64,000 nt of DNA from Styela clava. Its lineage: Eukaryota > Chordata > Ascidiacea > Stolidobranchia > Styelidae. The stretch spans positions 9,879,383 through 9,943,382 of the forward strand of contig NC_135252.1 of the NCBI RefSeq assembly GCF_964204865.1. The letters are read 5' to 3'. Both the position numbers and the translations under genes were made by a program. This document shows positions 1-64,000 of this stretch, piece by piece; within the stretch, counting starts at the first letter, position 1, and every line of letters starts with the position of its first letter. The notes under the pieces are model-generated. The model ran no database searches. It was not told the DNA's origin and saw only the letters and a program-made list of their open reading frames with translations.

Positions 1-284
1 AAATAAGATCTAGTCAATAACGCAATATAATTTTTTTGACCTAGTCGATAGCAGGAAATCTCTCCTACGCGTTTTAAATAATTTATAATTTGTTTTGAAG
101 ATATTTTGAAGTAAATGGATGTGAGTCTTCATATTTTGTATATTTGAAAATCTTGTAATTCTCTACTTTATAATTTTGTTTTTCATAAATGTAAATATAA
201 GACATCCCCCGAAAATAAGCTAATGATATTTTTCAGAAGAAAATTAAAATAGGACCCAGTCTTATTTTTTGGGAAAGACTTTAC

Positions 285-575
285 GTAGATTTGCACGCGC
301 GCACATACATTTGCACCCGCGTACATTTACACCTACGTATATTTGCACCCATGCACGTTTGCACCCGCGTTCATTTGCACCCGCGGATATTTTCACCCAC
401 GTACATTTACTCCCGCAAATATTTGCATCACGGGTACAGACAATGTACAAGATTGCATTGTATATGTGTGCAAGTGCACATGAGTGCAAATGTCCATGGA
501 TGCAAGTGCACATGGGTGCAAATTTCTATGGATGCAAGTGCACGTGGGTGCAAATGTACGTTGGTGCAATATGAT
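285..575. repeat. Inverted array of about 16-bp units (foldback-like repeat)
   Basis: The left half repeats a unit close to TTTGCACCCGCGTACA about eight times. After a central AT-rich spacer near 430-465, the right half repeats the reverse complement (GGGTGCAAAT...) about five times. The two arms could fold back on each other. The unit resembles the arm repeat of the 203-bp element at 23900 (CATTTGAACCCACGTA) with GAACCC replaced by GCACCC. It lies directly beside the last visible exon of the lectin gene. No target duplication was identified. Confidence 0.75.
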
Positions 576-580
576 GTCAC

Positions 581-3500
581 CGTATTTAAATATGTCATCC
601 CAAGCATGAAATCTTTGATTGTGTCATTGTCCGCCATTATATCTTCTCTAATATATTTCATTATTCGGTCCATATTGATCTGATCATAAATATTTGCCAA
701 CTCTCCGCCACGATCGTTACATTCTTGTTCAGCATCCATCATGTATCTTATTTTGTCCACTAAAACGATGAACTCTTTTCCGTTGTAAAATAACAGATTA
801 GCTTCCCCTTTTATGGAAAAAACACGGAAACAAATATGGTAAAACAAAAAATAAAAATGAACTTGTTTTTGTTCTCACGTATACATACTTAGCAATGACT
901 GTTTTACTTTGCAGACAAAAGGTCGCATAAGTTCTTAGGTATGTGGTTTGACACTTGTGAAATATGAAATATATGGTTAAAAGAAGTTTCTATATATTGA
1001 ACAATACCATTGAGGGTCAACTGGTTAATATGGAATAAATTCGATAAAATATACCTGTTGTTGATGCATCCGTAGTTGTTTCATCTATGTCACGGAGTGC
1101 GGCAGTCGTGTTGTCAGTTTCTACAAATATAGTTGCCTCCGTTAACACATTGGTATCTCCGTAAACAATAACACAAATCAAGAGTTTTCAACTTTGCTGC
1201 AGTTCATTTGAACTCATTTTCAACTTAGAATTCCGCAATAACTCAAGTAAGTGTATCATTTTTTAAGTAATATCCGGAATTTTATTTGTATACATTTTAC
1301 ATTGTCTTTCAGACAATCAATTGATAATAGTAATAAATAGACAAAATTTCAATGTTTATCGTTCGTAATTAATCTTTTAATATTTTTAATCTGGCTGAAG
1401 GAAATTTTCAAGTTGAGAATTATATCAACTGACATACTTTCCATAGAGTCTGATTCAGACGAAATAATTTCAGATAAAAGTTGGCAATGTTAAAGTTCGT
1501 ATAACCGTTTACTATACATGCAAAATCACGGAGGAAAATTGTACGCAACTCGTCATATAAATAACGTTTTTAAAATACCCGCCCGCCGTGATCTTGTTAT
1601 TTTAATGTTGGCCCGAGCTTCTTCCTTATAGCTTGCATTGATCAGATCGAATATAGTGCCTACTATTGGACCAGAAATTTAGGTATACATGTCGTTTTTG
1701 CCAAGAGAAGTTTTCATTTTCAACTTTTTTTAATCTGTATTGGAACATTTAAATTATTTGAAATACAATATGACTACAGCAGTGGTTCAAAAAACTGTGG
1801 ATCGCGACCCCCGATGGGGTCGCGTAAAGATTTTCCGGGGTCGCCTAATATCTTCAAAACATGCGCACACAAGTGATTAAGATTTGAAAGTTGGAAAATC
1901 AAATTTGTACTGGTCGGCACTCGGCAGATACCGTAAAAGTACCTAACTTCGTTTTTTCAGCATTAACTCGACCATTTGTTGTCCCAACGACGCCAAAATT
2001 GTTCGGTAAAAGTTTTATGCGGTACCTTTCCCGCTGGTCGGCAGGTACCGGTATTTGGTAAATATAATTGAGTGACAATGGTACGAGCGCCAATAATATT
2101 TCCTTTTTTCAGCTTTTTTGATCATGTTACATCCCAATTAATAGTTGACCCGATGGTACGTGAATCGGATTTTTGCCAGGCTGCGAGAAATTATGTTGGT
2201 TTGTGATTTTGTACCAGTGTCGCCGCGTGGTTACCGAAAATACAAAGCGAATTGCTTTATCCGGCGATTGGACCTTAATCAGGTGTTTGACAGACGGGGT
2301 CTGAGACCTTTAGGTTTCGATCATTGAGGTTTCGATCCGTTGCGAGAGCGCTCTGTTAATTCGCGCGTCTGTCTAAAATCTACGAGTAGGCTACGTGTTT
2401 TGCCCACACATTTTCGTATTGCAATATTACGTATTCAGACGTTTCATACAAAATTACGAAGCGTTCCGAGCAGTCAAACACAAAACCACAAGTCCTGGCA
2501 TAATAAAGGCACTTAACAGATGTGATTCCATACATGCTTTTTTCTATTTTACATTCATGCTCTGTTTTACTTTCGAATTATTAATTGAGCAATCTGTAAT
2601 ATGTTATCATAGAACTAAAAATACTAAAGACGCTGTTGGAATATACTAAATAAGATTTTGAATTAAAGTATATTTAGAAACAATCTTCCTATTTCCAAAT
2701 ATTGTACGCGTCCTTATAATCTACGGCATTTTATCAAGTACATCTATGTTTCGTCAAAGAACCGTTATAATTCTGATCTAAGAGATTATTACACCGAGGT
2801 TTTCATACGATTCCATGTGTTGTCAAATCTTTTGAGGTTTCTCTGGGTTTTTTTGACGCATTGCCGGACTTGTTCATATATTTTTGGGCCATTGTTCACC
2901 GTCAACGTCTCCGAAGTTGATATACAGGTACATTGTGATAAAACTTATATATTAATTTTTGAAGTTCCTGAACGTTTCTAGTTGTGGGGTCGCGAGTATC
3001 TGTAGGCTTTGATTATATGAGGATTGGGGTCGCGAAAAATAATTTGGGAACCACTGGACTACAGAATATAAGAATCTCACCTGCAAATGTATTTTTTCCG
3101 GGTTGTGGAGAAAGTGTAATATTCGAGTTACGAGTTGTGGCATCTTTCGTTATATTATACTGATGTTGTTTTTCCAAGTCATCAAAATATTTTTCCAAGG
3201 CAGCGGCGCGTTCGGTTAAATTAGCAATGTTGTCTGTGAACACAAATAAGTTGCGGTCATTACATGTAAACTATGAGTCGAGATGGGATAAAACGAAAGA
3301 GTAACAACTTTGACTGGCTTCGAGTGCGTATTTTCAAGTCTGAGACACATTTTCTGAGGCACTTTTGTTTAATTTAGACAATTATAATGGCGAATTCCCG
3401 AGACACAAAAAATAACCGAAAAAATATTTTGTTGGTACGAACTCACCGTTTAACTTATTTATCTGGCGTTCACAAACTTCGCTACCGACCTGTTAAAAAA

Positions 3501-4433
3501 TTAGTTAAATAAATGAATTATTTGAGCAGTAATTATATATACAAAAAATTATATATACCAGTTCCGGATAGGTTTGACCCCGAGGGTATGATGTATAGTT
3601 CTCTGAGAAATCAAATTGTGTCTCAGAAGCATAAGCATTTACAGAAATCTTGTGAACCACAGCTATGTTTTTTTTATTTAATGTCTATCTTACTCACATA
3701 ATATCCAAATTCAGCTTTTATATTTGAGTAGAAATTTGTGCGTTTTCTCCCATACATTGTCTTAACAACAATGGGTAAATGTGGCAAGATAAACGCCGCT
3801 GGGTGCAATAATTACACACAGAACAAAAACAGTATCGACATTGGGTTTAAACATACTCAAAATTATTTGGCATGAATTCAACTTCCCCGACATATACAAC
3901 ACATTATATGAAAGATTTTTCTCAATTTGACTGTTATGCAAACAACTTGTGATGTAACAAAATATAACTCACCACGTTACCATCAGTTTGTATGTTTCCA
4001 GGTAATTTTCCCCAGGAAGGTACATTGTTGCACAACATGGGACTGTAACAATCTTGAGCTGAAATACAAATACCAGAATTATAAAAAACACATAGCAGTC
4101 CTTAATTATATCATCCCAATTGTGAAGTCACGACATGGTATAGGAAATAAAAGTAATAGCCTACTTGGACACTTCCAGTTTTAACAATTGATTATTCGAA
4201 AATGCTCCTCGACTTATCTGAGGATAAAGAAGACTGGCAACACCAAATTCAACCTTTCAAAACGGCCAAGATGGTGTACTACTGTACTATACGATTTTTA
4301 TTGGCGTACTTATAGCCTATCGCAGTTAGATTGGAGATCTAGAATCTAGTTCAATCTACAAACATGCATACACACCTGTTACAAGTACGCATCCTAAGAC
4401 AACAATCAGCACTGCACTGCAGCCAATGTTCAT
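581..4433 (-). CDS. Secreted coiled-coil C-type lectin-like protein (3' end outside window)
   Basis: Six coding exons on the minus strand, all with agreeing phases: 4376-4433, 3973-4058, 3447-3489, 3081-3233, 1055-1120 and 581-807 (633 bp, 211 codons). Exon 1 encodes a signal peptide (MNIGCSAVLIVVLGCVLVT). Exons 2-3 give a short Cys-containing stretch, and exon 4 a charged heptad-like helix (LTERAAALEKYFDDLEKQ) that could trimerise. Exon 5 is a Thr-rich linker. Exon 6 looks like the first half of a C-type lectin domain: AEQECNDRGGELANI matches the family's helix-2 pattern (A...C...G..LA.I). The second half, with the WIG-type core and the last cysteines, is not found before base 1, so the gene probably continues off the left edge. 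The exon 6 acceptor has a weak pyrimidine tract. Collectin-like or other innate-immune lectin architecture is an inference; ligand unknown. Confidence 0.72.
1780..3056. mobile_element. Non-autonomous hAT-like element, 1277 bp
   Basis: The ends are inverted (CAGTGGTTC ... GAACCACTG) and flanked by a perfect 8-bp target duplication, gactacag (1772-1779 and 3057-3064), the hAT hallmark. Subterminal parts share the motif GGGGTCGCG in both orientations. No transposase frame is visible inside, so it is probably mobilised in trans. It sits in intron 4 of the lectin gene, with its right edge only about 25 bp from the exon 4 splice donor. Confidence 0.9.
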
Positions 4434-5079
4434 GTTGTAACAATTTTCTCGATAAGTTTGTAGAGAAAACAATAACTGTATAACCTAAACAAAAATTAAT
4501 TTTTTCGAATGTAAAACAATGATCAATAGAACTCATGGACTCAAAGTTCATTATGGGTAGATTTTCTTTATATAGTATTAGGATGAAGCAATGGACACCA
4601 GCAAAGCGTAAATAAATATGGAATATACAATAGTAGTAGGAGCCCCTAGTCTAGAAAATGTTATCAACTCTAACTATTGGAAGTTGGACAGCGAAAAAAT
4701 TAGCTTACTACCAAAAAAATGGATTTGGAAAGTTCTCAATATTGAACAATTTAACATACAAAATAAACTCTTGGATTAGACATTAAATAAGGGTTCTCAA
4801 TAACAGATTAAATATCTATATATATATACATAGTTAGGGTCATTCCAATTGTGTTTCATAACTAAAAAAAATTATTATGCCTCACTGGTACTTATGGAAA
4901 TGAGGGAAATTTTTTTTTCTTCACCATGTACCCCCCCCCCCCCTACAGAAAAATAGGAATAAGAAAAGGCGTCAAAGCAACAGATTCGAACTACCTAATA
5001 GTTGAACACAACAACAATTGCAACATTCTCGCTGCTAGTTCACGAAGTAATAGGTAGATGGCTAGTGTTTTCATCACAC

Positions 5080-6690
5080 TTATCTAGCATCATGATAATA
5101 ACTGTTTCATGTTGATGATCGTTTGCGCTAAATATGGAATTTTTAGTCATATGAGGAAGAGAATGCATATGCTCAGTCGTTAATGACGTTAATGATATTA
5201 TATCGAACTGTATAAAATTTTCTCCTCGAAACAATATGTGTTATATGATCTGATTGCTCAATGTTGTGGGATTGCATTTACCATCAACGTCACACAAACT
5301 TTCCCGATCTTTTAACGAATTAAATTATTTTATCTGAAATATACAGCTGAAAGCAACACAGTCACGTTTGTAGGATCAAAAATCGTAGAATCTGTTGCCA
5401 CGTTTGACATGCCCCCCGTAAATTTATATGCACTGATAAAAATAGTAAGTATATTGATTACGAGTGCTGAAATATGGAATCATAAAATTATCTACTTTAG
5501 GAAATTTTTAGCTTTTTTTCAATTGGATTTAAAAAGACAAGGTGGGTGTGAAAAAAATCGTAATTTAGTTGTACTGTACCGATGTATTGATCAGCATCGA
5601 ATGATACATTTAGATTAACAAGTCATCAAATGTACCATTATCAATTTTTATATATTACCCAACATCATATAAAATCTTGAACGAGTCACTTTGCTATTTG
5701 CTATAACATATTACTTCATTCATCGAAAATTTCATGAACAATGATTTATTTTCAAAATGAGATAATCAAGCAAGTCTAAATTATTGCTATACTGTTATAA
5801 AACATATTGTAATTTATGTCGTAACGAAACTAACAAACTATACATTCTACCAGTGATTCGAAAATTCGTTTCCAATATTGAACAATCGTAGTTCAGTCGG
5901 GGTAATTCCTGAGTGTGTGCACAACAGCAATGATTGTGTATGTAAATGCTTTTCACCTAAATGAACTTTTACGCTTAATATAAAATTTTTAGTCATATAA
6001 GGAAGGGAATATTGAAGGCTTAGTCATCAATGATATTATACCAAACTGTATACAGTTTTCTTTTCGATACCATGTTTGTTATATGATATGATTGTCCAAT
6101 CTTGTGGTATTGCATTTACCATCAACATAATACAAAACTTCTGACATTTACCGAATCAAACTATATTATCTGAAATCTTCAGCAGAAAGCTACACAGTCA
6201 CGCTTGCAGGATCAAAAATCGTAAAATCTGTTGCCACGTTTGACATGCCTCCCGTAAATTTATACGCATTGATGAGAATAGTAAATATATTGAATAATTA
6301 TTGAGTGGTGGCCTGTGATTAGACTTCTTCTTCAAGAAATTAGCTATCGGATTTAAAAAGACAAGATGGGCACGAAAAAAGTCGTATATTGGTTATACTG
6401 TACCGGTATATCGATCAGCAACCTGGATTGCACATTTCAATTATCCAGTCATCAAATGTAACAACATTAATTCTTCTATATTGCCCTACAAGCCAATAAA
6501 ATCTTGAGCCACTTTGCTACTTACTATAAATAACAATTCATTCAACAATTTTATAAACAATGATTTATTTTGAAAATGAGATAATCAAGAAAGTCTAAGA
6601 TATTGATATAGTGTTATAAAACATACTGTCTTTTATTTTGTGAAAAAAACTAACAAACTATACATTCTACCATCGGTTAAAACTCGTTAC
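5080..6690. repeat. Tandem duplication, two diverged units of about 0.8 kb
   Basis: Unit 1 (about 5080-5870) and unit 2 (about 5930-6690) align almost throughout. Both carry, for example, tttttagtcatat near the start, GTTGCCACGTTTGACATGCC in the middle and ctaacaaactatacattcta at the end. Divergence is moderate with small indels. In both copies a short frame on the plus strand stays open (…VATFDMPPVNLYAL…), at 5353-5445 in unit 1, but there is no full gene around it. The rest of 4434-6939 shows nothing coding apart from a run of 14 C at about 4931-4944. Confidence 0.8.
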
Positions 6691-6939
6691 GTGAATAAAA
6701 ACAGACAAAAACAATCTAGTTTACTCTTTCTATCTCGATGTTAACAACGTTTCCTCTTCACACTCTTCAGTTTCATTCACAAACCATAAAAAACAATTCT
6801 GAAAGCATAGTTCATTTGTTTAATCCAAGTTATTCGCGAATAAAGTTTGTCCGGTGGCTGAATAAACGTTGGTTATCGAAGTAATATAGTTTATGGGTAT
6901 TCAACAGGGTAGAAGATATATTCTTGTATCATCGGTACT

Positions 6940-9900
6940 TTATGAATCGCTTGATTGTTCACGTACATCTTCAGTTTGGCTGACAACCTGAAAAGTGTTG
7001 GACAGTTGTCAAGTAAAATCAATTTTCAATTTCGAGTTAAGTTTAATTAATTATGTTTATCCGTATAGGTGGTATTCAGAAATAAAACGTTTACAATTTT
7101 TAACCTTAGTGAATATGAAGCCACACGCAACTCAGTATTATAGTATGTAGTTTTGTAAAAGACCCATTCATTGATGTCAATTTCATAATGGATCCTTTCA
7201 GGTGGACAAATTGAAACAAATTGAAACGCAATTGTGTCAAGTTGTAAGTTATAAAAGATAAAGAAAGCTATTAAATATAGTTTCAAGCAAGAATATACCC
7301 AATTGTAATAAGTTTAAATATCCATACCGCAATAAGAACGTAAAATTAATAAAAAATTTCATGGGTGTTTAACTATAAGCTGATTATATACCGAAAGAAA
7401 TGAAAACGTTTTGCCAATCGAAGGGCATTGGAAAAATTTCTTCAACCAATGTAATTCAATTTGATACTGATTTGTCCTATTCAAATAGTCGTGATATACA
7501 TCAGTCGGTTACCGGAACAGCTGTTTTAAAATCTTTATTGCTGGCATAACATTCCTCCGGTTTTCAAGTAAGTAACCTAATTAGAACGTCTACATACCTT
7601 TCCATCTTTCGTCTCGATGGTTTTCACAACAACCTTTTTGGTTGTGACTGTCTCAACATCATCGGTTTGGCGAGAATCTGCGGTTTCTTGCTTAACGTCT
7701 GAATATCCTATAAGGAGAGAGTGAGTAGTGACCAATATACGTCGTTAGTCATTTTTATGTGGAACGGACTCCAGGGACATAGAATTAAAACATGCATAGT
7801 TGCAAGTACATAGGCCTATTTTAGGGTATGCATCATTTTCAAATGTTAATCATTCTCAAGTACAAGGATATGTTCATTGTAAACAGATAATGCTGCAAGG
7901 CGATATTTCCATCTATGTACTAGATACAATCGTGTGTAATGTTCATTATTTGTAAGAAAATTTGATAAAATTGTTTATTGTATGATTATTTGAAAAGAAC
8001 AGAACATCCTGTGTATGAAAGTAATGCATGGAAATCATCAAATATTTCGTTTATAACTGTTATTACTATGCTGCCGCTTTAGTTGTACTTACTGCTTCCA
8101 TATGATCTCTGGACTGATGAATAAACTGGTACTGAAGTTCTCATGAGTTGAACTTTGTCGCTGATCCTGTGTAAGACATAATTATACTAGTTAAAAATTC
8201 ATTTGTGAAGTTAAAATGACATTGTCGTGAGACTTTCGTGATAATAGTTATGATTTTCATGGGGAAACCTTGGTAAGAATACAAGTATTCGCAATTTTTA
8301 ATATTTTATTATTTCTAACGCCATATTTCTGAAAATTCTTTTTCAGGTCTATCGTCAATAACAGAGCTCTACGATACAATAATCAAACGGAAAAGTCATG
8401 TTCACTGTTTGGTCATATAAATAATTTTATTTTACCAATACTAATTTCCTACTATTACACCAATACTACAATCAAAACATTTCTTGGCATGATTTAGCAA
8501 ATGTTTATTGCACCAAAATATAAAACTGCGTTTCAATGTTATCAAAAGGTATACAATTGATTGGAATATTTTTCCGTTTTCAAATAGGGCAATTTTGGTT
8601 TTCTTTCTTTATCATTTTCTGTTAATTTATGAAGGTTGACAACATGATATTATGAAGTAAGCGAACATAGACATGTAAATTATAATGGAATGCATGAGTT
8701 TTAGTGGAATACTACAAAAACGAAAAGTAATATTTTTAAACCTAGTTTCTTCTCCTTCCAAAAGTTTTCTGTAGGTGGCGATTTCGAGGTCAAGTGCCAT
8801 TTTGACGTCCATAAGTTCTTGATATTGACGAAGATGTTGTGCCATCTGTGTCTTCAACTCTTCGCATTCAGACTGTATGAGATATAATAAACAGTAATGT
8901 TTACAAATATGCTGAGTTCAATGCAAGCATGTTGTTATTGAAAAATTATGTTTTGAAACATAAGTATCGTTTTACCGTAGCTTGGATCTGAGATTAAATT
9001 TTGACTGAGTTAGCGAAAAGACAAAAATAAATGAAAACTGTACTTTAAATCCAAATTATGAGAGCATTTTAATACCATGTACTCAAGGTTACCTGCAATT
9101 TATTGATAGTTTCTTGACTTGCGTCCATATCTCTGTTGTATCTGTCTTCCAAATCACCCAGATTTCTTTGCAGTGAGTCGTTCTGAAAAAACAAAAATGT
9201 AGAAAAATCAGTGAAAAATTGAAATTACATTTAGTTGATACTATTGAAACTACAAAATGTTTTTCTGAAATATCTTTGAAATAACCAAAATCTTGAGGTT
9301 TGAGGGATTTTTTAAGTATTGAGTACATGATTCCGAGGATCACATTAAAACTTACCGTTCCTCTCATCGAGTCAATCTCAAGGTTGAGAGTCTGAACCGT
9401 TTTTCTGTATTCGCTCACTTCATTCTTGACAGCTCTCAAAGCCTCGTCGTTGCTTGCTGCTTGTTGTTTGAGGTTTCCGACCTGTTGATACATTTTGGAA
9501 ACTTCAAAATATGGTTTTGTGCCTTGTTATATTTGAATTGGTACAAACTTCTTGTGATACATTATTTTAATATAATATGTAATGAGGCATGCACTACCAA
9601 TTCATAGGTTTAAAAGTAACCACTTCATCATTCCCATGAGACGACTATCATAATCTGAAATAGTTCTGAGCTATCGTATATTCCCGTCGCGACTGTGTCT
9701 CGCGTGACGCATGGGAATTTCGCAAATGACTTCAATTGCACGCAGCTGGAAAACAACTACTGTCGTCATCTCCATATTTTCTTCATAGTGATTTTGTTCC
9801 GGTAAGTTTGTGCCAATCGATTTAAAATTTTAGTGAATCGACGGAAAATATTATTTATTTTACCTCTGATTAAGTACGCGCTATAATTTTAATGCTTTAC

Positions 9901-12137
9901 AAAACGATGCCCCGTGATTTAAAGGGGAAAACTAATTCAAAACGTGTCGCCAACTGCCGGAAACCAGCAGTTCTTGCCCTCATAGCAATGTAAGTATCTC
10001 CACTCAATAAAATGTGACGTCAAAGAAAGACAGTAAATTACAGAGCAATTTCCATTCATGTTCTATGTTTAAAAATTCTCTAGTTACCACTTATAAGGCT
10101 AGTTTTGGTTTCTTACCTTATCTTCATACCACTTCTCTGCGTCCTCTCTGTTCTTGCGAGCAATGTTTTCATATTGAGCACGAACATCGCGCAGAGCTTC
10201 TTCCAGATCCGGAGCAGGTGTTGCATCAATCTTGATTTCAGTTGATCTGATTCTATCTTCCAATTCGTCAACCTCTTGTTGATGTGCTTTCTTCAAAAAC
10301 TCAATTTCTTCCTGCAAAGAAATTTTACAAATGAAACTCAATATCAATATTCCTATTGCATTATATACTTGTATTATCTATGTTCATATGTGATTGTATT
10401 ACCTATATTGGACTATATTTGTGACGCAGTGTTTAAATATACAGGCATTTGATAGTGAGTGCTCAATTTAAATTTCTATAAATATATAAAGCTTCAATAG
10501 TAAATGACATTTACATGTTGAACTATCTAAAAAACGCCCTTGAATAAGAATGTATTTGAAATACTTAGTCTTACCTGCAAGGTTTCGAGTCTTCTTTCAA
10601 GATCAAGTCGGACCAAAGTTGCATCGTCGCAATCCTTGCGCATTCCTGCAAGATCGTCTTCAACTTCTTTTCTGGTGATCTGTTCTTCATCGTACCTGTC
10701 ATAGATAAAGTTTCATTTATTTCATGTGGACCTTGGCATTTTAGCGCACTACCAAATCTTAAAGCTAAAACACTCACATATCTTTCCACTTAGCAATTTC
10801 GATAAGTGCGTTTTCCAATTGAAGAGCGAGGGATGATCGTTCGCTGGTTAGCCTGTCGATTTCACGTCTGAGTCTGGACATAAATTACATAAAATTATTG
10901 CAAATAATGCAAAACCAATCCAAGAAAGAAATTATCACAAATTTCGGTGAAGCAAATTTTAAATAACCCCGCAAAAGATAACTGAAAAAATGAAAACCAG
11001 AATAAATTTTGAAGCACGTAAAATTGATAACATTAAGATAGGTTGTGAATTTGAAGCATATTTATTTAATTATATATTGCAGGGAATTACTTTTGTACAA
11101 AATGATTCTGACGTTTTATTTTTATATCACAGATTAAAAATAGTGCAATTTTGTTTGTATGTAGAAGTTAAAATAACGAGGAATCAGTTACAAACCTGTT
11201 GAGCTCATCTTCGTAAGTTTCCGCCAGTCGTGAAGGTTTAGTGGAAGATAGTTGAGCAACTTGTTCCTCAAGGACTCTGTTCGCTTGTTCCAAATTTCTT
11301 ACCTAAAAATCAATTTATTTTCAAGTTGTATATTTTTCTAAGAAGGATTTATTGTTATCTTCTTTTTTGTTTCACCTTTCTTTCATTTAGATTATGTATA
11401 GGAATAAACCATGCTACTGTGAAAATATCTAACTGAAAAGTTTTCTTGATTTATTCTCAAAATGGCATTTTGTAAAAACGTGATTCTGAACACAGAGCCA
11501 TAGAATTGTGTATTTCTTAGAATACATGCTTTTTAATCTATATGCGTCCATGTGTATTTACCTTTGTTATATATTCAGCAAATCTACTGTTAAGCTGTTG
11601 AAGTTCAGCTTTTTCGTTGATTCTTTGTCCTTGAAATTCAGTTCCCATACTGTCTTCCAATGCAGATATATCCCTCATTGAGATTCCGCTGTGAACAGGG
11701 GCTCCTCTTACAACTGAAACATGTTCCTGAACAATGTGATGGCCCCCAGTTCCGCCGGCAATGGCTCCACCAGCACCTGAACTTTGATATCTGTAAACAA
11801 ACCAAAATGTTTTCTCACTGTTTTTTTATTTTTATTTTTTTCAAGATTGCGACTAAATTTGAACAATTGGTTGGTGGCAGTTTAGCACTTGAACTTAAAT
11901 CAGTTCATCCTCCTATATTACAATAGGTGTGAACTGATATAGCACGCGGACAAAAATTAACATCTCAACAAAAAAAATTTTGAAGTGATGAAACTCGCAT
12001 CTTTACCTGCTGAAGCTTCGGGAAGAACCACCTGTTGTACGAGGAGTTCCATAGTCAAACAAGGATCGATTTCCTCCAAAATTGCGTCTGTAGCTTGAAG
12101 TTCGTTCTTCAACAAATCTTTTGCTGCTGTGAGACAT
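6940..12137 (-). CDS. Type III-like cytoplasmic intermediate filament protein (desmin/vimentin-like)
   Basis: Twelve coding exons: 12007-12137, 11562-11790, 11196-11302, 10778-10873, 10575-10695, 10117-10311, 9356-9481, 9093-9182, 8742-8872, 8093-8166, 7598-7707 and 6940-6987 (1458 bp, 485 aa). All phases agree. The head (about 1-100) is Ser/Arg/Gly-rich, as in assembly-regulating IF heads. The rod (about 101-407) starts at [20 protein letters not shown] and ends with the signature [13 protein letters not shown]. At about 307 residues it is the short chordate rod without the 42-residue lamin-type insert of coil 1B. The tail carries [12 protein letters not shown], very like the desmin/vimentin tail motif before their last exon. 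The start is the first ATG after a leader-exon splice. It should form 10-nm filaments; tissue unknown. Tunicate IF-A is the likely orthology class, unproven. Confidence 0.93.
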
Positions 12138-12640
12138 TTTGTAGTTTTCTTCTAAACAATTCTGAAAATCCATTTTATGTTAAGAACTATCACTAAAGAA
12201 GGAGCATGTTTGAAACGAATAGTGTATTTTCCCACTGACTATGCGATTCATTGCTTAACTTCATGAAAACTGTAAGCCAAGTTACCAGGAGCCTTCTGTT
12301 TTTAAAAAGTAGTTTAGCTATTGATATTTCATTGTAAATACAGTTCAGAGACAAGTAGCCACTGTTGTATGTTTCCTTAGTGATCAGCTTACGAATCATC
12401 ATTAACTCGTAACTCCATTTACAATGAAAGTATAATTCATCTAAAGATGTTTCTACAATGTTTACCAAACAGTAAGCTCACTTCGTTTACTGAAAATTGA
12501 ATATATACTCCGATCAATGAGATACAAATATATAAATAATATACCTTTGATGCAAACTGGGTTTTCAGAAGTGGATCTTCTTTCGATCTGATTCAGACGG
12601 AATGGTGACAAGGTCAGCCTTGCATCGATTTATAAAGCGA
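12138..12640 (-). promoter_or_regulatory. Probable promoter and 5' leader of the intermediate filament gene
   Basis: A TATA-like TTTATAAA lies at 12629-12636. About 30-80 bp downstream (minus strand) is a leader exon ending at a GT donor (TCAAAG|gtatat, near 12545). A matching acceptor with a pyrimidine tract (ttttcag|AATTG) lies near 12164, about 27 bp before the start codon. A 5'-UTR intron of roughly 380 bp is therefore inferred; no cap-site data. Confidence 0.5.
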
Positions 12641-13800
12641 CTGCCGATGCGCATGCACATCGTCAAACGAGTTCAAACGCACGATATTTAGCAGCCTATT
12701 AATGGAACTAACAGATAGCGCATGTGTTGTTCGCCGTTCACTCCGTAGGGTAGACACATTCGGTAAGTGCCAAATTGATCACGTCGTCTTCATAAGGGAT
12801 CAACTGCGATGAATAATCTCCCAAATTAATGGCTTGTCGTAAAGTACTAAGAATCAAAAGATGTTTCTAGGTAGGTGTCTTGTGATGTAAAATCGGAAGG
12901 ACCATCTGTAATAGAGCTAAAATTGTATCTACCGTGTTTATTCATGATGGGGTTAAAATTATTTTCTGGCTTGTGATAGTTATTTTCGGAGTTTATGGAA
13001 CCCTGCGGTTTCCCGGTTCTTCTAAAACCCAACAAACAACTCTCAACGTTAATATGTGAATGCTTGACACACACTTTATTTCGCTCCAAAATAATCTGTT
13101 TTATAAGCGTTACATTGCTTCAATGGTGTCTCGCGGTGTGATTGGAAATGCGTGGCCCGTATTTCCCATAATCCCAAGTTATCCCATTTTTAAAAGACAC
13201 TGCCTTGACCCACAAATGGCCCATGACAAAATTGAACACCATTCTGACGCCTTGAACTAAAATAACTTTGTTTCCCCCATCTTCGAGGCAGGCACCGCAG
13301 CTGGCTTCAGACAAAATATCCAATCGAAAGTTGGATTATATAGGGGGAAAAGTTCCCCAATAACTTCCCCAACTTGATAGTAACAGATAAAAATCATTTG
13401 GAAAATTAATATTAAGATATTTGGACAATTTCATGCATTAACCTATGAATTTCCTCTTTTGTATCTTATCATTTGTCATTTATCATTATCACTTGCTGCT
13501 GTATATATGATGATAAACGCGGCTAAGCAACTTGGAATAGCTCGAACTTTTAGTGAGTGACTTTTATGGAAACAAACCACATGTACAATGTTTCGAGAGC
13601 TGAAAGAAATGTAATATTTTAATGCATGATTAACACCCAATTCGCCCTAAAATGTTTAATTTCAACTTCCAGTATGTTATTTGGCAATTAAATCTTGTGC
13701 GAAAACGAAGACGATACCTTGTCATATAAATATTTTTTTTTTGATTATTTATCTAGTGTTTAGGTGTCATGAACCAAGATCTTCAAATACAATAAATGAC
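12641..13800. other. Intergenic, no gene seen
   Basis: Short open frames on both strands lack splice partners, family motifs or conserved paralogues. Nothing else recognised. Confidence 0.6.
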
Positions 13801-14031
13801 ATATTCATACACAATATATAATAATACCATTCATTTCGGAATTTCTACTCCCAATTATTACTTTTCAAACCCTTTTCATTGAGCGACGATTTTTTTTAAT
13901 TTTTTCGGCCTTATCTTTCACAAATTCTAAAAACACGACATGCTATTTCATTTCTTTATTAATTATTAACCACAAAAACAATCATTTGACACCAGTATAT
14001 GAACCGGCAAAAAGTTTGTGAAGAGCAGCGA

Positions 14032-14432
14032 CTACTGCAAAAACTGGCTTTCTTCGTTTTGGAGTAGCAATTGCTTTCTTGGTTTTGCTTTGCCTTGATC
14101 TCCATTCTCTAAACGTAAAACGGATTAGATTTCATTAAGAACTCGTAGGACTACAAAATCAACGCGAACCTAGACTATAAATTTAGTATTATACCTAATC
14201 CCTCGATGCTAATAAAAGGTTACCGAAACACTAATTTATAATACTTCGGTGAAGCATGGCAACGGTGGTGCAGAGGTGCAAATATCTAAAAAAAGTTTTT
14301 CAAAATAAAAAGTGTTTAAAATAGTTTCTACCAACCTTCTTCGCCTTCAACAGGGTAGCCCTCCACAATCAAAGCAAAATAGGCAAGAATTATAGCCAAC
14401 AAAATGAGCTTTGACACGAGTTTTGCATTCAT
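14032..14432 (-). CDS. Small secreted peptide precursor, copy A (57 aa)
   Basis: Exon 1, 14336-14432, encodes a signal peptide (MNAKLVSKLILLAIILAYF followed by ALIVEG) and YPVEGEE. Exon 2, 14032-14108, encodes a short Gln/Lys/Glu-rich tail containing QNEESQFLQ. Donor AAG|gttggt and acceptor tttag|AG agree in phase (1). The frame was chosen because the paralogue at 18289-18966 keeps the same frame open with a matching QNKESQFL. A second AG two bases downstream would instead give a cationic tail (…KTKKAIATPKRRKPVFAVV…) ending at 13982; that frame is broken in copy B. A TATAAA lies only about 14 bp upstream of the ATG, so the transcription start is unclear. Function unknown; a secreted effector or hormone-like peptide is possible. 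Confidence 0.58.
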
Positions 14433-15567
14433 ACTTATTGTATTTATAAAGTGGCAACTTGACTTAAAAAGAAAAATATCATACTATGTATGCTCATATC
14501 TCCATTTTATTCCCCATAAAGTGTCAGCGTTTATACTAATTTCTTGATGGGACATCATTTTAAATTTGAAGAAGCGCAGTTTTTAGTGTGTTTTTTTTCA
14601 CTGTCAATATCGAAGTAATCTGAAACTCCACAAAAATTTCGAAAATTAACATTTTTTGCAACGCATTTAATATACATTCTATAGTGCTTTTCAACGTTTT
14701 CGAAGAATTTGTAAAAGTAACAACTAGATTTACTAGAATAATGATAATAGAAATATTTCCAGTATATCTTATATATTACATATTTCTGGACTATTCCTGA
14801 AAAATCGTGAACAAATATTGGCGGAGACGCCATGAATCCGTCAGATTTATTGTCACTTCGCGCTTGAATGATCTCAATTTTTTTGTAAGCTGCATTTCAG
14901 TAATCGTTGAATTCATAAGCAGTTTCGTAGCTGTGCTGTTTCAAAAATATATTTTATCTGTAGCGTAGTCTGCCTTCAGTTCTTTATAAACAAGTACCAA
15001 GTTTTCATTACAACACTACGTTATCGTCAGAGCCAAGCACTTCAAATTAAGATACCATAGGTAGCATTAGCAGACTAAGCAGTAAGTCGCACCAAACACG
15101 TCCACCTGAATGATTACAGCCTCGGATATACAATATCTAATACAGTACGGGTCGATAGCGTCACCTAGCGGTATGGCATCATATACCACAATAATGCGGG
15201 GCCCCTAGCGGTATTAGATCATATATCACAACAAGAGAGCAATGCTCAAATATATGGTCACGTTAACCAGAGCGAAGCAGTCCTTACCTTTGACGCTACC
15301 GGTACCATCAAAAAATTTCCGAGTTTCGCGCAGCAAGAATTTACAGAATCAAACCGGACAGCCATAGCTCCCATGGAGAAAATAATACAGCAAAATTTTG
15401 GACGAAATATCAGATTTCATTCGAAATTTGGAAATAAAGAAAAGTAATAGCCTTCTAGCGAAAAATATATTCTTTACTCACTGAAAATTGTAAAGCAAAT
15501 GGTCCAGTAATCAATGAGAAAAGCGATTTTTTTCATGACGATATCAAGAAGAATACAAACTAGAAAA

Positions 15568-15870
15568 CGATAGAAGACCGCCGACGTATCGATCTGCAGT
15601 TTCGATTTCTTAACTCTGACTCAATAGCGACACCGCGTGTTCCATCACTGATTAATTAACAACTCGCTAATTATACGACATAATCATCCAAAATCAATAG
15701 GTTTTTGGTTCGAGATATGATGAATGAACATGCAGAATTTGGAGCGGATTCAACCTCGCTTTCGTGAGATATCGCGTAACATACGCAAGTGTCTAACAGA
15801 CAGACAGACAAACAAACAAACAAACAAATACCTATCAACATACTAACCAAGATCAATAAGAAATAAGAAA
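15568..15870 (-). repeat. Dispersed repeat, copy 1 (about 0.3 kb)
   Basis: Reverse-complement copy of the sequence at about 32560-32875. Shared stretches include cacgaaagcgaggttgaat, ttgataggtatttgt and a (GTTT)n/(TCTG)n run. It lies in the roughly 1-kb insertion that distinguishes duplicate A from B. Family and ends not determined. Confidence 0.75.
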
Positions 15871-16444
15871 AGAAGAAAAAGAGTGCCAGCATAAAATGCA
15901 AAACGATCGTTATGCCCACTAACGTGTCCAATGATATATAACACTATTTATTTTTTATATTTGAGCACTGTTTTCTTTTCAACTTTATCTTGTCGATTCA
16001 ATCATACAATGCTTCTCATACAGTTATCACGTGGACAAAATTCTTTCATTTTTGTGTCAATAAAACTTGAAGAACCACATCAGAAGAACGTCGCTTTATA
16101 TTCTCGTTTTATGTATATTTCCATATTTCGTGGGTACTCCCTTAGTATATGTGTACCAGGTTAGAGTGGGGCGATAATTATGCCGATTTTCCTAATTCTA
16201 GTTCCATTACGAACTCGAGGACTGTTTGTGTTAGTCAAGTGAATATACCCCCCGGCCACAGGCTTCCGTCCCTTTACACAACTTGATGTGAAGTGGCGAA
16301 GAAAATTTGTTTCCTCCATATTCGTACACATACTTCTTAAGCACCAATTCGTGTATACGTAGACAAAAATTTCAGTTTTCATTTTGTCCTCAAAATGACT
16401 CCAAAAGCTATACTATAAGGCGAAAATAATACTATCATATTGTG

Positions 16445-17231
16445 TAGGCTTACCATATATCTGGAACAAAAAACCGGGACGTCGAGGATCGAACTAACTT
16501 TGGTTCGATTCCGAGGCTAAGTAATAACTGAAACTTCTTTCATATCTTTGCGAGTAGATACCGGGCATCAAAACTAGCTATAATTTAGTTCGTACTCGGG
16601 GTCGCAACTCGCAAACCATTTTGTATAAAAGCAGAATATCGTTGAGAGTTGGAATACCTTTTAAATTATTCGAACATTTTAATAATCGACCTACGTTGCC
16701 ATACTGCAGTATTTGTACTCATAATGTCAAAATGATTTCTGCTCTGTTACTTGAACAGTGTGAATTTATACAATTTCACAACAAGACTTTCTACTCAAAC
16801 CGGCAAATCCGCGGAATGATGTTGAATTCAGTTTTGAAGTAAATGAGCGCACATCCTAAAACGGTCCCGTGAATTTAAAGTTTGTTAAGGAAACATTATT
16901 ACCCCTTGTCTTTGTACGATCCCACTTGGCTTTTTGATAAGATATCAGCAGTGCAGTTTACATTGGGTTTCAAATTATCGCAAGGAACATATATTACCTA
17001 TGACACAACAACACAGCAGTTCTCCCTCTGTTAACTAGTGAATCAGAAATGAATTGGATTCTTCCGTTAAATAAAAGTACTTTGTAATAATATTATATAT
17101 ATATATATATATAAATTGTTAATGACTGCCATGCTGCATAACCGGGACATTTAAGGCTACCGGGCGGGACGCCGGGACAGCTTGTCAAAACCGGGACTGT
17201 CCCGGCCAAACCGTGACGTATGGTAAGCCTA
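16445..17231. mobile_element. Non-autonomous hAT-like element, 787 bp, with paralogous empty site
   Basis: Terminal inverted repeats start TAGGCTTACCATA. The flanking 8-bp target duplication atattgtg is at 16437-16444 and 17232-17239. The duplicate segment has the unoccupied site with one copy of the octamer (about 20219-20226, catattgtgtaatgaac). Internal GC-rich CCGGGAC motifs lie near both ends. No transposase frame. A short AT microsatellite lies inside at about 17092-17113. Confidence 0.9.
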
Positions 17232-18288
17232 ATATTGTGTATTGAACATAACCCCAAGCTATACAAGCTGATTCTGCTGGTTTCTTTCTTGCTTATTCGT
17301 ATATTGCTTTGTGTGATCACAAAGCAGATTGAATAATATATTGGAAAAAATATAATTTATACGCCACGCCTAAATTGCATTTAAGCAGCATCATTTTTTC
17401 CATGATCAAGCATATAAGTAAAATTTTTATGGCGTCATAAGCGGAAATATCTAGATCCATTACTGCTTATTATAGATAAATAAATATGACGATTCATTCA
17501 CTTCCCACTATATTATTCACTATTTCATTGCTTTATGATGTCTGAACAATATATTTTACTAAATCAATGTGTAGTTGGCCAAGGAAAGCACGCAATCGAT
17601 AAACATGATGTCAGTGACCCCCATTCCTGCTGTAAAATACCATTCAATTTGTGGTATTGGTATAGCAGTATATCAGAGACGAATACAATTGACCGCAAGT
17701 ACATACGACACAATTTATTATTAGAGTTCAAGACCTAAATGTGATAAAAAATGTATTCGTACGAACGAATGATCTTTGCCGGTAGGCTATTGTTTTGTCA
17801 TGATGTAAATTAATTTGCTGTTATTACGTCAAGAATGCGCGTAGCAATCAATGAGGTTCTAATACCATTTCTAGCAAAATCAATCATTCGAATTGACAAA
17901 TTTAATTGCCCGGTATAAGAACCTGTACCCCTAAAATAAAACAAAAATAGAGACAGATGTCAAAATAAGGACGTTTCTTGAAAAGGGAGACAAAAATATT
18001 TTTCAAGACACAGACTTTCAAAATAAGGACAAATCTTAGAAATAAGGACGTTATGGCAGACCCGTATATACCACTAATTTCGGAATATTTGTACCCAATT
18101 ATTACTATTCAAAACCTTTTCATTCAGCGACGAACGTTTTTCTTTTTTTGAACTTTACATCCTCAAATTCTGAAAACACACAATACTTTTTGATTCAGAT
18201 TTAATAATTGATGATAACTACTAAAAAATCATTTGACAACGGTAAATGATACGTCATAAGTTTTTCTTGTTTTTTTTTGGAGCAGCCA

Positions 18289-18966
18289 TTACTGATATCC
18301 CTTGTCATACAGAAATTGGCTTTCTTTGTTTTGATATTGCATTGTTTGCTGTTTTGGTTTGTCTTTATTTCCATAGTCTAAACGTAAAATGTAAAACGGT
18401 TTTCAATTTGATTTCATTAAGAACTCGTAGAAAATTAACGCGAATCTGGACCATTAAATCCAGTATCATTTAATCCCTCGGTGATAATAAAATTTTGCCA
18501 AAGCTCTAATTTTAGAATACTTAAGTGAAGCATGGTAACAATATACAATATATGTATATGTTTGCTTGTTATTCAAATTGTGAACAAACCAAATATTCTG
18601 GTGACTTATAGTCTTCTACCCTAATTGAGCTATCTTTATTATCATTGCGAGCATTGCTATAAAATATCCGGGTGTTTCAAGGGCAAAGACGTGACTTCGG
18701 ACTAACTACAAATATATAGATTTTATAAATCAATGCAATCTATCAACCGACTTCATCACTTTTACCTCATCGAAGAAACTACCAGTAAATAGTAGATTTA
18801 GATGGAACATCAAATGTCTAAAAGAGGTGTTTTTAAATACGAAGTATTTAAAAAATTGCTTTTACCAACCTTTTCCGCCTTTAAGAGAGTAGCCATCCAC
18901 AATCAAAGCAAAATAGCCAAGAATTATAGCCAGCAAAATCAGTTTTGACACGAGTTTTGCATTCAT
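18289..18966 (-). CDS. Small secreted peptide precursor, copy B (61 aa)
   Basis: Paralogue of the gene at 14032-14432. Exon 1, 18870-18966, has the same length as in copy A and encodes nearly the same signal peptide (MNAKLVSKLILLAIILGYF followed by ALIVDG), then YSLKGGK. Exon 2, 18289-18377, encodes DYGNKDKPKQQ...QNKESQFLYDKGYQ and a stop. The phase is 1 at both junctions. The signal peptide is far better conserved than the tail, as often seen in fast-evolving secreted peptides. There are no cysteines in the mature part. No family recognised; expression not shown. Confidence 0.58.
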
Positions 18967-20745
18967 ACTTTTTGTATTTATAGACTAGCAACTTGACATA
19001 AAAAGAAAAATATTAAACTATGCTCATAAAGTGTCAGCGTTTATTCTAATTTCCAGATGGTGCATGGAATGCATATGGACAAATTGAAAACGATATTCTC
19101 TGTATTCGGCTACATATAAAGAAAATACTTAATAATGAAAGGGATTTATACTCGAATAGCGGAGAGGAGTTAGTATAAAAAAATTTCGTAAAACGTCTCT
19201 CCGAACAGCTTTTTTACTGGATATTTCTCAAGCAAGTATACAAATCTGCATTATAAACCTAAATATATATATATATATACTTGATATATGAAACAGCCTC
19301 TTCGCGGTGTCAAAAGGATTGATTCATCAGTTACATTTCCATGATCTTTTTCACTACCAATATCACAGTAATCTTAAACTCCACAAAAATGTTCGAAAAT
19401 TAACCTTTTTACAACAACATTGCTAAACATCTGGAAATATTTGGGTACTTTCGTAATCATCTGACTTCAACAAATAATTATGCTCAGGTATATTATATTC
19501 ATTCTATAGTGCTTCCCAACGTTTTCCAAAAATTTGTAAAAGTAACAACTAGATCTACTAGAATAATGATAATAGAAATATTTCCAGTGTATCTTATACC
19601 TATTATATCCTGCAACAAAGTTTTTTTTATTTTTTTGAACAAATATTTCTAGACTATTCTTAGAAAATCGTGAATAAATATGGGTGGAGACCCCATAAAT
19701 CTGTCAGAGTCATTGTCACGCATTTGACGCTTGAATGATCCTAAATCGTTTGTAAGTTGCATTTGGAAAATAGTTGTGCTGGTATAAGAATGTATCTATT
19801 CACATATTTGAGCACCGCTTTCTTTTTAACTTTATCTTGTCGAAGGCGTTTTATGTTCAATGTTTGCTCTTGTTTTCTAGGCTGATGATGTTTAAATAAT
19901 GGCTATCACTTTGTCTAGAAACATTCCAACAAGATAAGTTTTCGCGTCACCATTTTTTGCAATTTCTGGAAACAGCCTTATTCAATCAGACAATTTTTTT
20001 CATAATAGAATTACTTGACAAAAATTTGTTCATTTTTTGTTTCAAACTAGAAGAACCACATCAGAAGTACTTGGCTTTATATTCTCGTTTTTATGTATAT
20101 TTAAATTCGAGTATAAGTCGAAAAATCTCAGTATATATTTTGTCCTCAAAATGACTTTTGACCTTTTAATAAAAAATTATACCAAAAGTGAGATTATAAC
20201 GCGCTAAATTAATAATATCATATTGTGTAATGAACAAAACAACAAGCTGAGAAATGGATTCTGCTGGTTTATTTCTTGCGTATTTGTATCTTGCATTGTT
20301 AACCATTTTATAATGATTTTTAAAGTGTAATCACAAAGCTGATTGATTGAATATTATTTTTTTTTAAATAACATTATTACGTCAAAGCGCAAAATGCTTT
20401 TAATCTGCATAAATTCACCGACGTTTAGGCATATATATAAGTAGAATTTTTATGGCGTCAGATGTCGGGAATAGATCCATTACTGTTTATTATGGATAAA
20501 CAAATATTGCGATTCATTCACTTCCCACTATATCATTCACTGTTGTTGTCTGAACAATATATTTTACTAAATCAATGTGTAGTTGGCCAAGGAAAGCCCG
20601 CAATGATAACATGATGACAGCGATCCACCCCATTTCTGCTGTAAAATACCATTCAATTTATGCTATTGGAAAAGCAGTATATCAGAGACAAATACAATTG
20701 ACCGCAAGCACATACGGCAAAATTTATTATTAGAATCTCCTAACC

Positions 20746-21591
20746 CAATGTTACTTGGTAAGCAACCCTTACACAACTTTGTGATGTTTGTTAAACTAGC
20801 AAACACATAAACCAGTACTGCACGCATTATCAAAGTGACCCCCATACTTTATTTTGAAGATAGCGAAGAACATAAATATCTGCAAATATGGTTTATTGTT
20901 TGGACAACGGGCGTTCATTTGGCAGGCTCTCCCAATTTGTCACCAAAATGACGGACTGGGTGCACAAATATTTCTCACCAAGACAACGTAATAAACAATG
21001 CAGAGGCAATGAGTTATAAATGGAGATTTTACATAAAAAAATTATTGTTCGTTCGAAATTATATGCCATTGAAATGTCGATATCAACCGTCCGAGAGTTG
21101 CCATATATTGTTTTTGGTAATAATAGATATTGCTCTATACAATTACTGAAAAATGCTAGTTAATATTCTGAAAACAGAAGCTATGAAAACCAAAGTTAGA
21201 AAGCAAAATGAGTTAATAAATCATACTTCTGATCGTTTGGCATAAGTCTCTATTATTCGTTATTTGTTTGAACAAACAATTTGAGGTTTACAATTGAAAT
21301 GATTTCCGACCTAGTCGAAGAAAATTCAATGTTTGTTGTAATGATGCTCGTTTGACGCAATGAATTACACTGCAAACATCAGTTGGCATACAAACATTCG
21401 TCACCAATCGCGTACGATACTGGGAACAAATCGTATCTACGTAAAATACTAGTCATTCTCGTAATAATTTGATTTTTATATTTTTTTGTCAAATATCCGT
21501 TATATAGCATCAATGTAAATATTTTGAACTCAGATCTAAGTTCGCATTGGAAGAATTATTTCAGAAGGCAGGTAGTGTAAGACAAAATAGT
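20746..21591. other. Upstream region of the actin-related gene
   Basis: No second gene is seen. The open frame entering the actin-related gene can be read from 21547 only with a non-ATG codon, so ATG 21592 was preferred as the start. No clear TATA box chosen. Confidence 0.5.
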
Positions 21592-24500
21592 ATGGGATGT
21601 TCCGCAAGTGTCGACGTTAAAAAGCCAGAAAATGTTAAGTTCCAACCCGAGACGAATAAACTTGAAACAGAAAAAATCATACACGACGTAAAGGATTTGG
21701 AAGTAATCTATAAACAAGACAGTGAAAAAATTAATCAAGTTAAATCATTTGCGGTGCCAGAACACGAAAACGTGAATGTGGATATTACTAATACAGCCGA
21801 GCAAACGAATAAAATCAATCAGGATAACGGAAGTAATCTACCTAACTTGAACAATAAGCATAAGGATAAACAGGAAAAGGCACCTCGCGGTAATTTAGTA
21901 AAGGACGAAAACATTGACACACTGCAACCTCAGGGTGAGGAACAAATTGCACTGGACAAAGCATTACGAGAGTTGAGGCAAAGTTTGTTTACTTCAGGCA
22001 TTGTACCAACACATGATCAAACAGATTTCACACTTCACAGTACTATCGTGGGTGAGTTAAAAAGTGTAATGTAATTGTGTAGTAAATACATTATTACATA
22101 TAGTTTGTTATATTTAATTTTCGCACCATTATATGAAGCAAACGTTACAATGGGGACATGAATTCTTCAATAATTACACCATGCACGGTAATTATTACGT
22201 TTCCCCCCATTTGTCAGTGCCTATGCTATGATATAACAGTTGTGCGACAACTGCCAATCTTCCGGAATTCCACAGTCATTAATGTTTTTAGAATCGATGC
22301 TAAATTATTACATATTTAGTGAATAGAGGGTAATGGAAAAAAGTTGACCGTTGTTACACTGAGACTGCCGGAATAAATTCCCCGTGATTTTTATTGAACG
22401 TAATACTACTATTTTCGGTATCAATTTTCACTAAATTGGAAATTCAATCAGATAATTTACAATTGCATTATTTACCTGTCAGGTTAAATTCTATATGCCT
22501 GAGAAGTAGTTGACTTACGATAGAACAAAGTTCGGCCTGTTGGCACAGTCCAATCCGCGCGCTGCGTTCATGCATTCAAAATGTATATTCTGCATGTCCT
22601 CTATCAAACAATCTGATAAATGCCAATCCATCTAAGACTAATTAATTGATTTTAGGTAATTCGACAATCACCATCGACGCAGGATGCTTCAAAGCAGCAG
22701 TCGTTGACGCGGGAACTGGCTTTTGCAAGGCAGGTCTAACAGGCGATGATATTCCATCGGTGGTGATTCCAACATTAGTTGGAAGACTGCGTGACAACGC
22801 AACATCTGTCGAAACTTTCATCGGAAAAGATGCTAAATTAAGAGGAAATTCACTTAAGTATTCGGTATGGTATTCATATACCCCTTCTCCGCATCAATTA
22901 TTAACGTGCAAATGAGTTTAGAGATCATGTCAATGAAAAATGGTTTTTACTACAACCCTTTTGATCTAGAATCCAATCAATCGGGGAATTGTTGAGAATT
23001 GGGATGACATGGAACGAGTGTACGACCATATTTTACATATGGATCTCAACTTGGAACCAAACGAGTATGGTGTGGTTATTCCAGAATCACCACTAAGTGA
23101 CAGAAAACGAAGAGAGAAACTTACAGAGGTAAATTAACATTGGTAAATTGGTTTCTGTATCGCAGGGTTCGCAAAAGTTGAATCGATTGTAAATGTAAAT
23201 TCTTGCAAATCTATTCATAGCAACTTCTAATCAACGTACATTTCAGATGATGTTTGAGAAATTTGACGTCAAAAAACTTTATTTGGGTTCATCTCCGTCA
23301 CTTGCATTACATGCATTTGGACATTCGACTGGATTACTAGTGTCGTTGGGCCATGGAGTTTGTCACGCAGTACCAGTTGTACAAGGTTAGTAGACACGCG
23401 GACTAATTTTTTTCCAGGCAATTATAAACATTATTATTTTTAAACTGCTCAAATAGATGGAAATAAAAGTGGTACTGTCGACTTGGGCACATGCCGGTGC
23501 CTAGAAAGACAAAGGCAACAACATCATAGGTACCAAAACCACTAACAATTTGGCACAACAGCCTATAAGTCGATTTCGTGCTCAATACTGTATAAAAAGA
23601 CCGTTATGAGTTTGAAGTACCTTCATAACATAAGTCACAACAAAAATCAATATGCGGCTGCTACAAATTGATATTCTTTTGAATTAATCTTTCACAAATT
23701 TAACTTATGCTAATGCATTTCGGTATGTTTACAGGAAACATCATTGAACACGCAGTACGAACAACAAAAATAGGAAACAAAGATGTCATAGACAAACTGC
23801 AGAGAATTATGACAACAAAACTCTCAAGCATTGGTAATTGTTTTTGTGGGAAATGTTATTTTATTTTCATTGCAACGTCTGGTTTTCTGTACATGTCAGG
23901 GTGACCGTACATTTGAACCCATGTACATTTGAACCCATGCGTATATCCACGGGTTCAATCTATATGCGGGTGCTAAAACCCATGGGTTAGGGTTAGTATG
24001 GGTTTAACTATCCGTGAAACAAAAAAAATTCCATAGGTGCAATAGCATACAGGTGCAGTTGTCATGGGTTCAAATGTACGTGGGTTCAAATGTAATGGAA
24101 CCACATGTCAGGCACATATAATGACGTCGTACTTGATTGGCGCAAAGTCGGTTTAAAAAGATGAGCTGATGAGAGTTTACTGCTTGATAAAACAAAATGC
24201 TGAAGACTCTGTGTGTGTAATCCCTTCCTTTTTAGACGAAGACATTGCCAGAGCAATGGTTGAAAAGACAAACTACGTGTGCAAAGATTATGATGAGACA
24301 AAGAGAGACGAAAAGCTTTGTGAACAAAAATCGTACACTCTCCCAAATGGAAAATCTGTTAATTTGAGAAATGAAAGATATGAGTGCCCGGAGATATTCT
24401 TTAAACCACAAATGATTCCAGGTAAATAATTTTAAACATAGAATAAAAAAATTTTGGCCTATGCGTAATCGAGTCGTCCTTTCCAGAAAACAGATGACAG

Positions 24501-25184
24501 CTGTGAAACATATTAATATTAAGTAAATTGTTCGCTCAAAAATTGTTCGTTTTGCACAAACTTTTGTTAGTACACGAGGGCTTTAGCCCGAAGGGCGAAT
24601 TCTTAAAAATCAAGTAAATGAGAAATATTTTCCACTTTTAAACTATCAAAATACTTTGCTGAATATTGCTTCAAACTATGATTGAATTCCAATTCAAAAG
24701 AAACCTACGATATATCTTTGTAATATTTCCAAATGAAAAATTTTCGAAATTGTATTATTCACATCTATGTATTGATCCCCTCAAAAAGTCTTTTTCCAGT
24801 TCCATGACTACATTTTCAATAAGATGAAACATCATTTTAGCTCCTTGTTGTTTAGGTTGCACTGAAAGCAGTTTGTCAGATATTTGCCTGAGTAGTTTAC
24901 ATTCGATTGAAGATCAACAATCAATTTCTGCTTTGCGGCAAAATATTATTCTGACGGGTGGATCTTCATTGTTACCGGGAATCGGAGAACGCCTTAGAAT
25001 GGAACTCAACAAAAACGAGAATGCTAATGACCGAGCTAACGTTTTATTACTGCCAAAAAGACAATATGCCGAATGGCGTGGTGCTTCAACCTTGGTTTCA
25101 ATGAATTCTTCAAAGCATCGATGGGTCAGTCGAGAATTATATGATGAACACGGAGAAACAATAATTCATAGGAAATACGTGTGA
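21592..25184 (+). CDS. Divergent actin-related protein with MGCSAS N-terminal extension
   Basis: Seven exons: 21592-22051, 22656-22864, 22970-23128, 23247-23385, 23735-23833, 24236-24421 and 24856-25184 (1581 bp, 526 aa). All phases agree. Residues 1-153 are a charged, low-complexity extension beginning MGCSAS, the form used for N-myristoylation at Gly2 with palmitoylation at Cys3. From about residue 160 to the end the actin fold is continuous: DAGTGFCKAG (phosphate loop 1), GIVENWDDMERVY, MMFEKFD, TGLLVSLGHG (phosphate loop 2, altered), ILTGGSSLLPGI (adenosine site) and a C-terminal HRKYV in place of actin's HRKCF. Actin Q137, D154 and D157 align to S, S and H, so ATP hydrolysis is probably lost. 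It is too divergent to be conventional actin and is not assignable to a named ARP; resemblance to testis-type actin-like proteins is a guess. Confidence 0.88.
23900..24102 (+). mobile_element. Mutator-like MITE, copy 1 (203 bp)
   Basis: The ends are inverted (GGTGACCGTACATTTGAACCC / reverse of GGGTTCAAATGTAATGGAACC) and made of repeated TACATTTGAACCCACG-type units. The perfect 9-bp target duplication acatgtcag is at 23891-23899 and 24103-24111. It lies in intron 5 of the actin-related gene. A 9-bp duplication points to the Mutator (MULE) superfamily. Confidence 0.9.
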
Positions 25185-26608
25185 AATATTTTTTCAGTAT
25201 GATGAAGGATATTGCATCTCTGTCATTTGTAAAAATTTGGTGTTCAGTTATTTATTATTATATATATTCATTTTTATGACATAAATATATATATGTATAA
25301 CTATTGATATAAGCAACTATGGGTGTGTACCAGAATGAGAGATTCAAAATACGTGCTGAGTGACGTCCGTTATTATTAATCTAAAGCTGATTTTAACAAG
25401 AAAGATGAATCAAATACGTTATTCAGGAATTGATTTCAGAACACGTTTATTGCTATAGTTTGTACGAAACGTTCGCAGAATATTCATACAGGAACCTTCT
25501 TATTGGAAATGGATATTTGTGATCTAAAAGGGCCGATCGAGCGAAACAAACGTTTACGGAGCCTGGTGGTCTGAGACAAAGATTTAACTGGGCCGATTTG
25601 AATTGGGGTTACTGGAGATATCGCCAGGTGCCAAACCGGTGCAGGCTTGGGCATTCTTTAACCCTGGTAGTCAGATGGAAGTGATTCAAATTCAGCCACG
25701 CATCGAATGTTGCATTTGACTGATAGCAGAGGGAAAACCAAAAGGCAGTAATACCAAGCGCTTTAAACGGACTAATACGAAAACTACCACTTCCTACCTT
25801 GTACTTTTAAACCGGGGAAATACGGGGAATTCTACCACCAAGCGACACACGCCGATCGATACAGGTCTTATTAATTAAGGCGCCAAAGTGGCATGTTCCA
25901 ACGGCTAATTTCGGGTTGCCAGTTTGCTGACATACAAAAAACGGAATTGGATCATGCCTGCAACTTGTCTCCTGTTAATTCAGTTCCGTAAGTAAGATTG
26001 TACAAGAGGAAGTGATTTTTACTTGAGAAAACTAAAAACAACACAGTAAGGCCTCGCTGCCGCGTCAACAACCTTTCATTATATTTTTGTTGTATATCAT
26101 TCAACTACTGTTTCCCCAGATGGCTGAGTGATGCATGCATATTTTTATGAAACTGCTTTAAGTCTTTTAATTTATACCCTGTGTCTTGTGTACGGATTAA
26201 CAAGTTTCGTGTATTCCCATGTTTAAATTAAAAGCTCGCATGTATAATTTTGCAGAGGCCAATAAATGACGTTGAACAATTACACTCTAATATTTTTTGT
26301 TCTACTTTTTGGCTTTCAAGAATACTGACGCGTCTTTAACGCACCAGTGTGTCATGGCTAAAATTGTTGTGACCTTGTCAAAACAGGAAATATCCGAATT
26401 GCAACATTGAGTGCTCATTTTACTTGGTGTATTATTATTTTTAAGTTTTAATGAGTACAGCACAAATATTTCTCAGAAACATCGGATACAAATTTAGAAG
26501 AAAATATATAGCAATGTGTATGATGAGAAACTATTCACTATTTAGTTACAGCAAGAACATTAGGTCTGTCTGGCTTGAAATCATTTCGGGTTCTGAATCT
26601 ACTTGAAA
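25185..26608. other. Intergenic, no gene seen
   Basis: The segment 25.5-25.95 kb is richer in G+C than its surroundings (contains gccgatcgagcgaaacaaac) and may be old repeat DNA. No open frame, splice pair or RNA gene recognised. Confidence 0.5.
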
Positions 26609-27850
26609 ATGTTTAGATATTCTATAATCGTCGCTTTGATCTGCATTTTTGGAGTTCACAAAGGGAAAGGGAATGCTCTACTTGAAGGTGAGTACAATTT
26701 TACAAAGACAATTTTGAATACTATATGTAACAATTAGTGACGATTCTTGGAAAACCGATTTTGTCTAGAAGATCTGCATTGTTTTCTGACAAGAAGGGAA
26801 CCTGTTGTCTGTCAGTTCGGTAAAATGAGAACCTGTATAACGTATTCACTTGTTCCTCGTCAATTAGAATTTAGATAGCAATGGATGCGCGGGGAAATGG
26901 GTCAGTGGCAAGCTACAATACTATTTATTGTTCCGTTATAGATGTTCCCAGCGATATAGAAGACGCTCCAATGGTTTATGCTGAATTCCAACGTCTTCTG
27001 ATTTCGAATGAACGCATACTTCAATATAGATTATTTTATTTCGAAAACTCTATAAATTGAATTAATGCCCATACAATAAAACACTTTTTCAGCGTATTGT
27101 GGTACTTCACGTGAAACAATTGAAATTCTTGTTCCTCCCGAGAACGTATTCTATTCCCAAGCCGAAGAACTCTGCAAAGGAATTGGCATGGAAATAGGAA
27201 ACATTTGCACCGTCAAGCAGCACCACTCTTTGCTGTCTCAAATTGCAGATATGATACCAGAGGGTTCTATGTCCCTCAGAATTTGGACAGGAATGAAAAC
27301 AGCCCGGGTGTGTATAATTTTTGTTTGAAGACCATTTTTCGTGTCATAGCATTCTCAAACGTCTCTGATTTTAAGTCGACATTCTGACGACTAAGTTCGA
27401 TAAACAATATTTACCTGAACTCCAACAACGTTACATTAAAACGAACCTATTTTTTCAACATCCATTCCACTTTTTGGTACACCGATGATGATTTTTTAGC
27501 AAGCGAATCAACCCATATCCAGCCACAGTGTATGGAATGATTTGGTATGGTGCTTCATCCTTCTGTTTTCAATCATCATCATTCTATTTTTTTAACAGAA
27601 CAATAGAATTCTTCTGAAAACTGACAATCCACCACTTCCTTACAATGTGAAGATAGGGCCACTTGATGAATTATGGAGTCCCGCGTTTAGAGGATCTCGC
27701 GCTGAAGGACAACACATTATGTTTTATGTCTCAAAAGAACTCTCGGCACCGGGCTGTAGAGAGGGTGGAGACTCAAATGCTGAATTCATTTTATTTGACC
27801 CTTCAATGACCGCCGACGGAGTTCTATGTCGAGCAGTGGTAGACGAGTAA
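26609..27850 (+). CDS. Secreted C-type lectin-like single-domain protein
   Basis: Three exons: 26609-26687, 27093-27307 and 27599-27850 (546 bp, 181 aa), phases 1 and 0. A signal peptide (MFRYSIIVALICIFGVHKGK) is followed by one domain. It begins YCGTSRE, with SQAEELCKGIGMEIGNI fitting the lectin helix-2 pattern, LRIWTGMK at the place of the WIGL core and a final VLCRAVVDE like the closing Cys strand. Five cysteines remain after the signal. The calcium-site EPN/QPD and WND motifs are not seen, so sugar binding is doubtful. A polyadenylation signal follows about 90 bp after the stop. The lectin-fold call rests on weak pattern matches. Confidence 0.65.
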
Positions 27851-27941
27851 AGATTACATTTATTTGACAACTAGATTATCATTAGCAAGATGTTTTCTGA
27901 AATGTGTTTGGTGCTAAAAGATTGTTGTCTATCTTGTAATG

Positions 27942-27947
27942 AATAAA
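27942..27947 (+). terminator. AATAAA polyadenylation signal
   Basis: Canonical hexamer about 90 bp after the stop codon of the lectin-like gene at 26609-27850. Confidence 0.6.
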
Positions 27948-28872
27948 ATGAAGATTGAAAAAGACGACGTGTTTAAATCATGTATGAATGTAATGATATA
28001 GTCAAACATTTGTTAGTTTTTACGAATAATATAAAGTCGAAAGTACAATTTTGGGCAGTAATGTAATAATTTCATTGGATAAACAATAGCTCAAATTTCT
28101 CCTGTTTTGAGAGCCTTTCTACTCATGTTACGGTATGTTTAAATTTGGTAACACTTTTCAACTTCAATTTCCCAAATTCAACAAAAATGATCTTTGAAGC
28201 GTATATTATGGTTTCAATCACAATGCAATTTTGTCAAGATCTCCCTTCCTATTCACATATTCGATCAGTTGTTATTTTAGCCCTACAACAGAAAAGTGTC
28301 CAATATTCCTTTCGTATATATTCAACTTTTGCGTTCAAGACCACGCCAAAACACCCTTGTCACGCTTTAAAAAAAAATTAGTAAATATCTAGTTAGAGAA
28401 GTAGTTTCCAAATGAATGGTTATTAGTGTACCGCGAAGAGATTTCATATTCGAATTTATTTCAAGTGGTTCACAATCCTTTCTTGAATTAATCGGTCACA
28501 AATCTATCCAATTTTCACTTATGTGAAAAGAAGGAATTAGCAAGTCTTTTCAGTTGAAGTCTTTTCAAACTGAAGTATGCACAACTGCCAGTAGATAGAT
28601 GCCTTTGGATCTTTGTTATGGAAGAGTATCCAACTTTAAGCAAAATAAAGACATTACTACAATTCTTAACTTCCTATCTATGCGGGCTTGGATTTTGTTA
28701 CTTAAACAATAATATAAAACAATAAATAAAAAAACTTGAAAGACTTAAAAACACGAAAGAAGAGTTAAGAGTATATTTCTTCTGACATTTGTCCACAAAT
28801 TGCAGCTATAGTAAGGATGCACCAGGCACAACAGTCCCACTAACATTCGCCATTATTATTCTACACCTGTAA

Positions 28873-30053
28873 CTAAATACAAAGTTTTAAGAGGTTCAAT
28901 TGGTCAAAAATATTAACTAGATAAGCAAGTTTATATATGAAGGTACTATCCGAAAAGCAAGATTTTAATTCGTATTCTCCCTTTTTGTTCAGAAATTTTT
29001 TCAATTCCTTCCCTAGTTCAAAAACTCTGACTAAAACATTGCCCTTGGACAGCCGACAGGCCCGAGTATGAGTATAGTAAATGTTCAGCATTCATCCCAG
29101 AGCATAATTTTCTGAACAGGCGTGTGTTCAGTGCTTCATTCTTTACAAAGTTTACCGTCTTGATAACTGTGTTCAGAACATCTTGAAGAAAGTTTGATAG
29201 AGAGCAAGAGCTTGTCTGTGTATCATATTATACAATGACATCAGGAGAACGATTACACACTAATCTCTGTGAGCCACTTTTATTTCCTAGCATTGCAGGA
29301 GCACTGTCCGCGCATATACCACAAATATTGTCCCAGGCGACCCCTTCTTGGTCAGTAAACGCAGCCAACTTTTTCATCACATTCACTCTCGTGTTGGCCT
29401 CTGATGCAGAGCAAAACAAGATATTATATTTTATGCCACTTTCATTTACTTTCGTCAATAAGTACAATTCTAGCCATTTCTGAAGCCCATGGTTTGATGA
29501 GAGTTTCGTTAATTGTGTACGATTTGGTGACCGTACATTTGAACCCACGTACATTTGAACCCATGTCTATATCCGCGGGTTCAATCAATATGCGGGTGCT
29601 GAAACCCATGGGTTAGGGTTAGTATGGGTTCAACTATCCGTACAACAAAAAAATTTCCATAGGTGCAATAGTATGCAGGTGCAATTGTCACGGGTTCAAA
29701 TGTACGTGGGTTCAAATGTAATGGAACCGTACGATTTATATTGCTTTGCGATTATAAAGCTCACTGCATAAGACGTTTCAACAATGCTTCGGGAATGTTG
29801 CTGGGATTCTTTTGTAAAATCCAATCGCAAACGCTTCACACTATCTTCCTTAAGTTTGAAAAAAAAAACACACATCTTTATCCTTGTAGGCTGGATGAAC
29901 TTTTTCCGAATAAAGTTTCGGTTTTGATGGCATCAATGAAGGATGTCCAAGAACTTCATAGCATAAAACACACTGTTCTTTTTCTTCTCTGTTTTTAAGA
30001 AATGATGTGAATTCATACTGAATGTAATTTTCGATGAACTTTCGTTTTGCCAT
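28873..30053 (-). pseudogene. Decayed hAT transposase with BED zinc finger (ZBED5/FAM200-like)
   Basis: Pieces in order on the minus strand: a BED finger at 29850-30053 (KRKFIENYIQYEFTSFLK..., CVLCYEVL); then, after a frameshift in an A-run, KEDSVKRLRLDFTKESQQ at about 29750-29850. After the inserted element comes the catalytic-domain part (GICADSAPAMLGNKSG) at 29228-29525, and finally LSKGNVLVRVFELGKELKKF at 28873-29091. These match hAT proteins related to vertebrate ZBED5/FAM200. The first zinc-finger His of the pair appears lost, there are frameshifts and stops, and the middle and C-terminus are short. Not expected to be active. Confidence 0.82.
29526..29728 (+). mobile_element. Mutator-like MITE, copy 2 (203 bp), nested in the hAT remnant
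   Basis: Same length and ends as the copy at 23900. Perfect 9-bp target duplication gtacgattt at 29517-29525 and 29729-29737. It splits the transposase remnant, so it arrived after that element. Confidence 0.92.
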
Positions 30054-31229
30054 TCCAACCGGTTTCCAAGTTTCAAATGACGATACGATTACTATTTCTA
30101 TTACTATCCCCCTTTTAGTGCAATCTGACCATGGAATGTGTTCGTTGCGTCATAATGTTTTTTAACAGCGAGGCATGTTTTGCAATAGATATCTTGGTTT
30201 TTTTTTTCAGGACGCGATTTTGCTAACGAATCATTTTTTTTTATTCAACAACTGTAGCAATTTATATCTGGTATGTGGCCCACCTCAAAAAGTTTCCGTG
30301 GTTCACCAGTGGGCTATGGCGATCGTGATTCATCTTTCTTCAAGCTTTAGGGTTTCATTATTGAAGTTGCTATTTGTGGCTATACTTCCGCGACGTCACG
30401 ATGAAAATTCCAATGCGTCTATCTGTATTCAATAAAAAAATTGATTGCAGTTTCAGAGCAAATTGAATGCAATTTGGCTCCCATGCAGTTTTAAACTGAC
30501 GATTCATGTAAATTATATAAGATATATATATATATATATATATATGAATATATATGCTTTCGTTTCTGGCTGTTGCAGTCTTCTGTCGTAGTCTGGTGGT
30601 AATGCGATTTAAATAGGGTATCTGTGAGTACTTTTTGCCTGTGAAAAATAATTGGTAATCGGCATATGGTAAGGATAACGAAGCATAATGGTGATTCTAA
30701 ACAATAATATCAAAAACTTAATTGCAATTAAAAACAATTTTTTGTCTAGCAATTCATACAACGTAAGATATTACTGAGGCTTACTGGAGAATTCTAGTGC
30801 ATGAATTATATTGGCTAAGAAAAGCAGGAATTATCTAATGGGTGTGTTCGATAAATGAGCAATTGTGGATTCGAATAAAAATGTTTAAAAATAAGACCTT
30901 ATCAATTAAAATGTGATATTTTCAATAATTAAGATTTTATACCGGGTATATGGGTTTGTATTTTTTACATTTTCTCCTGTGTAATATAATGAATATCATA
31001 AAAATTTAGTGTTTTTATGAAATGCTTTTCGACATTCCCTTTGAACAAGACATCAGAGAAGACGCTATATCTATGTTGCGAGCTACCATAATTTAGACGT
31101 TCGTCTGCATGGCACCAAAATTTATTATTTATCCAATTCATTTGTTTTGACAGATTGTGTCATTTAGTATCAGTCAAGATCGAGATTTGCTGCTGAAATC
31201 TAGATTCTATCAAAAAAACGGAATCAAGT
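30054..31229. other. Intergenic, AT-rich
   Basis: Contains an (AT)n microsatellite at about 30522-30545 and possible outer sequence of the hAT remnant. No gene recognised. The 31.1-31.23 kb part should hold the promoter of the membrane-protein gene, but no core element was picked out. Confidence 0.5.
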
Positions 31230-32171
31230 ATGAACTGCTCTGTGAACAATTCCAACATCTTCGTTGAATCTTTTAAGGATATACTCAACGGAGAATTTTA
31301 CGTGGATATAATTGTTACAATACTTTTGATTTACATTGCATTCTGTCAGTTCTACGTTCTTATTTCAAAAAGATTGTTTAAGCTTCGACTTGATAAGTGT
31401 ACGGACTTTTTGTTGGCGTCGAATCTTCGGTCTGTAATGAATTTGACACTTGTTTTCATCGGTATCCTTGCTTTAGCTAAGATGGTAGTTGACTTCATGT
31501 TTTATCTGAATTTGAACAGTGCGGTCTTTGTAGCTGACGTGCTTTTATCACAGTGGGTGTTCACGTCGGAGTATCTCATACTGTGGCTCCGTCAGACAAT
31601 GTTTCACAACGAACCATCACTGAAGCACCTCTCGTCGAAAGCGTTGCATAATTTCAGTCGGTTTCAAGGATTTTTCATGGTATTCTTCAATGTGTTTCTG
31701 AGTACTGCGATTACATATGAAGGAATTCGGAATAATATAATTAGATTGAATTGCTTTTCAAAATGGATGACGATTTGTTTCCTTCTTTATCAAATTGAAA
31801 CTCAAATTTCCACTCTGGCATTATTTGTAATTCCGTTATTTCGCCACAGAAAAACTTCACGAAAATCATTCGGGGGTCAAAGGTTACAACAGAAATCCAT
31901 CAGCCTATTGAAAAGGTCGATGATAATTTCTCCTATAACAATGTTTAGCGACATTGTCGCATTTGTTGTATTATCTATATCTGGATTATCGGCGGTTTAC
32001 AATGTGAATATAGCTTTTAACTTGTGGTGTCTGCTTTTTTGCTTTGAAGACTGGCAGACGAGAATGCTTCCATGTTTTGCTGTTTGCAAATGTTGTGAAC
32101 AAAAACAACAAGAAAGAGATTTAAATTCAAGCAATGTCACTGAATGTAAAACTGCTGAAGAAGTCGTTTAA
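31230..32171 (+). CDS. Intronless seven-helix membrane protein, family unknown
   Basis: Single uninterrupted frame of 313 aa from an ATG. Hydrophobic segments lie at about 24-46, 70-92, 98-120, 145-165, 180-204, 231-254 and 258-274. The N-terminus carries N-glycosylation sequons (NCS at 2, NNS at 6), suggesting it is outside. A basic loop (206-229) lies between helices 5 and 6. A cysteine cluster (CKCCE, 286-290) follows helix 7, a typical palmitoylation setting. This is GPCR-like topology, but no DRY after helix 3 and no NPxxY in helix 7 are seen, so it is not a plain class A receptor. A chemoreceptor-like or lineage-specific family is possible. It is followed by AATAAA at 32358. Confidence 0.7.
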   Translation: MNCSVNNSNIFVESFKDILNGEFYVDIIVTILLIYIAFCQFYVLISKRLFKLRLDKCTDFLLASNLRSVMNLTLVFIGILALAKMVVDFMFYLNLNSAVFVADVLLSQWVFTSEYLILWLRQTMFHNEPSLKHLSSKALHNFSRFQGFFMVFFNVFLSTAITYEGIRNNIIRLNCFSKWMTICFLLYQIETQISTLALFVIPLFRHRKTSRKSFGGQRLQQKSISLLKRSMIISPITMFSDIVAFVVLSISGLSAVYNVNIAFNLWCLLFCFEDWQTRMLPCFAVCKCCEQKQQERDLNSSNVTECKTAEEVV

Positions 32172-32357
32172 ATTTTCCATTTAAACTTTTGCTACGACAT
32201 AAGTTTGTGAAAAATTCGATTGCGGCTGTTAAAGAATATTACCCGATTTCTCCTTTTCCGAAAGATTAAAGATGATAAGATGTTTATCAATTAATCAAAT
32301 GTTCAATTTACTGTGTATGATATGCGTATAATATATATGTTTGTGAAATATATTTCA

Positions 32358-32363
32358 AATAAA
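32358..32363 (+). terminator. AATAAA polyadenylation signal
   Basis: Canonical hexamer about 190 bp after the stop of the seven-helix gene. Confidence 0.55.
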
Positions 32364-32559
32364 ATATTATACTCGAAACTGTGCTTAACTAATTGATATT
32401 TTAGCATACTTTATTTATTTCATGATCTCCCCGGTCAACAGGGGAATCGTTCGCAATTTCGCCACGGAGTTTGTCGCTCAGCGAAGCACGTTACGGCGCA
32501 TCATGCACTGTCGTTGCACAGAATGGATTTTTGTCGCGTTGTCTCATTACTTATCGATC

Positions 32560-32875
32560 TTAAGATCGGTAAGTATGTTGATAGGTATTTGTCTGTTTGT
32601 GTGTTTGTCTGTTCGACACTTTCGTATGTTACGCGATCTCACGAAAGCGAGGTTGAATCTCCTTCAAATTTTGCATGTGAATTCATCATATCACGAATCA
32701 GTAGCCTATTGATTTTGGATGGATTATATGATTATTATAATTAGCGAGTTATTAGTTAATTAGTGATAGGACACACGGTGTCGCTGTGGGGTACGAGCGG
32801 ATGAATCAAAACCGCAGTATCTGTTCTGGGGGATCCCTTAACTTTCGATCGATAAGTCTTCGGTCTCTGACCGAT
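32560..32875 (+). repeat. Dispersed repeat, copy 2
   Basis: Direct-orientation partner of the repeat at about 15568-15870. Shares ttgataggtatttgt, cacgaaagcgaggttgaat and cggtgtcgct. Just outside, 32430-32550 is relatively G+C-rich and may be part of the same element. Confidence 0.75.
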
Positions 32876-35678
32876 ATTCTCGTTTGCAATTTACTCCTTC
32901 ATGCTGAAGATATAAGTTCCTTAATTCAAACAAATCGGATTTCGTATCATTCTTTCATTATATTTGTAATACATACGTAAAATATAACTACTTGTCTTCT
33001 AAACATTCTGACGTTGGTTGGGAAACACTGCCCTAGCACGCAATGCAACGCCGTATAGTTTCATTAGCTTATTGTAGTAGCTAAAATACTGTAAAACTAG
33101 AATAAAATGGTCGACAGCGGAAACAATAAAACTACTTAACTCGCGTATGCGTATAGTGGGAGGTCCAAAAAGAGTTAGCTGCAGGAAGAACGAGTCCTAA
33201 ATAATTAAAAGCTTCACGCGTCCAGAGCTGCCACTTTGGATGTTTTATAGCTAGATCTAGATCTGCTCGATCTAGACTGCTGGTTACAGCAGATCACCTC
33301 GAGATATTTTATGTATTTTTTCCTCATTTTATTCGAACTTAGTTCGACTTTTTTCTTCCTTATAATATAGTCACTTGTGGCAGCACAATTTTAATTTGCT
33401 GACGTGGTACCCATTGAGGTGTATATAACCCAAATGGTGGTACCCCGCCTGACGACATTTGTGTGTGGCAGCTGAAAAGTCAGCCGCCATGGTTTTGAAA
33501 TCCCGCCATAATTTTGCGGCAGCTTCTGGCGCCTCACGGTGCTCAAAAGCAAAACTGCACTTGCATTCACGAGTATGGTGTTTAATCTCCTTTTTGACAT
33601 TTAATCCTAGTTCTTCATAACGTAGTTTCATAAAGATTGAAACAATAATGTAATGTAAAACAGAAATACTAATGCATGGGTATAGCTCTGACTGCAAGCG
33701 GATCAACCAATGACGTTTTATGTAATGTAGACTTTGAAGAACTGATTCTAGAGTAAGTTTCTACCCCTTTACTTCGTTTTTCGGTTATTTGATGTAACAT
33801 TCAGTTGGTGTATGATGCTTGTAATAAAATGTCAAAAATAAATAAAAACTTGATTTAATAAACTGCGTCAGGTATTGTTATTTTCCGGCTGTGGGTTGAA
33901 GTTTGCATGGATTTCAGCATAACTTTAAGGCTGAAACGATCCTTCAAATTGAAGGTCTTCGTTGAGTTTCGTGGAGAGATCAGAACAGGTCAGTTGAGAA
34001 AATTTGATCCATCGTTTTTCTTGTGTTTCATACTTTGTGACAGACCCATCACTGTTAATTCTGCAGTAACCATCAACTACACATCTGCTAGTGTTTGAAA
34101 GCACATATATGCTAATTCTGATGTAGGGTTGTCATACCGTCCGGAAAAGTTCGGACATAAGACCAAGTCTTATTTTCGGGGAAACACTGTACGTCATCAA
34201 CGAGACGTACTAATTCGCGTTCGATTTCGGCAGGGTTGACTTTTAAAAGTTCGAGTCTCGCAAACGAAGTCCACTTTATGCAAGCAGTAAAGGCCCATAA
34301 TCTTAAAAAATTATATAGAATCCAATTTGTCACAAAAGTGTTTGTGACACTACTTGCTGCCATTTCGCGAGCTGTGCAGTTCATTTATCTGCTGAACCGA
34401 GTTTAGCGAACATGAGTTCTTTTTTCAGGATCTCAAAGCAAAATCACCCAGAGCTGGAGGAAGAGTTGACCCTTTGCCTTTATTCTTTAGGCCTACATGT
34501 TTACCAAATTTATGCGGCATAAAGTACACATTAACGATCACAAAATTCAGTTTTATTTATAGAGTTTTTTTAGTGTAATTCTTACCGGCAAAGTGTTTAG
34601 CTCAAAATCTTGGATAGATTTTGACCCCAAAGTTCTATGTAGGTAGATCAACACCAAAAGTATTTAATAGACGTTTGTCATTATAAATTCACCATCAACT
34701 GCAGTATGTTTTAACGTGCGCAGCTAGATGCGACTTGGCACCAAATAGGGAAATTTTCCCAAGCAAACAGAAAATTTTCAAAAAGGCGCTCAAGAAATTC
34801 AGCATTGAAGAATAAACATCATACTTGATAGGGAAGTTATAATAATTTTTTTTAATTTAGTGGAGTAGACAAACTTCTCCACATTCTTGACTTTGGATGA
34901 AGAAACATTTACCAACATTGGATAACATTAATGAAAGTTGAATGTACCTTAGACCGCCTATTATTTCACGAGACCTGCTTGCATTTTGTGCATTGCTGCC
35001 CATAAATAGAGAAACAGACAGATCTGACATACAGTACATATGTGACATTAAAATTGATCACGGCGGCTAAGTGTTTCCACTTTTTACAATCATCAGATTT
35101 AGGAATTTGAGATGTCTTCACAGAAATCTCATCTCGAGTATGTACAGTACTAGAAGTAGGGACAGATATGTATATGAAATATATCACATAAATACTGTAA
35201 GTTGAAGAGTATATATGCTCATTGTGTAAGTTATATATATATATATATCACAGAAAATAACGAGGACGCACTAACTCAAATCATACACAACGCAGTTGAC
35301 TTATTAAGACCGCTCGAACTGGAATCTTTAACCATACCTCGATCAGAGGAACGGCATACTGGATTGAAGTTTGTCATTTTCCCCTTGACTCTTTCTGCAC
35401 TATTCAATCGCATTTTAGGCAGTCGAATCAAGGTTGGAATGTTGAAATATATTGTATTAGTAAAGCTTAAAAAATATGTGAGGAACATTCTAATAGCATT
35501 TTCATTAAGACTAATAATATTAATCTCGTCAAGTTATTTAATTCTGTTAAAACATCTCGCCTGTGCTGCATGATTTTACGTTGGCAACTTGGTGCTCGTA
35601 ACAGTGATAAACTACTTTCTATTTCCGCTTATACTTTGAGCTATCTCGGAAATCATGAAAGCAAAAAATATGTTTTTG
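32876..35678. other. Intergenic between the membrane protein and Hox5
   Basis: Several open frames of 60-120 codons are present but none has a family motif. A possible isolated exon at about 35249-35383 (plus; preceded by atcacag) reads …RPLELESLTIPRSEERHTGLK…, protein-like in composition but without neighbours. The motif gtcttattttcggggaaaca near 34168 recurs in altered form near 260 and is probably repeat-derived. Confidence 0.45.
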
Positions 35679-38600
35679 TTACACAGGTCCACTAATGTGA
35701 GGTATAGAGTTTAAACTCTTTATTTTATTATCTTTCTTCCACTTCATTCTTCTGTTCTGAAACCAAATTTTGATCTGCCTTTCCGACAGACAAAGTGAGT
35801 GAGCAATTTCAATTCTTCTACGTCTTGTTAAATACCGATTAAAATGGAATTCCTTTTCCAGCTCTAACGTTTGAAATCTTGTGTAAGCAGTTCTTGTACG
35901 TTTTGTTGGATCAACAGTCTCACCTGAGAAACAAATTGACGCATTGTATAGAATGTAGGGATATTTATAATATATATAGGTTCTGAGGATGGTGGTGTAT
36001 TAACGTAAAATGGCGCCCAGGACAAATTTTGAAATTCGCACTCTTGATCGTTGACAGACAATTTTTAACGACTGCTGAAAATATTATATTGAAAACATTT
36101 CACGATTAAAACGTTTCGCCCATTGTTGCGCCACTGTTCAAAAGGCGCCAATGGCACGAGCCACTGATGCCATACCATAGATACGCCACTGTTGTCTAAG
36201 GATGAAGGTAATAAGCGCAATAGTTCAATAATTTGTCTTTGCAATGAAATTGTCCAAAATATTTGTTTCAGCTCTTTATACCTTAGTTACGTTAATCGTA
36301 ATAAAACACATTTATCGAAGAAATTTTCCACATTAAATTTAGTCGTGGAAAATTAGTAGGACTAGAAATGCTCTGATGTGAGAGTCGGATTACCCTTGCG
36401 AGACACCCACTATAGTATCATGCCTTTCATGTTTTTGCATAATTTCTCTTTCAAATAAATTAGGAATCCGTGGAGAATTCGAGGTGAAAGTAGGCTACTT
36501 ATTTACTTTCGGCAATAGACCGTTAGCCAGAACGTTCGCGACAAACTTGAGGCGTTATTAAGCTTGGCCAATTTATTGAATTCACTCAATAGGTCGTGCG
36601 ATAAACACAAGGTTATGGGAAACTTGAAACTGAAATTGAACGCCCGCCAGAATTTGGGGTAAAAAAGAGTTCAAGCCCTCATCCATTCATCTTCGACAAA
36701 AGGTTACGCCTGGCATTCATTGAGGGGTTATAAAGACCATTAATCACTCGTTTGTTTTTGTCTCGGGGTGTGCCCCATTGATGAGCGTATCGCTGTTAAT
36801 TCATCTTTTCTCAAACTTGATAATGGCATTTTAAATATTTTCATATTTATCGCCCACACTCAGTCGCAAGATGAAGTTTTAGCAAATGAATATTTTAACC
36901 TTCAGTAAATAAACGTAATTTAACTTGCTTTCACTACAAACTTGACCTCCAATGATTCTAGTACAGAGCGGGCCATGCATGAACTTTGTTTAAAAAAAAT
37001 TTTACCATATCAGAGATGGCAATATTATATTTGTTCATACCTGGTATACAGGATTGTATTACTGAGAAATTACAGTTAAATTGATGCAATTTTATTACTA
37101 TACCAAATTATTTGTGCCATGAGACAGGATGTGTTTTGCGTATAAAATAAAATAGTTGTATTTATGCACAACACAATTGAAAGTACAAAATGGCCTCCAT
37201 TGTCGTCTGAAAATATTGACTCAGTTGCTTGCAAATCGATTTATATATTCATTTTTTAACGAAAATATGACCTAATGTTCTGCGACTATTCATAAGACAC
37301 GTACTAATGTAAAACAAATACTAGTATGAAGGTAATAGACCTTCCATTAAAATAATTTTGAATATCATAGACAAGTTTCATTTTTCTTTCAAATATCATA
37401 AGAATAAATCGTTCACATTTTGGGTACTAATCGGAAATTAATTAAATTTGAAGAATGCAAAATTTGGCATTACTTTTAAATTGAAGGAAAATCGTTATCA
37501 GATATGCTAGGAAATACGCGACGCCATTTTTGTTCAAATTTCTTATATTGATCTTGTTGTGAATTTCAGCTCCTTCCCAAGTGTGAAAAAAATTAAATTA
37601 TGTCGCCCAAGTAGCAGCTTGGGACAATGAGCAACCTGCTGAATTAAAATTAATTCAAGGAACAATCTTTTGTATAGGAATTGTTTGTGACTTTGACTCC
37701 GAACAAGGATGCGTACGTGTATTAATTGATATGTAATTAGCTATTATTTTAAAAGAAAAAAATTCTCGCGATTCAGCAAGTCAAGTATATTTTTCCAACC
37801 ATAAAAATCCATCATATACAATATCATACAATTCAACAATCACAAGGCGCGGGGAGCCAAATGGTTATCGAGCAGCGACACCCAAGGTTAGTGTCGACGA
37901 GTACCGCATAGCATTGTCGAATTATGTAACTAAAATATTTTACTAGAGATATATATTCATTAGAGATAATTTTATGAGAATTGCCTGCCTAATCTATTAA
38001 ACATGGACTTCAACAATTTATTTTTTCTTATCAAAATTCAAAATCTAATAATTAATTACACCCAATATTATCTTCTTGATTTATCAATAAATTTATTTAA
38101 TTCAAACATGAAGTATACATCTCTGTTAAAATGTAAGAAAATGCGAGTTGTCAAATGCGAATATAAAATTTGAAATAGAGATGAAATACTTCAAAGTTCT
38201 AGGGCAGTGTTTCCCAACCCGAGTCCGCGGTCTCAAATGAGTCCGCGGAGCGTTTGAATGAGTCCGCAACAAGCCAGAAATTCGTGCGAGCCGCAAACGA
38301 TTTTGCGGAACTTAACTATCAGCCAATTTACGATTTACGTTGGAATTTACTTAAAACATAAAAAGCAAGTTTATTCACATAACATTAATCGAGTCAATAA
38401 TTACTCGTATTTATTCAAATATTCGAATATTCAACTATTAGAATAGCAATTTAATATTCGAAAATTTGGTAACAGGTTACGCGACAGGTCACTTGCACTT
38501 GTGCGCGTCCCCTAATCAAACGATTGGATTTCACAACTCACTCACGAATTTTCGACGAAAACACTCAAGTCGGCACACGCGTCGATAAATGGTGGCAACC

Positions 38601-41600
38601 CGAATTTTCCAAATTGAAAAGCGGCAATACAAAACGGAGAACACCATAAGTTTCGTTTTATGATGGTCAGCGACCGATTAAAAACGCTTTTTTAGACATT
38701 GCAAAAGGCAAAATTTCGGGTGCTACCGTAGTATACGTATACAATCAAGTTCTACTTTCTGGAAATTTATAACAGATAGTGAGATTTTTCTAACAACGAT
38801 AACAAATTTGCACGATCGCAAAAATATGTAACAAAACTAAATATAATCGGGCAATATAGTCTCACATTAGTGTGTTCACAGATTGCCGATTGGCATTTTA
38901 AAGAAGAAATGCTTTCACCTTGAGGTAAGTCCACGCAACCGCGAGTTACCATGAACACAATTAAATTAATATAGAAAGACATTGGATTGAATATTGTGCG
39001 ACAGAAAGCCAATTATACACTAAAAAAGTCGGCTCTTTTTAACGAACGCGTAATTGCGGCGAATTTTCGATTTTGAAATTCGTTACAATTCTGTTGTATT
39101 TGATTTTATTGCTTCTTCGCACAGGTTGCAATAAACGGGTGAGAAAATAGTCCGCGACCAAAAAAGGTTGGGAAACGCTGTTCTAGGGGCAGATTGATAT
39201 GATTTTCTAGTTATTTCGGAACATTATCTAGTAAACATACTCATTGGCTAAATAAAATGAGACTTAATTATAAAATAAACTCCTTAGTTAATATCATGTG
39301 TTGTACTATGCCCACTTTCTCACAACTATGTATTGTATGGTGAAAATTCAATGTATTATAACACACCAAACTGCATTTGGATATTACTCGTTCAATCATC
39401 TAACTAAACCAGTGTTTCCCAACCTATGGGTCGCGACCGAAAACTGGATCGCCTGAAAATCATCTCGAGTCGCTTGTTTTTGCAACAAAAACTTAAGAAT
39501 GATCAATTTCATTTTCTAGTAAATTTTATCGTATATTTTATATTTGTATTGAAGTGTTGCAGAACAGTAATTGTATATGTGATAAGTATCACAGCATAAA
39601 AACTTAGCAGCATCTATTTTTCTCAAGTGAACCCAAGCAACGATTTCAAAAACTAGCTGATTGCTAACAAGCGCATCTTTCGGAAAGTAAATGTCATATA
39701 AAAATGATTGTTTTATATTAGTCTTTTAATTTTGCAGTCATAAAAGCACTACATGTTTACTATCTGATTATATCCCTGGGTCGCGAGATTTTATAAAATT
39801 TGTTTTTCAAAAATGTGGGTCGCTTAAAAAAAAGGTTGGGAACCACTGATCTAAACGACCACCTACTTTAATTGATCGTAGTTCGTAGATTAGCCTTGAT
39901 GGTTTTACAATAATAGTTATATACATTATTGATAAACAATGCATAATGGACTGACTTTTTATGGTTCCCGTACATTTGAACCAACGTACATTTGAACCCA
40001 CGACAATTGCACCTGCATACTATTGCACCTATGGAAAAAATTTTTGTTTTGCGGATATTTGAACCCATACTAACCCTAACCCACAGGTTTCAGCACCCGC
40101 GTGTTGATTAAACCCGCGGATATACACATGGGTTCAAATGTATGGTCACCACTTTTTATACGTTAAAACTTACTATTACAGTCCAGAAAACGTAAATATT
40201 GAATAAATACACATATGCTTAATATAGTGACTCAAATTGAATACAACCACTCGTCGAATTATATACATTTGATTTGGTTTTAATTAGTTCCTGATAAGAT
40301 TCGCATAGATATAGACGATTGCGACTAATTGGCATAAGTTATCTAATACATACGATCTTAAAGATGGTTAATAACAGATTAAAATATATACATTTGGGTC
40401 CGAGAGAGTGACAAAAATTAAAAAGTTTGAGTTCCGGAATCCCAAAATGATAGCATTTCGAAGAATATTTTGATTATCGATTTTTGGTATCCAATGGGAC
40501 TCAGAGTGGCGTTGAAAAAAGCAGCAAAACGTGTCTTCTCAGTGTACAATATATAGTTGCTGTACATAGTGTTCAACTGTATTTTGTTTTCGATAAATCA
40601 ACTTATTCTTCTCTTTTATATACAGGGGTGATAGAAATTGTTAATACTGTCTTATGCTCCTATAAAATTAATTTTTCTGTTCAATAAAACTGTAAATTTG
40701 AAAAAACATTTCAGCGTACATTTATTTGTTTTATTGACTAGTATAGTGACTTTAGTAAAATTACAGTCACATAGATAAGCTGATGTTGTGAATATTTCAT
40801 AATAAGCATCATAATTTTGATAACGTTCATCAAAACTGATATTTTAGGATGATTTTTCAATTCAGTAACTGTTTCATAACGTGATGATTTTCAAAATCTG
40901 TACTTCAATATATATATATATATGCCAACCGACTGAACCGAGGTGTAATAAATTATGAAGGTAATGCCAAATAGGAAGGACGAGATGTATCTATAAAAAA
41001 GAGCGCCTTCACGTTTATCAGTGACTTTATTTTGTTTGGAACTTTTATCAGAGAGATTTGTGAAACGAAAAAGAAAGCAAAAACTGAGGCTGGCGTAAAT
41101 TCGAAAAATATTTGGCTTTGAAGTAGAGCAAAAATACTGCAATCAATAAAATAGCGTCTATTCCATTCGATGGCGTGGGGGATATTTTCTAGCAAATTGA
41201 TGATTTACACAGTAGTCTTGATTATTATTTGTGGAACTCAAATCAAACCCGACAAACCTACAACTCAGATAATTGTAATCTAATCGTCCAATCAAGAGGG
41301 GTCTTCATGGATGCTTGACATAAAGTAGCAATAATGATTTGAACATAATATCATCGAAGCAAATTAAATCTCTTACTGTGCTGAGAGTGAATTCGTCTCA
41401 TCCACGGGTAAATTATAGTTGAATTCGATTTCGACGATTTCTTGGTTTGAGTAGTTTTCAAATAGTCGTTCCCTCTTTCAAGTCGACCAATTGGTCCTTC
41501 GTTGTGATGCCATTCATTTGATTTGTCATTAAATGATTTTAACGTGTCCTTACCAGGAGAATAACACGGGACAGATGTTTCTGATGTCTTTTGATGAAAT

Positions 41601-41938
41601 AACATATTTGTAGATTCTGTATTTAACTGATTGTCATATTTTGTTTTAGTCTTTGTGCAGTGTGAGAAGCTTGATGATGACATTCTGGAATCAGATCTAA
41701 TTTCCTCATTGTGATTCACGAATTCATCAGAAAAACTTGGTTTCCAAAAACTTGAATTCAGATTATTGCGCTCTGAAATATTCTTATTCATATTAAGAAC
41801 CCGTTCGCAGTTTGCAGACTGATTATGTCCAGAAAACGCTTCATAAAATCCTTCCATTGTGTAATTTACAGGAACATCATGCAAATATTGGTTGTTTCTG
41901 TTGATATCAGCGGCGAATCCGGCTTTGTCATTCATCAT
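35679..41938 (-). CDS. Hox5: Hox5 homeobox transcription factor
   Basis: Two coding exons: 41377-41938 and 35679-35923 (807 bp, 268 aa if ATG 41938 is the start). Exon 1 is Ser/Asn-rich and ends with the hexapeptide [11 protein letters not shown] (residues 176-186), which contacts PBC-class cofactors. The donor CACA|gtaaga and acceptor tctcag|GT join in phase 1. Exon 2 holds a complete 60-residue homeodomain (194-253): [20 protein letters not shown]..., helix 3 [26 protein letters not shown] and [10 protein letters not shown] fit the Hox5/Scr class, whereas Hox4 has QVLELEKEF and KKDHKLPNT. The C-terminus after the homeodomain is only 15 residues, as is usual for Hox5. It is a nuclear DNA-binding regulator of anterior-posterior identity. 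An upstream in-frame extension to 42040 looks non-coding, so the start is uncertain. Confidence 0.95.
35741..35920 (-). other. Hox5: Homeobox (60 codons, TALE-less ANTP class)
   Basis: The region encodes the whole homeodomain without an intron inside it. Recognition helix residues Gln50 and Asn51 (WFQNRR) and Arg5 (RTAYT arm) are present, so TAAT-type DNA binding is expected. Coordinates are approximate by a few codons. Confidence 0.92.
38205..39180. mobile_element. Non-autonomous hAT-like element, 976 bp, in Hox5 intron
   Basis: Ends CAGTGTTTCCCAACCC ... GGTTGGGAAACGCTG, with the perfect 8-bp target duplication ttctaggg (38197-38204 and 39181-39188). Subterminal GAGTCCGCGG motifs. No transposase frame. 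Confidence 0.92.
39410..39848. mobile_element. Non-autonomous hAT-like element, 439 bp, in Hox5 intron
   Basis: Ends CAGTGTTTCCCAACC ... GGTTGGGAACCACTG with subterminal GGGTCGC motifs. The flanks aactaaac / atctaaac match at 6 of 8 bases, so this is an older or mutated target duplication. Confidence 0.85.
39963..40150 (-). mobile_element. Mutator-like MITE, copy 3 (188 bp), in Hox5 intron
   Basis: Inverted orientation relative to the copies at 23900 and 29526. Perfect 9-bp target duplication actttttat (39954-39962 and 40151-40159). About 15 bp shorter than the other copies. Confidence 0.92.
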
Positions 41939-42104
41939 TTGAATTAGAAGTCTGACACAACGTAAATTACAATTATCATGAAAATGTGGAACTATATTTA
42001 ATAACGCTAATGTCGAGTACCGAAGAACAACGGTCGTCAAAGAGTATTATTAAGATGTAAACGTATGAACAGAAAATTACTAATGCTATGTTATCATTTT
42101 TCAG

Positions 42105-42198
42105 TACACCAAACAAAATGGCTGCTATTCGTATTAATGGCGGTAACGAGACTGTCACAAAATTTACTGATTTCGGTAGGAGACTGACAGCTGGAAAG
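42105..42198 (+). CDS. Candidate first coding exon of an unidentified gene
   Basis: A pyrimidine-rich acceptor (atttttcag) is followed by ATG at 42118 in a good start context (caaaATGGC). It encodes MAAIRINGGNETVTKFTDFG and then RRLTAGK, ending at a GT donor (GGAAAG|gtttgt) in phase 0. It points away from Hox5, about 180 bp from that gene's proposed start codon. No downstream exon could be paired with it in the following 10 kb and no family was recognised, so it may be spurious. Confidence 0.3.
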
Positions 42199-44984
42199 GT
42201 TTGTTTGTTCGAATAATTATTGACGTTTACTATAGTAATAGAAAGATATACAACTAATAAAAACACATTGCTGCATGTAAAAACTTATTTGGTATTGCAC
42301 AAACGTGAAGGAGCAGATTCTCTCACTCAAAAAAAACAATGGCAATATTTGACATAGCGACTGAAATTCGATTAATTTTTTGATGAATAACTACTATATT
42401 AGCTTTCTTAGTGAACATGCTAGATTTTTTAACTTTCGTAATCGGTTGATAAACAATATCTCTTGAAACAACATACCACGTTTTCTGAAGCCATATTCTC
42501 AACCATGACAACTTTTACGAAATTTGTTGCACTGGTACAGTGTTTTTAGTAGAATTACTGTAATATATATACTTAATTTTTAGGTAGTTAATTATGCCTT
42601 GATGAACACAGAAAAAACACTATAGCTTATTAAACCGTCCCTGAGGTTCTAAAATCTTTCCTACAATGTGATATAACCTGAAACAACTAAATTCATCTTC
42701 AAAAGCCTATGCGGCATCCGAAAATTATTAACAATGTGTCAAAATACACAGACAACCTTGCGGATGCTAATACTCCTGTCAACTGCTCTACACTGTAGGT
42801 GGAAAGAAAGGCACTTAGCAAGTTGGGTCAAAAGTCATAAATTGCGTAGCCGCCAAAGGGTTTTGTCAACTCGCATCGTGTTTTAAGCAGGTTCATTACC
42901 ACGCCAACGAAACATATAATGTGAACATGTGCGATAATGCTTTTTCATAATATTGATATTGATGAAATAGAGAGTTTTTCGTATAATTGAACTGAACGCA
43001 AACAGTAAATTCGAACAAAGTAGCCTATAGACATGTGGGTAGATCATGAAATTGTTTCGCTTCCGTAACCACGCGTGATTATGGCAAACGAGGTGCCGAT
43101 AGTTTGTTTTTCGACTACAATCCTATATTAAGATATACGGCGTTTTGTGCTTCTCGAACTCTTGTTTCGATTACAACTCTGTTTGTATTGTCTAACTACA
43201 AATAAATGTATACAATCCTCTTTTGATAAATCGACTTTTTTGTTTAGTTTTTGATTCGTTATACCAGTAAATTACGTTTATTCGTACCATTTTTTACATT
43301 TAGTGCTTTTCGGTGAGTTAGTTAATATTCCCACTTTCACATTGTTTGGGTGCTGTTACAAACTCATTAGACAGCTAATGATTGCCGATACATCTGGTGT
43401 CCGATCACGACATCTTTCGCACATGAACGTAACTTATACTAAAACTTCACATTGGTGTTTTTACCTTTTTACAGACTTTTCTGTTTATCGGTAGTTTGGT
43501 TCGCCAGTCTTCACTCAAAATCTCTCCTACATTATCAATATTTTTGCTAAGCGTCGAATCCTAATAATCTATTTCAAATACTTGTTTCATTACCAAGGCG
43601 AGGTTTGAACATTCCATATTCAATGTTCGAGAAAAGAAATAGTGATAAGGACAGTGATTCATCACAAAAGTTTTTGTGTGTTTGTCAAAATGAAACGTAA
43701 TCCATCTTGAACGATAAAAGAGCGTTTTCATTGTGTTGAATTTGAAAATACTTTATTTCTCGAGGAAAACGGATATTTCAAGTTCACTAGATAATATAGT
43801 TGAATGTTTATTCATCCAATCATTAATCAACAAACAAAATGTCATAAAAATACGTGTCAATATTGAACTTTACATAAAACTGTTCAGCCTTCTACATCGA
43901 TTAAAAATAAAATACATAGCAGCATAACTTTTGTAATATATATATATATACATTCTCTAATTATGCTTTATATTATTCGTTGCCCAGCCACTCTAAAGTA
44001 TTGACGGCCATCACTATTGCCATTTGTACCGTTATTAAGCGCAACTATTGTGCCCTATATTTTAAATCGATAGGAGTAGATATTAGCTTGTTTGAAGAGT
44101 CTCGTCCATTCAAAAATAAAATAAGAATATATATATGTTTATCTCATTGTCACGAATGCCTGTGCTCAATGCAAATATAGTCGCTGTATATAGATTCATT
44201 ATCTGAGATGTATTTATTACAAGATACGAGAATAATTTCACTCCAGAAAAACGCGCACCTCATATTACTAATTGCACAAATTAATAGTAGACGTTTTGAG
44301 CACAAATATATTCTCAGCAAAACATGAAATTGAGTGTAATCGACTATATAAATGTAGTTATATATAAGAGTTAAGGAATAGAAATTGTATTAGGCAGTCA
44401 TATTGTATTTGATGACGGTAGTTGTGGTTTTTCGCTGTTACCAGTTTTTAAACTGCAATAGATAACATATCAATATCTAATTCATCACACTAAAAGTGGT
44501 CTAGTCCAAATAGACGTTGCGTTAAAAGCTAGGTCACGGCCACGTTCGAATGAAATTGAGTTATCAGTATTCATAATCCGTCAAGCATTTACCTCACAAC
44601 CCAAATCGCACAGATATTTTTGTAAAAATGTTGAATTGGAAAATTAAACACCGAGATTACGGCAACCTACTACCGACGACGATGGATTTATATTCAACCA
44701 CACAACAGCCCAGGTAGGCTACTTTGTAAGATAAATTGAATTTCGCTTGACGATCACCCGACAAAAAGATTTCATCGCAATTCCCATCCTTTTTGTTGTT
44801 ATAGATGCAGCATATGAAACGGCAGTATACCTGTTAAATCATTCCCAGAAAAATATAGAGCTTGTCATGCGGAAGGAATAGTGTGAAAATTTTTACTTAA
44901 AACCTAGCAGATGGAGAAGCTAGATTTGGTTTCTCCACTAGTAAATTTGACCTGGAACAATGAATGTGAAATTCCAGCTCATTG

Positions 44985-45360
44985 AGACGTTGGATTTGAC
45001 GAGTCCCGGAGTGCGCAGCCGATAAAACGGCTTAATCATATAGATAGAGAACAACGGCTTCTCTTATGGAAGAGACATAAGAGAAGCCGTGGGAGCGGCC
45101 CATGTCGGGATTAGTTAGCCAGTTATTTGTTTTCAGTTGCATGAACTTGGTGGTGGAGGAAGCCAAATCCGGCCAGCGGTTACTGGAACCACCCTAATGC
45201 GGCGAGAATCCATTAATCCTCTGGCACGCAATCACCCCCCCCCCCCCCCCCCCCCACTGGATTCAATCCGGTGAACCCACACAAGGTAATCAGAGGTGCG
45301 GTGGCAAGCTTATGTGTCACACCGCCGAGCAGGGGAATGCAATAGCTTCCACTTTCCAGT
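44985..45360. repeat. SINE-like repeat with hairpin and C21 tract
   Basis: Shares gttagccagttatttgtttt, ggtggaggaagcc and ccggccagcggtta-type stretches with about 60470-60575. It contains a perfect 14-bp stem (cggcttctcttatg at 45055-45068 with its complement at 45076-45089, 7-base loop) and an uninterrupted run of 21 C at 45235-45255. A polymerase III box was not convincingly found, so the class is open. Confidence 0.55.
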
Positions 45361-48300
45361 GTAACCCAATATCCAGTCAAAAATAAAACAACTTTTTTAA
45401 TAGGAGAAAATTGTATTGGGAGACAAAAATAAAGCAAACAGAAGAAAAAACGCACCGAATGAATAAACAACAGAATTGCTGATAAATAACACAGAATCCG
45501 GGAACATTCCAGCCTCAAATTTTTTGTTTGAATCCAATCATCAAATTATAACCGACCTTGTGCTATCCAGTGATAAATAATCTGTAATGGCTTAATTAAT
45601 GAACAGCTAACATACGGAAAACGATGATCCTATATATTTTCAAAAAATAAGGTAGTACGCCAGGAGGGGAAAACCCTATAAGAATTGTCTATGTCAGGTA
45701 TTTGCTTTGAAATAATGAAAAAAAAATGAATGACGCATTTGGGATAGATAATACAAGCGATGGCACCACAGCAATTTAGTGTCCGCAACAAAAAATAAAG
45801 GATGGACCGACCAGATCAACAACAAATACGATCCTACAAATAATATAGTTAGACAGACTAGCAAGTCATATATAAAACGAAACTGATGAAATGTAGCGCA
45901 AAACAAGTCTGAGACAAGGTTGGAGCGGTCATTTAAATTTCCCCCAAATATAGAAAGTAGCCTGATGTAATTCCATCTGGCAAAAGTAACCAGGAGAGTC
46001 GTTTTCAACACAATTGGCACCGATGGCTTTATAACATTCCTTGAAGCAAAATAAGTCTTTAGAATGAACAAGATAATACCATGAAATAAAGGTTTAAGTG
46101 GGAGCGACACCTGGTGTCACTTCTATGACAGAAACGAAGTAAAAGACAAAAAATATAAGTATTAGAAAATGTTGTCTGCTTAAAAACAGAAGACAAGAAA
46201 AAACATAAATAGAAAAGAAATTCTGAAATTGAATAAAACAGAAAAACTTTCAAGTATCAAATGATATTTGTTTCAAGCACCAGTCAACTGATGGTAGATT
46301 TGATTATTCGAGTTCACTCATTAGTTTTTTACGTTTACAACCAAACAGAAAAAGATTTCAGGACTCCAATAGAACTAGAAACATAAGATTATTTGAGCAT
46401 ACCAATAAAGCATTGAATGAAAGCCTTGCTGAAGCATGCTACAATAATGGTGTAGGGTTCCATGCGAGAAAGTAAGCATATCAACTTAAAACATGTTAAT
46501 ATAATAAATGTAATTTTTAATATAGGGCATATTCAATTTGTCTGCACATTCTCAAAGCGCATTCCTGAACCTGAACATAGGTGAGATGATATCACAGAAG
46601 AAATCAAACCAAATTTCCTTTGAATATATGTTTCATAATGTTGTCCTATATTGAAGAGAGCATAAAATATTTTTCAGAAACTTGGCATAAATTAAGGTAT
46701 ACTATAGGCACTTATCCCACAAGGTCTGCTAAATGGAATTTTAATTAAATAGACAGCACTATTTGATTCGGTTTTTCCAGATTCAAAAAAAAAAAAGATT
46801 TCCAATTCCTTCCTATTCCAAGAAACATTGACGTGGAGTATACAAAGCTCCTTAACATTCATATAATCTTAATATCAAAGCAAAGTCTGAAACTGAAAAA
46901 TAAAGTAAAAAAAAATGAAACAGTTTCTAAAGCGACACAACCAGCTCACCCCTAAAAGCAATATTTTAAGAAATAATAGTATCTTTATGATGCCATTTAT
47001 GCACCACAAACATGAGTTGTACATAATTAACAACTTGTATTATTATTTAAAATCACTACTTTCCGAAATCATTGCCTATGGGAAAATACGCCGAAGGAAG
47101 CATAAACTTTATATATATCTGATGAGAAATAAATTGGTCTGATATGAATAAAAGGGTTTCGCCTATTTTGCCCGTGGAACTATCTATATTTAAATCAGGT
47201 GACATTTGGTTGGAGCTGGATCCAGAGCTAAGCTTACCATAATAGATGATGGCGCTACCAAAAATTTCAGTGGCTCCTAATCATCTAATTATTTCAAGTA
47301 TACAAATAATTTTCCAATTTATTTTCTCACATTAATTTAGTTCCTAGTTTAGTATGTCTAAAACATTAATATTTTATTTTCAAATATGGGCTAATGTTAT
47401 ATGGTAGTGGTCATATCGAAAAAACGATGGCTATGAAAGCGGAGCTGAAGCCCCGCTCTGAGGTAATAAATGAAGCCCCAGAGCCAAGGCTCGAAGTGAT
47501 TTCTAACCAGCTAGGAAAATGAACTAATAATTGCTTGGTTTGCCAGTGGCCTATCACATCTTGAAATAAAACCATTTTCACGATAGGCATATTGTGAAAT
47601 CAGACGTTTGTAAGACTATCAGAATAGGATGAAAATAAATAGCTAAAGTTAAAAAATGAAACGATAACGAAAAAATTTGAAAAAGAATCATTTCAGCTTT
47701 TATGGACTAAATTCTAAGAAAGAGTAAAGACTTAGTAGATATACATTGCTTTTGACATCCCGACAAACTGAATTAAATCCAAGTTTTGCTCGACATTTAA
47801 AACAAACATTACATTCGGGGCAGGAATAGAATGGTAAATGCATCAGATTTTTGAATGGAATAAACACCCTTTCAACACTTTTTCAATTTTCTTTGTTAGC
47901 ACACATGATCAGATTCAGAATGTAGCTGATCAGCAAGGAGAGCGCATACAAAATAACGATATTAGCAACATTAATTCAACTATTTGCTTTGTGTTGCTAA
48001 GTATTTATTAGAACCATGATGAAAGGACAGTGAAGTTTAGGCCATCAGAAATGTACCAGCAATATGGGTTCTAATTTTAGACTTGCCAAATCATCTTTAC
48101 TGAATGATTAGATTCAATGATAAATAATTATTATATGGCCTGGTACATGAAAATGAAAAGACAAGAACTGCAGACCTTCGGGTAAACTGCCACAAATAAC
48201 GAAACACAGTGAAGAAAGCATTTCATTTTAGGGAGCTGTGTTATCTCTAATTAGTTCATGTCATCATAAGTTTATGAGAGAAAATGTTGGTGTTAAACAA

Positions 48301-48363
48301 ACAATAGAAAGACAAGATCATTCTCCTTCCCTTTGAGATATTAAGCAAATTAAAGAATTAGAA

Positions 48364-48631
48364 CAGCGGTTCTCAAACGGTGGGGCGTAGACAATTTTTT
48401 GCGGGGCGTGAAGCTAATTAAATATAAAATATTGTTAGATTTTTATCTTGCCCGCCTTGTTTTGGATATTCACATTTCTTTTTGGAAATTGCAATTCCAT
48501 CCATATATTTTCAACATGTTTTTTAAATAAAACATACTTTCACCTACGGTAACTATTTGTAGCTTATTATTAGCTAGTTATTTTTGGGGATTACAAATTC
48601 TTAAAAGGCTTAAATAGTTTGAGAACCACTG
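48364..48631. mobile_element. Non-autonomous hAT-like MITE, 268 bp
   Basis: Ends CAGCGGTTCTCAAAC ... GTTTGAGAACCACTG, with the perfect 8-bp target duplication aattagaa (48356-48363 and 48632-48639). GGGGCG motif next to the left end. Confidence 0.92.
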
Positions 48632-51600
48632 AATTAGAATATTAAGAAATTTGAGTTTCTGATATGAAACGAAACACAAAGATTCAGTACTTTACTATAT
48701 GACAGCTCTATATTTAAATTTAGAAGAGACTCAGTTTTCATGTGGTTCAACGTCAAATTGCTTGCTTTCCACAAGAAAATGACAAATGCATGCTTGATAC
48801 AAAAGTAAAACAATGACATCTTTACTTCAAAAATGATATAGTCTGGGCAAAAATCACAGGCCATCGATAAGATTGAAGGCACCCAATTTACCAATAAATC
48901 ACAGTACAAAAAAATAGGTCACTTTCGGATCGCTACAAATGGATAAGAGAGATTGCACTTGCAGCAACTCAAAATTGATAAATGTCGATATCTCACAGTG
49001 CGCCAAAGACGACAAGCCAGAGAAAAGTGTTTGGAGAATTTTTGAGATAAAAGAAAACACCTATAAAATCAATTTATCTGTAATATTTACTACCTTAAAT
49101 ATAGAAATTTGAATTCATAGTCTGAACTTAAAATTACGCATCAAATTCTGATTTTTATGATGCATGAGTCTTTGAGCTCACTCGAGATACAGAATAAAAA
49201 ATCCTGGCCTGAGGAAAATTATATTTTAAATTGATGAGAATGAGTTCCGGTCTGAAAAACAATATACCGTAATCATGGTTGCAACTAGCGATAATTCTGA
49301 TTTAGCATTTTCAAATAAAATAAAAATTATGAAATTATCAGAAACAGAAATAGAAAATCATGGGCCCTTCAAGTATGAATCCATTTTTTCCCAAACCATA
49401 ATTCGAGTAAACATTGTCATTGGTCATAATTAAAAGATAATTAGTAAAGTGAAGGTCACTTTTAGATGCACATTATAATCATTAAACAAGAATCGTGTCA
49501 CTATAAATTCACAAAAAGATTTTACAATTAAATAAATACGAACGTGCCAAAATAGTCGATAACACAACACTTGCGTACCTCGAAGCGGACATACTTTGGA
49601 AAAAAGTAATCATGAAAACAGTGTTTTGTTCTAATTCATACATATTCTGATTCAAGCAGCAATAAGAAAATTTGCAAATTATTAAAAAAAAATCATCAAA
49701 ATGACAAAAATCGATGGAAAAAAACAAACAAACACAACCAAACCCTGAAATATCCAGAACTCAAATCATAATCTTATTTTTTTTTATAGAATCACACACA
49801 TTGGGAATCTTTTGACAGCATTAAGTGGATCTCTCCTCGAAAACACACAAAATTATAATAAATAAATAAAAATTAAGCAACACATATTAAAATAAAAACA
49901 AAGAATAAGAAGTAATGGCTCACAGCCTTTCGTAATCAAAGTTGATACTGTACAAATTTAGCATTGATAATAACATCAATGTTGATGGAGATACTATCAA
50001 AGTTATAATTGGAAATATTTCTTTTTCAATCCAAGCGGCATCTATTCAAAACCATGAAAATTTTAGTCAAAGTGTATTTTTAACTTTCAATCTCTAATTA
50101 AGTAATACAAGCATAGCACAATTACACGCCAAAATGTTTCAACTGTATTTCATAATTCGAATGTGTATTAATCAGTAAATCTACTCATATAATAACAGGC
50201 TGTGGTAAAATACCGGTAATGGCATAATCTTTTTTGGCACACATAGTATTGTGGGAACATTGTGAATGAAAATGGTATCACGTCACACAAGAGAACCTTT
50301 TATGAACAACTTTGCAAAGATTTATAGGTGACTTAAAAGTACCGTGAGCGTGCTTTTTGAAATTGCAAACATATAGTTATGTTTCGTTATTTCGCATTTT
50401 TTTTTTTAGAATATTCCTCTTTCGCCGTAGTCTAAGCATTGGTGGGACTTTCAAGCAGAGCATATTAAAAACACAACTTATGTATGGACCATGACTGGCA
50501 AAAGGTATTTTTTTACTGTGACAAGCATGGATGAAAAAAAATTGGAAGCGTGCTTAAATTATAAAATTTGCTGAAAAATAAAACAACATCATTATTGTTG
50601 ATAATAATGACAGAAGCAAAACACATATATTCATACTTTTTCTCATTTTTTTAAGTTTTTAGAAAGGAAAAGAAATAAAAACAAAAAAGTCAAATAAAAA
50701 GAAAGAGAACAGAGCGACGCAAAACAGCACAAACAATATTATTTTTTTGTCAAATTAGCGCAAAAAGTCACATGCCGTTGGAGCACTGCGACATATTTCC
50801 CTCCAAATAAGCAACGATTTGTATAGGTTATGTCTACTCATGAGAGGTGGTGGATTTACAAAACTTGGTATATTCGCTAATCCAAAGACCAAAACCAATT
50901 TGATTCTCGCAAAATATTACATTTCTTTATGGTAAAATTGCATTGCAGAAACTGTAATGTTTAAAGTAGTCCTTTCTGTGCCTGCTGCAGAAATCACTAA
51001 ATAGTGTATTATCATAGGAGTGTAGACAATACCAAATTGGTGATTCATTAATATTAGAAGCACATTGGACGTAAGATGACGGCATTTTGAATGCCTATAT
51101 GACTGAACCACATCAAGGCACTGCTATCATTCAATCGACAATGCAAAAATTCTGTAAAATTAACAGTGTTTGCTCAATCGATGTATTTTTAGTTGAGTGA
51201 CATGGATTGTCAGTTAATTAAAGATCTTAAAAGTGAGCAATAATAATAGTAATATCAAGAACATAACAAACATATAGGGGAACAAATATTTTTGAGAAAT
51301 TAACTGAATTTTGCTTTTCAAAAAAACGAGGACAAAACAGAACTTAATGTGGGATTAGGTGATGGGGACTTTCTCATTGAATAGTATACTCATTTTGCAG
51401 TTGGGTATGGTTCATCCATGATCCAAATTTAGAACAGGTATAAAAACTAGGGTGCATTTTATCGAAATAAAATGCATCAAAGATAAAGTATTACTTACAT
51501 TTCGAATGCCGTTACAATTGTGGATGTGTTAGTCTTACATTTCAAACTCTAACTGAATTTTACCTTACGATGAGGTAATTCGCAATTACATAGAAAAATG

Positions 51601-52278
51601 AAATTGTCCACATAAGTTGAAAAGCAATTACAGATATACCATATCGATTTATGTTTAAAAAAATGTTTGAATCTCATTGGTTGAGCATGGCTTTTTGACA
51701 CAGACATGTTACCAAATAGTCAATTGCTTGGGGCTTCATAAGAGACAAGTTTCTATCCAATCAAAATGCAAGTGTTTTTATTATAAACACGCTTTACCAA
51801 AACAAGGCAATTTCCAGGAGATAAATAACTAAGAATTGAAATAGGTCAGGCATGTTGGTCTTACGTGGTATTATGGATGAAAAAACGATAACATTTTATT
51901 GCCAATTATAAAATGCTTGTTTTTCCTCAACAACAGTGATTACGTTTTTTCTAAAAAGGGAGGGAATTACCGATATACTCAGGAGAATGGTATAGGCACA
52001 CTTATGGTGTCAATTGATAGTCTATAGCAGTTGTCAATTGATTTGAAATCTTATATAGAACCTTCCATGAAAGAACAAAAGGATAGAATAGATTCATGAA
52101 AACGTTTGACTGCCACAGTGAACATTAGAACACTCTCTTCCGATTTCATACACTTGTTGACAATAGAGGAATTGCATTGATGTTTTTCTCTTTTTTGCAT
52201 GATGAGATAGATATATTTTGTCCAACCAACTAAATCATTACAGATTCTTAACTCATGTCATTCTTTAATACCATTACT

Positions 52279-55200
52279 TTATCGTTTTCGTTGAGGAACG
52301 TCACCGTTACTAACCACTGATCGTTCGCTACCGGCGGAATTGTACCTGTCCCGACCATTGTAGCCATACCTTGACCCGCCCCGACCGTATCCACCCCCTC
52401 TACCTCGGCCCTTACCTCTCATACCCTGGTTACGTGGGTAAAAACCACCGCCGCGATTGCCGTTACGCTGGTACCCACCATTTCTAGAATCATAGCCATT
52501 TTGATGAGAATGGTCTGATGAATTTCTATCAGATCGATGACTACGTTTAGTATGTGTCGCACTCTCCCACGGTTTATCGTCTTCATTGTCATTATCTTCA
52601 GTTGGACTAGTTGATTTTTCCTCATGTTGTTTATTGCTATCGTCGATCTGTGACCCCTGAACTTTCTCAACAGCTCGATGAGGGGCAGGAGCAGTGGGGG
52701 TTGTATTAGATTTTTCTTCTGCTGAATCAGTTTGTTTTGCGTCTATATGATTTTCGTTTTCGTCTTGAACGATTGGTGGATTACGTTTAGCCGATTTTTT
52801 TTGCAACATCTCCGCATACGATAATTTCTTACCTACATCGAAATAGTAAATATAACATTATTATAGATACTCATTCACGCATTGGGCACTTCCACTGATA
52901 TCTAACGACATGTCATTGTCAAACAATATTTTTGAATGGAACAGAATCTTCCCGGTTATACATTGCCCGACCAATTTATCACACCCCAAGTGAGGTGGTG
53001 GGCATTGGATTTGAAAACGAGATATATCATGTGAAGTTAATTAACACAGTGGAGTTTAAAGCTCTAAACCAGGGGTTTCCAACTCAAAACATGTCGCAGG
53101 CCACTTTTTGAAATTTATTGACCACGCGGGCCGCAAACCAAGAAATTAGGTACAAAAATGTACATCTGAATGTATTGTGTTGAAATTACACTTGAATCTT
53201 ACAGCAAACAAGACATGAAATATATTCATTCACTTGTGCTGGTTATTTGGTATCGATGTTTGGCCTTATTTTGCGTTGGTGTGCTAGTCTTAAGACAACA
53301 TGCAGATGTCGTCCGTTAGTCGTGTGCGGAGGGCGGACTTGCAACATTTCATAGTCGAAAAAAAATGCTCGCAAATATAAGAACTGCCAATATCGTAGGT
53401 ATGCAAAGTGAATGTGTAATTAGCTTTGCAAACCTTTCTTCGGGCACAATGGACTGACCGAAACTCGTTTATTTCGTCACAACAAACATGCGAAATGAAA
53501 TTATCGCATTTAAAATTGCATTATAACAATATAATAAAACATGAACGTGGACAACAGAGGGAAATTTTGCTTCACTTTTTACAGTTTGTAGGACCGGACT
53601 CTTGATGATAAACGACACGATAAAACCTACTAAAAGTTGACATCGTGCTAATTTAGTTTTTTGTGGAAAAATCCCAACCATGACGCGGGTCGGAAAAAAT
53701 TGGCTGGCGGGCCGCGTGTTGGAGACCCCTGCTCTAAACAGAGGGTGTGTAACATTTTTTTTTGTCGATGGGCATTATAACCAACTAGCTGGGCTACACA
53801 AAAAATTCAGCGGAAAAGACAAGAGAAGAAAATACGGCTATCGCTTGGCCTTCAGTAATAAATCCACCGGGCAAAACAATTAAAGATTTAACGCAGCGAC
53901 AAGAGTAAAAAACATGTATTTTTATCCATGTGAGCGCCTTTTCAAACATAAACTGTCAGATTAGGATCTTACGCTTGCTTGATGGGAAAAAGTGAGAATG
54001 TAGACAAGGGACACACCAAATGGCTTGACAGGCCGGCTTGTGGCTCGCAGGCCGCCTGTTGCATACAATTAAATCATAAATGGATTTTTCATGTGGATTA
54101 ATCAAAGCATAATAAGCTTTCTTGCTAAAGATGAAATTGTTAAAGATAGAAAGAATCTGAAAATACCATTTAATGTAACCCTCTGAAACACCACAAGTCG
54201 AGACATCACAAGTTCACAACGCAGCTAAAAATTATAGTACATTCATAAAACTCGACAATAAAATTGTAAATTACAAACCTGGTTCGGCAGTAATAGGCAC
54301 AGTGTTCTTCTCACTAGTATTAAATTTTTGTGGCTCGGATTTACCCTGAAATATTAAAGTATTATTATATATGGAATCAATGAGGAGTAATGTTGCATCA
54401 ATACGACAGGATATATTCTTTAAAAATGGCTCACATTAGTCAAAGAAAAAACAGATTGTGTTTAAAATATCACTTAAACCAAAAATGTTAGCCCTTCATA
54501 TTAAATTGGCGTAATTTTCAAATAATTCCAAAGTATATGATTTCATAAAAGTCAGCTCGAGTCTTATCTTATTTTCACACCTTAGTTTCTGCCGTTGATT
54601 TATTATTGTGCGATTTCCCGTGGTGTCTGTGATTTGATTTTGTTGATTTTTCGTGACCAGTGTTCTGTTGATTGTCACCAGTATGAGTTTGATGTCTTGC
54701 AGCCTCATTTTGTTTTTGTGATTTAGCAGGTGATTTCCCATGATGTTGAGAATGGTGATGATGATGGTGGTGGTGGTGCTGCTGAGGCGTCGGTGCGGTT
54801 GTTGCCGTTGTTGTTGTGTTAGGAAAGTTGTCTTGGTCATTCACCTTCTTTGATATTTGTTCTGAATGCATTGATGAGACAAACATGAGAAGATCATAGT
54901 CAAGCCACACAGAGATGACCAAAACCGAATATTAATTTACTCTTTGCGAATATGAAATATATTTTGAATTAGATTGTGTTCAACAAGAACATATAAGAGT
55001 AATGTATACGCAATAAGTTCGAATTTGGAAAACCATAAAAGTTGAGATAAACAGTGATTTGAACAGGAAGAGACCACACTAGTCATGAAAAACACCTTTG
55101 AAGTTATAATTTTTATTTGCACTGCCACATAAATGTGCCTGCTCTATGTCTTTTCAGATGACAGAAAGGCCATATTAAAAAAACAGCGCTGCAGAAGTGT

Positions 55201-58200
55201 GTGTACCAATATGGAGGTAACTAATTTTGTTCGCCTACTTACATCAAGTTGTGTAAAGGAACCAAAGCCTAAGCCTATGACCTAAAGAACTAAAATTCGG
55301 AAAATCGGAATAAAATTATGGCCTAACCCTAACCTGGTACACGTAACACTTCCGAAAGATCGCTCATTTTGTTTGGCTGGATTATGAGTCATGACCCTGA
55401 AATTTCCCAAAAACACTAATATTTTTATAGACTTGAGTAGACCTGCGCAGTAGTGAGATTAAAAATGGGCACGCTGATTATCACAAAATTCCGAGAATGA
55501 ATCACAGAATCACACCACTGTGTCATCCGTGTGGGCCAAGAAGTGATAAATGAACTCACTCTACTCACAGCCACTTTATATATATCTCAAACATCTCAAT
55601 ATGCTGTTAAATGTTTAAATGCTGGAAGGATCCACTGTCTAGCTAAGGGTTTCCCAACCGGCGAGAATTTTTCCTTTGTATTTGTATACATATTACCAAT
55701 ATTTAGTACTCAGAGAGTACTAGTACTCAAAAATCAGAGGTTTCTTAATATTCGATAGCCTGTCTAACAAATTTTCTTTCCGCTAGATGAGTATAAAATG
55801 TTGAGCTGAATTTTATTTCTACTAACCTTTTGCGGCAGATTGCATAGTTTCTTCCTTTGCAACTGGATGAGATCGACTGACGATAGCCGATGTCGTAGTT
55901 GATATTGATGATGACAACGAAGTTGGTTGTTGCACAGTAGTAGTTGTTATCGTTGTAGTCGTCGTCATCGAAGGCGGTGAAACACATTGTGGAACTTTAT
56001 CGAGATTCATTTTTAATGTTTTCTTATATGATTCCTGTGGAATGAAGATTGAAATCCGTTTGTAAAAATTGCTTATTCGTAAGAAACATCATACGATATA
56101 TAGTCCAAAATATCAACATTAGGAGGCGTTATCGAATTGAAAACATCAGATAGGCAGTTATACATACCAAAAATAATGAAACGAGAGGTTTTTATGACAA
56201 AAACAAATAAACACCTGCCACAAAATACCAAGTATCACAGTAATTGGGTCTAGTTCCAAAGAGTAGTTTGATATGAAGAACTTGATATCAATAAAGCTAA
56301 ACAACTGAACATGCTTAGAAATTATCTATAAGTGTTTAATGGGCTATACTTTCATCCAGTCATTTTTGGACATGTTTAATAAACATATGATGGAAGGGGG
56401 ACAATGTTTCTATTATTAAAAAACGTATCCAATTTCTAAGTAGCGTGATAAGTTTGAGTCATACAATGGCTGAGTGACAGTGACTAATGTGGTAATGCTG
56501 AAATAGGTAGTTCAAATATATTAAAAGTCACAGACAGGCACACAAATTTTTTTTATCCTGAAACATTGATGATTACCAGTAGGCAGTACAGCTGATAATC
56601 TATTTCACCAATCCAGGAAGTTTTGATTTCATGCCAAATATTTTCTAGGAATACAGATTATATAACTGTTTCTAAATTCTACCATATATATTGCCGCACA
56701 ACTTCGTGAGGAAATATAAAACAATACTTACTGGCACTTGAGGTTTTTTCACAACAGAATCTGCTGCAGTTGCAATAGGATTGGTATCCACCTGTTGGAG
56801 AAAAGGAAAAAGGATTGTCATTTGTCAATTGTCATGAAACATTTTTTGAAAAATTCCTTTAGTAAGAAATGAAATAAATAAAAACGGAGTGCAGGAGGTC
56901 AGCGACAACTTGAAATATTCAGTCCTTACAACTACAACAGCCTATCAGACTCTGAGCAAAATTTTGAGTCTAAATGGTTGAGCCAAACATCAGTAATAAA
57001 TAGGAATTCCATATATGTCCCAGAGTTCTGATTTCTGGCCAATTTCAATTATACTAAATCGATTTATTTACCAGAAAATCATTACCTGTATTCCTAACAT
57101 GGATCATTCTTGATTAGTATTAATTTTTGAAATAATATTCATTTAAACTAAATTCTTATGATATCGATAACCGGCAACAGAAATAATGATATTTATGAAT
57201 AAATTGGTGATTGTTGTTGGTATTGGTGATGGGATGACTTTAGCGGCTTCAATCCTCACAACCAAGTTAATTTGATGCTAGTTACTTTTAACTTTGCTCA
57301 GAGATGTTCCCTGTGCTTCTGAGGGAATGTCAATGATCTTGCTTTGAGCAATTTATCAAAGACAACTATTCGTGATAGGGGGCTATGAAATATTTACAAA
57401 ATCGAATTATCATATTGCACCAGAGAATAAAAATATGATGTCATTATAATCGAACTTAAACATGTTGATGAGAATAGAAGGAACACTATTGTTATTCTCA
57501 ATAATAATTCAAGAATTTTATATTACTCACATTTGATGCGGGACCAGGTAAAGGTGGGAACGAAGTACTTTCAAGGTTGAAGGATTGTTCCGGTAAAACC
57601 GGACCGTTCATGGGTTCTGGTGGAGAAACTTTCCCAGGCTGTGAAAAAAAAACATAATAGGTTTTCAATTATCTAGTTATAGGAAAAATGATAAAACTGA
57701 AAAAGCTTGACAATCGAGCAAAAATTGCATATCAACTTTTTGATTTGGGTAAGGTTTTTCAATACCTCAAAAATTAAGCATAAAGATTGATGTGAACTTC
57801 TGGTAACTGTATAATATCAGTGAAACACGAAGCTTTAGGTCAAACTTTAAAGTATTTTACTTTCTGTCATATTTGACTTTCGTCAAAATTATTTTCTGTA
57901 TCCAAACAAGAGTTTATGATGCAATACCACAAAGAATGTATGTATCTATATTCTTGCAATGACCTAAAAGGATTTCATTTTCAGTCGGAATCTCTTGGCT
58001 AAGCTCTGGTGTAAAGATTTTAGATTAATATACTTACAATGCCATACGATTCACCATTTCTTCTTGGTTTACGTTGACGTCCACCTCTGGAGCTAAAACA
58101 TAGTAGCAAGCAATAAAATATTTATAACACATGATTGGTTTAGAATGATTCAAGCATTGTGGACTGTATAGAAGGTAAAAATATGAAATCTCTACACATG

Positions 58201-61200
58201 GCTGCAAGACATTAAAAAAAAACATGACGGATACATACTTGATATCGTTGTATACTCCGCTAGGCACAGTGTCGTTATTGAAATTCTGCCGCTTTGCAGA
58301 ATTGTTGTTTATATCACTGACGTTATAAGCACCACTAGACCCCTCCATTGAGTCTGTAAACAAAGCAAAATAAAAATAATATTTTAACATACTGAACATG
58401 GATAAGTCGGCAAGTCATTCGAATAATTAGGTTTGAATAAAATCCATTATGAAATGCAGCAAATAAGCTATTCTATGTAGTAAAAGTTAGATTCAGTGCA
58501 ATTCCCAAAAGCAAATTATAAAGATAACCGCAATCCCTCACTCACTACAATCAAAACAGGTATATTATATAAAGCATTTTTCTGCATCATGCATACCAAT
58601 TTTTCGAGCTTATTAAAACACTTTTTAGACCAAAAGACTCCTGAAAACCAACGTTTTATGGCCAGACCCATTAGCTGTTACGGTCTAACCTGGCAACTAG
58701 AAATTCCAGAACCCCCCTATTGAATATTCCTGACTACACCCTGGATCAGTCGGTCACCTGTAACTGATGACATCACTGATCATGCTAATGTTTTTAGGAA
58801 AACACTAGTTGCCAGAAATACAAATAAAACTACAAATATCAAAACTTTAAAAATTCATTCTAAGTATGATCCAACATTAACTGATCTAACAAATCTTCAT
58901 TGGATTAACGAGAAAATTGGGCATGGTTATGAAAATAAATGATAAATTGGAGAATTCCTTAAATATGAAAAACAACAATACCTTGGTGTTTTCCACCATA
59001 TCCTCCTTGTCTTGGACCATATCTTGACCCATTCATTGAATTTCCATCATGTCCAGTGCTGTTGTTTCTTGCCAAGAAAGGAGGCGGCTTCAAAAATATT
59101 ACTAGTCATTAAAATGTAATAGCCATAATAGTAATACTACTCTTTATATTAACAACCTTAGATTTAGTGTGTGTGAGTATGATGTTTTATTAAATGTTTG
59201 TTTAGAGCAAGGCTTCAAGAAATTGATCAGAAGACAAAAATATGCATGCAAAAATGAGGTTGCAAAAAGTCTTAATAAAAGATTTGTTGAAGCCGTAATC
59301 AGAAATAAACTTAGAAAAAAAAAATTTTGCAAAGGGATTGTCCATAAGTCCATAATTCAAATCAATTATACCGAAGGAATATATTTTTTGGTGAAAAGTT
59401 TAAATATCAATAGAAAAAGCAAAAATTCAAATCTCACTGATATGAAGATGAGAAAGTGACTTACATAAGCTTCAAGACTCATATTTCCATGAGGTCCATT
59501 TTGATATAATAATCCATTTTCAGAGTTGTGTCTTGTGTAATCCTGTGATTGATTGTTAGCATTGCTACGCGACGTGCTGTACCGTTGATGTTGGTGAGAT
59601 GGTTGCATACCTGAATATCATCACTGTTTTGAGAACTTGAATTGACTGTTATTCTACAGTGTGCCATATAAGAGCCGTGGGGAATTTGAATTTCGAAATT
59701 CAGGCCTTGGCCACCAATATAATGAAATTTATAATTTTTATAATTTTGCTTGGGAATGACTTTTAGCTGCGAAGAGTTCGACAACTATGGGTTCTATTCT
59801 TAAAATAGCAAAATGGCATACTCTCAACTAGGCTCTCAAGGTCTGGTTTCATGGTAGTTGATATATATTTATTTCAAATTTGCAGAATTTCACTAGAGTT
59901 TTTCCAATTTTAGAATTAATTAATTAAATTATTAATTTAGAATGTTAACATCTTTCGGGGGTGGGTCAAAATTAAAAACGAAAAAATAGAAGTTAATTGA
60001 ACTATTCTCGTTAACAATATCAATGCTTATTAAGAAAGATACTTTAAATGTTCAAACCCAATAAAACAAATTTGAAGAACGAAAACTTGGAAAGAAATTA
60101 ACACCAATCCAATAAGATTAATTCGATATTATACAAAATATCATCAATAAAATTTGTATGTTATGAACTTATGAATGAACATAAAATATAGAAATAGGTT
60201 ACAAACCTTTCTTTTGAAACCTTGGACTGACATCATTGTCGTGTTGTGAATGATACGAATTATTATAAGAGTTACGATTAAATCTTCCTCCGTTATTTGC
60301 CATTGACATATTCCCACCCTGAATGAAATATGAAGAGTTAGCTTTCAAATATGAAGAGTTAGCTGGGTTGTTCGACAGTAGGAGGATTTACATATTTATC
60401 CTGAGGGAGAGGAAAGGGGATAATATGAACTAATCATATGGCGAACATGTCTTCTCATCCAGTCCTCAGTCTATGTCGGGTATGGGATTAGTGAGCAAGT
60501 TATTCGTTTCAGATTCAGGGTCGTAATGGTGGAGAAAGCCATAAATGACCAGCAGTTATGTGCACCAGATTCGAGTAAGATTTGAAATTGTGAAATTGAA
60601 AAATGTTAAATATATCACATATTTATAAGCAAAATAACTTATATAGCTTTAATTTGTGGTGGCGCATATAGCTTTAATTTCACTCCACGGATACGAGAAA
60701 AACTGAGAAGAAATTTAATCAAGAAGACAGAAGCAAGTTTCAATATTCATGTATAAGTTTTCCTATAAATTAAAATAAAATACCAAATTGTGGGGAAAAT
60801 AATGGTCCTCGAGAACTCGCAAAAAAAATTGAAAATAAAAAAGTGATAGCCTATCCTAGACTAGATGCTTGAACCATCTCAAATTACTGAGAATTTGAAA
60901 TTGTTTAATCAATGTGAAGTGTAGTAAAACCCTTTTAACAGTACCTGACGAATACCTAACAACTCCAAAACCTCGTGGAACCCTTCCACATCTGAATATC
61001 GAAACCATTTCAGCTACAAAATAGAAACTCTACCTGTTTTCCATTTGGTTTATTCATCGGTGGAGGATTTTTTCCATAATATTGACCTTGTATTACAGGT
61101 GGTGATTGATACATATTCTGTTGTCCGTTCATCTGCATTTTTATTGGCATTTGTGCATGAGGCACAGCTGGAAGATAATGTGGACGAGAGTCTGGTGTTG

Positions 61201-64000
61201 AGGGATTCACTAGGAAAGGAAATGAAAAAGGTATATTCTACCAGAAATAGATATAAAACATATTACAATTAAATTGAATATGCTTAATTGTACTAGAAAA
61301 ATAGGCTGATAAAAATTTTTTGTGCAAATCTTCATTTGAATTCATTCAATAGTTGACTATTTCAAAGTAAGCTAAAATCGACTTTTTTTTCAAATACATT
61401 TAAAAAAAAATCCAAAACAAGGTATGTTAGATATATTCTAAATAGGGTCATGTTCAACAATGAACATTAATAAGCCATGTATAATCAATGAGTTTGAGCT
61501 TGAAAATGACGAAAATTCAGATAAACAGCTATTTGATTGGTAATGGTTGTCCACACTCTTGAGGGTTTCAAAACTCAAAGACATTTTTGATGATGCAATA
61601 AGACTTTAAATAATAATTTTTCGAACGAGACTTGTCCAAATGATTCCTGAATTGAGCAATTTCAAACATCAAATAGTGATGAAAAGTGTCACAAAGTTAT
61701 GAACCAAAATCAATTTAATAATATCCCGCGCGATAAGAGTCATACATGACTCAAATCAATACTAATTTACTCATCATAGACAATTTGAAAATTGCATGAT
61801 AATTCAAAACTGAAAAGCATAATAGCGTAATATAAGAAACTTTAACAAGGTTGGCCAGGATCTAATTATGTCCATTTAGATATTTTAAAAATGAAATTTC
61901 AAACCAGGAAAATATTTCAAATTGAGTCATTTTATAACGAGATATTTGTCCAGCTCAATATATATTTATAGAAATTCGATGTGATAATTAAGTTGAACGC
62001 ATATTTTAGGTTCATCTGTAAACTGTGAGGATGATAAATTTCTAGATCACTTGCAAATTATTGAGCATATCAATTCGAATACCATTAATTTTTAACATAA
62101 TTAAATATTCAACTCATTTTGGACATCCTGCATATGATACCGACTTAATGAAACAAAAAAAACACAATTTGGTTTATCATTTATACAAGAGTTGTGCAAA
62201 CTGCAGCCTGCAGGCCAAATGCAACCCCCCAAAAAAATTGTGTAGCCTGTGGAGAAGTGCCAATTTTGAATGATGTGCCAACGAAACAAGTTTTTGGTTT
62301 AATCAATCTGGTACGTACGAGCAATTCCACTATCTTTGCGTCGCAAAGCTTCTACCAGTGCCTGAGTGCCACTGAATAACAGTTTACCTTAGAAATTTAT
62401 GTGTTTTAACTCACCATTTCTGCAAAGACCCCTAACAATGTCGTAAAATCAATAACAAAAATAAACAATTTTTTTGTGCCTGCAACTAATTAGGAATGCT
62501 ATCTTAAATTGAGGCGCGGCCCGTGGTTTCACCCAGCTACTTGTGTATGGCCCTCTCGTGATAAATAGGGAAAATTTACCCATGATATCAAATTATTTGA
62601 GCAATGCTGCAGATACCCCGTATCAGCTTATTGACTCGCATGATTGAAACACTTTCAATTTGAACAACATACAAACCTGTAGGCAAACAGTATGTACCGG
62701 AACAAAATGGTTGACATTTTGCATTTAAATCATTCGGAGGGCAATTTCAAGCGTCACAAAGATAATTTGATGGAACTTTATCTAAAACTCTATGAGTACA
62801 CCGGCAAATATGAAAATAAACTAAATTGACGATAAATATAAAAATTAGGTATTAACTTGGTTGGAGTTGCATAATTTGATTGTCCTGTTGCATGTTTCTT
62901 CCTCCATGCATCTCGCCACTTATATAATTATTGTTCATATATCCTTTTCCATTGTACATCGCATTCCTATTATTAACAATAAGAAAAATCAGTAATCAAT
63001 ATTGTTTCTACCAAGGTAATTCACAGACTCAAGAGTAGTAGATCAGAAACAAGTTTTTTTTTATACAATGTTTCCACACCTTAACACCGGACAAGGTTCT
63101 TTGTGTGTATCCACTGATACGTAAGTAGCAAGTATTTTCAGTAGGACTGGATTCTTGGCACAAGGCACACACACGTTGGCATGAGTAATGAGATAAAAAT
63201 AATTATTATAACTTCAAACAAGGAATGACTATCAATGAATAACTAATTCATCTGTTTGATCTCATCTCTTGGTAAAGATAATTTGCCAATCCTGGAGAAA
63301 TCTTGATGGAACCAAACCTTCGACACCAAGTATTCACATGGTTTGAAACTGCTTCAAATAAAGATATAAAACTTAACATACCTTTTGCCTGGTCCTCCCA
63401 TAAAATTAGGGGCAACAGGTTGTTGTGGAACAGGATGATAAACTGCATTTCCAAAAGCCTGATTTGCAAATGGCTGTCAAAGTTAAACACAAGGTTAAAT
63501 AATATTACTTTGGTTCAAAAAGAAATTACTAAACTTGTACATATTAGAATAAAAGATAAGCGCATTATGCCTCATAATGTGCAATTTGTTTCAGACAGAC
63601 GCAGAAATTCCAGAGCTTGAAGGGTATTGTTTCTTGAACGAAAATGTGTGTAAAAATATAGTATATGTCCCAATGCACCATAAAACAGGGAAACTCAAGA
63701 AGGGTAGAATTATCATATTCATCACTAATAAGATAGCTTCTAACTCCAGCCAAACACTGATTGCAATTTACAATGAAAAAGATTTGAGAGACTATTACAT
63801 CATACACACATAATAAAAACCCACCATGTCAGGGGGGTGATTGAGGAACGGAGACCACGGCTGACCACCAGGTGGCATAACATAGACCTGTGCTGGAGCA
63901 GCTGTCGTAGATACAGATGAGCTATGAGGACTGGTAGAACCAGGTGGTTGTGTTGCTATGGCAGCAATGAAAGGAGGTTGTTGGCCTCCAGCTGCTTGTG
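52279..64000 (-). CDS. LARP4: LARP4/4B-like La-related RNA-binding protein, C-terminal part
   Basis: Fifteen coding exons, all phases agreeing: 63825-64000 (cut by the window), 63382-63473, 62857-62966, 61034-61209, 60207-60318, 59465-59610, 58982-59087, 58239-58353, 58038-58092, 57531-57638, 56732-56791, 55827-56034, 54581-54861, 54279-54345 and 52279-52832 (about 787 aa). Family signs are LESTSFPPLPGPAS, like LARP4's ASNFPPLPG, a basic patch (GGRQRKPRRNG) before it, and KKLSYAEMLQKK, like SYAEICQ. A poly-Pro/Gln/Asn-rich region precedes these. A run of nine His lies in exon 54581-54861, and the last exon ends in an RGG/RG-rich tail. LARP4 proteins bind poly(A) and PABP and stabilise mRNAs. 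The La motif and RRM should lie upstream, outside the window. The call rests on C-terminal motifs only. Confidence 0.8.
53070..53731. mobile_element. Non-autonomous hAT-like element, 662 bp, in last LARP4 intron
   Basis: Ends CAGGGGTTTCCAAC ... GTTGGAGACCCCTG with the perfect 8-bp target duplication ctctaaac (53062-53069 and 53732-53739). GCGGGCCGC-type motifs next to both ends. No transposase frame. Confidence 0.92.
60470..60575. repeat. Partial copy of the SINE-like repeat at 45 kb
   Basis: Shares atgtcgggtatgggattag, gcaagttattcgtttcagat and ggtggagaaagcc-type stretches in the same order as 45.1-45.18 kb. It lies in an intron of the LARP4-like gene and lacks the hairpin and C-run. Confidence 0.55.

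Follow-up and report, generated by a model that had tools for sequence, protein, structure and literature searches.

The Gene at the Locus

The window analysed here, i.e., the whole stretch of 64,000 nucleotides from Styela clava, corresponds to C3:9879383-9943382 in the 377-Mb assembly G000. On its plus strand lies a gene for a divergent actin-related protein (Arp), the spliced model of which comprises seven exons, reaches its last base at 25184 and gives a product of 526 amino acids (Table 1). All six introns are of the GT-AG type and every junction is in phase; with this number of introns, the gene is therefore not a simple retrocopy. The donor that closes exon 1 fits the consensus and is in phase 1 (TGG/GTGAGT, the slash marking the boundary), and exon 2 is preceded by TTTTAG. 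The earlier note had described a charged frame of 153 residues joined in phase to a complete actin fold, and this description holds, as splice signals, phase and domain matches agree; the fusion of the extension to the actin fold is further supported by coding statistics and by the startless second exon.

Table 1. Features of the window Arp gene, in window coordinates.
Feature	Position	Strand	Description
AG, possible acceptor (GAATTATTTCAG)	21563-21564	+	27 bases would remain between it and the ATG
Exon 1	21592-22051	+	ATG and N-terminal extension, 153 codons + 1 base = 460 bases
MGCSASV	21592-21612	+	acylation-type start; ATG context AGTATGG
Intron 1	22052-22655	+	GTGAGT...TTTTAG, phase 1; one AATAAA at 22372
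Exon 2	22656-22864	+	actin fold begins (AAVVDAGTGFCKAG); zero in-frame methionine
Exon 3	22970-23128	+	actin fold; ends KLTE/, an intron position also in the C4 gene
Exon 4	23247-23385	+	actin fold; carries VSLGHGVCH
Exon 5	23735-23833	+	actin fold
Exon 6	24236-24421	+	actin fold
Exon 7	24856-25184	+	actin fold completed (...IIHRKYV), TGA stop

Inspection by eye also revealed GTGGGTTCAAATGTA-type stretches in intron 5 (23890-24110), and translations at about 29560-29770, such as VQMYVGSNV, resemble by eye this dispersed repeat of intron 5.

Coding Evidence for Exon 1 and Its Start Codon

The open frame of exon 2 contains no methionine, and a start exon ending in phase 1 is therefore needed upstream. 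In the 5 kb upstream of exon 2, there are 15 phase-1 candidates that run from an ATG to a consensus-like donor. The four longest begin at 21592, one being exon 1 as modelled and three using donors inside it, and the remaining 11 are at most 145 bases long. Exon 1 has a coding score of 0.06 bits per codon, a value that 0.27% of 3000 background windows attain, and its codon-position chi-square (a measure of periodicity) is 39, which 0.57% of 3000 attain. The length of the open frame as sole proof of exon 1 was discarded as weak, given that 188 codons without a stop are no more than moderately rare, such a frame being present in 2 of 60 simulated 10-kb stretches.

The ATG at 21592 has a good context, with A at −3 and G at +4. 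It had been proposed that this start is strengthened by the lack of an in-frame ATG between 21547 and 21592; the lack is real, but it does not serve as proof, since the frame upstream of 21592 is open back to 21508 with several AGs inside it, so that a further upstream coding exon is possible and the ATG at 21592 is unproven as the start. The stretch 21508-21591 is short and scores −0.05 bits per codon versus +0.06 for exon 1. One of the AGs, at 21563-21564, could be the acceptor of a 5′ UTR intron or of trans-splicing, or else the acceptor for an undetected upstream coding exon.

The Extension and Its Predicted Acylation Motif

Exon 1 encodes MGCSASV followed by 146 charged, mostly disordered residues. 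The start fits the published N-myristoylation signature M1-G-X-X-X-[ACGST]-X7, as quoted in PMC9018777, and with a cysteine at position 3 it is of the dual-acylation type, just as had been suggested from the first six residues. Cys3 is the sole cysteine among the 153 residues of the extension, and basic residues are located at positions 10, 11, 16 and 23. The DNA pattern for MGC..S is found once in the whole window with 0.68 occurrences expected, and its presence somewhere in the window, being at chance level, was rejected as evidence. The joint probability of G2, C3 and [ACGST]6 is about 3.5e-4 per protein, calculated from the residue frequencies in 12 actins and Arps assembled from the same genome; multiplied by many thousand genes, this means that a few accidental MGC..[ACGST] starts are expected per genome. 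What matters for the weight of the motif is that it coincides with the first ATG of a coding frame, one that has a good start context.

When the extension was folded as a single sequence (mean pLDDT 59, pTM 0.20), helices were predicted with low confidence at residues 19-50 and 116-135, and the remainder was predicted to be disordered. The genome was searched for a second copy of the extension at E up to 1, and the only match was the window Arp itself, which rules out, at this threshold, that the extension was copied from another gene. No known domain was found in it by Pfam at E up to 1, and its comparison with PDB sequences at E up to 10 gave four matches, the best at 0.33, none of which was convincing.

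The Actin Fold and the Lost Active-Site Residues

Residues 165-524 form one complete actin domain, matched nearly end to end by the best PDB chain (1c0f, E 5.1e-76), and the match to the Pfam family PF00022 (Actin) has an E value of 3e-82 and scores 276.8 bits, the cut-off being 27. In the standard numbering of actin, which is also used below for His161, the residues Gln137, Asp154 and Asp157 are catalytic and Mg-site residues; the columns aligned with them are occupied in the window Arp by Ser, Ser and His, with the loop reading VSLGHGVCH. The alignment also places the D-loop at about five residues shorter than that of an actin from the same genome, and the first phosphate-binding loop and its lysine are retained. 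The protein thus departs from a conventional actin in the equivalents of Gln137, Asp154 and Asp157 as well as in the absence of a full D-loop.

Identity amounts to 33-34% with three conventional actins of the genome and to 31.4-31.5% with human ACTL7A and ACTL9. In the tree, where most nodes have low support, the window Arp is a long branch that joins none of Arp1-Arp4 (the labels Arp1-Arp4, Arp5, Arp8 and Arp10 within the genome were assigned by eye). It also falls outside the ACTL7A/ACTL9 pair, which has a support of 99%, with weak deeper nodes.

A Second Arp on Contig C4 and Other Divergent Actins

The genome yielded 115 exon-level actin-family matches, and 20 further stretches, some of them overlapping, were taken for inspection. 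Five divergent Arps or actins were examined. A predicted anchor is present in two of them (the window Arp and one on contig C4), a third has an acidic but anchorless extension, and the last two have no long extension; the tally covers these five and neither the conventional-actin clusters, the Arps labelled by eye nor a one-exon actin fragment (L026).

The C4 Arp (C4:9180750-9189509; L016, L017) is modelled with seven exons, all junctions being in phase, and with 591 residues, and it matches the Pfam Actin family at E 2.9e-81. As modelled, residues 11-29 form a transmembrane helix, which is followed by a charged acidic linker and a complete actin fold. The first exon begins MDWYSSDIYSPAAIVLVIIVGALSIWKFLDAHRDG; an in-frame stop lies three codons upstream of this ATG, and the Kyte-Doolittle mean of residues 11-29 is 2.24, which none of 5000 shuffles of the first-exon protein attained. 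Acidic residues precede the hydrophobic stretch and basic ones follow it, and this distribution of charges suggests an N-out/C-in topology, in which the actin fold would lie in the cytoplasm. Two donors of the model are weak, GTACGC after the first exon and GTTTGT after the third; the first-exon join (C4:9181197/9182014) rests on phase and on the weak GTACGC, and a second phase-1 donor is present 24 bases further on.

Both Arps have Ser and His in place of the Asp154 and Asp157 equivalents, in a shared SxGHG loop (VSLGHGVCH in the window Arp, VSSGHGYTE in the C4 Arp). The C4 Arp additionally lacks the His161 equivalent, the loss of Gln137 being noted for the window Arp. One intron position is common to both genes, at KLTE/MMFE in the window Arp and KLE/IIME in the C4 Arp. 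Within the actin domain, the two share about 25% identity, and they are not grouped in the trees, where support is mostly low and the branches are long. Homology of the two extensions was considered and rejected: their local score of 31 was equalled or exceeded in 865 of 1000 shuffles, and in 929 of 1000 when the transmembrane part was left out. With no grouping, 25% identity and dissimilar extensions, the two Arps therefore do not constitute a demonstrated family, and no common ancestry is claimed for the layout in spite of the intron position and the SxGHG loop that they share; their likeness could equally well stem from convergence or from common descent. The idea of a membrane-tethered Arp does gain support from this second divergent Arp of the same genome, for which an N-terminal transmembrane helix is modelled.

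A third divergent Arp (L022; C3:6327162-6329640, minus strand, at 6.33 Mb) has a long acidic N-terminal extension and is anchorless. Its start is perhaps MEQKVNPN, in a model that is incomplete by one middle piece, and its upstream frame contains an in-frame TAA, which points either to an intron there or to a damaged gene. The two divergent actins without a long extension (L012 at C1:4048541-4054319, and the first gene of L010 at C1:259012-263235) also have altered second phosphate loops.

Comparison with Known Systems

The human ACTL7A, which carries an N-terminal extension and is not known to have an anchor motif, resembles the window Arp in being divergent and in having GHG at the Asp157 loop, whereas the weakly resolved tree does not unite the two. 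In spermatids, ACTL7A is needed for actin at the acrosome-nucleus junction (PMC9976968). The closest precedent backed by experiments is Arp53D of Drosophila, likewise a divergent protein in which an N-terminal extension is set in phase on a complete actin fold. Its extension of 40 residues is necessary for localisation and sufficient when placed on canonical actin, fails to localise when placed on GFP alone, and belongs to a protein that is recruited to the fusome and to actin cones (PMC8291977). It differs from the window Arp in length (40 versus 153 residues), and the word "lipid" is absent from the main text of that paper. Filactin of Dictyostelium also has a long N-terminal extension on an actin domain, with an actin-domain motif at residue 739 (PMC2441452); unlike the window Arp, it has a near-conventional actin domain and a far longer extension.

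The start of the window Arp has its counterpart in dual-acylated proteins such as G-alpha-o, where Gly2 and Cys3 are acylated, residue 6 is a serine and the first seven residues are taken as the minimal localisation code (PMC9018777); the two proteins share Gly2, Cys3 and Ser6, but the fold behind the motif is unrelated. The conventional actins of the same genome, in contrast, share the fold and lack the extension, and they retain Asp154, Asp157 and Gln137 as well as a longer D-loop. An exact-phrase search of the open-licence part of PMC found no lipid- or membrane-anchored actin-like proteins. The remark that no example of this layout had been described has to be narrowed accordingly: extended actins and Arps such as filactin and Arp53D are known, the extension of Arp53D being a demonstrated targeting device, and it is an anchor of this type that was not found described.

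A Putative Membrane-Tethered Arp

The reading favored here, to which a probability of roughly 0.55 is assigned, is that the gene encodes a non-canonical Arp that is fixed to a membrane by its own acylated N-terminal extension and is probably dead as an ATPase. Judging from the motif, an N-myristoyltransferase (NMT) would modify Gly2 co-translationally and a palmitoyl transferase would acylate Cys3, so that the Arp would be held on the cytoplasmic face of a membrane. The remaining part of the 153-residue extension may act as a flexible spacer, as its composition and low-confidence fold suggest. Lacking counterparts of Gln137, Asp154 and Asp157, and with a D-loop shortened by about five residues, the actin fold would be unlikely to hydrolyse ATP or to polymerise like conventional actin. 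Such a protein would more likely serve as a membrane-bound adaptor, or as a nucleation or capping site that holds actin or actin-binding partners. The C4 Arp is modelled to attain the same layout via a transmembrane helix. A role in the germline or in sperm, following the pattern of other non-canonical Arps, is a guess by analogy.

The acylation hinges on MGCSAS being the true start. If translation began in an undetected upstream exon, the motif would be internal and unacylated, and the extension would be a longer soluble linker, as in other Arps. Such an exon could be joined through the candidate acceptor AGs in the frame that is open to 21508, and L022 provides a case of a long acidic extension without any anchor; the low coding score of that (short) upstream stretch and the good start context at 21592 nevertheless make this unlikely, and an acceptor within the 5′ UTR at GAATTATTTCAG would equally explain the AG there. 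The alternative that exon 1 stands alone as a single-exon gene encoding a small acylated protein, with the actin gene using another first exon within intron 1 or further upstream, is viewed as rather improbable. The frame of exon 1 does continue to a stop of its own at 22072-22074, giving 160 codons, with an AATAAA downstream at 22372, and short phase-1 candidates for another first exon are present, e.g., 22133-22187 (18 codons, ACG/GTAATT). The GTGAGT donor of exon 1, however, has the one phase compatible with exon 2, which has no Met of its own, the competing candidates are short, and the AATAAA is little informative, with six other such sites between 21001 and 26500, of which two lie within exon 1.

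It is also conceivable that the layout is expressed as modelled and that the motif is accidental, the protein being a soluble Arp of the testis type (ACTL7/ACTL9-like) whose extension binds protein partners. The substitution of GHG for GDG at the Asp157 loop is found in human ACTL7A and ACTL9 as well, and ACTL7A, an Arp specific to the testis, is required for subacrosomal F-actin and for anchoring the acrosome (PMC9976968). Against this, the window Arp does not join this pair in the weakly resolved tree and is slightly closer in identity to three conventional actins of the genome than to ACTL7A and ACTL9, and this explanation is regarded as very unlikely.

The membrane-tethered Arp favored above can be extended, tentatively and at somewhat less than even odds, to a broader proposal, i.e., that tunicates evolved, perhaps twice, membrane-tethered and ATPase-dead pseudo-actins in which a long flexible arm, ending either in myristate plus palmitate or in a transmembrane helix, provides fixed sites for actin assembly or for the docking of partners. 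Actin is usually linked to membranes by separate linkers such as ERM proteins, talin and spectrin, and an actin fold with its own anchor would, if the proposal is true, dispense with the linker. If two divergent Arps in a single genome carry unrelated anchors, this would suggest selection for membrane placement. The window Arp would also offer a simple system for studying the function of non-canonical Arps, as the anchor could be removed or swapped and the localisation read directly.

Neighbouring and Unlinked Genes

A Hox-type gene is present on the minus strand of the window at 35682-35999 and 41351-42046, with a homeodomain match by Pfam (E 3.5e-23) and, in its upstream frame, a YPWM hexapeptide; by eye, it is Hox5-like. 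Its position at 35682 places the window Arp about 10 kb from a Hox gene. On the plus strand, at 31197-32171, there is an open frame of 324 codons that has no Pfam match and in which several hydrophobic segments were seen by eye.

That the genome is a tunicate one is supported by two linked matches on contig C9, to CesA and to GH6. Cellulose synthase (CesA) is described as present in all tunicate genomes and absent from other animals (PMC6523144). A cellulose synthase match was found here at C9:16177253-16177870 (E 1.6e-28; 105.6 bits, below the model cut-off of 699.1), and 2 kb downstream of it, on the same strand, lies a GH6 match that is above the cut-off (C9:16179895-16180164, E 1.5e-6).
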